Part shown: piece after piece, positions 1 to 64,000 of the stretch
Layout: the number at the start of each line of letters is the position of its first letter
Numbering within the stretch: position 1 is the first letter of the stretch
Assembly: GCA_945829425.1 (NCBI GenBank)
Contig: CALZUQ010000004.1
Span: 19,337-83,336, forward strand
Origin: an uncultured bacterium
GTDB lineage: Bacteria > Bacteroidota > Bacteroidia > Bacteroidales > Bacteroidaceae
Length of the DNA stretch: 64,000 bases
Direction: 5' to 3'
Notes under the pieces: generated by a model
The model's input: only the letters and a program-made list of their open reading frames with translations
Database searches by the model: none
Told to the model about the DNA's origin: nothing
Translations under genes and position numbers: made by a program

Positions 1-1
1 C

Positions 2-367
2 ATGCCATGGTCGCTGACCTTCGGCTATGGCATCACGATGCGCGAGAACACTGCGGGGAAGTTCAACGAGAAGAGCATGAGATACCCGTACAAGTTTACG
101 CAGAACCTCAACGTCTCAGGAAACATACGCATCTCTGACGGTTGGAATATCTCTTTCTCTTCCGGCTATGACTTCGACTTCAAGAAACTGTCTATGACGA
201 CGGCTTCACTGTCGCGTGACCTCCATTGCTTCAATATGTCATGCTCTGTTGTTCTTGCGCCATATACGTCATATAACTTCACATTCAGATGTAATGCGGC
301 AACGCTTACCGACGCATTGAAATACGACAAACGAAGCAGCATATCAAACTCCATAAAATGGTATTGA
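2..367 (+). CDS. C-terminal end of an LptD-like outer-membrane protein (partial)
   Basis: This is the last 121 residues of a gene that begins upstream of the window; base 1 belongs to an earlier codon, so the listed Met is probably internal. The residues alternate polar and aromatic/hydrophobic as in beta-strands (WNISFSSGYDFDF, SRDLHCFNMSCSVV, TSYNFTFRC) and end in a short basic tail. The RDLHC element followed by a 'YNFTF' strand is typical of the C-terminus of the large Bacteroidetes LptD-family proteins, which insert lipopolysaccharide into the outer membrane. I infer the family from this pattern only; another large beta-barrel is possible. No terminator is evident after the stop; a degenerate short-repeat tract lies between it and the next gene. 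Confidence 0.6.
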   Translation: MPWSLTFGYGITMRENTAGKFNEKSMRYPYKFTQNLNVSGNIRISDGWNISFSSGYDFDFKKLSMTTASLSRDLHCFNMSCSVVLAPYTSYNFTFRCNAATLTDALKYDKRSSISNSIKWY

Positions 368-429
368 TGGCAACACCTCTTGCGCCCTGATGAGTATGAA
401 ACCTCTCAGGGCGTAATGTATTAATTTAT

Positions 430-513
430 AATTACAGGTTACAGGTTTCAGGTTTCAGGTTACAGGTTTCAGATCAAGGTTAAGGTCAAGGTCAACGTTA
501 AGGTTAAGGTTTT
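430..513. repeat. Degenerate short tandem repeats (GGTTTCAG / AAGGTTAAGGTCAAGG)
   Basis: The stretch contains about four copies of a GGTTwCAGGTTTCAG-like unit followed by alternating AAGGTTAAGG and AAGGTCAAGG units. The same two units recur in reverse complement at 14540-14615, 57507-57664 and 63724-63881. It has no coding potential and sits in the 161-bp gap between the LptD-like end and the antiporter gene. Confidence 0.85.
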
Positions 514-528
514 AAAAACGAAGGAATT

Positions 529-2778
529 ATGATACAAGATTTAGCACTCATACTTATCGTGGCAGCCATTGTCACACTGCTGTTCAAACGTCTGAAACAA
601 CCTCTTGTTTTAGGCTATATCGTGGCAGGCTTCCTTATCTCGCCACACATGGAGTATATACCTTCCGTCATGGAGAAGGAGAATATTCAGGAGTGGGCAG
701 ACATAGGTGTCATGTTCCTACTCTTCTCCCTTGGTCTTGATTTCAGCTTCAAGAAAATCGTCAAGATGGGCGCAGCACCCATCATTGCGGCAATAACCAT
801 TGTGGCATGTATGATGATGCTGGGGTATACCGTAGGCAACCTATGCTCCTGGTCGCATATCGACAGCATCTTCCTCGGAGGAATGCTCGCCATGTCGTCA
901 ACGACGATAATCTACAAGGCTTTCGACGACCTCGGACTCCGCCAGCAACGTTTCGCCTCCCTTGTCATGAGCGTCCTCATTCTGGAGGATATCCTTGCCA
1001 TTGTCATGATGGTCATGCTCGCCGCCATAGCTTCCGGTGGCAGTCCTGACAGTGGCGAGATGCTTTATTCTATCCTTAAGATAGCTTTCTTCCTCATACT
1101 GTGGTTTGTGGTAGGCATCTTCGCCATACCGCTCTTCCTGAAGAGTGTCCGTAAGCTCATGTCTGCCGAGACACTCCTCGTTGTCTCGTTAGGTCTCTGC
1201 TGCCTTATGGCTGTAGTCTCCATGAAAGCCGGCTTCAGCAGCGCTTTCGGAGCTTTCGTAATGGGCAGCATACTTGCCGAGACCATTGAGGCAGAGAAGA
1301 TAGAACGCGTCATAGAACCTGTGAAGAATCTCTTCGGAGCAATATTCTTCGTCTCTGTCGGCATGCTCGTAGACCCTGCCGTCCTTGTGGAATACGCTCT
1401 TCCGATAATAATAATCGTGATAACGATCCTTGGCGGACAAGCCGTTTTCGGCACACTGGGCTTCTTCCTCTCCGGCCAGACATTACAAACCTCTATACGC
1501 TGCGGCTTCTCCATGGCACAGATTGGTGAGTTCGCCTTTATCATAGCGTCTCTCGGCATGTCCATGGGTGTCATAGCAGACTTCCTGTACCCTGTCGTCG
1601 TCACGGTATCTGTCATAACGACATTCCTGACACCTTATATGATACGCGGCGCACAGCCGGCATACCTCTTCCTGGAGAAATACCTCCCCAATTACCTTAT
1701 CCTGCATATCAACAACCTCATGACGAAGAACCAGAATCAAGGAGACAAGAAAGACCCGGAAAGCGTAAAGCCGCGGACATTGTGGCGAAACCTTCTGAAA
1801 GCCATGGCGTTCAATACCGTAGTATATACCATACTGGTAGCCTCTGTGACATATATCATGCTGACATTCTTCCTGCTTTTCTCACGCTCCTTATTGCCAC
1901 ACTGGTGGGCAAACGGCGTCACGGGCGTGCTCACCATACTTCTGCTGGCGCCTTTTATGCGTGCTATAGTGATGAAGAAGAACCACAGCGAGGAATGGAA
2001 ACAGCTCTGGAACCTCTCCCCTATCAACCGTCTGCCGCTCCTATCCACTGTTGTGGCGAGGGCAGCGATATGCCTCGCATTCCTCTTCTATATCGTCAAC
2101 TACCTTGCACGCTTCGCCGACGCCATAGTGGTATGTCTCGCCGTAATCATAATAACCGTGACGGTACTCTCACGCTCTATCAAACAACGCAGCATAAAAC
2201 TGGAGCGTATGTTCAAAAACAACCTGAGGTCAAGGGAAATCATGGCACAGGTAAAAGGGACACAGATGCCAGAATACGCCAACCACCTCGTAGAGCGCGA
2301 CCTTACCCTCACCGAGCTGCAAGTGCCTGAGAACTCGCTGTGGGCTGGCAAGACACTTGCCGATCTGCAGTTAGGCCAGCATTTCGGAGTACATGTCAGC
2401 AGTATCCTGCGTAACGGCAGACGCCTGAACATACCTTACGGCAAGGAGCAGATCTTCTCCAACGACAAGCTGCAGGTGATAGGCACCGACGAACAGATCA
2501 CTAAACTGAACAAAGTCCTTGAGACAGCTCTATACTCCGAGGACATCGACTACGAAGAGCGTGAGATGCTTCTGAGGCAAGTCATCATAAGCAAGAAATC
2601 ACCACTTGTAGGCAAGGCGTTGCGCGACAGCCGTCTTCGCGAAGAATATTCTCTCCTCGTTGTCGGCATTGAGCAGGGCCAGCCCAACCTTACCACCATT
2701 GAGCCGGACTATGTCTTCAAGGCAGGAGATGCTGTATGGATGGTAGGAGAACATATGGCATTCGACAAAATAGAGTGA
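529..2778 (+). CDS. CPA2-family monovalent cation:proton antiporter with two RCK_C domains
   Basis: This is an inner-membrane K+ or Na+/H+ antiporter of the KefB/NapA (CPA2) family. The first roughly 390 residues are a 12-helix exchanger core with family hallmarks: a GLDFSF motif after helix 3, SSTTII in the unwound helix region, and an acidic ED pair in LILEDILAI at the likely ion site. A second hydrophobic block of four helices follows at about 430-570. Two TrkA-C/RCK_C-like domains follow at about 590-665 and 680-748, suggesting regulation by a cytoplasmic ligand. There is no NAD-binding TrkA-N domain, unlike classical KefB/C. At 749 residues it fits the Bacteroidetes form. The start at 529 follows GGAATT. 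It is monocistronic by spacing. The ion cannot be assigned from sequence. Confidence 0.85.
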   Translation: MIQDLALILIVAAIVTLLFKRLKQPLVLGYIVAGFLISPHMEYIPSVMEKENIQEWADIGVMFLLFSLGLDFSFKKIVKMGAAPIIAAITIVACMMMLGYTVGNLCSWSHIDSIFLGGMLAMSSTTIIYKAFDDLGLRQQRFASLVMSVLILEDILAIVMMVMLAAIASGGSPDSGEMLYSILKIAFFLILWFVVGIFAIPLFLKSVRKLMSAETLLVVSLGLCCLMAVVSMKAGFSSAFGAFVMGSILAETIEAEKIERVIEPVKNLFGAIFFVSVGMLVDPAVLVEYALPIIIIVITILGGQAVFGTLGFFLSGQTLQTSIRCGFSMAQIGEFAFIIASLGMSMGVIADFLYPVVVTVSVITTFLTPYMIRGAQPAYLFLEKYLPNYLILHINNLMTKNQNQGDKKDPESVKPRTLWRNLLKAMAFNTVVYTILVASVTYIMLTFFLLFSRSLLPHWWANGVTGVLTILLLAPFMRAIVMKKNHSEEWKQLWNLSPINRLPLLSTVVARAAICLAFLFYIVNYLARFADAIVVCLAVIIITVTVLSRSIKQRSIKLERMFKNNLRSREIMAQVKGTQMPEYANHLVERDLTLTELQVPENSLWAGKTLADLQLGQHFGVHVSSILRNGRRLNIPYGKEQIFSNDKLQVIGTDEQITKLNKVLETALYSEDIDYEEREMLLRQVIISKKSPLVGKALRDSRLREEYSLLVVGIEQGQPNLTTIEPDYVFKAGDAVWMVGEHMAFDKIE

Positions 2779-3133
2779 TGAGGGATAATTTATAATGTAT
2801 AATGAATAACGCTATTCCCCACAGCAATTATTCATTACCCGAGTGACGACGAACAGACGTCAACAATTAAAAAAACTTAACAATACATTGCAAAATATGT
2901 GCTTTAATAAAAATTCACTATCTTTGCAAAGCATACTTTATACTAACAGGCGGTAACCCACCGCAAAACCAGCTGTCTGCAACAGGTAAAAGAGACATTC
3001 TGCATCTCTTTGATAATATATTCTGCATATTGATCTAATATCACGATAAAAGCCACGTATCGAAAAGACAGGTGTCTGCCACCCCCTGCAAGACGAGAAC
3101 ATGATGTTTAATTAATATAACCTAAAGAAAACT
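2779..3133. other. 355-bp intergenic region with a long structured leader
   Basis: The first about 100 bp are AT-rich with no clear hairpin terminator. A TATCTTTG -7 element lies at 2919-2926. The about 200 nt between it and the GH28 start contain several short inverted repeats: GCGGT/ACCGC at 2951-2965, CTGT/ACAG at about 2973-2985, and AGAGA/TCTCT at about 2991-3009. This is an unusually long leader for a simple promoter. Confidence 0.5.
2919..2926 (+). promoter_or_regulatory. Bacteroidetes -7 element TATCTTTG for the GH28 gene
   Basis: TATCTTTG matches the TAnnTTTG -7 consensus. No good TTTG or TTG is found 19-21 bp upstream, so it may need an activator, which would suit a carbohydrate-inducible pectinase pair. 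Confidence 0.5.
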
Positions 3134-4537
3134 ATGAGAAAAGCATTGTCTATGTGTGTCGCAGCACTCCTCATGCCTTTGATGTCAATGGCACAGGACG
3201 CATGGAACACGACATACAAAGAAATCGAGTCAAGAATTGTTGCGCCGACATTCAAGGCGAAAGAGTACAAGGCTGCCGTAAAGGTAAAGAATTCTGCCAA
3301 GCAGAACCAGAAAGCCATCAACGCCGCAATAAAGAAGGCATCCAAGAACGGTGGCGGAAAGGTAATCATTCCGGCAGGAAAATACATGACGGGAGCCATA
3401 ACCCTTCTCTCCAACGTCAACCTCGTGGTAGAGAAAGGTGCAGAACTCGTCTTCGCTTTCGAGCGCGACCTGTATCCTAACGTTGAGACACGCTGGGAAG
3501 GTCTGAACCTCATAAACTACCAGCCGTGTATTTATGCCGTAGACGCAGAGAATATCGGCATATCAGGTGAGGGCATCATCAACGGCAATGGCTCTAACGA
3601 GCGTTGGTGGTATATGAAAGGCAACAAACACCACGGATATCATGAAGGTGTGGACGAATGGCAGGGAACAGACAAGACGGGACCTCGCGCCGACCTTATA
3701 AAAATGGCAGACAACAACGTGCCTACAGCACAACGCGTCTTCGGAAAGGGAAAAGGTCTCCGCCCGCAGCTTATAAACTTCCTCAGATGTCAGAACGCCA
3801 TAATAGAAGGCGTGGAACTGCGCGACTCTCCTTTCTGGGTTATACACCCAACGTTCGTCAAGAACCTCACAGTACGTGGCGTTACGATATACAACGACGG
3901 ACCTAACGGCGACGGGTGCGACCCAGAGTCATGCGAGGACGTGCTCATCGAGAACTGCACCTTCCACACCGGCGACGACTGCATAGCACTGAAGTCAGGA
4001 CGTAACGCTGACGGACACCGTGCCAACGCACCATGCAAGAACGTCATCATACGTAAATGTAAGATGGCTGACGGACACGGAGGAGTAGTGATAGGCTCGG
4101 AGATTTCCGGCGGCTGTACGAACATCTTTGCCGAAGACTGTGACATGGACTCGCCTAACCTCGACCGTGTAGTACGCATAAAGACCAACACCTGCCGTGG
4201 CGGAATAAACGAAAACATCTATGTTCGTAACATCCGTGTCGGCGAATGCCGTGAGGCTGTCATGCGCATCAACCTCGTTTACGAGCCAAAAGAGATTGCA
4301 GAGAGAGGTCACATACCTACTGTAAGAAACGTTTACGTAGAGAATATCACCTGCAAGAAGTCAAAATACGGCATCCTGCTCAACGGTCTGACAGAGAAAG
4401 ACTCCAAGACTCCTCAGATATACAATATCAATGTCAAGAACTGCAAGTTCGAGGGACTTTCCGCAGAACCGGTGTATAAGACAGGTCTTGTGAAAGATAT
4501 CCACATCAGCAACGTCACCGTAAGCGCAGACTTCTAA
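3134..4537 (+). CDS. Glycoside hydrolase family 28 (polygalacturonase-like), secreted
   Basis: This predicted pectin-backbone hydrolase opens with a signal peptide (about 20 residues, ending SMAQ) and then a right-handed beta-helix. GH28 landmarks are visible: NGDGCD near residues 258-263 (equivalent of the NTD motif), TGDDC near 278-282 with the paired catalytic aspartates, GHGG near 313-316 and RIKTN near 346-350. Length (467 aa) is normal for Bacteroidetes GH28. It is a close paralogue of the N-terminal half of the next gene, with long shared stretches such as NQKAINAAIKKAS and IYNDGPNGDGCDPESC-like text. The 83-bp gap to that gene suggests one operon for galacturonan or rhamnogalacturonan breakdown. 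The subtype (exo, endo or rhamnogalacturonan-specific) cannot be read from sequence alone. Confidence 0.9.
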   Translation: MRKALSMCVAALLMPLMSMAQDAWNTTYKEIESRIVAPTFKAKEYKAAVKVKNSAKQNQKAINAAIKKASKNGGGKVIIPAGKYMTGAITLLSNVNLVVEKGAELVFAFERDLYPNVETRWEGLNLINYQPCIYAVDAENIGISGEGIINGNGSNERWWYMKGNKHHGYHEGVDEWQGTDKTGPRADLIKMADNNVPTAQRVFGKGKGLRPQLINFLRCQNAIIEGVELRDSPFWVIHPTFVKNLTVRGVTIYNDGPNGDGCDPESCEDVLIENCTFHTGDDCIALKSGRNADGHRANAPCKNVIIRKCKMADGHGGVVIGSEISGGCTNIFAEDCDMDSPNLDRVVRIKTNTCRGGINENIYVRNIRVGECREAVMRINLVYEPKEIAERGHIPTVRNVYVENITCKKSKYGILLNGLTEKDSKTPQIYNINVKNCKFEGLSAEPVYKTGLVKDIHISNVTVSADF

Positions 4538-4620
4538 AGGTGTGCAAAAATATTTTTTACACCTGCTTACCTACAAACAAGAGAAAACACACCTAATCAA
4601 ATATCAACCCATAAACGACT

Positions 4621-7278
4621 ATGAAGAAAACACTTCTTTGTCTTCTCACGTTGCTTTTCTCAGCCTCCTCATTCGCTGACGGCTGGGACGACGCACTTTA
4701 CAAGAAGATTGAACAGAACATCCAGGCTCCGACATTCTCGGAGACAGTGTACAAACCGTCTATAAAGACGAAGAACAGCGCGGCGAAGAACCAGAAGGCT
4801 ATCAATGCCGCCATAAAGAAAGCCTCTGCCAAAGGCGGAGGAAAAGTGGTCATTCCTGAGGGAACATACATGACCGGAGCCATCACGCTGCTCTCAAACG
4901 TCAACCTCGTGCTTGAAAAAGGTGCTGTGCTGAAGTTCGCTTACGAGCCTGCTCTCTACCCTCTCGTCTACACCCGCTACGAGGGTCTCGACCTTTATAA
5001 CTACTCTCCGTGTATCTATGCCAACGGAGCAAAGAACATCGGCATAACAGGCGAGGGTACAATAGACGGCAACGGCAGCAACGAGACCTTCTGGCAGTGG
5101 ACCGGCGTACCATACTTCGGATATAAGAAAGATGTCACGACAGAAGACTGCAAATACCCGAAGAACGGCGAGACAATGGGCTACCGCGACATCCTGCAGA
5201 AAATGTGCGAAGACAACGTCCCTGTCGACCAGCGCATATTTGGCATGGGAAAAGGACTCCGCATGCAGTTGGTGAACATAGTAAACTCTGAGAATATCAT
5301 CATCGAGGGCGTAACAATGCTGAACTCACCGTTCTGGGTTATGCACCCTCTCTTCTCAAAGAATATCACAGTACGTGGCGTAAAGGTCTACAACGACGGT
5401 CCTAACGGCGACGGGTGCGACCCAGAGTCATGTGAGAACGTGCTGATAGAGAACTGCCTCTTCGATACCGGCGACGACTGTATAGCAATAAAGTCCGGAC
5501 GTAACGGCGACGGACGACGCGACGGACGCCCGTCACGCAATATCATCATACGTAACTGTAAGATGGCTGACGGCCACGGTGGCGTAGTGATAGGCTCGGA
5601 GATTTCTGCCGGCGTAGAGAATGTCTTTGCCGAGAACTGTGAAATGGACTCGCCAAACCTCGACCGCGTGCTGCGTATAAAGACAAACACCTGCCGTGGC
5701 GGTGAGACAAAGAATGTCTTCATGCGTAACGTCACAGTAGGTCAGTGTAAGGAAGCCGTACTGAGGATAAACATCAACTACCAGCCCAAGGAGGCTGCCG
5801 AACGTGGACATATCCCTTACGTACATAACGTATGGATGGAGAACGTGACATGCCAGAAGTCCAAGCACGGCGTGATACTCAACGGCATAACAGAAGATGA
5901 AGCAGTTTATGACATCCACGTACGCAACTGCCGGTTCAACGGCGTGACAGGTGAGCCTTTCGTAAAGGAGAACCGCATCCGCGACATAGAGTTCGAGAAC
6001 CTCTTCATAAACGGGAAGGTGGTATTCGCAGAGATGCCACAGAAATATTACAGCGAGTGGCTGACACTCTCAGAGATGAAGCGTGTAGACAACCCTATAT
6101 ACCTTGACTTCACCGACGCCGTAAAGCATAAGAAGGGAAAGTGGTCGTATGTCATGGGCATAGAGCTGGAAGCCATGCTCGACACATACCTGAAATACGG
6201 CAATGAAGCTATCCTGAAATACTGCAAGAGATATTCTGACCAGATGATAGACAACGAGGGAAACATCACGGGATATAACATTCTTGACTATAACCTCGAC
6301 AATATCCGTACCGGACACTTCATAACACGTGAGTATGAGCTTTATCCTGAGGCAAAGAACCTTCTGGCTATAAAGACCATGATGAAACAGATGGAGAAAC
6401 AGCCACGCACAAAGGAAGGCGTTTACTGGCATAAGGCTATCTATGCATATCAGGTATGGCTCGACGGCATCTTCATGGGACTGCCGTTCCGCGTTCTCAC
6501 CACAAACATGATGGAGCGTGAGGGACTCATGAAGTCAAAGGAGGCAAAGAAGATTTACGACGACGCAACAAACCAAATCCTCAAGACTTACGCACGTACC
6601 CTCGACCCTCTTACGGGACTGAACCGCCACGCTTGGGACGAGACAAACCATACTTTCTGGGCTGACAAGACGACAGGTCTCAGCAAGCACTGTTGGGGAA
6701 GAGCACAGGGTTGGTACACCATGGCACTCATAGAACTCCTCGACGCACTCCCAGAGAACTATGCACGACGCAGCGAGATCATTGATGTCCTGAAGAAAGA
6801 TTTTGACGCTATAATAAAATGGCAGGACAAGAAAACAGGCACATGGTATCAGGTCATGGACTCTCCAGAGCGTGAGGGCAACTACCTGGAGTCGACATGT
6901 ACGTCTATGTTCGCTTACTCTCTGCTGAAGGCGTTCCGCAAAGGCTACGTAACAGAGGAGAAATACCGCGACGCTGGCGTTACAGCATATAAAGGCATCA
7001 TAAACAACTTCATACGCATGGACTCTGACAAGACCATTTCTCTCACACAGTGCTGCAGCGTGGCAGGTCTCGGTCCTGCGGCAACACCTGAGGTGAAGGC
7101 TGCCATGAAGCGCATAAACCCTAAAGGCTCCGTAAAGCATAACGAGAAACGCGACGGCTCTTTCGAATATTATCTCAGCGAGCCTATACGCGACAACGAC
7201 GCAAAGGGCGTAGGTCCTTTCATTTGGGCTTCTCTTGAAATGGAGCAGATGGGGTATAACACATCGAGCAAGTATTGA
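4621..7278 (+). CDS. GH28-GH105 fusion: polygalacturonase plus unsaturated glucuronyl/rhamnogalacturonyl hydrolase
   Basis: This is a two-enzyme secreted polypeptide. A signal peptide (SASSFAD) is followed by a GH28 beta-helix to about residue 465, with NGDGCD, TGDDC, GHGG and RIKTN intact. From about 475 to the end is a GH105 (alpha/alpha)6 barrel with YQVWLDGIFMGLPF, whose Asp near residue 614 aligns with the general acid of the YteR/YesR family, and a conserved WGRAQGWYTMAL segment. GH28 releases or trims pectic oligosaccharides and GH105 removes the unsaturated terminal uronic acid left by a lyase, so one protein would couple successive steps. The GH28 half is a duplication of the upstream gene's product. 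No SusC/D pair is in view, so this looks like a small satellite pectin locus. Confidence 0.9.
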   Translation: MKKTLLCLLTLLFSASSFADGWDDALYKKIEQNIQAPTFSETVYKPSIKTKNSAAKNQKAINAAIKKASAKGGGKVVIPEGTYMTGAITLLSNVNLVLEKGAVLKFAYEPALYPLVYTRYEGLDLYNYSPCIYANGAKNIGITGEGTIDGNGSNETFWQWTGVPYFGYKKDVTTEDCKYPKNGETMGYRDILQKMCEDNVPVDQRIFGMGKGLRMQLVNIVNSENIIIEGVTMLNSPFWVMHPLFSKNITVRGVKVYNDGPNGDGCDPESCENVLIENCLFDTGDDCIAIKSGRNGDGRRDGRPSRNIIIRNCKMADGHGGVVIGSEISAGVENVFAENCEMDSPNLDRVLRIKTNTCRGGETKNVFMRNVTVGQCKEAVLRININYQPKEAAERGHIPYVHNVWMENVTCQKSKHGVILNGITEDEAVYDIHVRNCRFNGVTGEPFVKENRIRDIEFENLFINGKVVFAEMPQKYYSEWLTLSEMKRVDNPIYLDFTDAVKHKKGKWSYVMGIELEAMLDTYLKYGNEAILKYCKRYSDQMIDNEGNITGYNILDYNLDNIRTGHFITREYELYPEAKNLLAIKTMMKQMEKQPRTKEGVYWHKAIYAYQVWLDGIFMGLPFRVLTTNMMEREGLMKSKEAKKIYDDATNQILKTYARTLDPLTGLNRHAWDETNHTFWADKTTGLSKHCWGRAQGWYTMALIELLDALPENYARRSEIIDVLKKDFDAIIKWQDKKTGTWYQVMDSPEREGNYLESTCTSMFAYSLLKAFRKGYVTEEKYRDAGVTAYKGIINNFIRMDSDKTISLTQCCSVAGLGPAATPEVKAAMKRINPKGSVKHNEKRDGSFEYYLSEPIRDNDAKGVGPFIWASLEMEQMGYNTSSKY

Positions 7279-7327
7279 TGCTTCTATTAAACTGTCCTAA
7301 GCAACTATAGACTGGAGGGCAGCAACA

Positions 7328-7378
7328 GAAACCCACCTTAAGGTGTGTTACGCGAATTAACAGAACCCACCTTAAGCA
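7328..7378. repeat. Miniature remnant of the AGAACCCACCTTAA inverted-repeat family
   Basis: AAGGTGTGTTACGCGAATTAACAG is followed by the standard element right end AGAACCCACCTTAA. This looks like the two ends of the element described at 25490-25688 with almost all of the middle deleted. Confidence 0.65.
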
Positions 7379-7402
7379 AGTTTACAATCAAAACAGTAAG
7401 AA

Positions 7403-7448
7403 TACGGGGAACATTCCGGTAGACATTATTACCGAAGTGTTCCCCGTA
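7403..7448. terminator. Bidirectional terminator hairpin between convergent genes
   Basis: TACGGGGAAC pairs with GTTCCCCGTA and, inside it, CCGGTA pairs with TACCG, giving a long stem. It lies between the end of the GH28-GH105 gene (+) and the end of the DUF3298-type gene (-), so it can serve both. Confidence 0.75.
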
Positions 7449-7465
7449 GTTTGTATTCTGGCAGC

Positions 7466-8314
7466 TTACCGCTTGCTGTCTGCAAGGGGTATGAAACATT
7501 CAGGCTTGCCAGCAGCATAAGGAGCAATCTCGTACGACTGGTACTTCATGCATACACCTTTCTCCGTAAGGTAAGGTGTCGTTTCTGGAAGTGGGAAGCT
7601 GTCGTCGTCAAACTGACTGTCGTCTATGAGAAGGCATCGTCTCAGCTCTTCATCACCACTGTTCTTGTCGAGGTCGAAATAAGTCTTCAGCCCCTCTTTT
7701 ATCTTGCTTCTCAACAGTCTCTTGTCATATTTCCCCACAAGGTTCCATCCTTGACATTTTCCGTCATTCTTGCTGAACGTCATGCCATACTCTGCACTAC
7801 TGCCATGCGCCCCACCGTAATACTCATACGAGGTAAGTATCAGCGTAATGTATTGTGCGTCTTCATAACCTGCCTTCACCTCCGCCTCGTAGGTGTATAT
7901 CACCTTACGTTCCACGTCAGGGTTGAACGAGAGTAGGTCGCGCAAATCTTTCGCAAGGCTGTCTGATATAATCTTGACACGTGCCTCTAAAGCCTTGCTG
8001 ATGTCCTGCTCGGCGGCATTAAGATACAGCTCCTGTCCCAACCATGCACGCATGTTGACAGCGAGTGGCTTGTCCATTCCGTCGGTGTCCACCACCTTTA
8101 TCTTTACCTCCACCTCACCGTTTTCAGTTACTGCGACAGTCTTCTTGCATTCCACCGACCGCATCTTACCCTCTGTTGCCGGCGGCACGCTGTCGTCCGT
8201 TCCTGCTGACACAACTGTGGAGTCTGTATTTTCTACTACGCCCTCAGCACCTTTCTTTCCCGTACACGAAAGGGAGAGCAACATCGCCATAACGAATACA
8301 ATTCTGTTTCTCAT
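7466..8314 (-). CDS. Lipoprotein with DUF4163/DUF3298 (RsiV-like) domains
   Basis: A 282-residue envelope lipoprotein. The N-terminus has a short hydrophobic segment and lipobox LSLSC (Cys17) followed by a lysine- and acid-rich linker. The middle and C-terminal parts carry the pattern of the DUF4163-DUF3298 pair: YEAEVKAGYEDAQYITLILTSYEYYGGAHGS, then a long helical segment, DDDSFPLPET and a final YEIAPYAAG strand. In Bacillus RsiV this fold is the extracellular part that binds lysozyme; many Bacteroidetes versions are stand-alone lipoproteins of unknown role. There is no sigma factor beside it, so an anti-sigma role is not supported. It is transcribed alone from the divergent region it shares with the YitT-type gene; a consensus promoter lies about 140 bp upstream of the start. 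Confidence 0.75.
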   Translation of the reverse strand: MRNRIVFVMAMLLSLSCTGKKGAEGVVENTDSTVVSAGTDDSVPPATEGKMRSVECKKTVAVTENGEVEVKIKVVDTDGMDKPLAVNMRAWLGQELYLNAAEQDISKALEARVKIISDSLAKDLRDLLSFNPDVERKVIYTYEAEVKAGYEDAQYITLILTSYEYYGGAHGSSAEYGMTFSKNDGKCQGWNLVGKYDKRLLRSKIKEGLKTYFDLDKNSGDEELRRCLLIDDSQFDDDSFPLPETTPYLTEKGVCMKYQSYEIAPYAAGKPECFIPLADSKR

Positions 8315-8454
8315 GATATTTGTCCTGAAAAATGATTAATTACATACAGTCTGTACTCATCGTACCAGACCATTTTTTCTTGATATGCAAAGTTCTTACA
8401 AACGAGAGCAATGCAAACCTGTTTGCTAATTGCCGAGTGCAGTTAGAACTTATG

Positions 8455-8485
8455 CAAAGTTATAGCAAAAAAACATATCCTGCAA
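8455..8485 (-). promoter_or_regulatory. Promoter TTG-N20-TAACTTTG for the DUF3298-type lipoprotein
   Basis: On the minus strand TTG (8485-8483) and TAACTTTG (8462-8455) are separated by 20 bp, matching the Bacteroidetes sigma-ABfr consensus. The leader would be about 135 nt. Confidence 0.6.
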
Positions 8486-8600
8486 GTTTTTGGAGGTTTA
8501 TTATTCGCTCAATATAAAATCTTATGGTCAGAATAGAATAATCTTTTGATAAAATAGGCGGCGTCTCGGAAATAAAAATAAAAGATTTTCTTTCTTTTAT

Positions 8601-8631
8601 TTTGTATTTCGCTCAACTTGCACTATCTTTG
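8601..8631 (+). promoter_or_regulatory. Promoter TTTG-N19-TATCTTTG for the YitT-type gene
   Basis: Both hexamer-like boxes match the Bacteroidetes consensus with 19-bp spacing. Transcription would start near 8638, about 100 nt before the preferred ATG at 8740. Confidence 0.75.
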
Positions 8632-8739
8632 CAGTGGATTTTTATACAGATAATATTCGTATGGCGAGGACAGACAGTACTCACCATTAGATAAAGGTTG
8701 CGACACCCGCAACAAGACCTAACTAAAAGAGAGACATTT

Positions 8740-9753
8740 ATGGAAAGCAAGGGAAAAAGACTACGTGAATGGCTGAACGTATTGACGCAGCTGGAATGGT
8801 GGCTGTCTTGGACAGGAATACTCTTCGGAAGCATTGTGCTTGCCGCAGGCTTCGTCTATTTCATCAACCCGTATAATATCGTGCCGGGCGGTGTCTACGG
8901 TGCGAGCATCGTGCTGCATAACATCTTCCCGTCAATACAGGTAGGTACTTTCGGCTATATGTTCGACATCCCTCTGCTATGCCTCTCCGCCTTTCTCCTC
9001 GGCTCAAAGATTGGGTCACGCACTCTTGTGGCGGCAATGATTACGCCCGCCATAATGAATATCATGTCCTCCGCCTCCTACCCTACCCAGGAAGCTTTGG
9101 AAGCCCTCGACCCCTCCCAGCTTCTCGGAGGCTGCATGGACATGACCGACCACCTCATGCTGACAAGCATCATAGGTGCCATACTCATAGGCATAGGCAG
9201 CGGAATAGTGGTGAAGAGCAAGGCTACGACAGGCGGCAGCGACATAATAGGCATGATACTCCAGAAATACTGCGGCATAAAGTTCTCAAACGCCATACTC
9301 CTCGTCGACGGCATCGTAGTGCTCTTCGGTCTCGTAGTGATAGGCTTCGGCATAGGTCAGACTGACGGCAGTGTCACGACACAGTCGTGGCATCTCTCTT
9401 TCTACTCGCTGATAGCCATCATCATCAGCTCCCGCACCGTGGCATACGTCCTCAACGGTGCCAACGACGACAAGCTCATCTTTGTCATCACGCCGAAGCC
9501 CATGGCAGAGCTGACACATTTCATACTCCATGACCTCGACCGCACCGCGACACGCATCAAGAGCAGCGGACTGTACACCAATGAGGAGAAGGAGATGCTC
9601 TTCCTCGTAGTGAGCAAGAAAGAGGTACAGGCAGTGAAGCAGAAAATCAAGCAGGTAAACCCCACAGCCTTTGTCGTCATCACCGATGCATACGACACGT
9701 TCGGAGAGGGCTGGAAACCTCTGCCTTCGTCCAACGACATACAGCCGGAATGA
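8740..9753 (+). CDS. YitT family membrane protein (DUF161 + DUF2179)
   Basis: A 337-residue inner-membrane protein of unknown biochemical role. Five or six hydrophobic helices fill residues about 20-245, including NPYNIVPGGVYGASIVLHN and the KATTGGSDIIGMIL loop typical of the YitT/DUF161 family. A C-terminal cytosolic DUF2179 domain follows (VITPKPMAELTHFILHDLDRTATRIKSSGLYTNEEKEMLFLVVSKKE), ending with ITDAYDTFGEGW, a family-typical ending. The ORF track starts at 8698, but the 14 extra residues (MRHPQQDLTKRETF) are not family-like and the ATG at 8740 follows AAGAGAGA, so I start there. It is preceded by a strong consensus promoter and followed by 759 bp of non-coding DNA, so it is monocistronic. 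Confidence 0.85.
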   Translation: MESKGKRLREWLNVLTQLEWWLSWTGILFGSIVLAAGFVYFINPYNIVPGGVYGASIVLHNIFPSIQVGTFGYMFDIPLLCLSAFLLGSKIGSRTLVAAMITPAIMNIMSSASYPTQEALEALDPSQLLGGCMDMTDHLMLTSIIGAILIGIGSGIVVKSKATTGGSDIIGMILQKYCGIKFSNAILLVDGIVVLFGLVVIGFGIGQTDGSVTTQSWHLSFYSLIAIIISSRTVAYVLNGANDDKLIFVITPKPMAELTHFILHDLDRTATRIKSSGLYTNEEKEMLFLVVSKKEVQAVKQKIKQVNPTAFVVITDAYDTFGEGWKPLPSSNDIQPE

Positions 9754-9802
9754 CACTGTCAAGAGTAACATTTCTCCCTCCACCCGGCAACAGGTCGTTT
9801 TT

Positions 9803-9915
9803 GGAGGCATAAGTTATGACCGGGACGAGGCATAAGTTATGACCAGGGCGGAGCATAAGTTATGACCGGGACGGGGCATAACTTATGATTCAGCCCGGTA
9901 ATAAGCTATGCCCAC
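9803..9915. repeat. Five 23-bp direct repeats with palindromic core CATAAGTTATG
   Basis: Cores start at 9808, 9831, 9854, 9877 and (degenerate, AATAAGCTATG) 9900, an exact 23-bp period. Three units carry CATAAGTTATG, the fourth CATAACTTATG. Each is followed by a GC-rich spacer of the type ACCGGGACGGGG. The units abut, so this is not a CRISPR. It looks like an array of binding sites for a dimeric protein. Confidence 0.85.
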
Positions 9916-10052
9916 GTTTTGTGTAACGTTTTACGCATTCCCTTGACGCAGCACTCCCCATCGTCATAACACCCGTCGTCCTCACGTTCCTCACGAACGT
10001 CTGGTGCCGTTGCTCACAAACGAAGCTGTTGAGTGTCTCAAGGCCTTGGAGT

Positions 10053-10330
10053 GTTAACACCGTGCCGAGAGATGTTAACACGACTGGTTCATTCAACTAA
10101 CCATACGGTTTAAGTATAAATCCATTCAACTTTTTTTAGGGTAGTACAGTTGCCTCAGACATAGAAATGTTAACTTGTTAACGTTAATTTGGCGTTAACT
10201 TTAAACTTTTTTCCTGTATTTTTACCTCGCGCGAACCTTATTATATTTAAAATTTTAAATATATATATATAATAATATAGTAACGGTAACAAAGTTTCAT
10301 TTTTGGCGGAATTAACGTTAACACGTTAAC
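10053..10330. repeat. Cluster of seven GTTAAC palindromes upstream of leuB
   Basis: GTTAAC occurs at 10053, 10074, 10169, 10177, 10194, 10317 and 10325, several as extended TTAACGTTAAC or GTTAACACGTTAAC. A random hexamer is expected about once per 4 kb, so the density is far above chance. No function can be assigned from sequence. Confidence 0.7.
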
Positions 10331-10431
10331 ACTTTTTGTTGTCTTGGCATTTTCAGAGCTTTCGGTGTCCTGCCCTTCCGTAACGTTACAGGCATGAATA
10401 AAGGCTGCCAACCTAAAAAAAGACTTTTTTC

Positions 10432-10463
10432 CTTGCATTAATAGAAAATATTTCGTAATTTTG
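10432..10463 (+). promoter_or_regulatory. Promoter CTTG-N20-TAATTTTG for leuB
   Basis: TAATTTTG (10456-10463) is a TAnnTTTG -7 box and TTG (10433-10435) lies 20 bp upstream. The start codon is about 43 nt beyond the expected transcription start. Confidence 0.7.
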
Positions 10464-10512
10464 CAAGCAATTTGTAAGGAAACATATCAAAAACAAGAAA
10501 ATATCACACATC

Positions 10513-11595
10513 ATGGATTTGAAAATTGCTGTTCTGGCTGGTGATGGCATCGGCCCGGAGATTATGGAGCAGGGAGTAGCGGTACTGTCTGCCGTAGCTG
10601 AGAAATACGGACATAACGTGACATATCAAGAGGCACTGTGCGGAGCACACGCCATTGACGAGGTCGGCGACCCGTTCCCTGAGGAGACGTTCCGCATCTG
10701 CGAGGCTGCCGACGCTGTCCTCTTCGCTTCCGTCGGCGACCCGAAGTTCGACAACGACCCTACCGCCAAGGTACGTCCAGAGCAGGGTCTCCTCGCCATG
10801 CGCAAGAAGCTCGGTCTCTTTGCCAACATACGTCCTGTCACCACTTTCGACTGCCTCGTACATAAATCTCCGCTGAAAGACGAGATTGTGCGCGGCGCGG
10901 ACTTCATCTGCATCCGCGAGCTTACCGGAGGAATGTACTTCGGCAAGAAGCAGGAGCCTGCCATGAACAGCGAGAAAGGCACTGAGGACGCCCTCGACAC
11001 AAACTACTACACACGCCCCGAGGTGGAGCGCATACTGCGCGTAGGATATCAGTACGCCCTTCAGCGCAAGAAACACCTCACCGTGGTAGACAAGGCCAAT
11101 GTCCTTGCCTCAAGCCGTCTGTGGCGCAAGGTGGCACAGGAGATTATGACAGAATATCCTGAGGTAGAGACAGACTTCATGTATGTTGACAATGCCGCAA
11201 TGCGCATGATCCAGGACCCGAAGTTCTTCGACGTCATGGTGACGGAGAACACCTTCGGCGACATCCTCACCGACGAAGGCTCTTGCATCACCGGTTCCAT
11301 GGGTCTTCTCCCTTCTGCCTCTACCGGCTCTTCGACACCAGTCTTCGAACCTATCCACGGCTCATGGCCACAGGGCAAGGGTCTGAACATCGCCAACCCT
11401 CTGGCGCAGATCCTCTCCGTAGCAATGCTTTTCGAATACTTCAACCTCAAGGAGGAGGGTGCCCTCATCCGCGAAGCTGTCGACGCTTCCCTCGCCCAGA
11501 ACGTACGCACACCGGAGATACAGGTGGAAGGCGGCGGAAAATACGGCACGAAGGAAGTCGGAGCATGGATAACAGACTACATACGTAAAAAGTAA
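10513..11595 (+). CDS. leuB: 3-isopropylmalate dehydrogenase
   Basis: The NAD-dependent oxidative decarboxylase of leucine synthesis, converting 3-isopropylmalate to 2-oxoisocaproate. The 360-residue length is normal for the family. It begins with the classic [15 protein letters not shown] and has the LeuB-specific [22 protein letters not shown] region, [11 protein letters not shown] (active-site Tyr), DKANVL with the catalytic Lys, and the metal-binding and nucleotide segment [28 protein letters not shown], ending in [21 protein letters not shown]. These separate it from isocitrate and tartrate dehydrogenases. leuA, leuC and leuD are not in the window, so leuB is detached from the usual cluster. 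The next gene, metA, follows after 85 bp with two hairpins between. Confidence 0.95.
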
Positions 11596-11604
11596 ACACA
11601 AACC

Positions 11605-11652
11605 CTCCTGCCGACACCGCACCGTCAGCAGGAGACCCACCAAAAGGTGGGT
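11605..11652. terminator. Two back-to-back hairpins between leuB and metA
   Basis: CTCCTGC/GCAGGAG (11605-11634) is followed at once by ACCCACC-AAAA-GGTGGGT (11635-11652). The second stem uses the end sequence of the dispersed inverted-repeat family (GGTGGGTTCTA). There is no U-tract, so termination may be partial. Confidence 0.5.
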
Positions 11653-11680
11653 TCTACACATTCCTACCGAACGAAACATC

Positions 11681-12601
11681 ATGCCATTACGCCTTCCCGA
11701 TAATCTGCCTGCCATAGAGATACTGCAGAAGGAGAATATCTTCGTCATGGACGAGCACAGAGCACATGGTCAGGATATCCGCCCTCTGAAGATTGTCATT
11801 CTCAACCTCATGCCTCTGAAGATTACTACAGAGACCGACCTGCTGCGCCTCCTCTCCAACACCCCGCTGCAGATGGACATAACGTTCATGAAGCTGAAGT
11901 CGCATACGCCGAAGAACACACCTATAGAACACATGATGATGTTCTACAAGGACTTCGACAGCTTGCGCGGCGAACGCTTTGACGGCATGATCATCACCGG
12001 AGCGCCCGTAGAGCAGATGGACTTTGAGGACGTGGCGTACTGGCCTGAGGTCAGCGCAATCTTCGAATGGGCGAAGACACACGTCACCAGTACGATGTAT
12101 ATCTGCTGGGCAGCCCAGGCAGGCATGTACTATCACTATGGCGTGCCGAAGCACGACCTTCAGAGGAAGATGTTCGGCATATTCAAACACCACTGCACCA
12201 CCTCGCTCCACCTGCCTATCTTCCGTGGCTTCGACGACATGTTCCGCATGCCCCACAGCCGGCATACGGAGGTAAGACGCGAAGACATAGAGCAACACCC
12301 CGAGCTGACAATAATAGCCGAGAGCAACGAGAGCGGCGTGGGCATAGTAATGGCGAGAGAAGGAAGGGAGTTTTTCATTACCGGACACATGGAATACAAT
12401 CCAGACACTCTCGACAATGAATACAAGAGGGACATGGGCAAACGCGACGATGTCGACATGCCACAGAACTACTACCACCACGACAACATAGCCCAAGGGC
12501 CGTTCGTGCGCTGGAGGGCTCATGCCAACCTCCTCTTCCAGAACTGGATAAACTATTACGTCTACCAGGCTACGCCATACGATATCAACCAGATCAAATA
12601 A
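11681..12601 (+). CDS. metA: Homoserine O-acetyltransferase of the MetA family
   Basis: The first committed step of methionine synthesis, acylating homoserine. This 306-residue protein has the MetA core: [26 protein letters not shown], the nucleophile Cys142 in YICWAAQAG, and the His/Glu pair in GHMEY (His236, Glu238). Residue 111 is Glu in [10 protein letters not shown]. In characterised MetA enzymes Glu111 goes with acetyl-CoA and Gly111 (E. coli, GAPLG) with succinyl-CoA, so I infer acetyl-CoA specificity. It lies 85 bp after leuB and 29 bp before the U32 gene, so an amino-acid operon running into the U32 gene is likely. Confidence 0.93.
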
Positions 12602-12630
12602 CCCCTCCCCACCACACACACAACCTACCT

Positions 12631-14538
12631 ATGCGAGAGATAGAACTCCTGGCACCGGCAAAGAACCTACAGTGCGGCATCGCGGCGATAGACCACGGTG
12701 CCGACGCTGTTTACATAGGTGCCGACAGCTTCGGGGCGCGTCATGCTGCCGGCAACAGCGTAGAAGACATTGCCCTGCTATGCCGTCACGCCCATACCTT
12801 CGGCGCAAAGGTCTACGCTACGGTAAACACCGTGGTCTACGACGACGAGACAGACCGTGCCGTGGCTCTGCTGCGCCGTCTGCACTCCGCCGGTGTCGAC
12901 GCTGTGCTGCTGCAGGACATGGGGCTCCTCGCCCTTGTGCGTCGCGACGCCCCCGACCTTGCCGGGAGCATAGTATGGCACGCATCGACACAGACAGACA
13001 ACCGCACGGCGGAGAAGGTGGCATGGCTGCAGGCGCAGGGGTTTCGCCGTGCCGTCCTGGCACGTGAGCTGACACTCGACGAAATAAACGCCATACACCG
13101 TGACGTGCCGGACATGGAGCTTGAGGTATTCATACACGGAGCCTTGTGCGTAAGCTATTCCGGACAGTGTTACGCCTCACAGCGCTGTTTCCAACGCTCC
13201 GCCAACCGTGGCGAATGCGCCCAGATGTGCCGCATGAGATATTCTCTCATCGACGCTGAGGGACACTCCGTAGCCGACGACGCTTATTTCCTCTCGCTGA
13301 AAGACCAGTGCCAGTACGACAATCTGGAGGACATCATCGATGCCGGGGCGTGCTCGCTGAAGATTGAGGGCAGGCTGAAGGACGTGGCTTATGTCAAGAA
13401 CGTCGTGGCGGCATACAGCATGAAGCTCAACGACATCATAGCACGCCGCAACGCGCAAGGTGCAAGGCTCCTGGCACGCGCCTCATGGGGCACGGCGGAG
13501 TATTCCTTCACACCCGACCTCCGACGTAGCTTCAACCGTGGATATACCGACTATTTCCTCCACGGCAGACATCGTGACATGGCATCCCTGCTCACCCCGA
13601 AAGCCATCGGTGAATATGTGGGAAAGGTGAAAGAGATACGCCGTGGCAGACAGACATCCTTCAACGTTGCTGGCACGGCAGCCTTTGTCAACGGCGACGG
13701 CCTGTGCTTCATAGACAGCCGAGGCGAGCTGCGCGGTTTCCGCGTAAACCGTGCTGAGGGCAACAGGCTCTTTCCCCTCGCCATGCCCGAAGGCCTCACT
13801 CCCGGCACACCGTTATACCGCAGTCAGGACAAAGCCTTCGACGACCTTCTCTCCTCCAGGACGGCTCAAAGGACAATACCTTTGGACATACGCATAGAGG
13901 ACCGTGGCGACAGCGTGGCCATGACCCTGACAGGCTGTGAACGCCACGGCACACTGCCACCGCTGCACGGCGAGGCGACAATGTCTCTCGGAGAACGTCA
14001 GCAGGCACAGAAGCCACAGCGTGAGAATATCGTGCGTCAGGCATCACGCCTTGGTGCCACGGCATATTCCGTGGGGAGCATCAGCGTGGACGCTTCGCTC
14101 GACAATGTCTTCATACCTGCCAGCATGCTCAGCGAACTGCGTCGGAAAGCCATAGAAAGCATTGCCCTTGACCGGACATCAGAGCAGGAAAGAGGACAGC
14201 AGGACAGGAAAGGAAGACAGGTGTCAACCCACGATATTCCGGAAGACAGATACCACATGCGTTTTCCGTATCTTCACAACGCCACGAACCATGCCGCCAA
14301 AGCGTTTTACAACGCCAACGGCATATCTGCCGAGGGCTTTGAGACCATGAGGGCTGAGAAGGGAGGGAAATACCTCCTCATGCAATGCCGCTACTGCATA
14401 CGCCACGCCCTCGGACATTGCAAGAAGACAGAAGGCAAGGCAGAATGGCGCGAACCGTTATCGCTGAGGTTGGCTGACGGCAGGACCTTCACACTTGAGT
14501 TCGACTGCAAGAACTGTCAGATGAACGTCTTGGGATGA
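12631..14538 (+). CDS. Peptidase U32 family protein, RlhA-like RNA hydroxylation factor
   Basis: The product begins with the U32 signature region ELLAPAKNLQCGIAAIDHGADAVYIG and continues with FGAKVYATVNTVVYDDE, WHASTQTDNRTAEKVAWLQAQGFRRAVLARELTL and a cysteine cluster (ALCVSYSGQCYASQRCF...GECAQMCRMRY). The second half has a DUF3656-like pattern and ends with two CxxC-like groups (MQCRYCIRHALGHCKK, DCKNCQMNV). At 635 residues it resembles E. coli RlhA (23S rRNA C2501 hydroxylation) more than the shorter TrhP/YegQ (tRNA). The cysteines probably bind an iron-sulfur cluster. Older annotations call these collagenases; that activity is doubtful. It is probably co-transcribed with metA. The exact RNA target is inference. 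Confidence 0.85.
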   Translation: MREIELLAPAKNLQCGIAAIDHGADAVYIGADSFGARHAAGNSVEDIALLCRHAHTFGAKVYATVNTVVYDDETDRAVALLRRLHSAGVDAVLLQDMGLLALVRRDAPDLAGSIVWHASTQTDNRTAEKVAWLQAQGFRRAVLARELTLDEINAIHRDVPDMELEVFIHGALCVSYSGQCYASQRCFQRSANRGECAQMCRMRYSLIDAEGHSVADDAYFLSLKDQCQYDNLEDIIDAGACSLKIEGRLKDVAYVKNVVAAYSMKLNDIIARRNAQGARLLARASWGTAEYSFTPDLRRSFNRGYTDYFLHGRHRDMASLLTPKAIGEYVGKVKEIRRGRQTSFNVAGTAAFVNGDGLCFIDSRGELRGFRVNRAEGNRLFPLAMPEGLTPGTPLYRSQDKAFDDLLSSRTAQRTIPLDIRIEDRGDSVAMTLTGCERHGTLPPLHGEATMSLGERQQAQKPQRENIVRQASRLGATAYSVGSISVDASLDNVFIPASMLSELRRKAIESIALDRTSEQERGQQDRKGRQVSTHDIPEDRYHMRFPYLHNATNHAAKAFYNANGISAEGFETMRAEKGGKYLLMQCRYCIRHALGHCKKTEGKAEWREPLSLRLADGRTFTLEFDCKNCQMNVLG

Positions 14539-14539
14539 T

Positions 14540-14615
14540 GACCTTGACCTTAACCTTGACCTTAACCTTAACCTTAACCTTGACCTTAACCTTAACCTTG
14601 ACCTTAACCTTGACA
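14540..14615. repeat. Short tandem repeats CCTTGACCTTAA
   Basis: About twelve 6-bp half-units (CCTTGA or CCTTAA, mixed) run from just after the U32 stop codon. This is the reverse complement of the AAGGTTAAGGTCAAGG units at 470-513. The tract fills most of the gap to the next gene. Confidence 0.9.
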
Positions 14616-14639
14616 AGATAAATAAATCAGGAGAACAGC

Positions 14640-15692
14640 GTGACAATGTCTATCGGAAGGATTATAATATTTGTTTTCCTGCTCGTCTCGTGTTACAGCG
14701 AGAAGAGCAAGGACCATGACGCCCTCGTCATTCCGGGGGCTGATGTCGTCACGCCCTCTGTCGACTCCCTCACTCAGCAACATATCGCCGACTCCATATC
14801 GTTCAGTTCGCAGCATCACTATACCAAGAACTATAACTTCATAGTAAAGGCAGACTCCATGACGCTGCTGAAACAACAGCCGGAAGAGGTGACAAGCCAG
14901 AGGGAGTTTCCAATAGACATGACGGAGACTGTCTACGACAGTATTACGCTACGCCGTGGAGAGGTCATCGTAGTAGCCGAGATACGCATCATTCCCGCCG
15001 ATACGGTAGACACGGTATGGGTACAGGTGGCACGCGACCAGGAGACCTTCGGCTGGATACATGAGTCGGCAATGCTGAAAGGCGTGGTGCCGCGCGATCC
15101 TATCTCACAGTTCATCTCGTTCTTCTCGGACAGGCACATTCTCTGGACACTCATTGCCGTGGCGGCAATCTTAGTGACATACACGTTGCGGCTCATCAGG
15201 AAGAAGAAGGCCAAGATCATACACCTCAACGACATACCGTCGTTCTACCCTACCCTGCTCGTTCTCACTCTGGCTCTCGCGGCTACGGTTTACTCCTCCA
15301 TACAACTCTTCGAACCTGAGATGTGGCGGCATTTCTATTATCACCCTACGCTTAACCCTCTCAGCGTACCTCCAATGCTGGGTGTCTTCCTCGCCTTGGT
15401 ATGGCTGCTGCCAATCCTCGGCATGGCGACAGTGGAGGACGTCTTCCACCATATGCCGTTCGAAGAGGCTGTCCTCTACCTTGCCGGACTTGCCGCAGTA
15501 TGTATGGTGGTCTACATGGTGTTCAGCGTCTCGACACTCTATTTCATAGGCTACGCCCTCTTCGTGGCATACGCCTATTTCTCCGTCTCTGTCTTCTACC
15601 GCCACAGACGACTGGTGTTCTACTGCGGAAAATGCGGAAAAGCGCTGACGCAGAAAGGACGGTGCCCACACTGCGGAGCGATAAACGTGTGA
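14640..15692 (+). CDS. Zinc-ribbon membrane lipoprotein of unknown function
   Basis: Not a family I can name. The N-terminus is a lipoprotein signal (FVFLLVSCYSEK, Cys18 from the GTG start). A soluble region to about residue 160 includes an SH3-like stretch (LRRGEVIVVAEIRI...VWVQVARDQETFGWIHESAML). Five hydrophobic segments follow at about 166-186, 200-222, 246-264 and 273-316 (two). The C-terminus is a short zinc ribbon, CGKCGK...CPHCG. The start is uncertain: GTG at 14640 has AGGAGA five bases before it, while the ATG at 14646 gives the same lipobox. It stands 101 bp after the U32 gene, beyond the repeat tract, and 81 bp before a DUF4923 gene. The SH3-like part suggests binding to the cell wall or a peptide; that is inference. 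Confidence 0.75.
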   Translation: MTMSIGRIIIFVFLLVSCYSEKSKDHDALVIPGADVVTPSVDSLTQQHIADSISFSSQHHYTKNYNFIVKADSMTLLKQQPEEVTSQREFPIDMTETVYDSITLRRGEVIVVAEIRIIPADTVDTVWVQVARDQETFGWIHESAMLKGVVPRDPISQFISFFSDRHILWTLIAVAAILVTYTLRLIRKKKAKIIHLNDIPSFYPTLLVLTLALAATVYSSIQLFEPEMWRHFYYHPTLNPLSVPPMLGVFLALVWLLPILGMATVEDVFHHMPFEEAVLYLAGLAAVCMVVYMVFSVSTLYFIGYALFVAYAYFSVSVFYRHRRLVFYCGKCGKALTQKGRCPHCGAINV

Positions 15693-15773
15693 GGACAGCT
15701 TGGCGGAGAAAGTACAAGCAACAGACACCCGTCTGTTACAGAAAGAATATAAATCTTTAAACACATCCAAACA

Positions 15774-16394
15774 ATGAAGAAAACAATTATCAGACTTGCT
15801 GCAGTGGCAGTACTACTCTTCGGCAGCAACAGCATTCAGGCACAGTCGTTACTCGGCTCATTGAAGAACGTGTTAAGCGGTACGGAAGACGTGGCCTCCG
15901 GGCTCGCCTCTATCTTCTCGTCAAGCAAGCAGGCTACGGCAGACAACATCGTAGGGACATGGGCGTATGAGTCGCCGGCAATAGTCTTCCAGTCTGACGA
16001 CCTTCTCTCAAAGGCAGGCACAGCGATAGCCTCCAAGAAGTTAGAGACGAAGCTTCAGGAGACGCTGACGAAATACGGCATCGCTCCGGGCAATTTCACC
16101 ATAACATTCAAGTCCGACGGCACATTCAGCGAGACGATAAAAGGCAAGACATACAGCGGAAAATGGACTGTCAAGGACAGCAAGCTGGTGCTGACATACG
16201 CTCTGAAGACAATGACGATAACGACGCAGAAAGACGGCAACAACCTTCTCTTCGTCACCGACGCCACAAAGCTCCTCACACTCCTGCAGACCCTCGGAGC
16301 CAAGACAGCCACGTCGTCAAGCCTCTCTACCATCACCTCCCTGGCAAAGAACATCAAAGGCATGCAGGTGGGCATCACGCTGGTAAAGAAATAA
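15774..16394 (+). CDS. DUF4923 family secreted protein
   Basis: A 206-residue exported protein with a clear signal peptide (cleavage after SIQAQ). The body has the look of the Bacteroidales DUF4923 family: SLLGSLKNVLSG near the N-terminus, then DNIVGTWAYESPAIVFQSDDLLSKAG, FTITFKSDGTFSETIKGKTYSGKWTV and a beta-rich C-terminal half, probably a small lipocalin-like barrel. Function is unknown. It follows the zinc-ribbon lipoprotein by 81 bp on the same strand and ends at a very strong hairpin. Confidence 0.75.
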   Translation: MKKTIIRLAAVAVLLFGSNSIQAQSLLGSLKNVLSGTEDVASGLASIFSSSKQATADNIVGTWAYESPAIVFQSDDLLSKAGTAIASKKLETKLQETLTKYGIAPGNFTITFKSDGTFSETIKGKTYSGKWTVKDSKLVLTYALKTMTITTQKDGNNLLFVTDATKLLTLLQTLGAKTATSSSLSTITSLAKNIKGMQVGITLVKK

Positions 16395-16431
16395 TCCCAC
16401 CTTACGCTTTAGAACCTCTACAGGTGGCAAT

Positions 16432-16500
16432 ACCCCCTGCCATCATTCAGCCGTACAGTTCAAGAGGCTTGAACAGTACGGCTGAATGATGGCAGGGGGT
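16432..16500. terminator. Exceptionally long terminator-like hairpin
   Basis: A 25-bp perfect stem starting ACCCCCTGCCATCATTCAGC is followed by one A-A mismatch and another 7 bp (GTTCAAG/CTTGAAC) around an AGG loop. TTTCTT follows. The stem is far longer than an ordinary terminator. Confidence 0.85.
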
Positions 16501-16637
16501 TTCTTAAAATTCCCACCTTAAGGCTCACGCTCCAATCATCCAAACATTGTTACTCGCCACAATGTCATTAAAAGGGCATGATTTCTTAAGCGTTCGAATA
16601 TCTTTTGTATTAAAATGTAATTTTTTTAATAATTTTC

Positions 16638-16668
16638 TTTGGAAAATAAAAACTTTATAGTACCTTTG
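16638..16668 (+). promoter_or_regulatory. Promoter TTTG-N19-TACCTTTG
   Basis: Both boxes match the Bacteroidetes consensus. The expected transcription start (about 16675) coincides with the left end of the inverted-repeat element at 16677, so the element would form the very 5' end of the mRNA. Confidence 0.75.
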
Positions 16669-16676
16669 CAACTGTT

Positions 16677-16873
16677 TTAAGGTTGGTTCTATTAATTCGC
16701 TTTGTCAGAATTCCGATTTATCTCTGAGAGCAGAGTGTCAGTTTATGAGGGAGCGATGCGGGCATCGTGACCGAGGAAACTGGCAGTATGCGCCAGAGAG
16801 AAACGGAAAGATGACAAACGTCAATACATGATTACTTACATTTTGACGGTGGGAATTAATAGAACCAACCTTA
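16677..16873. repeat. Inverted-repeat element, copy A (197 bp)
   Basis: Termini are AAGGTTGGTTCT and AGAACCAACCTT; the other copies have GGTGGG/CCCACC at the same places, so the change is matched on both ends. The apex is GAGGGAG, then CGATGC-GG-GCATCG, then TGACCGA. A second stem GTCAGTTT/AAACTGGC flanks it. The right half holds an extra hairpin (CGTCA...TGACG). Confidence 0.85.
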
Positions 16874-17053
16874 TGCCAAAGGAGCAGAAGGCTCTACGTG
16901 AAGCAAAAAGGCGTAGAAAATACACTTCCACGCATTTCATCTACGAAAGGCTGCTTTATGACTACAAAGCCTAAAGGTGGGAATAGCCTGTTTACATTCT
17001 TTGGAATGATTGCTATACAATTAACGATATATAAACTAACAATTACAAAACTC

Positions 17054-18925
17054 ATGAAAAAAATCTACTATTTTATCCTGACAGCGCTGCTCAGCGTTGT
17101 CGGCATGACAGCAAAGGCTCAGACAATCACCGTAACGGTGGATGTTGACGACGCAAACAGAGTAGGCATTCAGGTTCAAAACGCTAATTACGTCTTGGAA
17201 GAACAGACTGTGGTAACAGGCAAGAACGTGATTACCATGGATGCTTACAAACAATTGAGGATATACGCCAAGAGCGGAGCTCTGCTTTCTACCGTAAAAG
17301 ACGTTACTAACGGTTGGGATGTCTCAACAGGCTATAAGAGCGAATATTCAAATAACCCGTATTCTGATGTAACATACTCCGTGACATCAGTGTCAGAAGA
17401 TGCGGTATATACAAAATCCTTCAAACTGACTGTTGACGACCCTTCAATAAACGTCACGCTGACAGGTTCTTACAGAGGCATAAAACTGACAGCCGGCGAG
17501 AATACAGTAAAATACGACCCTCAGACGGAGACACAGGTCATGATAAGCCCTTACGGCGGCAAACCTTTATATAAGGTTACTGACGGTGGCAATGACGTTA
17601 CAGCTCAGGGCAATACATATTACGTAGAACTCAGCGAGGCAACAGACATCAACGTAAAGGCAGCATGGCCTGCTGACGTGAAGTTCAAGGTTTCTTTCGT
17701 ATTTGGCACCGAGGAGTCAAAGAACTTCGTGAGCAGTGTATCTGTCGACGGCACACCGGTAAACGACTTCATCAACAGCTTTGAGGTGCAGGGCGGTTCA
17801 CAGCTTTCTATCACAGGCAACAACACAGAGTATGTTCTCGACAAATTCCTCAAGAACGGATCATCAGAATACTTCGGCTACGGACAGTATAACAGCTACA
17901 TCACTGGAGACGTAGTCTTCGGCATCACCGCCCACAAATACGGCACTATAAAGGTTACGCTCAACATCGACGACCCGGCTAACGTGACGGTTTACGACGG
18001 CTACGAGTACAACAACAAGATAATCAACGTCGTTGCCGGCAGCAACACCGTAGAACTCAGCGAGGGCGGCAACAAGACCATCACAATAAAAGCTAACGAA
18101 GGCTGCTTCCTGACTTCTGTAAGTGACGGAACGACGGAATACTTCTACTCTGGCAGCACAAGTGCTTCTGTCTATAACCTTCAGGACGGCATGACTGTCA
18201 CCGTGAAGTCAGGCAAGAAAGTACGTGAGAAAGAAGCTACCGTATTAGTTTACGGAAGAGAGAAAGCATCATGGTATTTCAACTTCGCAAGCGAGACAGA
18301 CAGATATTATCAATTCGACTTCGCTGAGGGCAATGGCTCTTTGAAGTTCGGCGACAGCGACCTTCCTTTCAACTTCGGATGCGGCGGTCCTGAGATAAGC
18401 GAGAGCACAGTATTCATCAACGGCGTTCGTGCTCATGCATACTATGGACAGTACAAACTGTTCTTCGACAACGGCGCAACGATAATCATCGACCTTGACA
18501 ACACCACTCTCAACGACCGCAAGACCCTCAACATCGACTTGGAGGGCGTAGAGGCAAGCGTAATAAGCAAGGTGGAAATACCTAACGGCGAGGCTTACGA
18601 ATGGGCTACAAAGGGTATAACATACCTCCCGGAATGGATGTCGTCAGTAGGTTTCGACATAACCATTACCCCGGCAGCGGGAGCTGTAATGGGCGTAAAG
18701 GTTGACGGCACACCGATAGACTCTGACGCTGAGGGCAAGTTCAACGTGACACTGACAAAGGACATCAAGTCACTCGCGATTTACGACCCTGCCACAGGCA
18801 TAACAGAGGTTAACGCTGAGACAGCAAAGACAAACGGCAAGATTTACACCGTTGCCGGAGTAGAGGTAAAGAACGCCAAGAAGGGTCTTTACATCATCAA
18901 CGGCAAGGCACAGGTTGTGAAATAA
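17054..18925 (+). CDS. Secreted repeat protein with Prevotella-type C-terminal tail
   Basis: Unrecognised function. A signal peptide (MKKIYYFILTALLSVVGMTAKAQ) is followed by about four beta-rich repeats of roughly 100 residues, each built around a 'V.VDDP..V.V' strand (VDVDDANRVGIQV, LTVDDPSINVTL, LNIDDPANVTVY) and a 'G.NTV' turn. The last about 40 residues (TNGKIYTVAGVEVKNAKKGLYIINGKAQVVK) match the ending common to many Prevotella extracellular proteins, probably a secretion or anchoring signal. The ORF track begins at 16898, but the 52 preceding residues are translated leader with no signal features, while the ATG at 17054 gives a perfect signal peptide. Its leader carries element copy A right at the promoter. 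Strong hairpin terminator after the stop. Confidence 0.8.
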   Translation: MKKIYYFILTALLSVVGMTAKAQTITVTVDVDDANRVGIQVQNANYVLEEQTVVTGKNVITMDAYKQLRIYAKSGALLSTVKDVTNGWDVSTGYKSEYSNNPYSDVTYSVTSVSEDAVYTKSFKLTVDDPSINVTLTGSYRGIKLTAGENTVKYDPQTETQVMISPYGGKPLYKVTDGGNDVTAQGNTYYVELSEATDINVKAAWPADVKFKVSFVFGTEESKNFVSSVSVDGTPVNDFINSFEVQGGSQLSITGNNTEYVLDKFLKNGSSEYFGYGQYNSYITGDVVFGITAHKYGTIKVTLNIDDPANVTVYDGYEYNNKIINVVAGSNTVELSEGGNKTITIKANEGCFLTSVSDGTTEYFYSGSTSASVYNLQDGMTVTVKSGKKVREKEATVLVYGREKASWYFNFASETDRYYQFDFAEGNGSLKFGDSDLPFNFGCGGPEISESTVFINGVRAHAYYGQYKLFFDNGATIIIDLDNTTLNDRKTLNIDLEGVEASVISKVEIPNGEAYEWATKGITYLPEWMSSVGFDITITPAAGAVMGVKVDGTPIDSDAEGKFNVTLTKDIKSLAIYDPATGITEVNAETAKTNGKIYTVAGVEVKNAKKGLYIINGKAQVVK

Positions 18926-18945
18926 TCAAACCATACAGACTACAC

Positions 18946-18992
18946 AAAGAGCAGGCAGACTGTAAGGCAAAGACAGTCTTACCTGCTCTTTT
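18946..18992 (+). terminator. Hairpin terminator after the repeat protein gene
   Basis: AGAGCAGG pairs with CCTGCTCT with an inner ACTGT/ACAGT stem, followed by TTTT. It closes the single-gene unit before the protease gene. Confidence 0.8.
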
Positions 18993-19097
18993 CGTAAACA
19001 ATAGAGGTGAGGAATAATAATACCACATAATAGAACCCACCTGAAAATTGATATTAAGAGAGCAAAGAATCACTACCTACAACAATTCTTACACGAC

Positions 19098-21452
19098 ATG
19101 AAGAAAACACTCTTATCACTTGCCATGGTACTGGCGGTAACGGCAGCATCGGCACAACCGGGACTATCGGTGAAAAACCGCGTAGCCCTTCAGCAGTTCA
19201 AGATGAACCAGGCTGGAAGTCCTTTCAGCACAAAAGCCAGCAGAATAAACAAGGTGAAAGGCAAACTGGGAATACCACGTAAGGACGTCCTCGCCATAAC
19301 ACGTCTTGCCGACGGCGTTACGGAGGCCGACCTCCGCGCAGAGGGCATCAACGTGATACGTTGCAGCTACGGCTTCGCGTTCATCTCAACGCCTGTTGAA
19401 GACGCTGAGCGTATCTGCTCGCTGAATATGTTCAAGGACATCCAGTTTGAGAAGCCTGTCAAGGCGAAGATGGTCTACGCCCGTGAAGTGATCGGCGCAA
19501 GCCAGCTGCACCAAGGCATAGGACTGACACAGGCATATACGGGCAAAGGCGTTGTCTGCGGCATTGTCGACAACGGCTTTGATGTCAACCACGTCAACTT
19601 CCTTGACGACGAGGGCAACCACAGGGTGAAGTACTTCGAGACGATAGGTCTGAAAGCTGACGCTCAAGGCAATTATGACCTCGACATTAAGTACGTACAG
19701 ACGCCGAAAGAAATGGCGGAAGTGACCACCGACAACGAAAAATCGTACCACGGCACACACACCATGGGCATCATGGCGGGAAGCTACCGTGGCAACGCCA
19801 GGGTGGCGACACTCGAACAGGCAGCGTCGGGAAAACTTGATGCAAAGGTATACGAAAGCGCGCCAAACCCGTATTACGGCATAGCATACGAGGCAGACAT
19901 CGTGGCGGCAGCGCCTCTCGACATGGTTGACGTAGAGCTGGCACAGGGTGTCCTCGACATGGCGGCATACGCCGGATATTCCGGAAAGCCGGTGGTTATA
20001 AACCTCTCCATGGGCAGCTCACAGGGTCCTCACGACGGCTCTGACGTCATATGTCAGGTGTTCGACAAGATAGCTAAAGAACTGAACGGAAAAATCGTTG
20101 TCGCTTCGGGCAACGAGGGAGACATGAAGCTCGCCATAAACAAGACCTTTACTGCGGACGACAAAGTGATGCAGTCGTTCATTGAGGGAGCGACGGTGGA
20201 AATGGATGAAGGCAAAACATATATGAGATTCGGCTCACTGGAATTCTACAGCAACGACAAGACGCCACCTGCAGAAGTGCAGATTATCATATACAACAAA
20301 TCACGCAAGGCTATATCAGGACGATTCTCCATGTCACTGACGGAAGTGCCGAAGCAGACAGCAAAGTACTGGTGCAGCCCAGGCTATGAAGAATATACCG
20401 GAGTCAAGGCGGACCAGAAGTTCAGCAAATACTTCGAGGGATACCTGGGCATAGGCTGGGACATAGACCCCGGCAGCGGCAGGGCATACGCCATCTTGGA
20501 CATCGCGACGATAGACAACATGTTGAACAACAAGGATAGCAACTATATCTTAGGATTCAAGATAACAGGTGCCGACGGACAGCGTATTGACGGATTTGCC
20601 ATGGGCGACGTCATCTACGGCATAGACAACTTCGGCATCGACGGCTTCGACGACGGAACATGCAACGGAACGGTCTCCAACGAGTCAACAGCGAAGAGCG
20701 TACTCTGCGTAGGATCCATAACGTCATGCAACGTATGGCCTCAGCTCGACGGCAGCGCATACTCACAGCTTGAGAACGGACAGCCTATCGAGACAGCTGG
20801 CAAGGTAAGCTCCTTCACTTCGTACGGCACACTCGTCGACGGACGTAACCTGCCTCACGTGCTGGCGCCGGGAGCGTATGTCATATCGTCCATGAACCGT
20901 TACTACTTCGGAGGAGCAGACCTCTCACAGTATGAGGACCTTCTCACCGCCAAGGCTCTCACCCCTAACAACGACCCATTCGGCTGGTCGTTAGGAACGT
21001 CAATGGCATGTCCTGTCGTGACAGGCACTATAGCTCTCTGGCTTGAGGCAAACCCTGAGCTTACCATGGACGAGATAAAGGACATCATAGCCACAACGGC
21101 GATAAAGACCGACGACATGGTGCTCGACGACCCGGTACAGGTGGGCTACGGAATGATTGACGCTTACGAAGGACTGAAGGAAGTGTTGAGACGTAAGGGC
21201 AGCAGCGGAGTGAAGAACGTCACATCGGAGGACAACCGCCTCGTGGTGACTCCTGACGGCGACCGTCGCGTGAAAGTATTCGTGGCTGGCGAGAGCGAGC
21301 TGAAGATTGAGGTCTTCGACGTTGCCGGAGTAAACGTAGTGGAGAAAACCGTCGCCGGAGACGAAGCGCTGATAGACCTCAGCGGCAACGCAAAGGGTGC
21401 GTACGTCATAAAGGTCAATGGCCGCCTCTCGAAATGTGTATTGATTAAGTAA
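19098..21452 (+). CDS. Subtilisin-like serine protease (S8) with C-terminal secretion domain
   Basis: A secreted 784-residue protease. Signal peptide ends ASAQ. The catalytic triad is clear: Asp158 in IVDNGFDVNHVNF, His218 in YHGTHTMGIMAG and Ser635 in GTSMACPVVTG. An insert of about 350 residues between the His and Ser regions contains beta-rich sequence, as in other Bacteroidetes S8 enzymes with an inserted domain. The last about 80 residues (VKVFVAGESELKIEVFDVAGVNVVEKTV...GAYVIKVNGRLSKCVLIK) form a type IX secretion sorting domain (type A pattern), so export through the Por machinery to the surface is expected. The LRR gene starts 27 bp downstream, so the two are likely co-transcribed and co-exported. 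Confidence 0.92.
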   Translation: MKKTLLSLAMVLAVTAASAQPGLSVKNRVALQQFKMNQAGSPFSTKASRINKVKGKLGIPRKDVLAITRLADGVTEADLRAEGINVIRCSYGFAFISTPVEDAERICSLNMFKDIQFEKPVKAKMVYAREVIGASQLHQGIGLTQAYTGKGVVCGIVDNGFDVNHVNFLDDEGNHRVKYFETIGLKADAQGNYDLDIKYVQTPKEMAEVTTDNEKSYHGTHTMGIMAGSYRGNARVATLEQAASGKLDAKVYESAPNPYYGIAYEADIVAAAPLDMVDVELAQGVLDMAAYAGYSGKPVVINLSMGSSQGPHDGSDVICQVFDKIAKELNGKIVVASGNEGDMKLAINKTFTADDKVMQSFIEGATVEMDEGKTYMRFGSLEFYSNDKTPPAEVQIIIYNKSRKAISGRFSMSLTEVPKQTAKYWCSPGYEEYTGVKADQKFSKYFEGYLGIGWDIDPGSGRAYAILDIATIDNMLNNKDSNYILGFKITGADGQRIDGFAMGDVIYGIDNFGIDGFDDGTCNGTVSNESTAKSVLCVGSITSCNVWPQLDGSAYSQLENGQPIETAGKVSSFTSYGTLVDGRNLPHVLAPGAYVISSMNRYYFGGADLSQYEDLLTAKALTPNNDPFGWSLGTSMACPVVTGTIALWLEANPELTMDEIKDIIATTAIKTDDMVLDDPVQVGYGMIDAYEGLKEVLRRKGSSGVKNVTSEDNRLVVTPDGDRRVKVFVAGESELKIEVFDVAGVNVVEKTVAGDEALIDLSGNAKGAYVIKVNGRLSKCVLIK

Positions 21453-21479
21453 TTTATAACCTTCCAAAACACTATACCT

Positions 21480-24400
21480 ATGCAGAAGACATTATCTACA
21501 TGCCGAAGGCTCATGCTGTTTATCACAGCTTTGCTCGCCTTGCCTTCAGCATCGTTCGCTCAAGAGAGCGGGAAACCAATCATCGAACTGAAGACTGCCG
21601 TACTCGAACAGGAGGGTGAGGAGACAGACCGCACCATTACGCTGTTCCTCGGAGGCTTCAAGCAGGAGACAGACTGGATAGACATAGACTGCGGCTACGG
21701 CACTGAGGAGCATGAGCTGCAGCCTGCCACCATAAGCACGTCGACAGGCCAATGGACCGGCGGAACAAGCATAACATGTGATGTATCGACAGCAGGAGTG
21801 GTGAAGATATACGGCGATGCAGCGAACATCGCCGTGATACGCTTCGACGGCTGTTACATCACAGACATCACCTTGGCAGACATGCCAAACCTGTATTACC
21901 TCAACATGGAGCATAACCTCCTCCACGAGCTGGACCTCTCCAACTTCCCGTCGTTGGCGTCTATCTCTCTCAACGACAACCCCTTCGACCGCAAGCCGCT
22001 GAAGATTGGCGGCAACAAGCCGAAACTTATGCTCCTGGAGATAGGACAGACAGAGAACCTCGACCAGTCGTTCAACCTCTCGGACTATCCGGAGCTGGTG
22101 TCGTTCGATGCTTATGCCAACAAGGGTCTCAGAACTCTCGACCCTTCCGGCTGTCCGAAGCTGCAGCGACTCTCAATAGACGGAACGAACGTCAAGACGC
22201 TCGACCTTTCGAAGAACCCTACCATAACGATCCTGAACATCAGCGATACGGGGATAAAGGACATCGACCTCAGCAGCCTCACATACCTGCAGCAGTTCTA
22301 TGCCGACCACCAGTCGAGCAGCATGAACACCGACGCAAAACTCACGAAACTCGACGTCACGAAGAACGAGAAGCTCGTATATCTCTTTGCCAGCGGAAAC
22401 CTACTTACCGACATCGACCTGAGCAAGAACTACTACCTCCAGCAGCTCTACCTCGCCGACAACCAGCTGACGAGCATTAACCTCGAAAATAACCCGAACC
22501 TCATAAACGTCATACTGCGCAAGAACAACATGGACTTCGCCACACTGCCTCTGCCGGGCGAGTGGAACCAGTATGACTATTACCAGAACAACATGCCGAT
22601 AGCGAAGACAGTAAAGGTCGGCGACGTCCTTGACTATTCAGCACGTGTGCTCAGGGAGGGGACGGAGACCTCATGCGCCGTATTCACGACATCGGAAGAG
22701 ACAGCAGGCATGACGACACGCCTCTCGGAGGAATACTACACCTACGCCGACGGCAAGGTGACGTTCCTCGCCGCTCCGTCAGACAGCGTGTACATAGCTT
22801 TCCAGAACGACAAGTTCCCGGACCTCACCTTCGAATACATGCCTCTCCGCACGAATAAGTTCAAGGTGAAGACGGTAGAGGACTTTGGCAAGGAGGACGT
22901 AACAGCAGTCATACGCCCTACGCTGACACCAAGCGGAGTGACCGTGAAGATGAGAGTGGGCATGGCAGGTGCGACACCTGAGAGTCCTAAGACATTCTAC
23001 ATCGCTGACAGCCAGGGCAACAAGAAGGAGTACAAGGCTACGACAGCGGGACTGCCCGACGCGGAGAACGTAGTGTACCAAGGCACTGACTACCTCGTGA
23101 ACATCCTCGTGCCACAGGACGAGGCGATGACCTCCCTCGCCATAGAGGGGCAGCAGCTCAACGCCATAGACCTCACCCAAGCACGCTGCCTCGGCACGCT
23201 GAGCCTCACAGGGTCGGGACTGTATGACATTGACCTGAGATACAACAGGGTGTTGAGAAGTCTGAAACTTACGGACAACCACTTCTCCACACTGAATATC
23301 CGCGGCTTAAACGACGCATACCAGAAGACCTTGCTGCAGGACATTGACCTCAGCAACAACGAGATGACTGCGGTGACGCTCAACGACATGGGTACGATAC
23401 ACAACCTCAACCTCAGCCACAACAAACTGACGGAACTCTCGCTGAAGGACGCCGACAACATGGAGACGCTCTATCTCAACGACAATATGCTTGAGACGGT
23501 GAACGCCAACTACTGCACGCTGATGACGGACTTCGACATCTCCAACAACAACATCTCTGAACTCGTGATGCCTTCAGAGCTGTCGCTGCAGCGCTTCCGT
23601 TGCAACGACAACAAGCTCTCCTTCGCCACCCTTCCGGTAATAGCGGGACTGGAGGAATATGTCTATGCTCCACAGAACGACGTGGTGATAGCCACCAAGG
23701 CTCCTGGCGTAGACCTCCAGCTACATAACGTTGAGGGCAAGACGACATACGTATGGAAGACGACAGACGGCACGGTGCTTCAGAAAGGTACGGACTACAC
23801 CATCACCGACGGCATGACGCGCTTCCTCGATCCGGCGATAGGCAAGAAGGCTTACTGCGAGATGACAAACGCCCTCTTCCCGCTACTGACGGTGAAGACA
23901 ACGACGATAGAAGCCTCTGACATGCCGAGCTACAAGATTGCGTCGTTTACAACGACCGAGGACGGCGAGGGAACAATGGTGCTGCGCTCCGAAATACCTA
24001 CCACGATATGTATCGACTGGAAAGGCGGCGGTGTTGCCGTAGAGAGCTATTCCGTAACCAACGACCTCGTGGTGACACCGGTCAAGGCACAGGCAGGAAG
24101 CGAGTGCGCCATATACGCCTACGAGGCTGAGACACCGCTCTACGTCCTCAACATCACCGGCATAAAGATGAAGGACGTAGACCTTACGAACATGAAGAAC
24201 CTCACGCTCGTAAACATCACCAGCGCCGGAATAACGGACGTGAAACTGCCGGAGTCGAAGAAACTCGCAGAGATCATCCTCGACGGCAACGCCATAGAGG
24301 CTATAGACCTTTCGAAATACGCTTCACAGCTCCGCATGGTGTCTATAAACAACAACCTCCTGACCTCCTTCGACGCTACAGGCATGAAGAACCTCTTCAG

Positions 24401-25175
24401 CCTCAGCCTCGGCGGCAACAAGCTGACATCGGTGACACTCGACAACCCTTCAATGTATAACCTCCAGCTTTCAGGCAACGAGCTTGAGACGATAGACCTC
24501 AGCAAGGCTCCTAACGTTTCGCAGCTCTTCCTGACGAACAACAAGTTCGAGAGCATTGACCTCACTCCGCTGAAGGGTCTCGTGGCTCTCACCGTAGACT
24601 ATAACCGCTTCAGGATAAGCACCCTGCCACGCCCTAACGCAAACTACACCGTCTTCCTCTATGGCAATCAGGCGAACATCGACGCACAGGCTGACGAGAA
24701 CGGTGTCGTAGACCTCTCTTCTGAGGCTTACGTCGGCGCGACACCTACGACATTCCGATGGTTCATAGACTTCCCATGGTATGACGAAAACAGCGGCGAG
24801 CTGACCGGCGAGGAGCTGTACTACGACGACGAGGTGTTCATAACCGAAGGCAAGACACGCTTCACAAAGGCTCTCAACAACGTTGTATGCGCCATGCTCA
24901 ACGAGGAGTATCCTAACCTCACGCTCTATACCAATGCTTTCAACGTCACCACCGTCTCGGGCGTAGAGAACATCTTCGCTGACAACGGAAGCAGCATCAG
25001 CATAGAAGGAAAGACAATATCCGTCAGCAACAGCGTGAGCACCCGCACAGAGGTGTTCAGCGCAAACGGCACTCTCGTAGCCACAAGCCACGGCACTGCC
25101 GCCAGATTCAATGTCGCTCCTGGAATATACATTGTGAAGAACGGTGAGAACACCGTAAAGGCTGTAGTAAGATAA
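21480..25175 (+). CDS. Large leucine-rich-repeat surface protein with type IX sorting domain
   Basis: A 1231-residue secreted protein. After the signal peptide (LPSASFAQ) there are three blocks of short LRRs of the form 'L..LDLS.N..L..I.L..' (for example LYYLNMEHNLLHELDLSNFPSL, LHNLNLSHNKLTELSLKD-type text, LFSLSLGGNKLTSVTLDN). The blocks are separated by beta-sandwich-like spacers (KVGDVLDYSARVL, TTYVWKTTDGTVLQKG, TTFRWFIDFPW). The C-terminal about 75 residues (ISIEGKTISVSNSVSTRTEVFSANGTLV...GIYIVKNGENTVKAVVR) are a sorting domain like that of the protease just upstream. The 27-bp gap and shared export signal argue that both act at the surface. Role as adhesin or binding protein is inference from the LRR class. 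Confidence 0.87.
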   Translation: MQKTLSTCRRLMLFITALLALPSASFAQESGKPIIELKTAVLEQEGEETDRTITLFLGGFKQETDWIDIDCGYGTEEHELQPATISTSTGQWTGGTSITCDVSTAGVVKIYGDAANIAVIRFDGCYITDITLADMPNLYYLNMEHNLLHELDLSNFPSLASISLNDNPFDRKPLKIGGNKPKLMLLEIGQTENLDQSFNLSDYPELVSFDAYANKGLRTLDPSGCPKLQRLSIDGTNVKTLDLSKNPTITILNISDTGIKDIDLSSLTYLQQFYADHQSSSMNTDAKLTKLDVTKNEKLVYLFASGNLLTDIDLSKNYYLQQLYLADNQLTSINLENNPNLINVILRKNNMDFATLPLPGEWNQYDYYQNNMPIAKTVKVGDVLDYSARVLREGTETSCAVFTTSEETAGMTTRLSEEYYTYADGKVTFLAAPSDSVYIAFQNDKFPDLTFEYMPLRTNKFKVKTVEDFGKEDVTAVIRPTLTPSGVTVKMRVGMAGATPESPKTFYIADSQGNKKEYKATTAGLPDAENVVYQGTDYLVNILVPQDEAMTSLAIEGQQLNAIDLTQARCLGTLSLTGSGLYDIDLRYNRVLRSLKLTDNHFSTLNIRGLNDAYQKTLLQDIDLSNNEMTAVTLNDMGTIHNLNLSHNKLTELSLKDADNMETLYLNDNMLETVNANYCTLMTDFDISNNNISELVMPSELSLQRFRCNDNKLSFATLPVIAGLEEYVYAPQNDVVIATKAPGVDLQLHNVEGKTTYVWKTTDGTVLQKGTDYTITDGMTRFLDPAIGKKAYCEMTNALFPLLTVKTTTIEASDMPSYKIASFTTTEDGEGTMVLRSEIPTTICIDWKGGGVAVESYSVTNDLVVTPVKAQAGSECAIYAYEAETPLYVLNITGIKMKDVDLTNMKNLTLVNITSAGITDVKLPESKKLAEIILDGNAIEAIDLSKYASQLRMVSINNNLLTSFDATGMKNLFSLSLGGNKLTSVTLDNPSMYNLQLSGNELETIDLSKAPNVSQLFLTNNKFESIDLTPLKGLVALTVDYNRFRISTLPRPNANYTVFLYGNQANIDAQADENGVVDLSSEAYVGATPTTFRWFIDFPWYDENSGELTGEELYYDDEVFITEGKTRFTKALNNVVCAMLNEEYPNLTLYTNAFNVTTVSGVENIFADNGSSISIEGKTISVSNSVSTRTEVFSANGTLVATSHGTAARFNVAPGIYIVKNGENTVKAVVR

Positions 25176-25197
25176 TTACGACAGGCTAAGATATAAT

Positions 25198-25251
25198 AAA
25201 GGTGGGTTCTGAGAATATGGCATTACCATAATCTTCAGAACCCACCTTTTG
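25198..25251. terminator. Hairpin terminator built from element ends
   Basis: AAAGGTGGGTTCTGA pairs with TTCAGAACCCACCTTT around an inner ATGG/CCAT stem, followed by TTTTG. The stem uses the same terminal sequence as the dispersed inverted-repeat family, so a deleted element seems to act as a terminator here. Confidence 0.75.
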
Positions 25252-25262
25252 TCTTTGCCATA

Positions 25263-25319
25263 CCCAGGGGTTCTGCTTCGCTCTGCCCTGGGCTAAGGGC
25301 TTTTGCGCTTTGCCCTTAG
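25263..25319. repeat. Two adjacent GC-rich hairpins
   Basis: CCCAGGG...CCCTGGG (25263-25292) is directly followed by CTAAGGGC...GCCCTTAG (25293-25319). The loops are similar (TTCTGCTTCGCTCTG and TTTTGCGCTTT). No coding potential; not a tRNA. Confidence 0.7.
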
Positions 25320-25388
25320 GGACGTGCCTTGCACCATTGTTTACCGGCAACAAGAACTTGCGAAAGAAAAATAAATTATGCGAAAAAG

Positions 25389-25420
25389 TTTGTCCATAAG
25401 GAGGAAAATATGTATTTTTG
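25389..25420 (+). promoter_or_regulatory. Promoter TTTG-N20-TATTTTTG for the DUF389 gene
   Basis: Good matches to both Bacteroidetes boxes with 20-bp spacing. The resulting leader of about 285 nt would contain the whole of element copy B. Confidence 0.7.
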
Positions 25421-25489
25421 TAGAACAATAGAAAGAAGGGAGCCTTGTTACGCAGAAAAGAAAGGCTGACGCCTTTGCTGCACAGGAAA

Positions 25490-25688
25490 TTAAGGTGGGT
25501 TCTATAAATTCGCTTTGTCAGATTTTGGAGTTATTTTCGAGTTCAAATTGTAAGTTAAAGAGGGAGTGTAGCGAGCTACATGACCGATTTAACTTGCGAT
25601 TTGAGCCGAAAAGAACCCAAAAGATGACAAAACGTCACTCACTATTAAAACCACTTTTGACGGTGGGAATTTATAGAACCCACCTTAA
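25490..25688. repeat. Inverted-repeat element, copy B (199 bp)
   Basis: Termini TTAAGGTGGGTTCTATAAATT and AATTTATAGAACCCACCTTAA are perfect complements. Inside, CAAATTGTAAGTTAAA (25544-25559) pairs with TTTAACTTGCGATTTG (25588-25603), with two G-U wobbles. The apex is GAGGGAG, TGTAGC-GA-GCTACA, TGACCGA. A CGTCA...TGACG hairpin sits in the right half, as in copy A. Confidence 0.88.
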
Positions 25689-25714
25689 ATCGTTTATCAA
25701 AAAAAAATAAAGAC

Positions 25715-27058
25715 ATGAAACTGACAGACATACTGAACCTCATAACCTCACACTTCGTGGTGAGGCAGGATATGGAGGACGAGCAGGAGATCATCCGGCA
25801 GATCAAGAACGGCGTGACGTTCCGCGGCTCCAACCTCTGGGTGCTGGTGTTCGCTATCTTCATAGCGTCGTTAGGCCTCAACGTCAACTCCACGGCAGTG
25901 ATAATAGGAGCCATGCTTATCTCCCCACTCATGGGACCTATCATAGGCATGGGTCTCGCCATAGGAATCAATGATGTCGAACTGCTGAAACGTGCGGCAC
26001 GTAACTTCGGCACGGCGACGCTGATCAGTGTGCTTACGGCAACGGTATATTTCCTCATAACGCCACTCGGTGAGGCGCAGTCAGAACTGCTGGCACGCAC
26101 GTCGCCGACGCTCTACGACGTGCTGATAGCCACCTTCGGCGGTGCGGCAGGCATCCTGGCGCTGTGTACGAAAGGCAAAGGCAACGTCATCCCGGGCGTA
26201 GCGATAGCTACAGCTCTCATGCCGCCGTTGTGTACGGCAGGGTACGGTCTTGCCACGGGACACCTGCTTTATTTCCTCGGAGCTTTTTACCTGTTCTTCA
26301 TAAACACCGTCTTCATAAGCCTTGCGACATACCTCGGAGTGAGGCTCATGCACTTCCGTCAGAAAGAGTTCGCCTCACCTGCTGCACAGAAGAAGGCACA
26401 GCGCATAATAACAGGACTGGCAGTAGTGACCATGCTGCCGGCGGTTGTCATGACGGTGAACATCGTCAGGAAGAGCATTTTCGATAACAACGTAAACAGA
26501 TTCGTACATACCGAGCTGTCGATGCCCGGCACACAGGTCATCTCGACGAACACCGACAAAGAGGGCAGTGTGCTGAACGTCGTGGCGGTAGGACGCGAGA
26601 TAAGCACGGAGAAAGCGAAAGACGCAGAAAGGCGCATGGCGCAATACGGACTTGGAGACTATGTGCTGAACATCATCCAGGGAGAGCAGTCGGACAGCAT
26701 GCTGACGCTCAGTTCGCGCCTGTCGCAGATAACGACGTCAAGGCAGGACGACCAAAAGAAAATCATGGAGATGTCGGCGCAGATAACACAGCTCCGCACG
26801 GCTCTCAACGCTTACGAGCGTTACGCCACCTTGTCACAGGAGGTTATGGGAGAAATGAAGGTTCTCTTCCCCAAGGTTAAGGCACTGAGCATGTCGAAGG
26901 CCGTGGAAGCACAGCGCGACACGACAGAGACCAAACAGTTTGTGGCAGCCAAGATCGTCACCGACGCAAAGTCCCGCATGACGGCGGAAGAGACCTCACG
27001 CCTGCAGCAATGGCTGAAGGAAAGGGTGAAGGCGGACAGTCTCGTAGTAGTATATTGA
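25715..27058 (+). CDS. DUF389 / TIGR00341 family membrane protein
   Basis: A 447-residue inner-membrane protein of unknown role. The family-defining block is near the N-terminus: RGSNLWVLVFAIFIASLGLNVNSTAVIIGAMLISPLMGPIIGMGLAIGIND. It is followed by helices with TPLGEAQSELLARTSPTLYDVLIATFGGAAGILA and GVAIATALMPPLCTAGYGLA, which are strongly conserved in DUF389 proteins. The region after about 265 is soluble and includes a probable coiled coil (residues about 330-385, SRLSQITTSRQDDQKKIMEMSAQITQLRTALNAYERY). The mRNA leader contains element copy B, so expression may depend on that structure. A good terminator follows. Confidence 0.88.
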   Translation: MKLTDILNLITSHFVVRQDMEDEQEIIRQIKNGVTFRGSNLWVLVFAIFIASLGLNVNSTAVIIGAMLISPLMGPIIGMGLAIGINDVELLKRAARNFGTATLISVLTATVYFLITPLGEAQSELLARTSPTLYDVLIATFGGAAGILALCTKGKGNVIPGVAIATALMPPLCTAGYGLATGHLLYFLGAFYLFFINTVFISLATYLGVRLMHFRQKEFASPAAQKKAQRIITGLAVVTMLPAVVMTVNIVRKSIFDNNVNRFVHTELSMPGTQVISTNTDKEGSVLNVVAVGREISTEKAKDAERRMAQYGLGDYVLNIIQGEQSDSMLTLSSRLSQITTSRQDDQKKIMEMSAQITQLRTALNAYERYATLSQEVMGEMKVLFPKVKALSMSKAVEAQRDTTETKQFVAAKIVTDAKSRMTAEETSRLQQWLKERVKADSLVVVY

Positions 27059-27146
27059 CCCTGTGACGGTGTGTAATTGACCACATGCCGGACTATAATT
27101 AACCTCATACCGGACCAGGAGGTTTCTCCGGAAGCCCATTTCCCTT

Positions 27147-27188
27147 ACTTCCCTTTGGCATTGTCGCCGGAGGGAAGTCTTTTTTTAT
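27147..27188 (+). terminator. Rho-independent terminator
   Basis: ACTTCCCT pairs with AGGGAAGT (27147-27154 and 27171-27178), followed by CTTTTTTTTA, a typical intrinsic terminator. Confidence 0.85.
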
Positions 27189-27378
27189 TTACTTCACCTT
27201 TATTACCCCTCCTTTCCTCATGCAGCCCTACAGAGGGCTTTCGGGCAGAAAAAAAGAACAAGTCGGAACAAAAGCAGCAAATTCCCAAGAAATAGATTAC
27301 AGTTTAAAAGGAATGCACTTCATTTGCTTTCAAACTGTAAGTTTACTAAAATTTATCTACAAATACAGTCATCTTTTG

Positions 27379-27410
27379 TTGCTATTTTTGCTCAAAATGT
27401 TGTAACTTTG
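27379..27410 (+). promoter_or_regulatory. Promoter TTG-N21-TAACTTTG for dapF
   Basis: TAACTTTG at 27403-27410 fits the -7 consensus and TTG at 27379-27381 is 21 bp upstream. The leader is about 42 nt. Confidence 0.7.
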
Positions 27411-27458
27411 CATCGAAAATAATAAAAATGAAACTATTTTAGAAGAATATCTCACAAT

Positions 27459-28301
27459 ATGTCACTTATACGTTTTACCAAGATGCACGGTTTAGGCAAC
27501 GATTATATATATGTATATACAGAATGTAACCATATAGCCGACCCGAATGACTTTTCGATACGCTGGAGCCGCCAGCATACAGGAATAGGCAGCGACGGTC
27601 TTGTAATGATTGGCAAGAGCGGGAAAGCCGACTTCTCCATGCGTATCTTCAACGCCGACGGCTCGGAAGCCCGTATGTGCGGCAACGCCTCGCGGTGCAT
27701 CGGTAAATACGTCTATGACAAAGGGCTTACGATGAAGACCGACCTTACGCTGGAGACACTCTCGGGCATCGTGGGGCTGCACCTTCACATAGGCGAAGAC
27801 GGAAAGGTAGAGAAGGTTACGGTAGACATGGGAGTTCCGGTCCTTGCCGACACAACGCTCATAGCCACCGCCGACGGCACTTTGGAGAACGCCCCGATAG
27901 ACACTCTTGATGGCGTTTACGAAGGAACATTCGTCAGCATGGGCAACCCTCACGCCGTGATTTTCACCAAAGACTGTGAGAAGACCGACGTGGCGAGGAT
28001 AGGAAAGCAGATAGAGTTCCACCACCTCTTTCCGGAGCGCGTCAACGTAGAGTTTGCCACCATACTCCCCCACGACGTCATAAGGATGAGGGTATGGGAG
28101 CGCGGCAGCGGAATAACACAGGCATGCGGCACAGGGGCTTGCGCCACGGCTGTTGCTGCCATGACGAACGGCTTGACGGGACGTGCGGTGACGGTAGTCA
28201 TGGACGGCGGAAGCTTAGACATACGCTGGGACGAGAGCGACAACCACGTGTACATGACGGGGACAGCGACGACAGCCTTCGAAGGGGAGCTGGAGGAATA
28301 A
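27459..28301 (+). CDS. dapF: Diaminopimelate epimerase
   Basis: Interconverts LL- and meso-diaminopimelate, the last but one step to lysine and the source of the peptidoglycan diamino acid. The 280-residue protein starts with the family's [11 protein letters not shown] and has both active-site cysteines, Cys74 in MCGNASRC and Cys223 in QACGTGACA, plus [13 protein letters not shown] and SMGNPHAV. It is followed after 111 bp by dapL, whose product makes its substrate; pairing of the two is common in Bacteroidetes that use the aminotransferase route. Confidence 0.96.
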
Positions 28302-28412
28302 CGTTTCCCGCAGCGAGAACAAAAAAGACCACACACACAAATAAATATCCACCATACTGCCCAAGGCCGCGGACCTCCAAGCCCTACGGCAGAGAAAATA
28401 GAGAAAAAGAAT

Positions 28413-29642
28413 ATGACACTTGTAAACGAACATTTCCTCAAGCTGCCAAACAACTATCTGTTTGCAGACATCGCCAAGAAAGTCAATGCTTTCAAGGTAT
28501 CACACCCTAACGCACGCATCATAAGCCTCGGCATTGGCGACGTGACACAGCCGCTATGTCCCGCAGTGATAGAAGCAATGCACAAAGCGGTAGACGAAAT
28601 GGCAAACGGCGAGACGTTCAGAGGCTACGGACCGGAGCAGGGGTATAAGTTCCTCAGAGACGCCATAGTGAAGAACGACTACCTCGCACGAGGCATACAC
28701 ATCGACGCCAACGAGGTGTTCGTAAACGACGGAGCAAAGAGCGACACGGGAAACTTCCAGGAGTTGATACGTTGGGACAACTCGATATGTGTCACCGACC
28801 CTATCTATCCCGTTTACATCGACTCGAACGTGATGATCGGCAGGGCGGGAGTCCTGGAAGACGGGAAATGGAGCAATGTGATATACGTCCCTTGCACGGA
28901 AGAGAACAACTTCACGCCGGAGCCTCCGGCAAACCGTGTCGACGTCATATACCTATGCTATCCGAACAACCCTACGGGAACCGTAATAACGAAGGAAGCA
29001 CTGAAGAAATGGGTGCAGTATGCACTGAAGAACGACGCGCTGATCTTCTACGACGCTGCCTATGAGGCATATATCCAGGACCCGGACATTCCTCACAGCA
29101 TATACGAGATAAAAGGAGCGAAGAAATGTGCCGTAGAGTTCAAGAGCTTCTCGAAGACAGCCGGATTTACGGGCATACGTTGCGGATATACCGTAGTGCC
29201 GAAAGAGGTCATGGCTTCCACACTGACAGGAGAGCGCATACCGCTCAACAACCTGTGGAACAGAAGACAGTGTACGAAGTTCAACGGCACAAGCTACGTC
29301 AGCCAGAGAGCCGCCGAGGCGACATACAGCCCGGAAGGCAAGGCTCAGGTCAGGGAGGTCATTGACTACTACATGACGAATGCGAGAATCATGAAGGAAG
29401 GATTTGAGAATGTAGGCATAAAGGTTTACGGCGGCGACAACGCTCCGTATCTCTGGCTTAGGACTCCCCGCGACATGACGTCATGGAAATTCTTTGAGCA
29501 GATGCTCTATGAAGCACATGTGGTATGCACGCCGGGTGTCGGTTTCGGACCGAGCGGCGAAGGCTTCGTAAGGCTTACGGCGTTCGGAAAGCGCGAAGAC
29601 TGCATAGAAGCCATGAACTGGATAAAGGATTGGATGAAGTAG
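28413..29642 (+). CDS. dapL: LL-diaminopimelate aminotransferase
   Basis: A PLP-dependent class I aminotransferase that turns tetrahydrodipicolinate directly into LL-diaminopimelate, bypassing the succinylase and acetylase branches. Length 409 is standard. Diagnostic text: NEHFLKLPNNYLFADIAKKV at the start, LGIGDVTQPL, FRGYGPEQGYKFLRDAI, CYPNNPTGTVI and the PLP lysine Lys248 in SFSKTAGFTGIRCGYTVVP, ending with PGVGFGPSGEGFVRLTAFG. It acts just before DapF in the pathway, and the two genes probably share a transcript. Confidence 0.96.
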   Translation: MTLVNEHFLKLPNNYLFADIAKKVNAFKVSHPNARIISLGIGDVTQPLCPAVIEAMHKAVDEMANGETFRGYGPEQGYKFLRDAIVKNDYLARGIHIDANEVFVNDGAKSDTGNFQELIRWDNSICVTDPIYPVYIDSNVMIGRAGVLEDGKWSNVIYVPCTEENNFTPEPPANRVDVIYLCYPNNPTGTVITKEALKKWVQYALKNDALIFYDAAYEAYIQDPDIPHSIYEIKGAKKCAVEFKSFSKTAGFTGIRCGYTVVPKEVMASTLTGERIPLNNLWNRRQCTKFNGTSYVSQRAAEATYSPEGKAQVREVIDYYMTNARIMKEGFENVGIKVYGGDNAPYLWLRTPRDMTSWKFFEQMLYEAHVVCTPGVGFGPSGEGFVRLTAFGKREDCIEAMNWIKDWMK

Positions 29643-29818
29643 GACGACAAGAAACTTAACGATGCCAAAGACAGCAACACAGACACCAACCGCGCGACGG
29701 CATTTCAGCAACACAAACCTACGCTGACACTACAGCGACCCTATAAGGCAACCAAGACAAGCAACAATACATAACAACAACACAAACACAAAAAACTGTT
29801 TTTAAAAAGGTAAAGATT

Positions 29819-30526
29819 ATGAAAAGGAGTAACAAAATCGCAGCAATGATGGCGGCTGCCGTCATGCTGCCAGCCACAATGGTGGCGCAGGAGGAAGTAG
29901 AGGCTTCGGCAGGTGCAGACATCGTAAGCAGCTACTACTGGCGTGGTCAGGATCTTGGAGGCATCAGCGTACAGCCCTCACTCGGCGTAAGCTACAAAGG
30001 CCTCTCGCTCTCTGCCTGGGGCTCTATAGGTCTTGAGAGGACAGACACCAAGGAGTTCGACCTCACCTTGGGCTACACCACCGGCGGCCTTACCGTTTCC
30101 ATCACCGATTACTGGTTTGCCTACAGCGGTCAGGAGAACAAGTATTTCCACTATGGCGCACACTCTACGGCACACGTCTGGGAGGCGAACATTGGCTATG
30201 ACTTCGGACCTCTCGCACTGAACTGGTACACAAACATCGGAGGAGCCGACGGAGTGAATGAAGACGGCGAGAGAGCGTATTCTTCTTACATTCTCCTGGC
30301 AGCACCGTTCAAACTTGGCGGCCTGGAATGGACGGCAGAGGTAGGAGCGACACCGTGGGCAACGTCGTTCTACGGAGGAGCAAACGGTTTTGCTGTCTGC
30401 GACGTATCGCTGAAGGCGGTGAAGGAAATAAAGGTGACAGACTCTTTCAGCATTCCGGTATTCGCCAAGGTAGGCTTCAACCCAGCCATTGAGGCTGCTG
30501 ACTTCACCTTCGGCATCAGTTTATAA
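29819..30526 (+). CDS. Putative outer-membrane beta-barrel protein of the nitrogen locus
   Basis: A 235-residue exported protein. The signal peptide ends ATMVAQ. The rest alternates short beta-strands with turns (ADIVSSYYWRGQDLGG, LSAWGSIGLERTD, FDLTLGYTTGGLTVSITDYWFAY, LNWYTNIGGADGVN, GLEWTAEVGATPW) and ends in a strand with a terminal hydrophobic residue (FTFGISL), as expected for a small 8- to 12-strand outer-membrane barrel. The SSYYWRG segment resembles TorF-type putative porins. Position just upstream (27 bp) of the P-II gene, then amtB and glnN, suggests it admits ammonium or another nitrogen source; that is inference from context. Confidence 0.7.
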   Translation: MKRSNKIAAMMAAAVMLPATMVAQEEVEASAGADIVSSYYWRGQDLGGISVQPSLGVSYKGLSLSAWGSIGLERTDTKEFDLTLGYTTGGLTVSITDYWFAYSGQENKYFHYGAHSTAHVWEANIGYDFGPLALNWYTNIGGADGVNEDGERAYSSYILLAAPFKLGGLEWTAEVGATPWATSFYGGANGFAVCDVSLKAVKEIKVTDSFSIPVFAKVGFNPAIEAADFTFGISL

Positions 30527-30553
30527 TATCACCCTCACAAACACAATGACATT

Positions 30554-30910
30554 ATGAAAAAGATTGAAGCGATAATAAGAAAGACAAAGTTTGAGGACGT
30601 CAAGGAAGCCTTGCTCGACGCCGACATTGAATGGTTTTCATACTACGACGTGAGAGGTATAGGAAAGTCAAGGCAGGAACGCATATACCGTGGTGTCGTC
30701 TATGACACAAGCTCCATAGAGCGCACACTGGTGTCTATCGTGGTGCGCGACAAGAACGTGGAGAAAACCATTGAGGCGGTATCGAAGGCTGCTCATACAG
30801 GAGAACTCGGCGACGGACGTATCTTCGTCATTCCGGTGAACGACGTCGTACGCATACGTACCGGAGAGCGTGGCGACATAGCCTTATACAACGCCGAGAA
30901 GGAAGAATAA
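30554..30910 (+). CDS. P-II nitrogen regulatory protein
   Basis: A 118-residue GlnB/GlnK-type signalling protein that reads 2-oxoglutarate and ATP/ADP and controls the adjacent ammonium channel. The start MKKIEAIIRKTKFEDVKEAL and the C-terminal GDGRIFVIPVNDVVRIRTGERG segment are characteristic. The T-loop contains RIYRGVVYD; Tyr50 lines up with the uridylylated Tyr51 of E. coli GlnB after one deletion, but whether it is modified here cannot be told. Immediate linkage to amtB argues for a GlnK role. Its stop codon lies in the first of two 40-bp hairpin repeats. Confidence 0.93.
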   Translation: MKKIEAIIRKTKFEDVKEALLDADIEWFSYYDVRGIGKSRQERIYRGVVYDTSSIERTLVSIVVRDKNVEKTIEAVSKAAHTGELGDGRIFVIPVNDVVRIRTGERGDIALYNAEKEE

Positions 30911-31018
30911 GCCGGGACACTCACTACCTGTCTCGACAAAGGATAATAAGCCGGGACATTCACTACCTGTCCCGACAAAGGATAACGAGTTTTTTAGGGT
31001 GGCGGCAGACCACCACCC
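30905..31018. repeat. Two tandem 40-bp hairpin repeats plus a third hairpin between P-II and amtB genes
   Basis: Units at 30905-30944 and 30945-30984 are about 90% alike. Each contains CGGGACA...TGTCCCG or TGTCTCG stems around an eight- or nine-base loop, so each can form a 7-bp hairpin. A third stem GGGTGG/CCACCC lies at 30997-31018 after a T-run. The first unit overlaps the P-II stop codon. Confidence 0.8.
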
Positions 31019-31127
31019 CACTTTACAGCAACACAAACAACCACAAGCATCACTCTCGCTCTTCTGCACATGACAAAGGCCGTGGGGGTCAGGGGGTACT
31101 GATGCTCTCAAACAACGTTTTTTCATT

Positions 31128-32405
31128 ATGGACACAACAATAACTTTAGCTGAACTCAGCACAGGTATCAACACCGTATGGATGCTCTTGGCGGCAATGC
31201 TGGTATTCTTCATGCAGCCGGGCTTCGCCCTCGTAGAGGCGGGCTTCACACGCGGCAAGAACACCGCGAATATCCTTATGAAGAACTTCGTGGACTTCAC
31301 CTTCGGCTCTCTGCTCTTCTGGCTCGTAGGCTTCGGTCTGATGTTCGGTGCGGGCGACTTCGTAGGCATGCCACACTTCATCGACCTTGACATCATGGAG
31401 AAGCAGATAGACAACGGACTGCCTATCGAGGGTTTCCTCATCTTCCAGACAGTGTTCTGCGCCACGGCGGCGACGATAGTTTCGGGAGCCATGGCAGAGC
31501 GCACGAAGTTCTCCATGTACCTCGTATATACGGTTTTCATCAGCGTGCTCATATACCCTGTCTCAGGCCACTGGACATGGGGCGGCGGATGGCTCATGAA
31601 CGGTGAGGAGGGTTCTTTCATGATGAACCTCTTCGGCACTACGTTCCATGACTTTGCAGGCTCTACGGTGGTTCACTCTGTCGGCGGATGGCTCGCTCTC
31701 GTAGGAGCCTCAATACTCGGACCGCGTATCGGAAAATACGGCAAGGACAAGAAGTCGAAGGCTATTCCGGGACACAACCTCACGATAGCTGCCCTCGGAG
31801 TATTCATCCTCTGGTTCGGATGGTTCGGCTTCAACCCTGGCTCACAGTTGGCAGCAAGCACAAGTGCCGACCAGACAGCCATATCACACGTCTTCCTGAC
31901 AACAAACCTCGCAGCGTGTGCCGGAGGCTTCTTCGCTCTCGCAGTGAGCTGGCTGAAATACGGCAAGCCTTCACTCTCGCTGACACTCAACGGCATTCTT
32001 GCCGGACTTGTAGGCATCACGGCAGGTTGTGACATCGTGTCACCGCTCGGATCGGTCATAATAGGTGCTATCTGCGGCATTGTAATGATTCTCTCCGTAG
32101 ACTTCATCGACCACGTGCTGAAAATTGACGACCCTGTAGGTGCCAGCTCCGTACACGGAGTATGCGGCTTCCTCGGCACGGTGCTGACAGGATTCCTCGC
32201 TACAGAAGAAGGTCTCTGCTATTCCGGCAACGCCAACTTCCTCCTCGCACAGCTCTTCGGTGCTGTCGTAGTAGGTCTGTGGGCTGCTGCAGCAGGTTTC
32301 GTAATATTCAAGTCGCTCGACAAGATACACGGTCTCCGCGTCGACAAGCGCATTGAGGAGGAGGGTCTCGACATCTACGAGCACGGAGAGTCGGCATACA
32401 ACTGA
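31128..32405 (+). CDS. amtB: Ammonium transporter
   Basis: An 11-helix inner-membrane ammonium channel, 425 residues. Family motifs are complete: MQPGFALVEAGFTRGKNTANILMKN near the start, FHDFAGSTVVHSVGG with the conserved Asp and first pore His, LWFGWFGFNPGSQL, and SSVHGVCGFLGT with the second His of the twin-histidine pair. The C-terminal tail is short. It is preceded by the P-II gene and tandem hairpins and followed after 91 bp by glutamine synthetase, so uptake, sensing and assimilation of ammonium are encoded together. Confidence 0.96.
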   Translation: MDTTITLAELSTGINTVWMLLAAMLVFFMQPGFALVEAGFTRGKNTANILMKNFVDFTFGSLLFWLVGFGLMFGAGDFVGMPHFIDLDIMEKQIDNGLPIEGFLIFQTVFCATAATIVSGAMAERTKFSMYLVYTVFISVLIYPVSGHWTWGGGWLMNGEEGSFMMNLFGTTFHDFAGSTVVHSVGGWLALVGASILGPRIGKYGKDKKSKAIPGHNLTIAALGVFILWFGWFGFNPGSQLAASTSADQTAISHVFLTTNLAACAGGFFALAVSWLKYGKPSLSLTLNGILAGLVGITAGCDIVSPLGSVIIGAICGIVMILSVDFIDHVLKIDDPVGASSVHGVCGFLGTVLTGFLATEEGLCYSGNANFLLAQLFGAVVVGLWAAAAGFVIFKSLDKIHGLRVDKRIEEEGLDIYEHGESAYN

Positions 32406-32496
32406 TAAAACCGACACACCCCTGCCTCACTTAAGGGAACGCTACAATAAAAAACAACATACATAAAATATATACACAAAACAATTCTTTAAGATT

Positions 32497-34686
32497 ATGT
32501 CAGATTTAAGATTCAGAGTTGTCGAGACGGCTTTCAAGAAGAAGGCGTCGGCAGTAGAGTCACCTATGGAACGCCCAAGTGAATACTTCGGCAAGTATGT
32601 CTTCAACCGCGAGAAGATGTTCAAATATCTTCCAAGCAAGGTTTACGCAAAGCTTATCGACGCCATAGACAACGGCGCTGCGCTTGACCGTTCGATAGCC
32701 GACGAGGTGGCTGCCGGCATGAAACGCTGGGCTACGGAACTCGGTGTCACACACTACACCCACTGGTTCCAGCCGCTTACGGAAGGAACGGCAGAGAAGC
32801 ATGACTCTTTCGTAGAGCACGACGGCAAGGGTGGCATGATGGAAGAGTTCAGCGGAAAACTCCTCGTACAGCAGGAGCCGGACGCTTCGTCATTCCCTAA
32901 CGGTGGCATACGAAACACCTTCGAGGCACGCGGATATTCCGCATGGGACCCTTCGTCGCCTGTCTTCGTCGTTGACGACACGCTCTGCATCCCGACAGTC
33001 TTCATAGCCTATACGGGTGAGTCGCTCGACTATAAGGCTCCGCTTCTCAAGGCTCTCCGCGCTGTCAACAAGGCGGCTACAGACGTCTGCCATTACTTCA
33101 ATCCGGAAGTGAAGAAGGTCGTGGCATACCTCGGATGGGAGCAGGAGTATTTCCTCGTCGATGAGGGACTGTATGCCGCACGCCCTGACCTCCTCCTCAC
33201 CGGCAGGACACTCATGGGACACGAGGCAAGCAAGAACCAGCAGCTTGAAGACCATTACTTCGCCGCAATACCGACACGCGTGGCAGCCTTTATGAAAGAC
33301 TTGGAGATACAGGCTCTGGAACTCGGCATACCTGTCAAGACACGCCATAACGAGGTGGCTCCGAACCAGTTTGAGCTGGCACCGATATTCGAGGAGTGTA
33401 ACCTCGCCGTAGACCATAACATGCTCATCATGTCGCTCATGCGGCGTGTGGCACGCAACCACGGCTTCCGCGTCCTGCTCCACGAGAAACCCTTCAAGGG
33501 CATCAACGGCAGCGGAAAGCACAACAACTGGTCGCTCGGAACAGATACGGGAATACTGCTCCACGCACCGGGCAAGACTCCTGAAGACAACCTCCGCTTC
33601 ATAACATTCGTGGTGAACACCCTCATGGCGGTTTACCACCACAACGGACTGCTCAAGGCGTCGATCATGAGCGCAACAAACGCTCACCGCCTCGGTGCCA
33701 ACGAGGCTCCACCAGCCATCATCTCAAGCTTCCTCGGCACTCAGCTCACTGAAGTGCTCGACCACCTGGAGGTCAGCGAGGATGAAGACCTCGTGGCTCT
33801 CAGCGGAAAGCAGGGCATGAAGCTCGACATACCGCAGATACCGGAGCTGTACATCGACAATACCGACCGCAACCGTACGTCGCCGTTTGCATTCACAGGA
33901 AACCGCTTCGAGTTCCGTGCGGTAGGCAGTGAGGCAAACTGCGCAAGCGCGATGATTGCACTCAACTCTGCCCTCGCCGACCAGCTGATACGCTTCAAGA
34001 GCGACGTCGATGCTCTCATAGCCTCAGGGTTGGAGAAGGAGAAAGCCATCATACGCATCATACGCCGGTATATCAAGGAGTGCAAGCCTATACGCTTCGA
34101 CGGAAACGGATATAGCGACGAGTGGAAGGAAGAGGCAGCAAAGCGAGGACTCGACTGCGAGACAAGCTGCCCGCTGATTTTCGACAACTACCTCAAGGAG
34201 GAGAGCATAGCAATGTTCGAGGCTGCCGGAGTAATGACACGCAAAGAGCTGGAGGCACGCAACGAAGTGAAATGGGAGACATACACGAAGAAGATACAGA
34301 TTGAGGCACGTGTCCTCGGCGACCTCGCCATGAACCATATCATACCTGTCGCTACGGAATACCAGAGCAGGCTTATCGACAACGTCTATAAACTGCGTGA
34401 GCTGTTCACGGCAGAGAAGGCGGAACGCCTCTCCAGCGAGAACATGAAGCTCATCGAGGAGATCGGTGAACACACAATATACATCACTGAGCATGTCCAC
34501 ACCCTCATCGAGGCACGTAAGGTGGCGAACAAGATCGAGACGGAGCGTGAGAAGGCTATCGCCTATCACGACACTATCTCTCCTATGCTGGAGGAGATAC
34601 GTTACCACATCGACAAGCTTGAGCTCATCGTCGACAACAAGATGTGGACACTGCCAAAATACCGCGAGCTTTTGTTTATCAGATAG
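32497..34686 (+). CDS. glnN: Glutamine synthetase type III
   Basis: ATP-dependent ligation of ammonia to glutamate in the cytoplasm. At 729 residues it is the large dodecameric GSIII typical of Bacteroidetes, not the 470-residue GSI. An N-terminal GSIII-specific region (FGKYVFNREKMFKYLPSKVY) is followed by catalytic motifs including HYTHWFQPLT, GWEQEYFLVD, HNEVAPNQFELAP, KPFKGINGSGKHNNWSLGT and ATNAHRLGANEAPPAI. The C-terminal helical region (residues about 600-729) is also family-specific. Last gene of the nitrogen block; two hairpin terminators follow. Confidence 0.95.
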   Translation: MSDLRFRVVETAFKKKASAVESPMERPSEYFGKYVFNREKMFKYLPSKVYAKLIDAIDNGAALDRSIADEVAAGMKRWATELGVTHYTHWFQPLTEGTAEKHDSFVEHDGKGGMMEEFSGKLLVQQEPDASSFPNGGIRNTFEARGYSAWDPSSPVFVVDDTLCIPTVFIAYTGESLDYKAPLLKALRAVNKAATDVCHYFNPEVKKVVAYLGWEQEYFLVDEGLYAARPDLLLTGRTLMGHEASKNQQLEDHYFAAIPTRVAAFMKDLEIQALELGIPVKTRHNEVAPNQFELAPIFEECNLAVDHNMLIMSLMRRVARNHGFRVLLHEKPFKGINGSGKHNNWSLGTDTGILLHAPGKTPEDNLRFITFVVNTLMAVYHHNGLLKASIMSATNAHRLGANEAPPAIISSFLGTQLTEVLDHLEVSEDEDLVALSGKQGMKLDIPQIPELYIDNTDRNRTSPFAFTGNRFEFRAVGSEANCASAMIALNSALADQLIRFKSDVDALIASGLEKEKAIIRIIRRYIKECKPIRFDGNGYSDEWKEEAAKRGLDCETSCPLIFDNYLKEESIAMFEAAGVMTRKELEARNEVKWETYTKKIQIEARVLGDLAMNHIIPVATEYQSRLIDNVYKLRELFTAEKAERLSSENMKLIEEIGEHTIYITEHVHTLIEARKVANKIETEREKAIAYHDTISPMLEEIRYHIDKLELIVDNKMWTLPKYRELLFIR

Positions 34687-34722
34687 GTATTTTTATTCTT
34701 GAAACGTAATGCGAAACGTTTA

Positions 34723-34802
34723 CCCCCTACAGGACTGTGCTGCTCTTGTAGGGGGATTTTTTATATGCACTGGGGACGCGGGCGGAATGCCCACGTCCCC
34801 AG
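34723..34802 (+). terminator. Two consecutive terminator hairpins after glnN
   Basis: CCCCCTAC...GTAGGGGG (34723-34755) is followed by ATTTTTTAT, a classical terminator. A second strong stem CTGGGGACG...CGTCCCCAG with inner GGGC/GCCC lies at 34770-34802. Together they insulate the nitrogen operon from the ATPase gene. Confidence 0.85.
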
Positions 34803-34838
34803 TATCTTTACATTCCTTTTATTAAAAATGTCGAATTG

Positions 34839-34870
34839 TTTGGAAATGTGAAAGAAAATAGGTAACTTTG
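34839..34870 (+). promoter_or_regulatory. Promoter TTTG-N20-TAACTTTG, first copy
   Basis: Perfect consensus promoter inside an about 68-bp segment that is repeated almost exactly at 36813-36881 upstream of the second ATPase gene. Confidence 0.8.
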
Positions 34871-34914
34871 CCGCTGAATAAAAGACATCATGATACAGAA
34901 AAAGTTTGTGAGAT

Positions 34915-36483
34915 ATGGAAACGAAGCAACTGAAGCGACTGCCCGTGGGCATACAGACATTCTCAAACATCGTTGAGGACGATATGCTGTATATTGACAA
35001 GACAGAGTATATCTGGAACATGATACACCTCAGCAAGTATATCTTCCTGAGCCGTCCAAGGCGGTTCGGCAAGTCGTTGCTTCTATCTACGCTGCAGGCA
35101 TATTACGAGGGAAGAAAGGACTTGTTCAAGGGACTCTTTATCGAAACGGTGGAGAAGGAATGGACGGAACATCCCGTGCTGAGATTCGACATGTCTATGG
35201 GAAAGCACATGGAGAAGGATCAGCTGGAGAGGTATCTCGGCAACCGTCTTGCGGTATATGAAGAGAGGTATGGCATCACGCAGCCTGCCACAGACAATAA
35301 TGACCGATTCACTGCGTTGATTCAGGCAGCATACGAGCAGACAGGCAAGAAAGTAGTCATACTGATTGACGAGTACGACGCCCCGTTGCTCGACGTGGTG
35401 CATGAGAAAGAGACATTGCCTGTGCTCCGCAATGTCATGCGCAATTTCTACTCTCCGCTGAAAGCATCCGACCCATATCTTGAGTTTGTGTTCCTCACGG
35501 GCATCACGAAATTCTCCCAGCTCAGCATCTTCAGCGAGCTGAACAACCTGATGAATATCAGTATGGACGAGGAGTATGCAGCAGTTTGCGGAATTTCAAA
35601 GGAAGAAATGCTGACACAAGCCCATGATTATATCGAGAGATTGGCACAAAAAAACAAATGGACGTATGAAGAGACTGTATCACTCCTGGCACAGCAGTAT
35701 GACGGTTATCACTTCACATGGCCTTCGCCCGACATTTTCAATCCCTTCAGCCTGCTCAACGCATTAGCAAGAAATCGCATTGAGAACTATTGGTTTGCCT
35801 CGGGTACTCCGACGTATCTCATTGAGATGCTGCGCAAGTTCAATATCGTGCCGTCAAGAATTGGCTGTGGAAGTGTACAGGCAAAATCCTTTGATGCTCC
35901 CACTGAGAATATGAAGAATATAACTCCGTTACTATATCAGAGCGGTTATATCACCATCAAAGGATATAATCCAGTGTCAAAAAACTACAAGCTCGACATA
36001 CCTAACAATGAGATACAGGCAGGACTGATGGAAAGCCTTCTGCCCAATTACGTGCATGAATATGCCGACGAGGGAAGTTCTATGGTAGGTGATATGTACG
36101 AAGCCTTATACAATGACGACCTGGACGGGATGTTCCGCCTCCTTCAGGCCTACCTCCTCACCGTGCCTTACTGCGACAACGCCAACTCTGAAGGTCACTA
36201 CCAGCAGATGCTCTACGTCATCTTCTCCCTCTTCGGCAGATATGTGGATGTGGAGGTGCACACTCCCACAGGTCGTGTGGATATAGTGATGAAGACCGCC
36301 AAGGCATTGTATCTTTTCGAGCTGAAGCTCAACAAGAGTGCCGAGACTGCCATGAAGCAGATTGATCTGAAGGACTATGCCTCAAAGTTTTCATTATGTG
36401 GTCTGCCCATTGTAAAGGTGGGCATTAACTTTGACCCCGATAGACGCACAATAGGCGACTGGAAAATCAACCAGACAGAATGA
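34915..36483 (+). CDS. AAA-ATPase-like / PD-(D/E)XK nuclease family protein, first copy
   Basis: A 522-residue protein of the common Bacteroidetes family with an N-terminal AAA-ATPase-like domain and a C-terminal restriction-like nuclease fold. Visible: PVGIQTFSNIVEDDMLYIDKT, the Walker-A-like RPRRFGKSLLLS near residues 46-57, Walker-B-like VVILIDEYDAPL near 141-152, FLTGITKFSQLSIFSELNNL, and the C-terminal RVDIVMKTAKALYLFELKLNKSAETAMKQI with the D-ExK signature. Members are often present in dozens of copies per genome; the function is unproven and a selfish or defence-related role has been proposed only by context. Promoter and family are shared with the next gene. A 48-residue remnant of another copy lies at 50824-50970. 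Confidence 0.88.
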   Translation: METKQLKRLPVGIQTFSNIVEDDMLYIDKTEYIWNMIHLSKYIFLSRPRRFGKSLLLSTLQAYYEGRKDLFKGLFIETVEKEWTEHPVLRFDMSMGKHMEKDQLERYLGNRLAVYEERYGITQPATDNNDRFTALIQAAYEQTGKKVVILIDEYDAPLLDVVHEKETLPVLRNVMRNFYSPLKASDPYLEFVFLTGITKFSQLSIFSELNNLMNISMDEEYAAVCGISKEEMLTQAHDYIERLAQKNKWTYEETVSLLAQQYDGYHFTWPSPDIFNPFSLLNALARNRIENYWFASGTPTYLIEMLRKFNIVPSRIGCGSVQAKSFDAPTENMKNITPLLYQSGYITIKGYNPVSKNYKLDIPNNEIQAGLMESLLPNYVHEYADEGSSMVGDMYEALYNDDLDGMFRLLQAYLLTVPYCDNANSEGHYQQMLYVIFSLFGRYVDVEVHTPTGRVDIVMKTAKALYLFELKLNKSAETAMKQIDLKDYASKFSLCGLPIVKVGINFDPDRRTIGDWKINQTE

Positions 36484-36494
36484 TTCCATTTTGA

Positions 36495-36712
36495 TAAGGT
36501 GGGTTCTATAAATTCGCTTTGTCAGATTTTGGGATTTTTTTCGAGGATAAATTGTAAGTTGAAGAGGTTTCCGTCTCCCGGGAAACGTTTCTGTCCCCCG
36601 GGAAACGGGGGAACCGAAGGGGGTGTATAGCGGGCTACGTGACCGATAAGACTTACGATTTAGACCGAAAAGAAACCAAAATCTGACAAAGCGAATTAAT
36701 AGAACCCACCTA
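36495..36712. repeat. Inverted-repeat element, copy C (218 bp)
   Basis: The terminal inverted repeats extend for about 36 bp with one mismatch (AGGTGGGTTCTAT...CGCTTTGTCAGATTTTGG and its complement). The inner stem AAATTGTAAGT/ACTTACGATTT and the TGACCGA apex are kept. Near the apex there is an insertion made of two GTTTCnGTCnCCCGGGAAAC units. The right half lacks the extra CGTCA hairpin of copies A and B. Confidence 0.88.
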
Positions 36713-36718
36713 AAGATA

Positions 36719-36785
36719 TTTTTTTATAGGCATAAAAAATTATTTTTATAGGCATAAAAAAATATTTTCATAGGCATGAAAAAAA
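36719..36785. repeat. Three 22-bp repeats with T-run, TAGGCAT, A-run
   Basis: TAGGCAT cores lie at 36727, 36749 and 36771, an exact 22-bp period (two helical turns), each flanked by T5 and A5-A7 runs. This is expected to bend DNA. It lies about 60 bp upstream of the -33 box of the second ATPase gene; the first gene lacks it. Confidence 0.75.
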
Positions 36786-36841
36786 ATAGACTCCAAACCA
36801 CCGGTAGATTTTCATTCCTTTTTATTAAAAATGTCGAATTG

Positions 36842-36873
36842 TTTGGAAATGTGAAAGAAAATAGGTAACTTTG
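36842..36873 (+). promoter_or_regulatory. Promoter TTTG-N20-TAACTTTG, second copy
   Basis: Identical to the promoter at 34839-34870 and embedded in the same duplicated segment. It overlaps the ATG chosen by the ORF track (36871), which shows that start to be wrong. Confidence 0.8.
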
Positions 36874-36894
36874 CCGCTGAACAATATAATCATC

Positions 36895-38673
36895 ATGGTT
36901 ATGGACGAGAAAAAGGTAAAAGAAGCGGTTAAGCGAATACCCTACGGTATGATGAACTTCGTGGCTGTGCGCGAGGACAACTATTATTATGTCGATAAGA
37001 CAAGGTTTATAGAAAAAGTGGAAGATTCGAACAGATACTTTTTCTTCATCCGCCCCCGCCGTTTCGGCAAGAGTCTCACCATATCGATGTTGCACCACTA
37101 TTATGATATTAACGCAGCTGATAAGTTTGAGAGGTTGTACGGCGACTTGTATATAGGCAAGCATCCTACACCCAACCACAACAAGTATCTCATAATATAT
37201 CTCAATTTTGCCGTGGTAAATGCCGACTTGGGCAATTATCGCAGTGCGTTGGATGCAATATGCAACACTGAGTTCAATTATTTCTGCGATGTCTATGAGC
37301 AGTACTTGCCCAAAGGCATTAAGGAAGAGATGAACAAGAAGAATGGTTGTGTGGAACAGCTTGACCATCTCTATAAGGAAGCGCGAAAGACGGATGCGAA
37401 GATCTATCTCTTCATCGATGAGTATGACCACTTCACCAATCACATCCTCTCCGATGCAGCCCGCCTCGACGAATATCGGGGCGAGACTCACGGCACTGGC
37501 TATCTGCGAACTTTCTTCGACACCATAAAGGCAGGCACTTATTCGAGTATAGAGCGTGTCTTCATCACGGGCGTAAGTCCCGTAACCCTTGATGACCTCA
37601 CCAGCGGCTTCAACATCGGCACAAACTACTCACTCTCCTATGGCTTCAACCAAATGGTGGGGTTCACCGAAGAAGAGGTGCGCGAGATGCTGACATACTA
37701 TTCGCAGCACTATGAGTTCAACCACACCATTGATGAACTAATCGAGATAATGAAGCCGTATTACGACAATTACTGCTTTGCCAAGGAAGCATACGGCGAG
37801 ACGACGATGTACAACTCGAATATGGTCCTCTCATTTCTTTATAAATATATAGACAACAGGTGCTGGATTCCGGACAGAATGTTGGAGGAGAATATCCGTG
37901 TTGACTACAACAAGCTGCGTATGCTCATCCGCAAGGACAAGGAGTTTGCACACGATGCCTCCATCATCCAGACATTGGTGTCGAAAGGCTACGTGACGGG
38001 AGAACTGAAGGAAGGATTCCCGGCAGAGGACATCGCCGACAACGACAACTTCATCAGTCTGCTCTACTATTTCGGCATGGTGACTATCGGCGGATTCTAT
38101 CGTGGAAAGCCTAAGTTCGTCATTCCCAATGAAGTCGTGCGCGAACAGGTTTATTCATATCTTCTCGACAACTATCACGACAACCATCTCTACACCGACA
38201 TGGATGAGCTGAGTCGATTGGAGGAGAACATGGCATACGATGGCGAGTTCAAGCCATTCTTCCAGTTTATTGCCGACAGCATATATACCTTTGCCTCGCA
38301 GCGCGACCGCCAGAAGGGCGAGTCCTTCGTGCATGGCTATACCCTCGCCCTTACAAGCCTCTGCTGCTACTACCGTCCCATCTCCGAGCTTGACAACCAG
38401 AACGGCTATGCCGACGTCTTCCTCCGCCCACGGTGTGAGATATTCAAGGATATGGAACACTCGTATATCATCGAGCTGAAATATCTTAAGAGTAATGCGA
38501 CGGAGGCTGAGGTTAACGCCGCCATAAGGCAAGCCGAGGCTCAGGTCTGCCGCTATGCCGAGACGGTGAATGTTAACGACAACATCGGACATACCACCCT
38601 CCACAAGGTATATGTAGTATATCGGGGTGTGGAAATGGTGGCGTGCGATGAAATACAGATACTCAACATTTAA
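36895..38673 (+). CDS. AAA-ATPase-like / PD-(D/E)XK nuclease family protein, second copy
   Basis: A 592-residue relative of the upstream ATPase gene but clearly divergent from it. Key regions: IPYGMMNFVAVREDNYYYVDKTRFIEK, FIRPRRFGKSLTISML (Walker A), IYLFIDEYDHFTNHIL (Walker B), FITGVSPVTLDDLTSGFNIGTN, and a nuclease-fold end with YADVFLRPRCEIFKDMEHSYIIELKYLK. I start at the first ATG downstream of the promoter (36895; 36901 is an alternative), because the track's start lies inside the -7 box. The molecular role is not established for this family. The stop is followed at once by a GGTGGGTTCTATAAATT element end. Confidence 0.87.
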   Translation: MVMDEKKVKEAVKRIPYGMMNFVAVREDNYYYVDKTRFIEKVEDSNRYFFFIRPRRFGKSLTISMLHHYYDINAADKFERLYGDLYIGKHPTPNHNKYLIIYLNFAVVNADLGNYRSALDAICNTEFNYFCDVYEQYLPKGIKEEMNKKNGCVEQLDHLYKEARKTDAKIYLFIDEYDHFTNHILSDAARLDEYRGETHGTGYLRTFFDTIKAGTYSSIERVFITGVSPVTLDDLTSGFNIGTNYSLSYGFNQMVGFTEEEVREMLTYYSQHYEFNHTIDELIEIMKPYYDNYCFAKEAYGETTMYNSNMVLSFLYKYIDNRCWIPDRMLEENIRVDYNKLRMLIRKDKEFAHDASIIQTLVSKGYVTGELKEGFPAEDIADNDNFISLLYYFGMVTIGGFYRGKPKFVIPNEVVREQVYSYLLDNYHDNHLYTDMDELSRLEENMAYDGEFKPFFQFIADSIYTFASQRDRQKGESFVHGYTLALTSLCCYYRPISELDNQNGYADVFLRPRCEIFKDMEHSYIIELKYLKSNATEAEVNAAIRQAEAQVCRYAETVNVNDNIGHTTLHKVYVVYRGVEMVACDEIQILNI

Positions 38674-38695
38674 GGTGGGTTCTATAAATTTTTCG
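38670..38695. repeat. Solo left end of the inverted-repeat family
   Basis: TTTAAGGTGGGTTCTATAAATT matches the left terminus of copies B and C but the rest of the element is missing. It overlaps the stop codon of the second ATPase gene. Confidence 0.75.
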
Positions 38696-38770
38696 CAAGC
38701 TCAAGGAAACTCCTTCCCTTTGGTCAGTGGCTCCAGAGGACAAGTCTCCCCCCATTATTATGAATGATGC

Positions 38771-38812
38771 GGTAAAGCCATGCGGTTTGAGAGATTGCCG
38801 CATGGCATTACC
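38771..38812. terminator. Hairpin GGTAAAGCCATGCGG (duplicated at 51029-51070)
   Basis: A 15-bp stem with one mismatch around a 12-nt loop, inside a segment of about 460 bp that is duplicated at 50998-51448. In the second copy the stem is perfect, so the difference between copies restores pairing. Confidence 0.75.
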
Positions 38813-38875
38813 CCCCCCTATCGTATGCCATTTATCGTTTTTCTTATACTTTTTTACCAAATAATTCTTCCTTTT

Positions 38876-38907
38876 TTTGCTCGTTTTATTTTTTTTCTGT
38901 AAATTTG
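38876..38907 (+). promoter_or_regulatory. Promoter TTTG-N20-TAAATTTG for the BMP lipoprotein operon
   Basis: Both boxes fit the consensus; the start codon lies about 22 nt beyond the expected transcription start. The same promoter survives in the duplicated fragment at 51135-51166. Confidence 0.75.
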
Positions 38908-38935
38908 CAGCAGTATTGGTATTATTAGTTAGGAT

Positions 38936-40042
38936 ATGCTTATATATATATACTGTAACATTTTTCACGTTATACTCTTCCTGTTTGTAAGTGGGGGGTG
39001 CAAAAAACGTCTGTCGACAAGTAACATAGCGTTATTTGCCTTATTCACTTTTACCTTATTTTCTCTTACGGCTTGTTCGGACAATGATGACGATGACACG
39101 TCTTCCGCATTGACTTCCGCCAATGTGGTGGAGGTAGTGTTCTCGCCATCGAGCTTCGGCGACTTGGGTTATAACGACATCATACTCACGGGACTTGAGG
39201 AGTCGCGCAAGCGTCTCGGCTTCGACGTGGTGATGCATGTACCACCGTCGGTGGAGGACGGTATCGCCATCTACAACAAATGGGCGCAGAAGGATGCCAA
39301 GGGCGAGCGACGACTCTTCATCTTCGCCAGCAACCAGTATGAGAGTGCCTTGCGCAACTCTACTGTGCGCCCCTCGGATGCCAACAGCACGGTGCTGCTC
39401 TACGAGACCCACCAGCCCATCGAAGGGATATACACCTTCCGCATAGGGATGTATGGTGCGGCTTATCTCATCGGAGCATACACCGCCCTAACCAATAATG
39501 AGGAATCCGACTACAAGGCAGCCGTACTCGCAGCCAATCCCTTCGACCGTAATGTTGACGGAGCGGCACAGGGATTCCGCGACGGGTTCCTTGAGGCAGG
39601 AGGAGCTGATGCCACCATATCCTATATCTCCGACAAGGACGGCGACGGCTACAACATGCCTGACGAAGCCTACGACCTCTGCACCCGACTTTACGAGTCC
39701 GGCCACACCTTTTTCTTCCCCGTGGCAGGCGGCAGCAACAAAGCTGTATATCAGTTCTCGCGCAACAATCTTCTCGGCTCTGCAGGCATCGACGGTGACA
39801 TGTCTGCCTATTCTGGTTTGATGAACTGTTCGCTCGTAAAGAATATCGGCAGTGCCACCGGCGACTTCATCGCCCTGTGGCTCGGCAAGAAGGAAATCCC
39901 CCAACATCAGGATTTCCTCTGGGATTCGGGCTACGTCAGCGTCATCTATTGTCATGATTGTAAGGAAACTGACGCACAAGGCATTGAAACATTCAAGAAC
40001 AATATTATAGGAAAGGAGGCAGAGTATGAAAAGAGCAAGTAA
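38936..40042 (+). CDS. BMP-family (PnrA-like) substrate-binding lipoprotein
   Basis: A 368-residue ligand-binding lipoprotein. After lipobox FSLTAC (Cys47) comes an acidic SDNDDDD stretch, which in Bacteroidetes is a surface-export signal. The rest has the type-1 periplasmic-binding fold of the BMP family (VVEVVFSPSSFGDLGYNDIILTGLEESRKRLG, YGAAYLIGAYTALT, NPFDRNVDGAAQGFRDGFLEAGG, FFFPVAGGSNKAVYQF), which binds nucleosides in known members. There is no ABC permease nearby, so transport is unlikely; sensing or scavenging is more plausible. The N-terminus is odd: two hydrophobic stretches precede Cys47, with G6 and A6 runs in the DNA between them. It overlaps the next gene by 17 bp. Its first about 85 codons are duplicated at 51195. 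Confidence 0.82.
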   Translation: MLIYIYCNIFHVILFLFVSGGCKKRLSTSNIALFALFTFTLFSLTACSDNDDDDTSSALTSANVVEVVFSPSSFGDLGYNDIILTGLEESRKRLGFDVVMHVPPSVEDGIAIYNKWAQKDAKGERRLFIFASNQYESALRNSTVRPSDANSTVLLYETHQPIEGIYTFRIGMYGAAYLIGAYTALTNNEESDYKAAVLAANPFDRNVDGAAQGFRDGFLEAGGADATISYISDKDGDGYNMPDEAYDLCTRLYESGHTFFFPVAGGSNKAVYQFSRNNLLGSAGIDGDMSAYSGLMNCSLVKNIGSATGDFIALWLGKKEIPQHQDFLWDSGYVSVIYCHDCKETDAQGIETFKNNIIGKEAEYEKSK

Positions 40043-42131
40043 AATATGGGCAGTTAACTTCCCGATATATATAATAATGTGTATCTTCCTGCTGTTCTCC
40101 TGCTCCGATGATAACAACAACGCCACCTCGGGCCCCGAGGTCAGCTCCAACCGCGAGGTGAGGATTGCCGTGGTGCTCAAGAAGGGCGACCGCCAGGAGC
40201 GCGTGCAACGCATACTCGACTTGGCTCGCGAGAATATCACCATGGCACGGGGCGGAGTCGTGCCATCATACGAATACTACGACGAGGACACCACTACCCT
40301 CGCTTCCTTGGCGGTGGAACTCGCCTCGCGCGAGGACATTGCCGCCGTGGTGGGATGCTATGACGACCAGCACACCAAGACCCTCGCCTACGAGTGCATC
40401 AAGACCGACAAGACCATGTTCACTTTCAACACCTCGCAGGAACTTGCGCGCATCTTCGGTGAGCACGGCAACTACTGGGGACTATCCGAGAGCGACATCA
40501 CACAATGCGAGATACTGCTGTCAATTATATCGAAAGCCGCAAATGCTGACGTGGCACTCCTTGCCTGCGACAACGAATACGGACAGACCTTCGTGGATTG
40601 GTTTGCCTTCCAGGCTTCAGAGATGGGACTCAATCCCGTGGGCATCGCCACATACAAGGACAAGTCGGAGATTCCCGACGCCTATCGCAAGGCATGTGCC
40701 AGTCATCCTGTCTTCACCCTGTGCGTGCCCAACAACGCAGAAGAGGCTAATATAATGTATGAATGTACCAAGATGGATGATTTCGCCTACTGGACTATGC
40801 CTTTCTTCACCGACCGTGCCTACGAACCCGCCATTCTGAAGAACGAGGGAGTTATGGGACTCAACCTCGTGGCTGACCCCACGTCGGGATTCAGTGTCAT
40901 ATATAAGGCACGCTTCGGCGAAGCTCCCATCCATGGCGAAGCAGAGCTGTATGATGCCATCATGCTCACCTGTCTTGCAAGCCGATATGACGAGGAGCAT
41001 AATCTCAACAACCTCAACCTTGCCATAGGCACCCTGCTCTACTACCACTCCGACAGTCAGGGCGGATGGATGTCGGGCAACATGAAGCAGATTTTCGAGA
41101 CGATTGCCGAAGGTGGTGTTCCCGAGGTGAGCGGTGCCGTGGGCAAGCTCGACTTCGATCCCAAGAACTACACGCTCATCACCCATTCCACCTACGATTA
41201 CTGGATGGTGTATGAAGGAAAGTTTCTCTCGCTCAACTATATGAAGCGTTCCGAGGGCGAACACTCCTCGTCGCCCATCGTCAGCTGGGAGTGGGACAAG
41301 ACCTACCAGCAGCAGTTCGACGAGCACATGTCCGACATTGGCTATCCTGCCCTCACGGGCAACAAGGCGGTCATCATTGCCGCTTCGGGCGGATGGGAGA
41401 ACTACCGCTTCCAGGCCGACGCGCTCGAATACTACCAGATGCTCCGCAGTGCGGGCTATAGCGACGACGACATCATTCTCATCATGTCCGATGACCTGGC
41501 GCAGAACGCCAACAATCCCGACAAGGGAGTGGTGCGCCGCTCGGTGGATGGAGACAACCTGTATAAGGATGTTGTCGTTGACTATCGCCTTGAGGACATC
41601 ACCTACAACGACCTTGCCGTCATCTTCTCGGGCAAGGCAGACGTTGCCCATCCCGAAGTGCTCGACAGTGGCACAGGCGACAACGTGCTCTTCTTCTGGA
41701 GCAGCCACGGCACTCAGGCAGGACTTGCCCTTGGCAACATCTACAATGTGTCGGGCAAGCAGATGGCGCGCATACTGCAGAAGATGAGCAACGAGCAGCG
41801 CTTCCGCAAGATGATGTGGATAGTGGAGGCATGTTATGCCGGCGGAGTGGCAAAGGAGTGCGAGGGCATTCCCGGACTGCTCGTGATGACGGCAGCCAAT
41901 GCAAACGAGTCGTCGAAGGCCGACCTGTGGTATGCCCCCTACGGCGTGTATATCACCAATCGCTTCACCTCCTCCATCATCTCCCGTCTGAAGTCCGACC
42001 CTGCGACATCTCTTCGCGACCTCTACAACGTGGCGTTCACCGGAACGTTAGGTTCGCACGTCACGATATATAATGCCGACAACTACGGCAACTTGTATCA
42101 GAACACGATGAGGGAATTCTTTAGAAATTAG
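40026..42131 (+). CDS. Lipoprotein fusing a periplasmic-binding-like domain to a C13 (legumain-type) cysteine protease
   Basis: A 701-residue lipoprotein (lipobox LLFSC, Cys26, then SDDNNN). Residues about 45-400 look like a type-1 periplasmic-binding domain (REVRIAVVLKKGDRQERVQRILDLA, AAVVGCYDDQHTKTLAYECIKTDKTMFTFNTS, LLACDNEYGQTFVDWF). Residues about 450-640 match peptidase family C13: KAVIIAASGGWENYRFQADALEYYQML, DDDIILIMSDDLAQNANNP, the catalytic His561 in WSSHGTQ and Cys603 in IVEACYAGG, then LLVMTAANANESS. Legumain and GPI-transamidase belong to this family and usually cut after Asn or Asp. The gene starts 17 bp inside the BMP lipoprotein gene, so the two are translationally coupled. 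A binding domain that controls a protease at the cell surface is an inference. Confidence 0.88.
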   Translation: MKRASKIWAVNFPIYIIMCIFLLFSCSDDNNNATSGPEVSSNREVRIAVVLKKGDRQERVQRILDLARENITMARGGVVPSYEYYDEDTTTLASLAVELASREDIAAVVGCYDDQHTKTLAYECIKTDKTMFTFNTSQELARIFGEHGNYWGLSESDITQCEILLSIISKAANADVALLACDNEYGQTFVDWFAFQASEMGLNPVGIATYKDKSEIPDAYRKACASHPVFTLCVPNNAEEANIMYECTKMDDFAYWTMPFFTDRAYEPAILKNEGVMGLNLVADPTSGFSVIYKARFGEAPIHGEAELYDAIMLTCLASRYDEEHNLNNLNLAIGTLLYYHSDSQGGWMSGNMKQIFETIAEGGVPEVSGAVGKLDFDPKNYTLITHSTYDYWMVYEGKFLSLNYMKRSEGEHSSSPIVSWEWDKTYQQQFDEHMSDIGYPALTGNKAVIIAASGGWENYRFQADALEYYQMLRSAGYSDDDIILIMSDDLAQNANNPDKGVVRRSVDGDNLYKDVVVDYRLEDITYNDLAVIFSGKADVAHPEVLDSGTGDNVLFFWSSHGTQAGLALGNIYNVSGKQMARILQKMSNEQRFRKMMWIVEACYAGGVAKECEGIPGLLVMTAANANESSKADLWYAPYGVYITNRFTSSIISRLKSDPATSLRDLYNVAFTGTLGSHVTIYNADNYGNLYQNTMREFFRN

Positions 42132-42182
42132 GAATGAGGAATGAGGAATGAAGAATTATAAATTATAAATTATAAATTAAAA
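42131..42182. repeat. Short repeats AGGAATG x4 and AATTATA x4
   Basis: Tandem GGAATGA units are followed by ATTATAA units directly before the start of the giant gene. Related GGAATGAGGAATGAGG text follows that gene at 49958-49985. Confidence 0.75.
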
Positions 42183-42191
42183 GTAATCATT

Positions 42192-45100
42192 ATGAAACAG
42201 AAACGACCACTTAAGCCCGGGTTCTTCGGGCTGCTAATGGGACTTCTCATGCTGTTTGGCTCAACTACGTTGGGTCATGCCCAGGATAAAGCCGCAAGGG
42301 CAGCCTGGAAATCATGGGAACAGAAGTTGAAGTATGATGCCATCTACTACTCTAACGGGGATTATGTGACCGAAACCGGTGAGGGCGGGCACAAGATGTA
42401 CCATGTGCAGGTAGCAGAAGCCGAGGCTGGCATCGAACATGCCGTTATCTATAATGATATCGGCGAAGCGTGGAACTATCGCACCGTGCGTGTCACTCCA
42501 TGGGCTATCGCGATGAAACCGACGCTGATAGACATCACCTTCGCCGACTGCTCAAGCAACACCGCGGGTACCAACGCATACGCATGGATAAGCATTGACC
42601 TTGCCGAGGAGTGCTTCGCTGACAACAAGAACCTCGAGGCAGTCTATATGAAGTATAAGATGTATGCCGACGACGACCACACCATCATGCTTAAGCCCAA
42701 AGACGTGCGTGCAGGAAAAAACATCTTCTGGAACAACACCAAACCGAAGATATATGTAGATTGGGAGTATTATCAGGACTACCTCAACGACTCTAAATGG
42801 GGAGTATATAAAGACCAGATAGTGCCCACCACCACTATGCGTGAGGCAGAAAAGACATTTGAAGGCGTGGGCTATGCCCGCGACCATGTGGAGGATGGCA
42901 AGGGCTCGTTCAGGAAAGAGTCCGCAGGAGATAAGGACATCTCTTACGCCCATGTCATCGGTGCGTCGGAGTCGGATATAAGTAAAGTCAACGGCGCTAT
43001 CCTTATATATAATGACTATGGTTGGGATGCTCCATATATCATTACACGAATATGGTCGCATGCCTACGATGGTTCCTCCGCTCTGAAGTCGGTGAAGTTT
43101 CAGGACGTGCGTAACGGCAAGTCCTACAAGGACATGAACATCACCATAGGCGACTATGCCTTTGCCAACTGCCCCAACCTTCTCACCTTCGACCTCGTGA
43201 TGAAGGTAGCGTCAACGAAAGAGATGAAGGATCTGACTCCTGCCAACATCAAGATAGGCAAGCACGTGTTCGACGGCTCGCCCAATGTTCAGATCCGCGT
43301 GCCCCTCTTTCAGAAAGCCGCATTCGAGGCTGACGAGAACTGGAAGGAGTACGCCCACCTGTTTGTGCCCTACGTGGAGGATATTACCAACTCTGACGTT
43401 GAAGAGGGCGGTGTCCACTACAGCTATATCTATAATTCCAACGGCAACTACGTGACCACGAAGGTGACAGACCCCAAAGACGGGAATCACATTCTCTATC
43501 ATGTGAAAGCCACCAGCGTGGATAACGACAAGGATGCGATAGTTGTGTATAACGACATCGGCACAGCTTGGTACTACCGCACAGTGCTCTTTGACAACAA
43601 TGCACTCAACGGCAAGAGCACTCTCAAGACCATCTCCTTTGCCGACTGCGTGTCAAATCTTCCTTATAGTCAGGCATGGGTTTGGCCACGCATCGAGCTT
43701 GGCAAGACCTCAATGCAATATTGCCCCAGCCTTGAGGAGGTGCAGATGAAATATAAGATGTATGCCGGTGACGACCATACCGTCATGCTGCGACCGGGAA
43801 CCATAGTTCCGCAGGAGGGCTTCAACTTTGAGGGCAGCCCCAAGGCCAAGATTCTTGTAGATCCCGAATACTACAGCTCATATATTAACGCCCCCGAATG
43901 GCAGGGCGTAAAGGACCGCATCGTCTCCACACCGAAGATGCGCGAGGCTGAGTTCAAGGAATACGGTATGCAGTATGCCCGCGACAACAACGAGGATGCC
44001 ACGGGATCATACAAGACCACCACGAGCAACAACGGCAATACCACTGTATATAAGGTGCACGTAATAGGTCCTGATGCCGACTACATCAAGAACCACGACG
44101 GCATTGCCTATCTCTACAAGGACATAGGTCAGACCTGGGCATATACCACCACTAAGATCTGGGCACGCTCGTTCGACGGTTGTGATGACCTGAAATCGGT
44201 GAAGATATACGACATCATGCCCTCGGCAACCAAGAACTACCTCGACCTCAACATAGAGATTGGCGACTCGGCTTTCGTCAACTGCCGCAACCTTAAGTTC
44301 TTCGACGTTGTGATGAACTCGGTGGATGAGAAAGACCACTTCGAGGTCATCCATCCGTCGCAGATGCCTATAGGCAAAGATGTCTTTGCCGGCAGTCCCA
44401 AGGTGCGCATACGCGTGGCTTCATCGGCATATACCGAGTTCCTCAACGACGAGAAATGGAGCCAGTATGCTAACCTTATAGAACCATACGACTTCGAGAT
44501 GGCGGACTATAAGGAGGGCGGAGCCATATACAGCATGTGGCGCACTGAAGATGGTCAGACTTTCTATAGCAGCAAGGATGCAGAGGAGATGGAAAAGATT
44601 GTGGAGCCTTGGGCTGCTGCATTCCGCAACCTCGAACCAGATAAACTCTTGGCTCTTGACACTGATGAGACCCTGTGGTACACACATATCACCGGTCTTG
44701 ATGATGACTATCTGAAGAAACACGATGGAGAGTTGAGAATATACAATGACATCGGTACATCTTATGACTTCAAGACCCTCGCCATCGACAGCATTCAGTT
44801 GCGTGGCAATGAGAATATTAAGAAGATTGTCTTCGAGGATTGCGCATCGGGTTCAGAAAATGCCAATACCATGCTGAAGATGGTCATCCACAACGGTGCT
44901 TTCAAGGACTGCAAGAATTTGAAGGAGCTCAACATGTTCTATCTCTCTACAAAGGGTACAAACGAGATGAAATACCTGACTCCTGAGGATGTTTATATCG
45001 GTGAGAACGTGTTCGACGGAGTGGATAAGGATTTCCGCATTGTTGTTGCTCCCGAGGCATATACGGATTTCATTACAGATGCCAACTGGGGGCAGTATAA

Positions 45101-48100
45101 GGAAATGATAGTTGCATGTGACTATGTGCCTACTGCCGAAGATGACATAGTGGAGGAAGGCGTTACATACGGATATGCCGCCAATACGCTTAACTCCCTG
45201 CCAACATCAACAGTGGCTCATCTACAATCGTCTATGTGGAATCTCGCTACTTTGGCTGGAGAGGTTGTAATAGCAGTATTAACGGACGGTCTGGCGCAAG
45301 CAGGAATTAGTGGTGCGTCAACTGCTTCAAGTACCGTAGTGACAGCATTGTCACGAACAATATTCAAGCCAGCAGCACTTATTGGGCATAGTCTTTTTAT
45401 CGCAGGTCAACCTGCAACAGAAGCAGCATATAATGCCGCCATCCATGGTATAGGCTTATGTTTTGGAGTTCAATCTGCATTGAACACTCATGCGGCACTT
45501 GCAATAAGTTCAAATATTGAGTCAAATATACGACATAACACGTGGATGATTTCAGGAAGCGGATGGATCTTGACAGAGAACAAACATCCAATATATCACA
45601 TGTATGTGAAGGATGTTGACGACAGCAAGACCGACCTTACCATCTATAATGATATAGGTACTGCTTACAACTACAGTACTATAGGCTTTGGAGATCGTGC
45701 ATTCTGGAACAAGACCAATCTTATGCGCATTGGATTCAAAGACCAGCTGCGTGGCGACACCGAGGCCCGCAAGGCAATGTGCATCGCCATTCCCGACTCT
45801 TGCTTCCTGGGCTGCAGCAACCTCCGTATGCTCGACCTCGTGCTCAAGAGCAACGAGGACGGCAGCGAGCAGGCTCTCGGTCCGGAGAACTTCCTGATTC
45901 TTGGCGACAAGATATTCGAGGGATGCCATCCCGACCTGAAGATTCGCATCGGACGCGAGCGTCTTGACGACTTCCTCGCCAACGAGACTTGGCAGCCATA
46001 CAAGAATATGTTCGAGGTGGTTGACATAGAAGACAAGGTATCGTTTGAGGAAAAAGGGGTTCAGTATGCCCGTGAGTTTGAGAACGCATCGCGAGTATAT
46101 CAGACATTCATCGAGGACCACACCATCGAGCATCTCAAAGTGGTTGGTGCAACAGATGATATAGACAAGCAACAAGGCGAGGTGTCGTTGTGGAACGATA
46201 TAGGTAGATACAACAACTACAAGCTCGACCGCGTGAAATATAAGGCGTTCTATAACAATCCCAAGGTGAAGGGACTTTCCTTCTGGGATGTGCTTGGAGG
46301 CGATGCTTACACAAACCTCAACGTGACGCTGCAAGATTCTTGCTTTGCTGATTGCAAGAACCTCGAGTATGTCAACATGCTTTATATGGTGACAGACGGC
46401 TTCAACACCGCCAAGGAGATGCTGCCCGACTCAGTTCATCTGGGCAAAGGCGTGTTTGATGGCTGCGACAAGCTGAAGATTAAGATGATGTGGAATGCCA
46501 CCGACAAGTTCCTCGCCGACTCTACATGGGCAAACTATAAGGACAAGTTTGCTCCGTGCTTCTTCAAGCCGGCAGACGAGGAGGTGGAGGATGCTCTCGA
46601 TGATGCTGGTCTTTCCTACAAGTCTCCCATCAGCGACACATGGGACGTGATGGATGCCACTCAGATGAAGAATATTGAGTCTGTACGTGACCAAATAGGC
46701 AAGAGGGAAATCAAGGCATTTGAGGAATTTAAGGCATTTGAGACTGTTGGTCTTGAGCGAGTGCCAATAGAGATGTTCCGTAACCAGAAAAACTTGCAGT
46801 TGGTTAAGATTCCTTCAACAGTGAAGACCATCTGCCAGTCTGCCTTTGAGGGATGCGGTTCATTGCCAAGAATAGAGATTCCTGAGTCTGTGACTTCTAT
46901 TGAGAATTCGGCTTTCAAAGACTGCTCGACACTTAAAAGCATAAGGATGATGTCTTCAGTACCCGCCACATTGTCAGGCGAACCATTTGCTGGTCTTCCT
47001 TCTGATTATGTCATCTACGTTCCCGACACGGCTTCGGTGGTTGCTGCTTATAAGGAAAAGTGGCCTGAGTATGCCGATCATATTCAGGAATATAAATTCA
47101 AGTCAACATTTAAGACCGTCACTGTTAAAGAAGCTGGTACACTCGCAAAGGAACTTGGCTTCTATTCCGCTACTGGTACTGATGAGTCTGGTGCGATAGC
47201 TCATTATAGCATCAGTGGTGAGTTCTCTCAGTATGATAGTTTGAAGATTGTTGGTCCTCTAAATAGTGATGACTTTGCTGCTATTCGCTCTCTTGGTGGT
47301 AGAACTCCTATACATTGCAATATAGAGCCGCGTGGACGATTGAAATATCTCGACTTGTCTGATGCAGACATTGTAAAAGGCGGTTTGTTCTATTCAACAG
47401 AGAATTATGGTGTCGATATTTACCGATCAACAAAAGATGATGTAATCGGTCTGGTAATGTTCGAAAAACTGCCATACCTCGAGACTCTCATTCTTCCCAA
47501 CTCTGCAAAGAGCATAGAGGATGAGATGGCATGGAAGTGCCCGAATCTGAAGCGCATCGTCTTCGGTCCGAACATCAACGACATCGAGGAGGACATCATC
47601 CAGGAAACTCCAAACCTGACAGAAATGATATTCCTCGGTCCTGTGCCAAAGACGATGGACAAGGAGATGTTCTACGGCAAGGCAAGCCGCATAGTGGCAT
47701 ATACCACCAATGCCGAGCAAGCCAACTATACAGCCGCAGCACGTATATATAATAATGTGGATACCATCGCCACAGGATTTGAGGACGACCGCACTCTGCA
47801 GGTAATGGCAAAGAAGGGTATCTATTTGGGTACTGACCTTGCCAATCTGAACTCTTTCGAAAATGTGGTCAACGGTGAGGGGATAGGAAAGTTTATGGAG
47901 CTGATATATGCCTTAAACGTGACAACGCTCGGCGACAACTCGCTGAACGGATGCTCTGAGATGGACGTGGTGTCATTGCCTTACAACTTGAAGTCAATCA
48001 CTGCTGATGCCTTCAAGGGCTGCACAAGTCTGAACACGGTGTATGGAACATGCTCCGAGATACCAGAATTGGCAGCAGACGCCTTCCGCGACCTGCCTTC

Positions 48101-49958
48101 TAACTTCGTCATCATCGTGCCTATGGGCAAGGAGAACGAATGGCGTGAGGCATGGAAACAGTATGCCGACCATATCATCGGCTACCGCCCTGACGAGAAG
48201 TCGGAGTTGACGGAGGTTACACTGACTAAGGCAGGAACGCTGGGTGCGAAGCTCGGTCTTGAGGTGACTATGGACGCTCCAGACAACGTGGGCAGAATCA
48301 GCGGTGACTACTATAAGATCAGGGGACTGAAGGTAAACGGTAAAATCAATGGTAAGGACATAGCCGTGATACGTATGCTCGGTGGTCGTGACGAGGAAGA
48401 AGGTGACGAGGTTGCACTCTCGCGCATGACATATCTCGACCTCTACAATGCCGAGATAGTGACCGACCCGAACAATATCTGTTACAACCGCGACAGCTAC
48501 AACGACTATGTGGAGCGCGACAACGAGGTGCCCGAGAACATGTTCTGGAAGCTCGACAACATCCGCACGCTCATACTGCCGAAGAAGGCCACGAAGATCA
48601 ACGAGGAGGCTTGCTATGACATGCTCAACCTCAAGACAGTTGTCATCGGCGACGAGACAACATATATCGACAACGATGCCTTCGGCGAATGTCCAGGTCT
48701 TGAGAACATGGTGTTCCTCTGCAACAAGAAGGCAGTACTCCACGAAGATGCCTTCAGAGACCCTGCAAGCGACAAGAACTTCCAGGTGAAGAACATGTAC
48801 GTGCCGTTCAGTTATGTGAATGACTGCAGGTCGGACAAGGAATACACCGAGCACTCGATGAACATCTGGACTAAGTATCCTGACGATGGTGTCTTCCGTG
48901 CCTACGGCCGTAACCTCGTAATGACAGATGATGATCTGCAGAACGTAAGCAACATCGACGGATGGTTTGACGACTACGAGAGCATTACTGACCTATCGAC
49001 GCTCTCTAAGACAGTCATCGACTCGCTGAAGACTGACGTTCTTGCCAAGCAGCCTAAGTTGCAGAAGATCAGTCTGCCGAAGACTCTCACAACCGTTCAG
49101 GAGAATGTCTTCTCCAATAACGGCAACCTCGTCTGGGCTGATTTCACCCGCTGCTCGGAGGCTGGAGCCTCGCTTGCAGTTAACGCCGGAAAGCTCGGTG
49201 CTGCCAAGAGCACTCTCGTGTATATGCCTTCATCGTTCGGCTCTTCGGATAAGGCCAACGTGGTATATGGTGCCGATGGCGCAAGGGAGTGCGCAAGGTA
49301 TGAACTGACTGACTCGCGCGATTATGACGTGCCGATGGAGTTCACCGCCAAGGAGATAAGCTACGACCGCAACTTCAAGAAGCGCAAAGCACCTTACACC
49401 ACCTGTCTGCCGTTCGACTGCGACGTGCCTGCAGGCTGCAAGGCTTACACACTCTCAGGTCGTTCGGACAACGAACTCATCTTCACCCAGGTGTCTGACA
49501 TGAAGGGCGAGAAACCTTACCTCATCATCGCCGAGGATGCCGACGCAAAGATTGAGCAGACCTCCAACGTGAAGATTCCTGTCACTCCTACCCGTCTGCC
49601 GCAGGTGAACGCACCCGGCTACTCTATGCTCGGCACTCTCTCGTATATCGACAACGATAAGGCGGCTGGCATGAAGGCCTACGTGCTGCAGCCCGACGCC
49701 CAGTGGCATCCCGTAAGCAACGACGGCAAGAGCAACATAGCCCCCTATCGCGCCTTCATACAGGTGAACGGCACAATGGCTACGCGCGCCCTCCAGTCGT
49801 GGTTTGAGGATGTTGATGGCACGACGGGCGTGACAGTCCTGAAGACCATCGACTTCGACGGCAAGGAACGCTACTACGACCTCAGCGGCCGCCAGCTCAA
49901 TGGCGCACCGAAGCAGGGAGTGTATATTCACAACGGGAAGAAAATTATTAGGAACTAG
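42192..49958 (+). CDS. Giant modular secreted protein with BspA-like repeats
   Basis: 2588 residues with a long signal peptide (FFGLLMGLLMLFGSTTLGHAQ). The first about 1460 residues are seven modules of about 185 residues, each marked by a YNDIG-type motif (VIYNDIGEAWNYRTV, VVYNDIGTAWYYRTV, RIYNDIGTSYDFKTL, TIYNDIGTAYNYSTI, SLWNDIGRYNNYKLD) and an 'F..C..L..V.M' LRR_5-like strand. Between modules five and six an insert (residues about 1000-1130) is unusually hydrophobic (LAGEVVIAVLTDGLAQAGISG, PAALIGHSLFIAG). The C-terminal part has BspA-type LRRs and two 'LTKAGTLG.KLG' modules, then ends YYDLSGRQ...GVYIHNGKKIIRN, a Prevotella surface-protein ending. It lies 60 bp after the C13 gene and is probably in the same operon; an adhesin or substrate of the protease is possible. 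Confidence 0.87.
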   Translation: MKQKRPLKPGFFGLLMGLLMLFGSTTLGHAQDKAARAAWKSWEQKLKYDAIYYSNGDYVTETGEGGHKMYHVQVAEAEAGIEHAVIYNDIGEAWNYRTVRVTPWAIAMKPTLIDITFADCSSNTAGTNAYAWISIDLAEECFADNKNLEAVYMKYKMYADDDHTIMLKPKDVRAGKNIFWNNTKPKIYVDWEYYQDYLNDSKWGVYKDQIVPTTTMREAEKTFEGVGYARDHVEDGKGSFRKESAGDKDISYAHVIGASESDISKVNGAILIYNDYGWDAPYIITRIWSHAYDGSSALKSVKFQDVRNGKSYKDMNITIGDYAFANCPNLLTFDLVMKVASTKEMKDLTPANIKIGKHVFDGSPNVQIRVPLFQKAAFEADENWKEYAHLFVPYVEDITNSDVEEGGVHYSYIYNSNGNYVTTKVTDPKDGNHILYHVKATSVDNDKDAIVVYNDIGTAWYYRTVLFDNNALNGKSTLKTISFADCVSNLPYSQAWVWPRIELGKTSMQYCPSLEEVQMKYKMYAGDDHTVMLRPGTIVPQEGFNFEGSPKAKILVDPEYYSSYINAPEWQGVKDRIVSTPKMREAEFKEYGMQYARDNNEDATGSYKTTTSNNGNTTVYKVHVIGPDADYIKNHDGIAYLYKDIGQTWAYTTTKIWARSFDGCDDLKSVKIYDIMPSATKNYLDLNIEIGDSAFVNCRNLKFFDVVMNSVDEKDHFEVIHPSQMPIGKDVFAGSPKVRIRVASSAYTEFLNDEKWSQYANLIEPYDFEMADYKEGGAIYSMWRTEDGQTFYSSKDAEEMEKIVEPWAAAFRNLEPDKLLALDTDETLWYTHITGLDDDYLKKHDGELRIYNDIGTSYDFKTLAIDSIQLRGNENIKKIVFEDCASGSENANTMLKMVIHNGAFKDCKNLKELNMFYLSTKGTNEMKYLTPEDVYIGENVFDGVDKDFRIVVAPEAYTDFITDANWGQYKEMIVACDYVPTAEDDIVEEGVTYGYAANTLNSLPTSTVAHLQSSMWNLATLAGEVVIAVLTDGLAQAGISGASTASSTVVTALSRTIFKPAALIGHSLFIAGQPATEAAYNAAIHGIGLCFGVQSALNTHAALAISSNIESNIRHNTWMISGSGWILTENKHPIYHMYVKDVDDSKTDLTIYNDIGTAYNYSTIGFGDRAFWNKTNLMRIGFKDQLRGDTEARKAMCIAIPDSCFLGCSNLRMLDLVLKSNEDGSEQALGPENFLILGDKIFEGCHPDLKIRIGRERLDDFLANETWQPYKNMFEVVDIEDKVSFEEKGVQYAREFENASRVYQTFIEDHTIEHLKVVGATDDIDKQQGEVSLWNDIGRYNNYKLDRVKYKAFYNNPKVKGLSFWDVLGGDAYTNLNVTLQDSCFADCKNLEYVNMLYMVTDGFNTAKEMLPDSVHLGKGVFDGCDKLKIKMMWNATDKFLADSTWANYKDKFAPCFFKPADEEVEDALDDAGLSYKSPISDTWDVMDATQMKNIESVRDQIGKREIKAFEEFKAFETVGLERVPIEMFRNQKNLQLVKIPSTVKTICQSAFEGCGSLPRIEIPESVTSIENSAFKDCSTLKSIRMMSSVPATLSGEPFAGLPSDYVIYVPDTASVVAAYKEKWPEYADHIQEYKFKSTFKTVTVKEAGTLAKELGFYSATGTDESGAIAHYSISGEFSQYDSLKIVGPLNSDDFAAIRSLGGRTPIHCNIEPRGRLKYLDLSDADIVKGGLFYSTENYGVDIYRSTKDDVIGLVMFEKLPYLETLILPNSAKSIEDEMAWKCPNLKRIVFGPNINDIEEDIIQETPNLTEMIFLGPVPKTMDKEMFYGKASRIVAYTTNAEQANYTAAARIYNNVDTIATGFEDDRTLQVMAKKGIYLGTDLANLNSFENVVNGEGIGKFMELIYALNVTTLGDNSLNGCSEMDVVSLPYNLKSITADAFKGCTSLNTVYGTCSEIPELAADAFRDLPSNFVIIVPMGKENEWREAWKQYADHIIGYRPDEKSELTEVTLTKAGTLGAKLGLEVTMDAPDNVGRISGDYYKIRGLKVNGKINGKDIAVIRMLGGRDEEEGDEVALSRMTYLDLYNAEIVTDPNNICYNRDSYNDYVERDNEVPENMFWKLDNIRTLILPKKATKINEEACYDMLNLKTVVIGDETTYIDNDAFGECPGLENMVFLCNKKAVLHEDAFRDPASDKNFQVKNMYVPFSYVNDCRSDKEYTEHSMNIWTKYPDDGVFRAYGRNLVMTDDDLQNVSNIDGWFDDYESITDLSTLSKTVIDSLKTDVLAKQPKLQKISLPKTLTTVQENVFSNNGNLVWADFTRCSEAGASLAVNAGKLGAAKSTLVYMPSSFGSSDKANVVYGADGARECARYELTDSRDYDVPMEFTAKEISYDRNFKKRKAPYTTCLPFDCDVPAGCKAYTLSGRSDNELIFTQVSDMKGEKPYLIIAEDADAKIEQTSNVKIPVTPTRLPQVNAPGYSMLGTLSYIDNDKAAGMKAYVLQPDAQWHPVSNDGKSNIAPYRAFIQVNGTMATRALQSWFEDVDGTTGVTVLKTIDFDGKERYYDLSGRQLNGAPKQGVYIHNGKKIIRN

Positions 49959-50101
49959 GAAGGAGGAATGAGGAATGAGGAGTTAAGCCTAATGTATGTA
50001 CGCTGGGATGTCATTGCGTTAATGCCATTGCGCTGAAGACAAAAGCTCAAAACTAATGGCTTAACTCCTTATCCCCCCCATAAAAATAAAAATTTAAAGT
50101 T

Positions 50102-50701
50102 ATGATTAAAAAGTTTTTTATATTAGCAGTTGCTGCCCTCGCCCTTGTGGCGTGCGGCGGTGACGATGAGCCGGACACTCCGACTCCGGAGCCTACAGTG
50201 GAATCAAAGTGCGATGTGACTCATACGGTCAACGTGTCGCAAGACTTGCTTGAAGTGGCTAACGTCACCATATATTATATAGGTGCCAACGGACTGGTTG
50301 TCTCCGAACCGATTAATTCGGCAACATGGACAAAGACCGTGACCCAGGCTCTGCCGTGCAAGTTCGGCGTTGCTCTGTCGTGCACAATGAAGCAGGGTGT
50401 GCAGTTGGATGGAAACCGCACCTACTCGTTCTCGGGCAATGCCCAACTAAGCGCGAATATAGTAGCTCAGAACGGTAAGTTCACCGACACTTATAACAAG
50501 ACCTCCACTTTGAAGAAGGCGGAACTGAATGCCGACGGTGTCGCTGCATATATCTCAACAGCCAATATCGCAGTGGCGCGTGCTGTCGACGAGAAGGGTG
50601 AAACAAGCACAACAACCATCGACTGGGGCTTCAATGCCGGTGAAGGCGGCACGACCGATACTCCCGTGAGCGGCGACCCTGCCACGGGAGATGCGGAGTG
50701 A
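50102..50701 (+). CDS. Small acidic-linker lipoprotein, unknown
   Basis: A 199-residue lipoprotein with lipobox LALVAC (Cys18) followed by GGDDEPDTPTPEPT, an acidic surface-export-like and proline-rich linker. The body is beta-rich (DVTHTVNVSQDLLEVANVTIYYIGANGLVV, NRTYSFSGNAQLSANIVAQNGKFTDTY) and ends in a Gly/Thr/Asp-rich tail. No family is recognised. It follows the giant protein gene by 143 bp on the same strand and could be its membrane anchor or partner; that is inference from position. Confidence 0.75.
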   Translation: MIKKFFILAVAALALVACGGDDEPDTPTPEPTVESKCDVTHTVNVSQDLLEVANVTIYYIGANGLVVSEPINSATWTKTVTQALPCKFGVALSCTMKQGVQLDGNRTYSFSGNAQLSANIVAQNGKFTDTYNKTSTLKKAELNADGVAAYISTANIAVARAVDEKGETSTTTIDWGFNAGEGGTTDTPVSGDPATGDAE

Positions 50702-50823
50702 TGTGAGAATTAGGAATTAAGAATGGGCTGCGCGATAACGCCCGCGATAAGACCCTACATATACGAAGTGGCTTTTCCGCTGTGAAAAGTCACTTTTTTT
50801 AAAAACGTAGGATTTGTTTGGAG

Positions 50824-50970
50824 ATGTCCGCCCAGGCTGCAATGAAGCAGATTGACCTCAAGGACTACGCCTCTAAGTTTGCTCTCTCTGGTCTGCCCAT
50901 AGTAAAGGTCGGCATCAACTTCGACCCTGAGCGCAGGACAATCGGCGACTGGACTGTCTGCGGCAGCTGA
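50824..50970 (+). pseudogene. Remnant of an AAA-ATPase/PD-(D/E)XK gene (3' end only)
   Basis: 48 codons encode SAQAAMKQIDLKDYASKFALSGLPIVKVGINFDPERRTIGDW, almost the same as the end of the ATPase at 34915 (SAETAMKQIDLKDYASKFSLCGLPIVKVG...). Everything upstream of that, including the ATPase domain, is missing. It is too short for the ORF track. It shows that a third ATPase copy once stood before the second lipoprotein copy. Confidence 0.85.
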
Positions 50971-51028
50971 AATTATGTAGGTCCTGTTAATTATTCGACA
51001 AGTCTCCCCCCATTATTATAATTGCTGC

Positions 51029-51070
51029 GGTAAAGCCATGCGGTTTGAGAAATTGCCGCATGGCTTTACC
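51029..51070. terminator. Hairpin GGTAAAGCCATGCGG, second copy
   Basis: A perfect 15-bp stem around TTTGAGAAATTG; the sister of the hairpin at 38771-38812. Confidence 0.75.
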
Positions 51071-51134
51071 CCCCCCCTATCGTATACCATTTATCGTTTT
51101 TATTATCCTTTTTTACTAAATAATTCTTCCTTTT

Positions 51135-51166
51135 TTTGCTCGTTTTATTTTTTTTCTGTAAATTTG
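51135..51166 (+). promoter_or_regulatory. Promoter TTTG-N20-TAAATTTG, duplicated copy
   Basis: The same boxes and spacing as 38876-38907. It now reads into the truncated lipoprotein fragment and could drive the LRR gene at 51613. Confidence 0.7.
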
Positions 51167-51194
51167 CAACAAAATTGGTATTATTAGTTAGGAT

Positions 51195-51589
51195 ATGCTT
51201 TTTTATATATACTGTAACATTTTTCACGTTATCCTCTTCCTGTTTGTAAGTGGGGGGTGCAAAAAACGTCTGTCGACAAGTAACATAGCGTTATTTGCCT
51301 TATTCACTTTTACCTTATTTTCTCTTACGGCTTGTTCGGACAATGATGACGATGACACGTCTTCCGCATTGACTTCCGCCAATGTGGTGGAGGTAGTGTT
51401 CTCGCCATCGAGCTTCGGCGACTTGGGTTATAACGACATCATACTGACCACAGTGTGGATTTCGAATCAACATCGTTCGACAGGAACGCTATGCCCGAGG
51501 ACATCACCAACTGCACCGAGGCGCAAGCCGACGTCATGGCAGACCTGTTCTACAAGTGTGCCGTAGCTGCCAACAGCAAATTCCATTGA
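51195..51589 (+). pseudogene. Chimeric remnant: BMP lipoprotein 5' end joined to another gene's 3' end
   Basis: From 51195 to about 51445 the DNA copies the first about 84 codons of the BMP lipoprotein (to SFGDLGYNDIIL). At 51446 it changes abruptly to unrelated sequence. In a different frame (51446-51589) that sequence reads DHSVDFESTSFDRNAMPEDITNCTE...YKCAVAANSKFH and then a stop, which looks like the natural end of a lost gene. The ORF track follows the first frame to 51566 only as a frameshifted tail. This is a deletion junction. Confidence 0.8.
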
Positions 51590-51612
51590 TACACCTTAAA
51601 AAAATAACAGTT

Positions 51613-54210
51613 ATGAGAAAGTCTATAATGATTATCATGGCATTGGTGACGATGAATGTCACCAATGCCGATGCCAAGAAGTTCTACCACTATGGTAATA
51701 CACTTACATTTCTCTGCGACGACGAGACGCTGACGGCGGAAGTGGCGGGAACGTACCACGTGGAGACGAGCGGCACCATCACCGTGCCGGAGACATTTGT
51801 TGCCAAGGACGGAAATACTTATACCGTGACAGCCATCGGCGACAACTTCTTGTATTTCAACGGCTATTCCTATTCTCAGGGTTGCACTGAGGTAGTATTG
51901 CCCAAGACCATCAAGTCTATAGGTACATGTGCCTTCTATTACGCAAAGATAAAAAGCATCAACCTGCCCGAAGAATTGGAGTCGATAGGCGAGGCGGCAT
52001 TTATGAATTGTAAAAACCTTGAGTTGGCAGAATTGCCTTCATCGCTGAAGCATCTTGGCAGTTGGGCGTTTAGCGGATGTCCGGGCATAACAATTTCCAC
52101 ACTGCCTGAGTCGATAGAGACATTGGGCAAAGGAGTGTTTTCCGGCGTTCTCTTTGGCGACAAGATGACATCGTTCACCTTCCCTGACCATATAACGGAA
52201 CTGCCCGACAGCTTTTTCTATAGGAGGAAGGGGCTTAAGGAGCTTCATCTGCCGGCAAACCTGAAGAAGATAGGCAGTATGGTCATCAACAACACCAAGC
52301 TGACGGAATTGGTAATACCGGAAGGAGTCACCGAGATAGCGGAGCGTGCATTCTGGGGCAACAGGTCTCTGACAACCTTTGTACTTCCAAAGTCGATGAC
52401 GAAGATACCTGCCGGAGCATTCGCCAATACGGGCATAAAGAACCTGGACTTCCTGCCTGCCGGCGTAACGGAGATAGGCGATGAGGCATTCCGTGGTTCG
52501 GAACTGGTGGAGGCCAACATCCCTGAGGGCGTAACGACAATTGGGGCGGATGTACTATATGGGTGCAGCAATCTGGAGACAGCGAGCTTTCCGAAGACGG
52601 CTGTGGATGTCAGCAGTTGGCCTTTGGAGGGATGCTTTAATCTGAAGGGCTTTACTATTGCCGAAGGCAACCCGTCGTTGAAGATGACATCCGACTCGGT
52701 CATTACATGCACTATTAGCGACGGTCGTCGGTTATTGTATGTAGCACAGTCGGCAATCGTTGACAGTACATTCGTCATACCTGACGATATCAAGGAAATC
52801 GGCAACAATGCCTTCGGATACTACAGGATGGTCAACCGCATAGAGTTTCCCGAGGGCTTGAGGCGAATAGGAAATTCCAACTTCGAATATTCTCCGATAA
52901 AGAAAGTTGTGCTTCCTTCAACCCTTGAAGAACTGGGCGATGAAGTCTTTAATGGATGCACTTTGTTGGAAGAGGTCGTGCTGCCTGAAAAGCTAAGGAG
53001 TATACCTTCCAGGACTTTTGCTTACTGTAGCAATTTGTCGAAAGTTAATTGGCCAGCAGAATTGGAGGAGATCGGAAATTCTGCTTTTTCCGGTACTTCG
53101 CTGCCTTCGGAGGTGATATTGCCGAATAGTGTCAAGCGTATTGGTCAGGCTGCATTCAGCAACAACAAGAAACCTTTCGAGAACTTTGTGCTGCCCGAAG
53201 GTATCAAAAACATTGAGACTTCGACTTTTAACGGGAGCAAACTGCCCAACGGAATTGTCATTCCGGGCAGTGTGAGAACCATTGGCGAAGGAGCGTTTAT
53301 GGCTTGCAATTGGGACAACATTGTCATTCCGGAAGGAGTGGAATTCATAGGTAATGCAAGCTTTAAGTCAAATTATGCGACACAAGTATCGCTGCCGTCA
53401 ACACTGAAATACATAGACAAATACGCTTTTGCAGAGAATAACTTAGAAACCGTCATTCTCCCCGAAGGATTGAAGAGAATATGTGCCAATGCCTTCAATG
53501 GCTGTAACTATCTGAAAGAAATATCGATACCTTTTGGTGTTAATGTGAATCCGTATGCTTTCTACGAATGTACAGGATTGGAAAAGGTGACCTTTCCCGA
53601 GGACTTGCAGATCATCCATCCGGGACTGTTCGCTGGTTGCACAAGCCTGAAGAGCGTAAAGCTGCCCAAGAACGTGATAGCTCTGGAAAACGAGATATTC
53701 GACGGCTGCTCTGCCTTGGAGGAGATTGATTTCCCTGAGACGTTGGAGTGCATCGGCAACTGGGTGTTCTGCGGTACAAACCTTAAGAAAGCCAACCTGT
53801 CGCACACATCGCTGCGGAACATCATCTGGGAGGCATTTGCCGACAACAAGAGTCTCACCGAGGTGCGTCTGCCTGCCACCTGCAATTTCGTAGGCGAAAA
53901 GGCATTCGCCGGTTGTGACAACATCAGCGTGGTGGAAGTGCTCGCCACCGTACCGCCTACGGCAGAAGCTGAGGCGTTCCAGTCGCCTGTAACTGACAAT
54001 GCCGTACTCATCGTGCCGGAAGGCTCTGAGCAGGCCTACCGCAACGCCGAGGTATGGAAGGAGTTCAAGAACATCGCCACGCCGACGGGAGTGAAATCCA
54101 CCTTCGTTGACTCTCAAGACGGAGAGCGCATATATGACCTGAACGGCATAGAGATTAAGACTGAAAAGGGTCTGTTCATTAAGAATGGAATTAAAGTATT
54201 GAAAAATTAA
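51613..54210 (+). CDS. BspA-like LRR secreted protein (865 aa)
   Basis: A signal peptide (MRKSIMIIMALVTMNVTNADA) is followed by KKFYHYGNTLTFLCDDETLTAEVAGTYHVETSGTITVPETF, an N-terminal cap shared with the gene at 59576. About 25 LRR_5/BspA-type repeats of 23 residues follow ('V.LP..V..IG..AF..C..L..V'). After the repeats come a short spacer (VLATVPPTAEAEAFQSP...EGSEQAYRNAEVWKEFKNI) and the tail ERIYDLNGIEIKTEKGLFIKNGIKVLKN. BspA-family proteins are surface adhesins binding host proteins in oral relatives. The track's start at 51556 adds 19 residues from the preceding pseudogene; ATG 51613 gives the proper signal peptide. Its last about 180 residues are nearly identical to the 863-aa paralogue. 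Confidence 0.88.
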   Translation: MRKSIMIIMALVTMNVTNADAKKFYHYGNTLTFLCDDETLTAEVAGTYHVETSGTITVPETFVAKDGNTYTVTAIGDNFLYFNGYSYSQGCTEVVLPKTIKSIGTCAFYYAKIKSINLPEELESIGEAAFMNCKNLELAELPSSLKHLGSWAFSGCPGITISTLPESIETLGKGVFSGVLFGDKMTSFTFPDHITELPDSFFYRRKGLKELHLPANLKKIGSMVINNTKLTELVIPEGVTEIAERAFWGNRSLTTFVLPKSMTKIPAGAFANTGIKNLDFLPAGVTEIGDEAFRGSELVEANIPEGVTTIGADVLYGCSNLETASFPKTAVDVSSWPLEGCFNLKGFTIAEGNPSLKMTSDSVITCTISDGRRLLYVAQSAIVDSTFVIPDDIKEIGNNAFGYYRMVNRIEFPEGLRRIGNSNFEYSPIKKVVLPSTLEELGDEVFNGCTLLEEVVLPEKLRSIPSRTFAYCSNLSKVNWPAELEEIGNSAFSGTSLPSEVILPNSVKRIGQAAFSNNKKPFENFVLPEGIKNIETSTFNGSKLPNGIVIPGSVRTIGEGAFMACNWDNIVIPEGVEFIGNASFKSNYATQVSLPSTLKYIDKYAFAENNLETVILPEGLKRICANAFNGCNYLKEISIPFGVNVNPYAFYECTGLEKVTFPEDLQIIHPGLFAGCTSLKSVKLPKNVIALENEIFDGCSALEEIDFPETLECIGNWVFCGTNLKKANLSHTSLRNIIWEAFADNKSLTEVRLPATCNFVGEKAFAGCDNISVVEVLATVPPTAEAEAFQSPVTDNAVLIVPEGSEQAYRNAEVWKEFKNIATPTGVKSTFVDSQDGERIYDLNGIEIKTEKGLFIKNGIKVLKN

Positions 54211-54217
54211 TGTGCGA

Positions 54218-54256
54218 ACCTCGGCATAACCAAGCTAACTTGAGCTATGCCGAGGT
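54218..54256. terminator. Hairpin between LRR genes
   Basis: ACCTCGGCATA pairs perfectly with TATGCCGAGGT (11 bp). No U-tract follows, so it may be an mRNA-stabilising or partial terminator structure. Confidence 0.6.
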
Positions 54257-54282
54257 GAAGCCATCAATCAACGAAGTCAATT

Positions 54283-56805
54283 ATGAAGACAAAATTACTG
54301 ATTGTACTATTGCTTCAGGCAATGGAGATGCTGGCAGACACGGAAGTGTACGTCGGCAAGCTGTGCTTCCGCTGCTATGATGAGACGATGACGGCGGAAC
54401 TGGTGAAAAACAGGTTCTGTGAGAACCCGGTAGATATTATCGTGCCGCAGACGGTGGAAGCTGACGACAAAGTATATACGGTAACTGCCATCGGCGACGA
54501 GCCCTTTATGAATTCCGTAGAGAGTGTGCAGTTGCCCCCCACTATCAAGCGGATTGGAGCCAAGGCGTTCTACTCCTCGAATATAGAGGAAATAGTACTC
54601 CCTGACAGCATAGAGATTATAGGCGAACATGCCTTCGGTAGTTTGTTAAGTTCTCTGAGAAAAGTCGTTTTTCCTGAAAAAGTGAAAAACCTGAAGATAG
54701 GGCCTTCGGCTTTCTGGGGGTGTCCCATAGAGGAGCTTACTCTACCAGAGGGATTGACCGAACTTGGATATTTTTCATTTGGTCACGCACATATCCGTAC
54801 GCTGACCATTCCCTCTTCGGTGAAGTCTATTCCCGATTACTGTTTTTGCGAATGTGAGAGCCTTGAAAGCGTCATTCTGCCAAAGGGAATAGAGTATATA
54901 GGAACGTGTGCCTTTGCCAACACCAATTTGCAGAGTTTCGTCATTCCTGCTACCGTAAAGAAAATGGGCGAGGCTCCTTTCAGCTCCTCTCCGATAAAAG
55001 AGATAACTATTCCAGCAACCATAACCCACTGGCCAAACCAGTTTCTGATTGGAACAGATATTGAGACCATAAATATCCCCGAGGGAGTAGTAGAAATAGG
55101 TGACGAGTGTTTTCGTTACTGCTTCAACTTGAAGAGTATCACTATCCCTGAATCTGTGAAGATTGTAGGCGAAGCCATAGCAAATGATTGTGATGCTCTC
55201 ACAACATTAACCATACCTTCAAGCCTTGAAGTCATGAAGGGAGACCCTCAAATTCCGGAAACCGCACAAGTGGTCGTCACAGGGAATGACAATAAGATAA
55301 GGCTGGAAAATGGCATGCTTATCAACGACAGGGGGGAAGAGGGGTGCTGGTTGCTCATGATTCCCGATGACGCTATCACTGACGGCAAGTTCACTGTTCC
55401 TGAGGGTGTCAACGCATTAGGCAGCAGTGTATTCTGCTCCCTGCCCCTCGAAGAACTTGTCAATGCAGAAGTCATAGAACATGTAGGTCCATACGCTTTT
55501 TCAAAAACAAACCTCACAGCTATCGAGATGCCTCGACTCAAGGATCTCGGCGTGGAAGCCTTCAGCTTTTGTTCAAGCCTTCAACAAGTCACCCTGCCTG
55601 AAGGTCTGAAGGAAATACCTGATAGATGCTTCGAATATTGCTATGCATTGGAATCGGTTAATATTCCCACCACGATAGAATCCATCGGTTCAGGGGCATT
55701 TAATGATACTGCCATCAAGCAGATAAACTTGCCTGAGGGATTGAAGGAAATAGGCAACGGTGCCTTCGCACATTGTGATATAGAGCATTTCGATGTGCCT
55801 TCGAGCTGCACCAACTTCCGTTTAAACCGCAGTGGGGTTAAAACGGTAACCCTCCCCGAGGGTTTGACTACCATACCCAGTTATGCTTTCAACGGATGCT
55901 CTTCATTGGAGAGCATCAATCTGCCTTCAACAGTGAGAAGCATCGAAGAGCAAGCATTCGTGGGATGCCAGAACCTGCAGGAGATAACGTTGCCCGAAGG
56001 TCTTGATACACTCGCTTACGGAGCCTTTGCCCTATCGGGACTCACATCGATTGTCATACCGGAGAGTGTCACCGAGATGGGCACCTATGTATTCCAAGAC
56101 TGTCCATTGACATATTGTGAAATAAAAAGCCCGTTGAGAGAAATACCTGATGGTATGTTCTTCAAATGTGAACAACTGCAAAAGGTGGTACTGCCCAATA
56201 CTGTGGAACGAATTGGTATGCACTCTTTTTGGTGCAACTTTGCCTTGAGTGACATCAACTTCCCCGCCTCGCTAAAGGAATTGGGGTATGCAGCGATGGC
56301 AGGTTGCGGCTTAGACCATCTGAAATTGCCTTCTGCCATGGAGCGGATTGGCGAATACTGTTTCGGCAGTGCCTATTGCAGCACCGTGGACCTCTCTCTC
56401 ACGCAACTCAAGGAACTGCCCGGACATGCCTTCAACGAGTGTCCGAACCTCAAGAGCATCATCCTTCCCGCCTCCATGGAAGTCATAACCGACAATTTCT
56501 ACCTCAGTCCGGAGATAGAGCGTGTGGAGTGTCGCTCCACCGTGCCGCCTGTTGTCAAGGGAATGTCATTCGATGAGGACGTTTTCGCCAAGGCAACCCT
56601 GACTGTGCCGCAGCAGAGCATTGAGGCATACAAGAGTGCCGAGTACTGGAAGGAATTCTTCAACATCAGCGGCATCACCACCGCCATTGACGGCATCACC
56701 GTTGACTCCCACACTAACCATGAGCGCATATATGACCTCAGAGGAGTTGAGATGAAGTCAGAGAAGGGTATATATATAAAAGGTGGTAAGGTGAGAATTA
56801 ATTAA
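54283..56805 (+). CDS. BspA-like LRR secreted protein (840 aa)
   Basis: A short signal peptide (MKTKLLIVLLLQAMEMLAD) is followed by a cap (EVYVGKLCFRCYDETMTAELVKNRF) related in pattern to the neighbouring LRR proteins but divergent in sequence. The body is an array of BspA-type repeats (IKRIGAKAFYSSNIEEIVLPDSIEIIGEHAF and so on). A break at about residues 310-375 (VVVTGNDNKIRLENGMLINDRGEEGCWLLMIPDDA) resembles the 'island' seen in other family members. The C-terminus ERIYDLRGVEMKSEKGIYIKGGKVRIN is identical to that of the 863-aa protein at 59576, which is where the tandem duplication begins. The truncated LRR gene starts 5 bp after the stop, so they are co-transcribed. Confidence 0.88.
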   Translation: MKTKLLIVLLLQAMEMLADTEVYVGKLCFRCYDETMTAELVKNRFCENPVDIIVPQTVEADDKVYTVTAIGDEPFMNSVESVQLPPTIKRIGAKAFYSSNIEEIVLPDSIEIIGEHAFGSLLSSLRKVVFPEKVKNLKIGPSAFWGCPIEELTLPEGLTELGYFSFGHAHIRTLTIPSSVKSIPDYCFCECESLESVILPKGIEYIGTCAFANTNLQSFVIPATVKKMGEAPFSSSPIKEITIPATITHWPNQFLIGTDIETINIPEGVVEIGDECFRYCFNLKSITIPESVKIVGEAIANDCDALTTLTIPSSLEVMKGDPQIPETAQVVVTGNDNKIRLENGMLINDRGEEGCWLLMIPDDAITDGKFTVPEGVNALGSSVFCSLPLEELVNAEVIEHVGPYAFSKTNLTAIEMPRLKDLGVEAFSFCSSLQQVTLPEGLKEIPDRCFEYCYALESVNIPTTIESIGSGAFNDTAIKQINLPEGLKEIGNGAFAHCDIEHFDVPSSCTNFRLNRSGVKTVTLPEGLTTIPSYAFNGCSSLESINLPSTVRSIEEQAFVGCQNLQEITLPEGLDTLAYGAFALSGLTSIVIPESVTEMGTYVFQDCPLTYCEIKSPLREIPDGMFFKCEQLQKVVLPNTVERIGMHSFWCNFALSDINFPASLKELGYAAMAGCGLDHLKLPSAMERIGEYCFGSAYCSTVDLSLTQLKELPGHAFNECPNLKSIILPASMEVITDNFYLSPEIERVECRSTVPPVVKGMSFDEDVFAKATLTVPQQSIEAYKSAEYWKEFFNISGITTAIDGITVDSHTNHERIYDLRGVEMKSEKGIYIKGGKVRIN

Positions 56806-56810
56806 AAACA

Positions 56811-57341
56811 ATGATCATGAAGTATTTCGCATTATTGCTGTCGGTTATTACCATGTTGATTACCACAGGAGAAGTTAAGGCACAGGTTGCCAGTGAAGAA
56901 ACGCGAGAGAATATCGTTGTTGATGGTCTTGCATACGTTATCTTCAAGAATGCCAAGACTGCCGCCGTTATTCCCAATTACTATTATGACGACAACAAGG
57001 AGCTGCACCTTCTGTGTGACCCCTATGCTGGCGACATCGCCGTACCGGCAACAATCACAGTGGAAGGCGTGGACTACACCGTGACCGAACTGGCAGAAGA
57101 CGCGTTTTGGGCGTCTGACGTAACAAGTCTCTCGCTTCCATCGACAATAAAGAAGCTTGGCACCAACTCAATAGTTTTTTGCACGGAGCTAAAGAAGGTC
57201 AACATACCGGCATCGGTGGAGGAAATTAGCGACGGAGTGTTTGGTATTTGTGGGGAAATCACCGATTTCACTCTTGACGAGGGCAATAGCCACTTCATCA
57301 TGGAGTCGGACATGCTGATGAGAAAGGTAATGTCTCATTAA
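56811..57341 (+). pseudogene. Internally deleted copy of the 461-aa LRR gene (176 aa)
   Basis: The first 170 codons equal those of the gene at 62173 (signal peptide ending EVKAQ, then VASEETRENIVVDGLAYVIF and two or three LRRs). At MLM the sequence jumps to the last seven codons (RKVMSH and stop). Compared with 62173-63558, exactly 855 bp are missing, so the reading frame survives and a short secreted protein could still be made. I call it a deleted gene; it may be expressed, since promoter context and signal peptide are intact. Confidence 0.85.
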
Positions 57342-57704
57342 CAGAACTTTTGAGTACTATGTGGACGGATTAGGCTGGAAGCCTATACTTTGAGTAACCC
57401 GGGACGAAGTCTCCGGACTATGCCAAGGTCTCCCCCACCCTCTGCTTAGAGGGCAGTACCTTGCACGCCTCTGCTGCATAAGTGATGTACTGGCTTCCAG
57501 CCAGTACCTTAACCTTGACTTGAAACCTGGAACCTGAAACCTGAAACCTGAAACTTGAAACCTGAAACTTGAAACCTGAAACCTGAAACCAGGAACTTGA
57601 AACCTGAAATCTGGAACTTGAAACCAGGAACTTGAAACCTGAAACTTGAAACCTGGAACTTGACAATTATACATTATACATTGTAAATTATAATAAAAGA
57701 CAAT
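57342..57704. other. 363-bp intergenic region with short-repeat tract (first copy)
   Basis: Holds a perfect GTACTGGCT-TCC-AGCCAGTAC hairpin (57487-57507), the GAAACCTG repeat tract (57507-57664) and an AT-rich leader. The whole region recurs almost unchanged at 63559-63921. Confidence 0.85.
57507..57664. repeat. GAAACCTGGAACCTGAAACCTG-type short tandem repeats
   Basis: About 20 decamer-like units (GAAACCTG, GAACTTGAAA, GAAACCAG) preceded by CCTTAACCTTGACTT. On the minus strand this gives the FQVSGFRFQV ORFs listed in the track, which are artefacts of the repeat. Confidence 0.9.
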
Positions 57705-59411
57705 ATGAAAAAGAACAAATGGTTCACAATGCTGCTGATGGCAGCAATGTGCGTGTTAGGATTCACATCGTGTAGCGATGATGACGACGACAATGGCGAC
57801 TCTCCCGACACACCTTCGGAGGAACTTGCCGACTACACCATCCTTCTATATGGATGTGGCGGAAGCAACCTCGACGATTGCCTCCTCTTCAACCTGCAAC
57901 AGATTGACGGAATGGGCTACAACGAGAAAGTGAGGTTTACGGGACTGGTGAAATTCTCCCAGCCCTACCAAAATGACGTGAAGAAGCAAGGCACGAGGCT
58001 CTTCAACATGACACCCGGTGGAATGGAGGATAGCCAAGTGGCAGACATATCCTTCAGGCTGAAAGATCCGCAGAACCTTGCCAATTTCATCGTGGATGCC
58101 CAGAAACGTATGCCCGCAAAGAAATACATCATAATATTCTGGAACCACGGCAATACCTTTGACAAGGATGACAATCTCGTGCTCGACAGCTACACCACAG
58201 GAACACGCAGTCTGCTGTACGACGACAACACCGACGAGACAATGTCAATATTCGAGGTGGAGGAAGCAATGAAGAGGGCAGAGAATCTCGGCGCGCAGAA
58301 ACTGTCGTTGGTTTATTGGGACGTATGCTTGATGAACATGATAGAGAACATATACCAAATAAAGGACCACACCGACTATGTTATGGGAGCAGGACACCTC
58401 ACCCCGGGACTTGGCGGCAACTATCCCGAACTCATCAATGCCTTGTCGAACAACGACACGCTGGAAGACGCACTGCGCGAATATGTGCCCGTTGTCCTTC
58501 AAATGTGGAGATTGACAGAAGGCAATGATGCTACAGACCTCAGCGTCATAAACACGGCAAAGCTGGAGCCGCTGGTTCAGGGAATCAGGGAATACTCGCA
58601 GCAGCTGTACGACATCATGAGCAAGCCAGACAGCCAGGAAGCCCTGCGCATTAGCTACGTTAGCGGATGCACCGACGAAAAGAGACCCTTTTACGCACAA
58701 ACCTCCAATCTGTACTTCTTCTATTCCCAGAGCACGTCGGTCGATCTCATCTCCACGTTGACGATAATGGCACATTCCTATCCTGGGTTTAACGGCACAC
58801 TGTCTGCCAGCGCAACGAAAGTGCGCAAGGCACTCGACGAGGCTACTTTAATTAAGGCTTCCAACAATCTTCCATCGCAACTGGAGGAGGTTGGCATCGG
58901 CATACATTGGATGTGGACGGAGGACTACGAGGCTACGGTGAAGAATGTCTATCCACACCTCGCCTTCGACAAGGTTGCAGGCTGGAGCCGCTTCATGGCG
59001 AACAATCCGTGGCGCATAGTCAGTCTCGACACCTCTACTCTTAAGTTCTCGCTTGTGGCGGTGCCCACATGGACACTGTCGTGGAGCCTCGTCACTCCTG
59101 GCGACCTCACGGAGAATGAGCAGCAGAGCATAGGCCAATACTTGGCACGCATCCTCACGCCGCAAGAACTGGCCTACCACAAGCAGATGCAGGTGGAAGC
59201 GGCGGAACGCCTCGCTTACACTCTTAGTCGAAGCGTACGGGAAGCAATCATTAAAAGAATCACCGCAATACTGAAGGAAACGCGCCCAAACAGCACCACA
59301 GTGCCCGAGTTCACCTATCGGCTTACACTCAAGAGCGACGACCCCTCAACCGAGGAATATATTGTAGAGATAACTGATGAAGACTTAGATCAAGAAGCAG
59401 AAGAAAGTTAA
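57705..59411 (+). CDS. Clostripain-family (C11) cysteine protease lipoprotein
   Basis: A 568-residue lipoprotein: lipobox GFTSC (Cys23) then SDDDDDNGDS, an acidic surface-export signal. The protease domain begins ADYTILLYGCGGSNLDDCLLFNLQQI and has His148 in YIIIFWNHGNTF and Cys208 in LSLVYWDVCLMNMIE, the catalytic pair of clan CD family C11 (as in clostripain, PmC11 and fragipain, which prefer Arg or Lys). GGNYPELINAL and a helical C-terminal half (to about residue 560) follow. It sits between LRR genes and is preceded by a repeat tract; a second copy starts at 63922. Processing of surface or host proteins is the likely role, inferred from the family and the lipoprotein signal. Confidence 0.9.
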   Translation: MKKNKWFTMLLMAAMCVLGFTSCSDDDDDNGDSPDTPSEELADYTILLYGCGGSNLDDCLLFNLQQIDGMGYNEKVRFTGLVKFSQPYQNDVKKQGTRLFNMTPGGMEDSQVADISFRLKDPQNLANFIVDAQKRMPAKKYIIIFWNHGNTFDKDDNLVLDSYTTGTRSLLYDDNTDETMSIFEVEEAMKRAENLGAQKLSLVYWDVCLMNMIENIYQIKDHTDYVMGAGHLTPGLGGNYPELINALSNNDTLEDALREYVPVVLQMWRLTEGNDATDLSVINTAKLEPLVQGIREYSQQLYDIMSKPDSQEALRISYVSGCTDEKRPFYAQTSNLYFFYSQSTSVDLISTLTIMAHSYPGFNGTLSASATKVRKALDEATLIKASNNLPSQLEEVGIGIHWMWTEDYEATVKNVYPHLAFDKVAGWSRFMANNPWRIVSLDTSTLKFSLVAVPTWTLSWSLVTPGDLTENEQQSIGQYLARILTPQELAYHKQMQVEAAERLAYTLSRSVREAIIKRITAILKETRPNSTTVPEFTYRLTLKSDDPSTEEYIVEITDEDLDQEAEES

Positions 59412-59412
59412 G

Positions 59413-59571
59413 ATTGGACAAGTGATGCGTAGGATGTTGGAAAGTGAGCCGCCGTTCCTTATTCACTGTCAAATTGGGCGCGACAGGACAGGTATTGTCA
59501 CTACCTATAATCTTATCGTAACTTTGTACCCGGAAATTCAAATTAGAGCTATAAATAGTTTAACCAATATG
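59413..59571 (+). pseudogene. Fragment of a tyrosine-phosphatase gene
   Basis: Just after the C11 stop codon, the frame of the 59422 ORF reads MLESEPPFLIHCQIGRDRTGIVTTY, which contains the HCxxGxDRTG active-site loop of bacterial protein tyrosine phosphatases. The upstream part of the fold is missing, and the ORF runs into the next gene's start in another frame. It is probably the remains of a gene displaced by the LRR insertion; a short expressed peptide cannot be excluded. Confidence 0.65.
59495..59526 (+). promoter_or_regulatory. Promoter TTG-N21-TAACTTTG for the 863-aa LRR gene
   Basis: TAACTTTG at 59519-59526 with TTG 21 bp upstream. It lies inside the phosphatase fragment, about 50 bp before the start codon. 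Confidence 0.6.
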
Positions 59572-59575
59572 AATT

Positions 59576-62167
59576 ATGAAAAAGTATTTCTTTATTATTT
59601 TTGCATTGGTGATGATGAATGTCACCAATGCCTACGCTAAGAAGTTCTACCACTATGGTAATACGCTCACCTTCCTCTGCGACGACGAGACGATGACGGC
59701 AGAGGTGGCGGGAACGTACCATGTGGAGACGAGCGGCACCATCACCGTGCCAGAGACATTCGTGGCAAAGGACGGAAAGACATATACCGTTACAGCCATC
59801 GGCGATGATTTCCTGTATTTTCACGGCTGTTTATATTCTCAGAATTGTAGTGAAGTGGTATTGCCCAAGACCATAAAGTCGATAGGCAAATATGCCTTCT
59901 GTGAGACAAACATCAAAAGCATCAACCTGCCGGAAGGACTGGAGTCAATAGGCGAGGCGGCATTCAAGGATTGCAGCAATCTCGAGTTGGCTGAACTGCC
60001 ATCCACGCTGAAGCATCTTGACGACTGGGCTTTTTACAGATGTGCAAATATAACAATATCCACACTGCCAGAGTCGATAGAGACTTTGGGCAAAGGAGTG
60101 TTTGGACATAATGGTCTGGGGGGCAAGATTACATCGTTCACATTCCCCGACCATATAACGGAACTGCCCGACAGTATGTTCTATGATAGAAGTGGAATGA
60201 AGGAAATCCATTTGCCGGCAAGTTTGAAGAAGATTGGCACGCATGTCATCTGCTATACCGATATAACAGAACTGGTAGTACCCGAAAGTGTCACAGAGAT
60301 AGCGGATGCCGCCTTTATGGGCGCCCCTCTGACAAACGTAGTGCTTCCCAAGTCGCTGAAAAGGGTGCCTGCCTTGGCATTTGCCCGTACGAATATGAAG
60401 AATCTCGACTTTCTGCCTGAAGGAATAACGGAAATTGGTGACCAGGCGTTCTATCGTTCACAACTGGAGGAAGCCAATATCCCGGAGGGCGTAACGACAA
60501 TAGGTTCTAATTTATTCTTGTCGAGCCGCAATCTGGAAACAGTGCATTTCCCGTCAACACTTGTGGATGTAACAGGATGGCCGTTAGACGATTGTCCAAA
60601 CCTGAAGAGCTTTACCATTTCCGAGGACAACCCGTCGCTTAAGATGACTGCCGACTCAGTCATGACATGCAATGTGAGCGATGGCCGACGTTTGTTGTAC
60701 GTCGCCCCGTCGGCAATGGTTGACAGAACGTTCGTCTTGCCTGACGATATAACGGAAATTGGCGACAATGCCTTTGGCACCTATAGACAGGTCAGTCACT
60801 TTGAGTTTCCCGAGGGTTTGAGGCGCATAGGCAATTCAAACTTCAAAAGTTCCACGATAAAAAAAGTTGTCCTTCCCTCCACCCTTGAAGAACTGGGCGA
60901 TGAGGTTTTTTCTTCATGTGAGTCGTTAGAGGAGGTTGTGCTGCCTGATAAATTGAAGAGAATACCAGCCAAGGCTTTCTTTTTATGTGAGAATTTATCA
61001 AAATTGAATTGGCCCGAAGAGTTGGAGGAAATAGGGGAAAAGGCTTTTCTTTTAGCAAATCTGCCTTCGGAGGTGATATTGCCCAAAAGTGTAAAGCATA
61101 TCAGCGCGAGCGCCTTCCGTGGTTGGGTAAACCCTATCGAGAACTTTGTACTGCCTGATGGACTTAGTACTATTGAGCCTTATACCTTCTTTACCCGCGA
61201 ACTTCCCAACGGCATTGTCATTCCTAACAGTGTAAGACGAATAGACTATTGTGCGTTCGAATTATGCCAGCTGAAAGACATCGTGATACCAGAGGGTGTG
61301 GAATACTTAGGTGAGAGATGTTACTATGATAATCACGCCACACAGGTTTCTCTGCCGTCAACACTGAGATACATTGACACGCGAGCTTTTGAAAATAATA
61401 ACTTCGAAACCGTCATTCTTCCTGAAGGATTGAAGAGAATAGGAGTTCATGGCTTCTATAACAATGTTTTTCTGAAAGAGGTGGCTATACCTTATGGCGT
61501 TGAGGTTTGTCCGTATGCCTTCGGTAGATGTACAGGATTGGAGAAGGCGACCTTCCCTGAGGATCTGCAGATAATCCATCCGGGACTATTCTCTGGCTGC
61601 ACAAGCCTTAAGAGCGTAGTACTGCCCAAGAATCTCATAGCTTTAGAAAACGAGATATTCGACGGCTGCTCCGCCTTGGAGGAGATTGATTTCCCTAAGA
61701 CGTTGGAGTGCATCGGCAACTGGGTGTTCCGCGGCACAAACCTTAAGAAAGCCGATCTGTCGCACACATCGCTGCGTAACATCATTTGGGAGGCATTTGC
61801 CGACAACAAGAGCCTCACTGAGGTGCGTCTGCCTGCCACATGCAATTTCGTAGGCGCGAAGGCTTTTGCGGGTTGCGACAACATCAGCGTTGTGGAAGTC
61901 CTCGCCACCGAGCCGCCGACGGCAGAGGCTGAGGCATTCCAGTCGCCTGTAACTGACAATGCCGTACTCATCGTGCCGGAAGGCTCTGAGCAGGCCTACC
62001 GCAACGCCGAGGTATGGAAGGAGTTCAAGAACATCGCCACGCCGACTGGAGTAAAATCCACCATTGCAGACTCTGAAAATGAAGGTCGCATCTATGACCT
62101 GCGAGGAGTTGAGATGAAGTCAGAGAAGGGTATATATATAAAAGGTGGTAAGGTGAGAATTAATTAA
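59576..62167 (+). CDS. BspA-like LRR secreted protein (863 aa)
   Basis: A paralogue of the 51613 product over the whole length: same signal-peptide region (MNVTNAYAKKFYHYGNTLTFLCDDET), same number and order of BspA-type repeats, same spacer. Identity is moderate in the middle and almost complete over the last about 180 residues before the tail, which suggests gene conversion. The final tail RIYDLRGVEMKSEKGIYIKGGKVRIN differs from the 51613 paralogue and equals that of the 54283 protein. The next LRR gene starts 5 bp downstream. Surface adhesion or binding is inferred from the family. Confidence 0.88.
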   Translation: MKKYFFIIFALVMMNVTNAYAKKFYHYGNTLTFLCDDETMTAEVAGTYHVETSGTITVPETFVAKDGKTYTVTAIGDDFLYFHGCLYSQNCSEVVLPKTIKSIGKYAFCETNIKSINLPEGLESIGEAAFKDCSNLELAELPSTLKHLDDWAFYRCANITISTLPESIETLGKGVFGHNGLGGKITSFTFPDHITELPDSMFYDRSGMKEIHLPASLKKIGTHVICYTDITELVVPESVTEIADAAFMGAPLTNVVLPKSLKRVPALAFARTNMKNLDFLPEGITEIGDQAFYRSQLEEANIPEGVTTIGSNLFLSSRNLETVHFPSTLVDVTGWPLDDCPNLKSFTISEDNPSLKMTADSVMTCNVSDGRRLLYVAPSAMVDRTFVLPDDITEIGDNAFGTYRQVSHFEFPEGLRRIGNSNFKSSTIKKVVLPSTLEELGDEVFSSCESLEEVVLPDKLKRIPAKAFFLCENLSKLNWPEELEEIGEKAFLLANLPSEVILPKSVKHISASAFRGWVNPIENFVLPDGLSTIEPYTFFTRELPNGIVIPNSVRRIDYCAFELCQLKDIVIPEGVEYLGERCYYDNHATQVSLPSTLRYIDTRAFENNNFETVILPEGLKRIGVHGFYNNVFLKEVAIPYGVEVCPYAFGRCTGLEKATFPEDLQIIHPGLFSGCTSLKSVVLPKNLIALENEIFDGCSALEEIDFPKTLECIGNWVFRGTNLKKADLSHTSLRNIIWEAFADNKSLTEVRLPATCNFVGAKAFAGCDNISVVEVLATEPPTAEAEAFQSPVTDNAVLIVPEGSEQAYRNAEVWKEFKNIATPTGVKSTIADSENEGRIYDLRGVEMKSEKGIYIKGGKVRIN

Positions 62168-62172
62168 AAACA

Positions 62173-63558
62173 ATGATCATGAAGTATTTCGCATTATTGC
62201 TGTCGGTTATTACCATGTTGATTACCACAGGAGAAGTTAAGGCACAGGTTGCCAGTGAAGAAACGCGAGAGAATATCGTTGTTGATGGTCTTGCATACGT
62301 TATCTTCAAGAATGCCAAGACTGCCGCCGTTATTCCCAATTACTATTATGACGACAACAAGGAGCTGCACCTTCTGTGTGACCCCTATGCTGGCGACATC
62401 GCCGTACCGGCAACAATCACAGTGGAAGGCGTGGACTACACCGTGACCGAACTGGCAGAAGACGCGTTTTGGGCGTCTGACGTAACAAGTCTCTCGCTTC
62501 CATCGACAATAAAGAAGCTTGGCACCAACTCAATAGTTTTTTGCACGGAGCTAAAGAAGGTCAACATACCGGCATCGGTGGAGGAAATTAGCGACGGAGT
62601 GTTTGGTATTTGTGGGGAAATCACCGATTTCACTCTTGACGAGGGCAATAGCCACTTCATCATGGAGTCGGACATGCTGATGACTGCCGACAAGAAGAGG
62701 CTGATACACCTTTTCTATGCCAGGGATGAGAACAAGACCGTGAACGTGAGCTTCCCAACCACCATAACCGCCATAGACAATTACGCATTGGCATTCTGTC
62801 GTTCAGTAAAGGAAATCAAACTGCACGAGGGGGTGGAGAAAATAGGAAGGTACGCATTTGCCTGGTGCTCACTCTCCTCGATTGAGATACCTTCCTCAGT
62901 GACCTATCTCGGAGAGGGCTTCGCGGCTGTGAATGAGGGCTTGAAGAAGATAAGCGTGGCAGAGGGTAACACCTGCTGCAAGCTCGTTGACAACGTGCTG
63001 TATGACGCTGACATGAAATTCCTCTATATGGTGCTTCCAGGAATCAATAACATAGATATAGCGGAGACGGTGACGAAAATAGGAAAACACGGAATAGAGG
63101 AAACGGAGTTGGAAACCCTTGTCATACCCGACTCGGTGAAGGAGATTGACGTACAGGCAATAATAAACAACCCAAAGCTCAAGACAGTGGTGATTGGCTC
63201 TGGTATGGAATCAGCCGAGATAATGGCATTGGACGAGAACGAGAGCCTTGAGGCAATCTACCTGAGACGTGAGACACCTGCCGATATCAAGTATGACCTG
63301 TTTGAAGACGAGTATTACGACAAGGTGACGCTTTATGTGCCTACGGGAACAAAAGGAGCCTATGCACTTGCCCCATATTGGGGAAAGTTCAAGACCATTG
63401 AGGAATTCACACCAACAGCCCTGCACCATGTGAAGGCTGAGACCAAGGGGGTCGAGGAACAGATTTACAGTGTGGACGGCTCACGGTGCACGACCTTGCA
63501 TCGTGGTCTCAACATCCTGAGGAGTCAAGGAGAAACGAGAAAGGTAATGTCTCATTAA
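62173..63558 (+). CDS. BspA-like LRR secreted protein (461 aa)
   Basis: The full-length version of the deleted gene at 56811. Signal peptide ends VKAQ. An N-terminal cap (VASEETRENIVVDGLAYVIFKNAKTAAVIPNYY) is followed by about 11 BspA-type repeats, with an 'island' LDEGNSHFIMESDMLMTADKKRLIHLFYARDENKTVNVSFP, a pattern common in this family. The C-terminus (VEEQIYSVDGSRCTTLHRGLNILRSQGETRKVMSH) is a shortened relative of the YDLxG..GxYIxxGK tail. It begins 5 bp after the preceding LRR gene and is followed by the repeat tract and a second C11 gene. Confidence 0.87.
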   Translation: MIMKYFALLLSVITMLITTGEVKAQVASEETRENIVVDGLAYVIFKNAKTAAVIPNYYYDDNKELHLLCDPYAGDIAVPATITVEGVDYTVTELAEDAFWASDVTSLSLPSTIKKLGTNSIVFCTELKKVNIPASVEEISDGVFGICGEITDFTLDEGNSHFIMESDMLMTADKKRLIHLFYARDENKTVNVSFPTTITAIDNYALAFCRSVKEIKLHEGVEKIGRYAFAWCSLSSIEIPSSVTYLGEGFAAVNEGLKKISVAEGNTCCKLVDNVLYDADMKFLYMVLPGINNIDIAETVTKIGKHGIEETELETLVIPDSVKEIDVQAIINNPKLKTVVIGSGMESAEIMALDENESLEAIYLRRETPADIKYDLFEDEYYDKVTLYVPTGTKGAYALAPYWGKFKTIEEFTPTALHHVKAETKGVEEQIYSVDGSRCTTLHRGLNILRSQGETRKVMSH

Positions 63559-63921
63559 CTGAACTTTTGAGTACTATGTGGACGGATTAGGCTGGAAGCC
63601 TATACTTTGAGTAACCCGGGACGAAGTCTCCGGACTATGCCAAGGTCTCCCCCACCCTCTGCTTAGAGGGCAGTACCTTGCACGCCTCTGCTGCATAAGT
63701 GATGTACTGGCTTCCAGCCAGTACCTTAACCTTGACTTGAAACCTGGAACCTGAAACCTGAAACCTGAAACTTGAAACCTGAAACTTGAAACCTGAAACC
63801 TGAAACCAGGAACTTGAAACCTGAAATCTGGAACTTGAAACCAGGAACTTGAAACCTGAAACTTGAAACCTGGAACTTGACAATTATACATTATACATTG
63901 TAAATTATAATAAAAGACAAT
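63559..63921. other. 363-bp intergenic region with short-repeat tract (second copy)
   Basis: An almost base-for-base copy of 57342-57704, offset by 6217 bp, with its GTACTGGCT hairpin and GAAACCTG tract (63724-63881). Differences are single bases (for example CATTAACA versus CATTAACT). Confidence 0.9.
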
Positions 63922-64000
63922 ATGAAAAAGAACAAATGGTTCACAATGCTGCTGATGGCAGCAATGTGTGTGTTAGGATTCACATCGTGCAGTGACGACG
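63922..64000 (+). CDS. C11 protease lipoprotein, second copy (partial, runs off the window)
   Basis: The first 26 codons (MKKNKWFTMLLMAAMCVLGFTSCSDD) are identical in protein to the C11 gene at 57705, with a few synonymous changes in the DNA. This shows that the LRR-C11 cassette is tandemly repeated and continues beyond the window. Confidence 0.85.
   Translation, partial: MKKNKWFTMLLMAAMCVLGFTSCSDD

Follow-up and report, generated by a model that had tools for sequence, protein, structure and literature searches.

Introduction

ERIC and the Correia elements (CREE/NEMIS) insert at a 2-bp TA target site, and in the REPIN/RAYT systems, where palindromic intergenic repeats are moved in trans, a folded single strand matters. 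ERIC, Correia and other prokaryotic MITEs are short, non-coding and intergenic, with inverted ends, a target duplication, a preference for AT-rich gaps and transcripts which would fold stably (PMC10969869); the genus Prevotella is not mentioned in that review. MITEs of Prevotella, a dominant group in the gut and rumen, are little described, and the one 188-bp repeat reported, PINSR, is an intergenic, non-coding sequence of Prevotella intermedia and Prevotella nigrescens which is present at 177-184 copies per genome and which, according to its authors, has no terminal inverted repeats and is confined to four species (PMC4755523). In Porphyromonas gingivalis, the MITE BrickBuilt has IS5-family ISPg-like ends and a 23-nt minisatellite (PMC4596501).

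Here, a repeated element of about 190 bp was analysed in a 64,000-nt stretch of DNA (the window; contig C4:19337-83336) from a 2.83 Mb genome in 85 contigs (the own genome), and it appears to be a mobile repeat that is newly described here, and not a gene switch. It shares with ERIC, Correia and other prokaryotic MITEs the traits listed above, and differs from ERIC and Correia in having its own end sequence, a 4-bp TWWA duplication, a core that covaries across species, an occurrence in Prevotella and relatives, and no partner IS found. It resembles PINSR in its near-equal length, its intergenic and non-coding nature, its high amplification and its presence in Prevotella, but has terminal inverted repeats, a distinction drawn from the published description of PINSR rather than from an alignment of the consensus sequences; were PINSR to belong to the same family, the present element would amount to a broader account of a repeat already known. 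BrickBuilt is likewise an intergenic element of the Bacteroidota with no coding capacity, but its ISPg-like ends and minisatellite were not seen in the element. The element is similar to REPINs as a palindromic intergenic repeat, probably moved in trans, for which a folded single strand may matter, but differs from REPIN/RAYT in its 4-bp target duplication, its size (~190 bp) and the lack of a Y1_Tnp match in several copy-rich genomes. For this family the ends are known exactly, the target follows a rule and a covariance model is available for annotation; the family also cautions against taking hairpins in Prevotella leaders for riboregulators.

Copies of the element in the window

Upstream of copy A, a Bacteroidetes-type promoter match was identified on the forward strand (16638-16668), made up of TTTG (16638-16641), a 19-nt spacer and TACCTTTG (16661-16668); the Bacteroides sigma-ABfr consensus has TAnnTTTG at -7 with TTTG near -33 (PMC7366714). 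This match, TTTG-N19-TACCTTTG ending at 16668, had been reported in the first-pass annotation and is indeed present, and the strict pattern TTTG-N18-21-TAnnTTTG occurs in the window far above chance (n = 8 compared to 0.51 expected; 0 of 100 shuffles reached 8).

Copy A (16681-16870, forward strand) is a 190-bp MITE-like element, defined by its ends, its fold (z-score -12.85) and a match of its core to covariance model R1 (16701-16820), and is bounded by the terminal inverted repeats GGTTGGTTCTATTAATT and AATTAATAGAACCAACC. Comparison of its edges gave an imperfect target duplication, with TTAA on the left (16677-16680) and TTAT on the right (16871-16874; 3/4 match, one mismatch). Copy A had been described as beginning exactly at the predicted transcription start, at 16677; the corrected inverted repeat starts at 16681, which is 12 nt past the last G of the promoter and a few nt beyond the predicted +1, and it is therefore near this start rather than exactly on it, the position of the start being predicted to within a few nt. 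The gene 3' of copy A (17054-18925, forward strand) encodes a secreted protein with no Pfam family. A small ORF of 33 aa, MPKEQKALREAKRRRKYTSTHFIYERLLYDYKA (16873-16974), has its ATG on the right border of copy A, and no relatives of it were found in 60 genomes.

Copy B (25494-25684, forward strand; 191 bp) matches R1 at 25514-25633 (131.8 bits), has a fold z-score of -14.33 and is flanked by a perfect duplication, TTAA/TTAA (25490-25493 and 25685-25688). It lies, as the first-pass annotation had it, in the leader of the DUF389 gene (25715-27058, forward strand; PF04087, 6.2e-46), downstream of a Bacteroidetes-type promoter match (25389-25420, forward strand). Copy C (36498-36710, forward strand), identified by its R1 match and fold, is 213 bp long and has a palindromic module inserted in its core; its flanking 4-mers (ATAA and TAAA) do not match each other, and it lies upstream, not downstream, of the promoter match of the next gene (36842-36873).

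Ends, length and target duplication

The inverted end of the element is GGTGGGTTCTATTAATT. Among 44 copies with both ends that were examined in the own genome, the typical length was 190-192 bp (range 32-463 bp), and 25 of the 44 measured 192-194 bp when the flanking A and T were counted. Exact 4-bp duplications were observed for 30 of these 44 copies and for 53 of 69 copies taken from several species; TTTA, TTAA, TATA and TAAA account for 43 of the 53 exact duplications, giving a palindromic target consensus of TWWA, and deviant targets (ATAA, TTAT, ATTA and TTCA) were found to be duplicated too. A reading of the duplication as 2 bp was dropped, and a 4-bp duplication which includes the adjoining A and T was adopted instead, because elements with unusual edges repeat ATAA, TTAT or ATTA on both sides. 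The border drawn earlier was one base off in consequence, as the outer A...T belongs to the duplication.

Several features by which MITEs are recognised were found, namely a length below ~500 bp, the lack of a transposase gene, terminal inverted repeats, a target duplication and a multi-copy, intergenic distribution; the element has no coding capacity. Searching the window against Rfam at the gathering threshold gave 0 matches.

Copy number and distribution

When copy B was used as a DNA query, 59 matches were obtained in the own genome, and the 19-nt end gave 158 matches compared to 0 for the reversed-pattern control; dozens of copies of the element are present. With up to 1 mismatch allowed, 37 of the 299 genus genomes contained the end, the largest number of matches in a single genome being 113. 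The core family, searched with model R1 (built on the 120-nt core), was present in 68 of the 299, a set which includes genomes with a different, still self-complementary end, GGCTGG...CCAGCC (G187, G215, G070 and others); in several cases, copies with this end also showed a 4-bp duplication (TACA, TACT, TAAA, AATT). Among the matches listed, the named genomes with the end were Prevotella MAGs (many from the rumen or other ruminant stomachs) and other Bacteroidales MAGs, as well as Candidatus Sodaliphilus, Colivivens and Prevotella bivia. Copy numbers were burst-like in some genomes, with none in most, and the element was not found in IMG/VR (searched with the exact end), in plasmids or in phages.

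Hairpin fold and covariation

The core forms one long hairpin in each copy, with z-scores from -12.9 to -14.3 for copies A, B and C. Across 37 non-redundant copies, the structure derived from copy A was kept in 90.0% of cells (slid control structures pair in 40-46%), and helix 1, which is formed by the terminal inverted repeats, was paired in 95.9% of cells. Double changes were observed in 39 of 72 pairs, and the covariation score was 0.330 compared to 0.126 after shuffling (0 of 500 shuffles reached it). Among copies from other species alone (n = 25), 41 core pairs were kept at 91%, with 27 compensated.

The forward strand folded better than the reverse strand in 36 of the 37 copies, by ~13 kcal/mol, and after clustering at 85% identity it was the better strand in 13 of 14 clusters with RNA parameters and in all 14 with DNA parameters. 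G-U cells outnumbered A-C cells by 111 to 22 (union of the pairs predicted on both strands), but the split by column was 20 to 11 (P = 0.15), which is not significant alone, and for this reason a strand-specific fold is considered likely and not proven. The conserved core hairpin could serve mobilisation, or it could make insertions tolerable to the host.

Insertion sites and alternative explanations

The element is very probably a MITE-like non-autonomous transposon, moved in trans and inserting at TWWA. A total of 79 unique sites with flanks were compared; genes were called with a crude codon-usage caller and promoters are consensus matches, so that the numbers are approximate. Intergenic positions accounted for 74 of the 79 sites compared to 45.9 expected from local TWWA sites, and the gaps were tandem in 37 cases, convergent in 13 and divergent in 11. 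An insertion-site preference had been one of two suggestions made for the element in the first-pass annotation, and it stands for palindromic TWWA in AT-rich intergenic DNA, though not for leaders.

The other suggestion was a cis-regulatory leader RNA, in which transcription would start at the left end of the element and the hairpin would control the secreted-protein and DUF389 genes. A strict promoter match does precede copies A and B and a start codon follows them, and a hairpin which is better on one strand and which covaries between species would suit an RNA. When all sites are considered, however, no conserved position or orientation upstream of a gene family was found and no downstream gene is shared; in tandem gaps the element lies with transcription in 18 cases and against it in 17, and it is found in convergent and divergent gaps too. 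Two leaders out of three in the window does not generalise, as leader placement was seen in 4 of 10 tandem gaps with a detectable promoter compared to 3.05 expected for TWWA sites drawn at random from those gaps. Only 1 of the 79 sites was no more than 4 nt from a predicted start compared to 0.08 expected, and since this site is copy A itself, which was chosen for that feature, the coincidence carries little weight. The comparison of orthologous leaders that had been proposed as a check was run, and no element was present upstream of the DUF389 orthologues in relatives or of the secreted-protein orthologues in four relatives; with no Rfam family matched either, a regulatory leader is considered very improbable. 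Even less credible is a view of the copies as old hairpins which do not move and are retained to terminate transcription or to protect mRNA 3' ends. In tandem gaps, 41% of copies have a stop codon no more than 60 nt away, compared to 33% expected, and a related short hairpin (25198-25250) follows a stop codon, but exact target duplications, burst-like numbers in some genomes with none in most, the occurrence of both orientations and the lack of any T-run requirement all argue against immobility.

A further question is whether movement has to pass through a strand-specific folded form (ssDNA or RNA), as in single-strand transposition with hairpin recognition, in place of double-stranded cut and paste. 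The strand preference of the clusters and the cell-wise excess of G-U over A-C point in this direction, as do a core that is compensated while its sequence diverges and a length which stays near 190-192 bp. A true 4-bp target duplication is, however, unexpected for Y1/HUH single-strand transposition, the per-column G-U excess falls short of significance and no significant strand bias was found along the G187 chromosome (11+/6- below and 13+/21- above 2.0 Mb, the skew being too noisy to define replichores). Movement by a RAYT was tried as a hypothesis and rejected, as Y1_Tnp genes, though widespread in the genus, are missing from copy-rich genomes: no match to Y1_Tnp (PF01797) was found in the copy-rich G187, G215 or G070, and there were two weak matches in the own genome. 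Y1/RAYT transposases are unlikely on account of these genomes and of the 4-bp duplication, and an obligatory folded intermediate is judged unlikely overall. Two long ORFs of 574 and 494 aa, at G000:C1:118718 (L088) and G000:C1:100453 (L089), have Y1_Tnp/HUH-like motifs together with internal peptide repeats (STPAGVG... and SSPGI...) that are unusual for transposases.

The most likely course of events is as follows. An enzyme supplied in trans would recognise the inverted ends GGTGGGTTCTATTAATT, cut TWWA with a 4-nt stagger and insert the element, the 4 bp being duplicated; copies would then gather between genes irrespective of transcription, because TWWA targets are dense in AT-rich gaps. Copy A would have been inserted a few nt 3' of a pre-existing promoter and, if transcribed at all, would give the mRNA a stable 5'-terminal hairpin; should the promoter be used, a side effect on the downstream gene is possible.

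In 98 contig stretches, neither an inverted pair of ends with a spacing of 0.5-6 kb nor a transposase gene enclosed by the ends was found, and a transposase-bearing partner was absent from the end listing of three copy-rich genomes and from sampled stretches of one. The one candidate partner span, in G187 (C1:1357853-1360102) was rejected, as it contained RNase HII-like and WYL/HTH-like genes (judged from their translations) and separate short elements. The constant length and covarying core exceed what a plain internal-deletion MITE needs; together with the imperfect duplication of copy A, they count against the account given here. The fold may matter for the element's own spread. The family raises the questions of which enzyme moves the element and why the interior hairpin is compensated on one strand. 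It is conceivable, if doubtful, that the family is one of small mobile elements found across the genus which need a one-strand hairpin with a conserved GGGAG...GACCGA centre in order to spread and are recognised by a trans-acting enzyme making 4-bp TWWA duplications, and that the element is a structured one in its own right and does not descend by deletion from an insertion sequence.

Other repeats

Longer copies of the element (L031, L032, L034, L037, L042 and, in the window, 36565-36630) hold other palindromic modules within the arms or the core of the hairpin, among them GGTTTCYGTCYCCCGGGAAAC and ...AAAGCAAGCTTTGTCTCTGC..., and several palindromic repeat families therefore nest in one another. 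Solitary palindromes of ~25-30 bp, consisting of little beyond both ends (GGTGGGTTCTATTAATTCCCACC), were observed at L040:107-131, L047:2630-2654, L046:1380-1404 and window 7340-7371; some are bounded by a 4-bp TWWA duplication, as at window 7340 (TTAA/TTAA). The short hairpin at 25198-25250, which is near-perfect and terminator-like (-31.8 kcal/mol), carries the end sequence of the element (GGTGGGTTCT...AGAACCCACC) directly after the stop codon of an LRR gene, and is perhaps a domesticated mini-element.

Three repeats of other kinds were also seen in the window. A 65-bp repeat (98% identity; 34817-34881 and 36820-36884) contains identical promoter matches for two neighbouring AAA-ATPase_like/PDDEXK_9 genes, and a repeat of ~370 bp (94-97% identical; 38739-39110 and 50997-51369) also includes an identical promoter match (38876 and 51135). 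Within a longer duplicated block, 7-bp repeats of the CCTGAAA type form a pair of identical arrays (57490-57705 and 63707-63922), 6217 bp apart.
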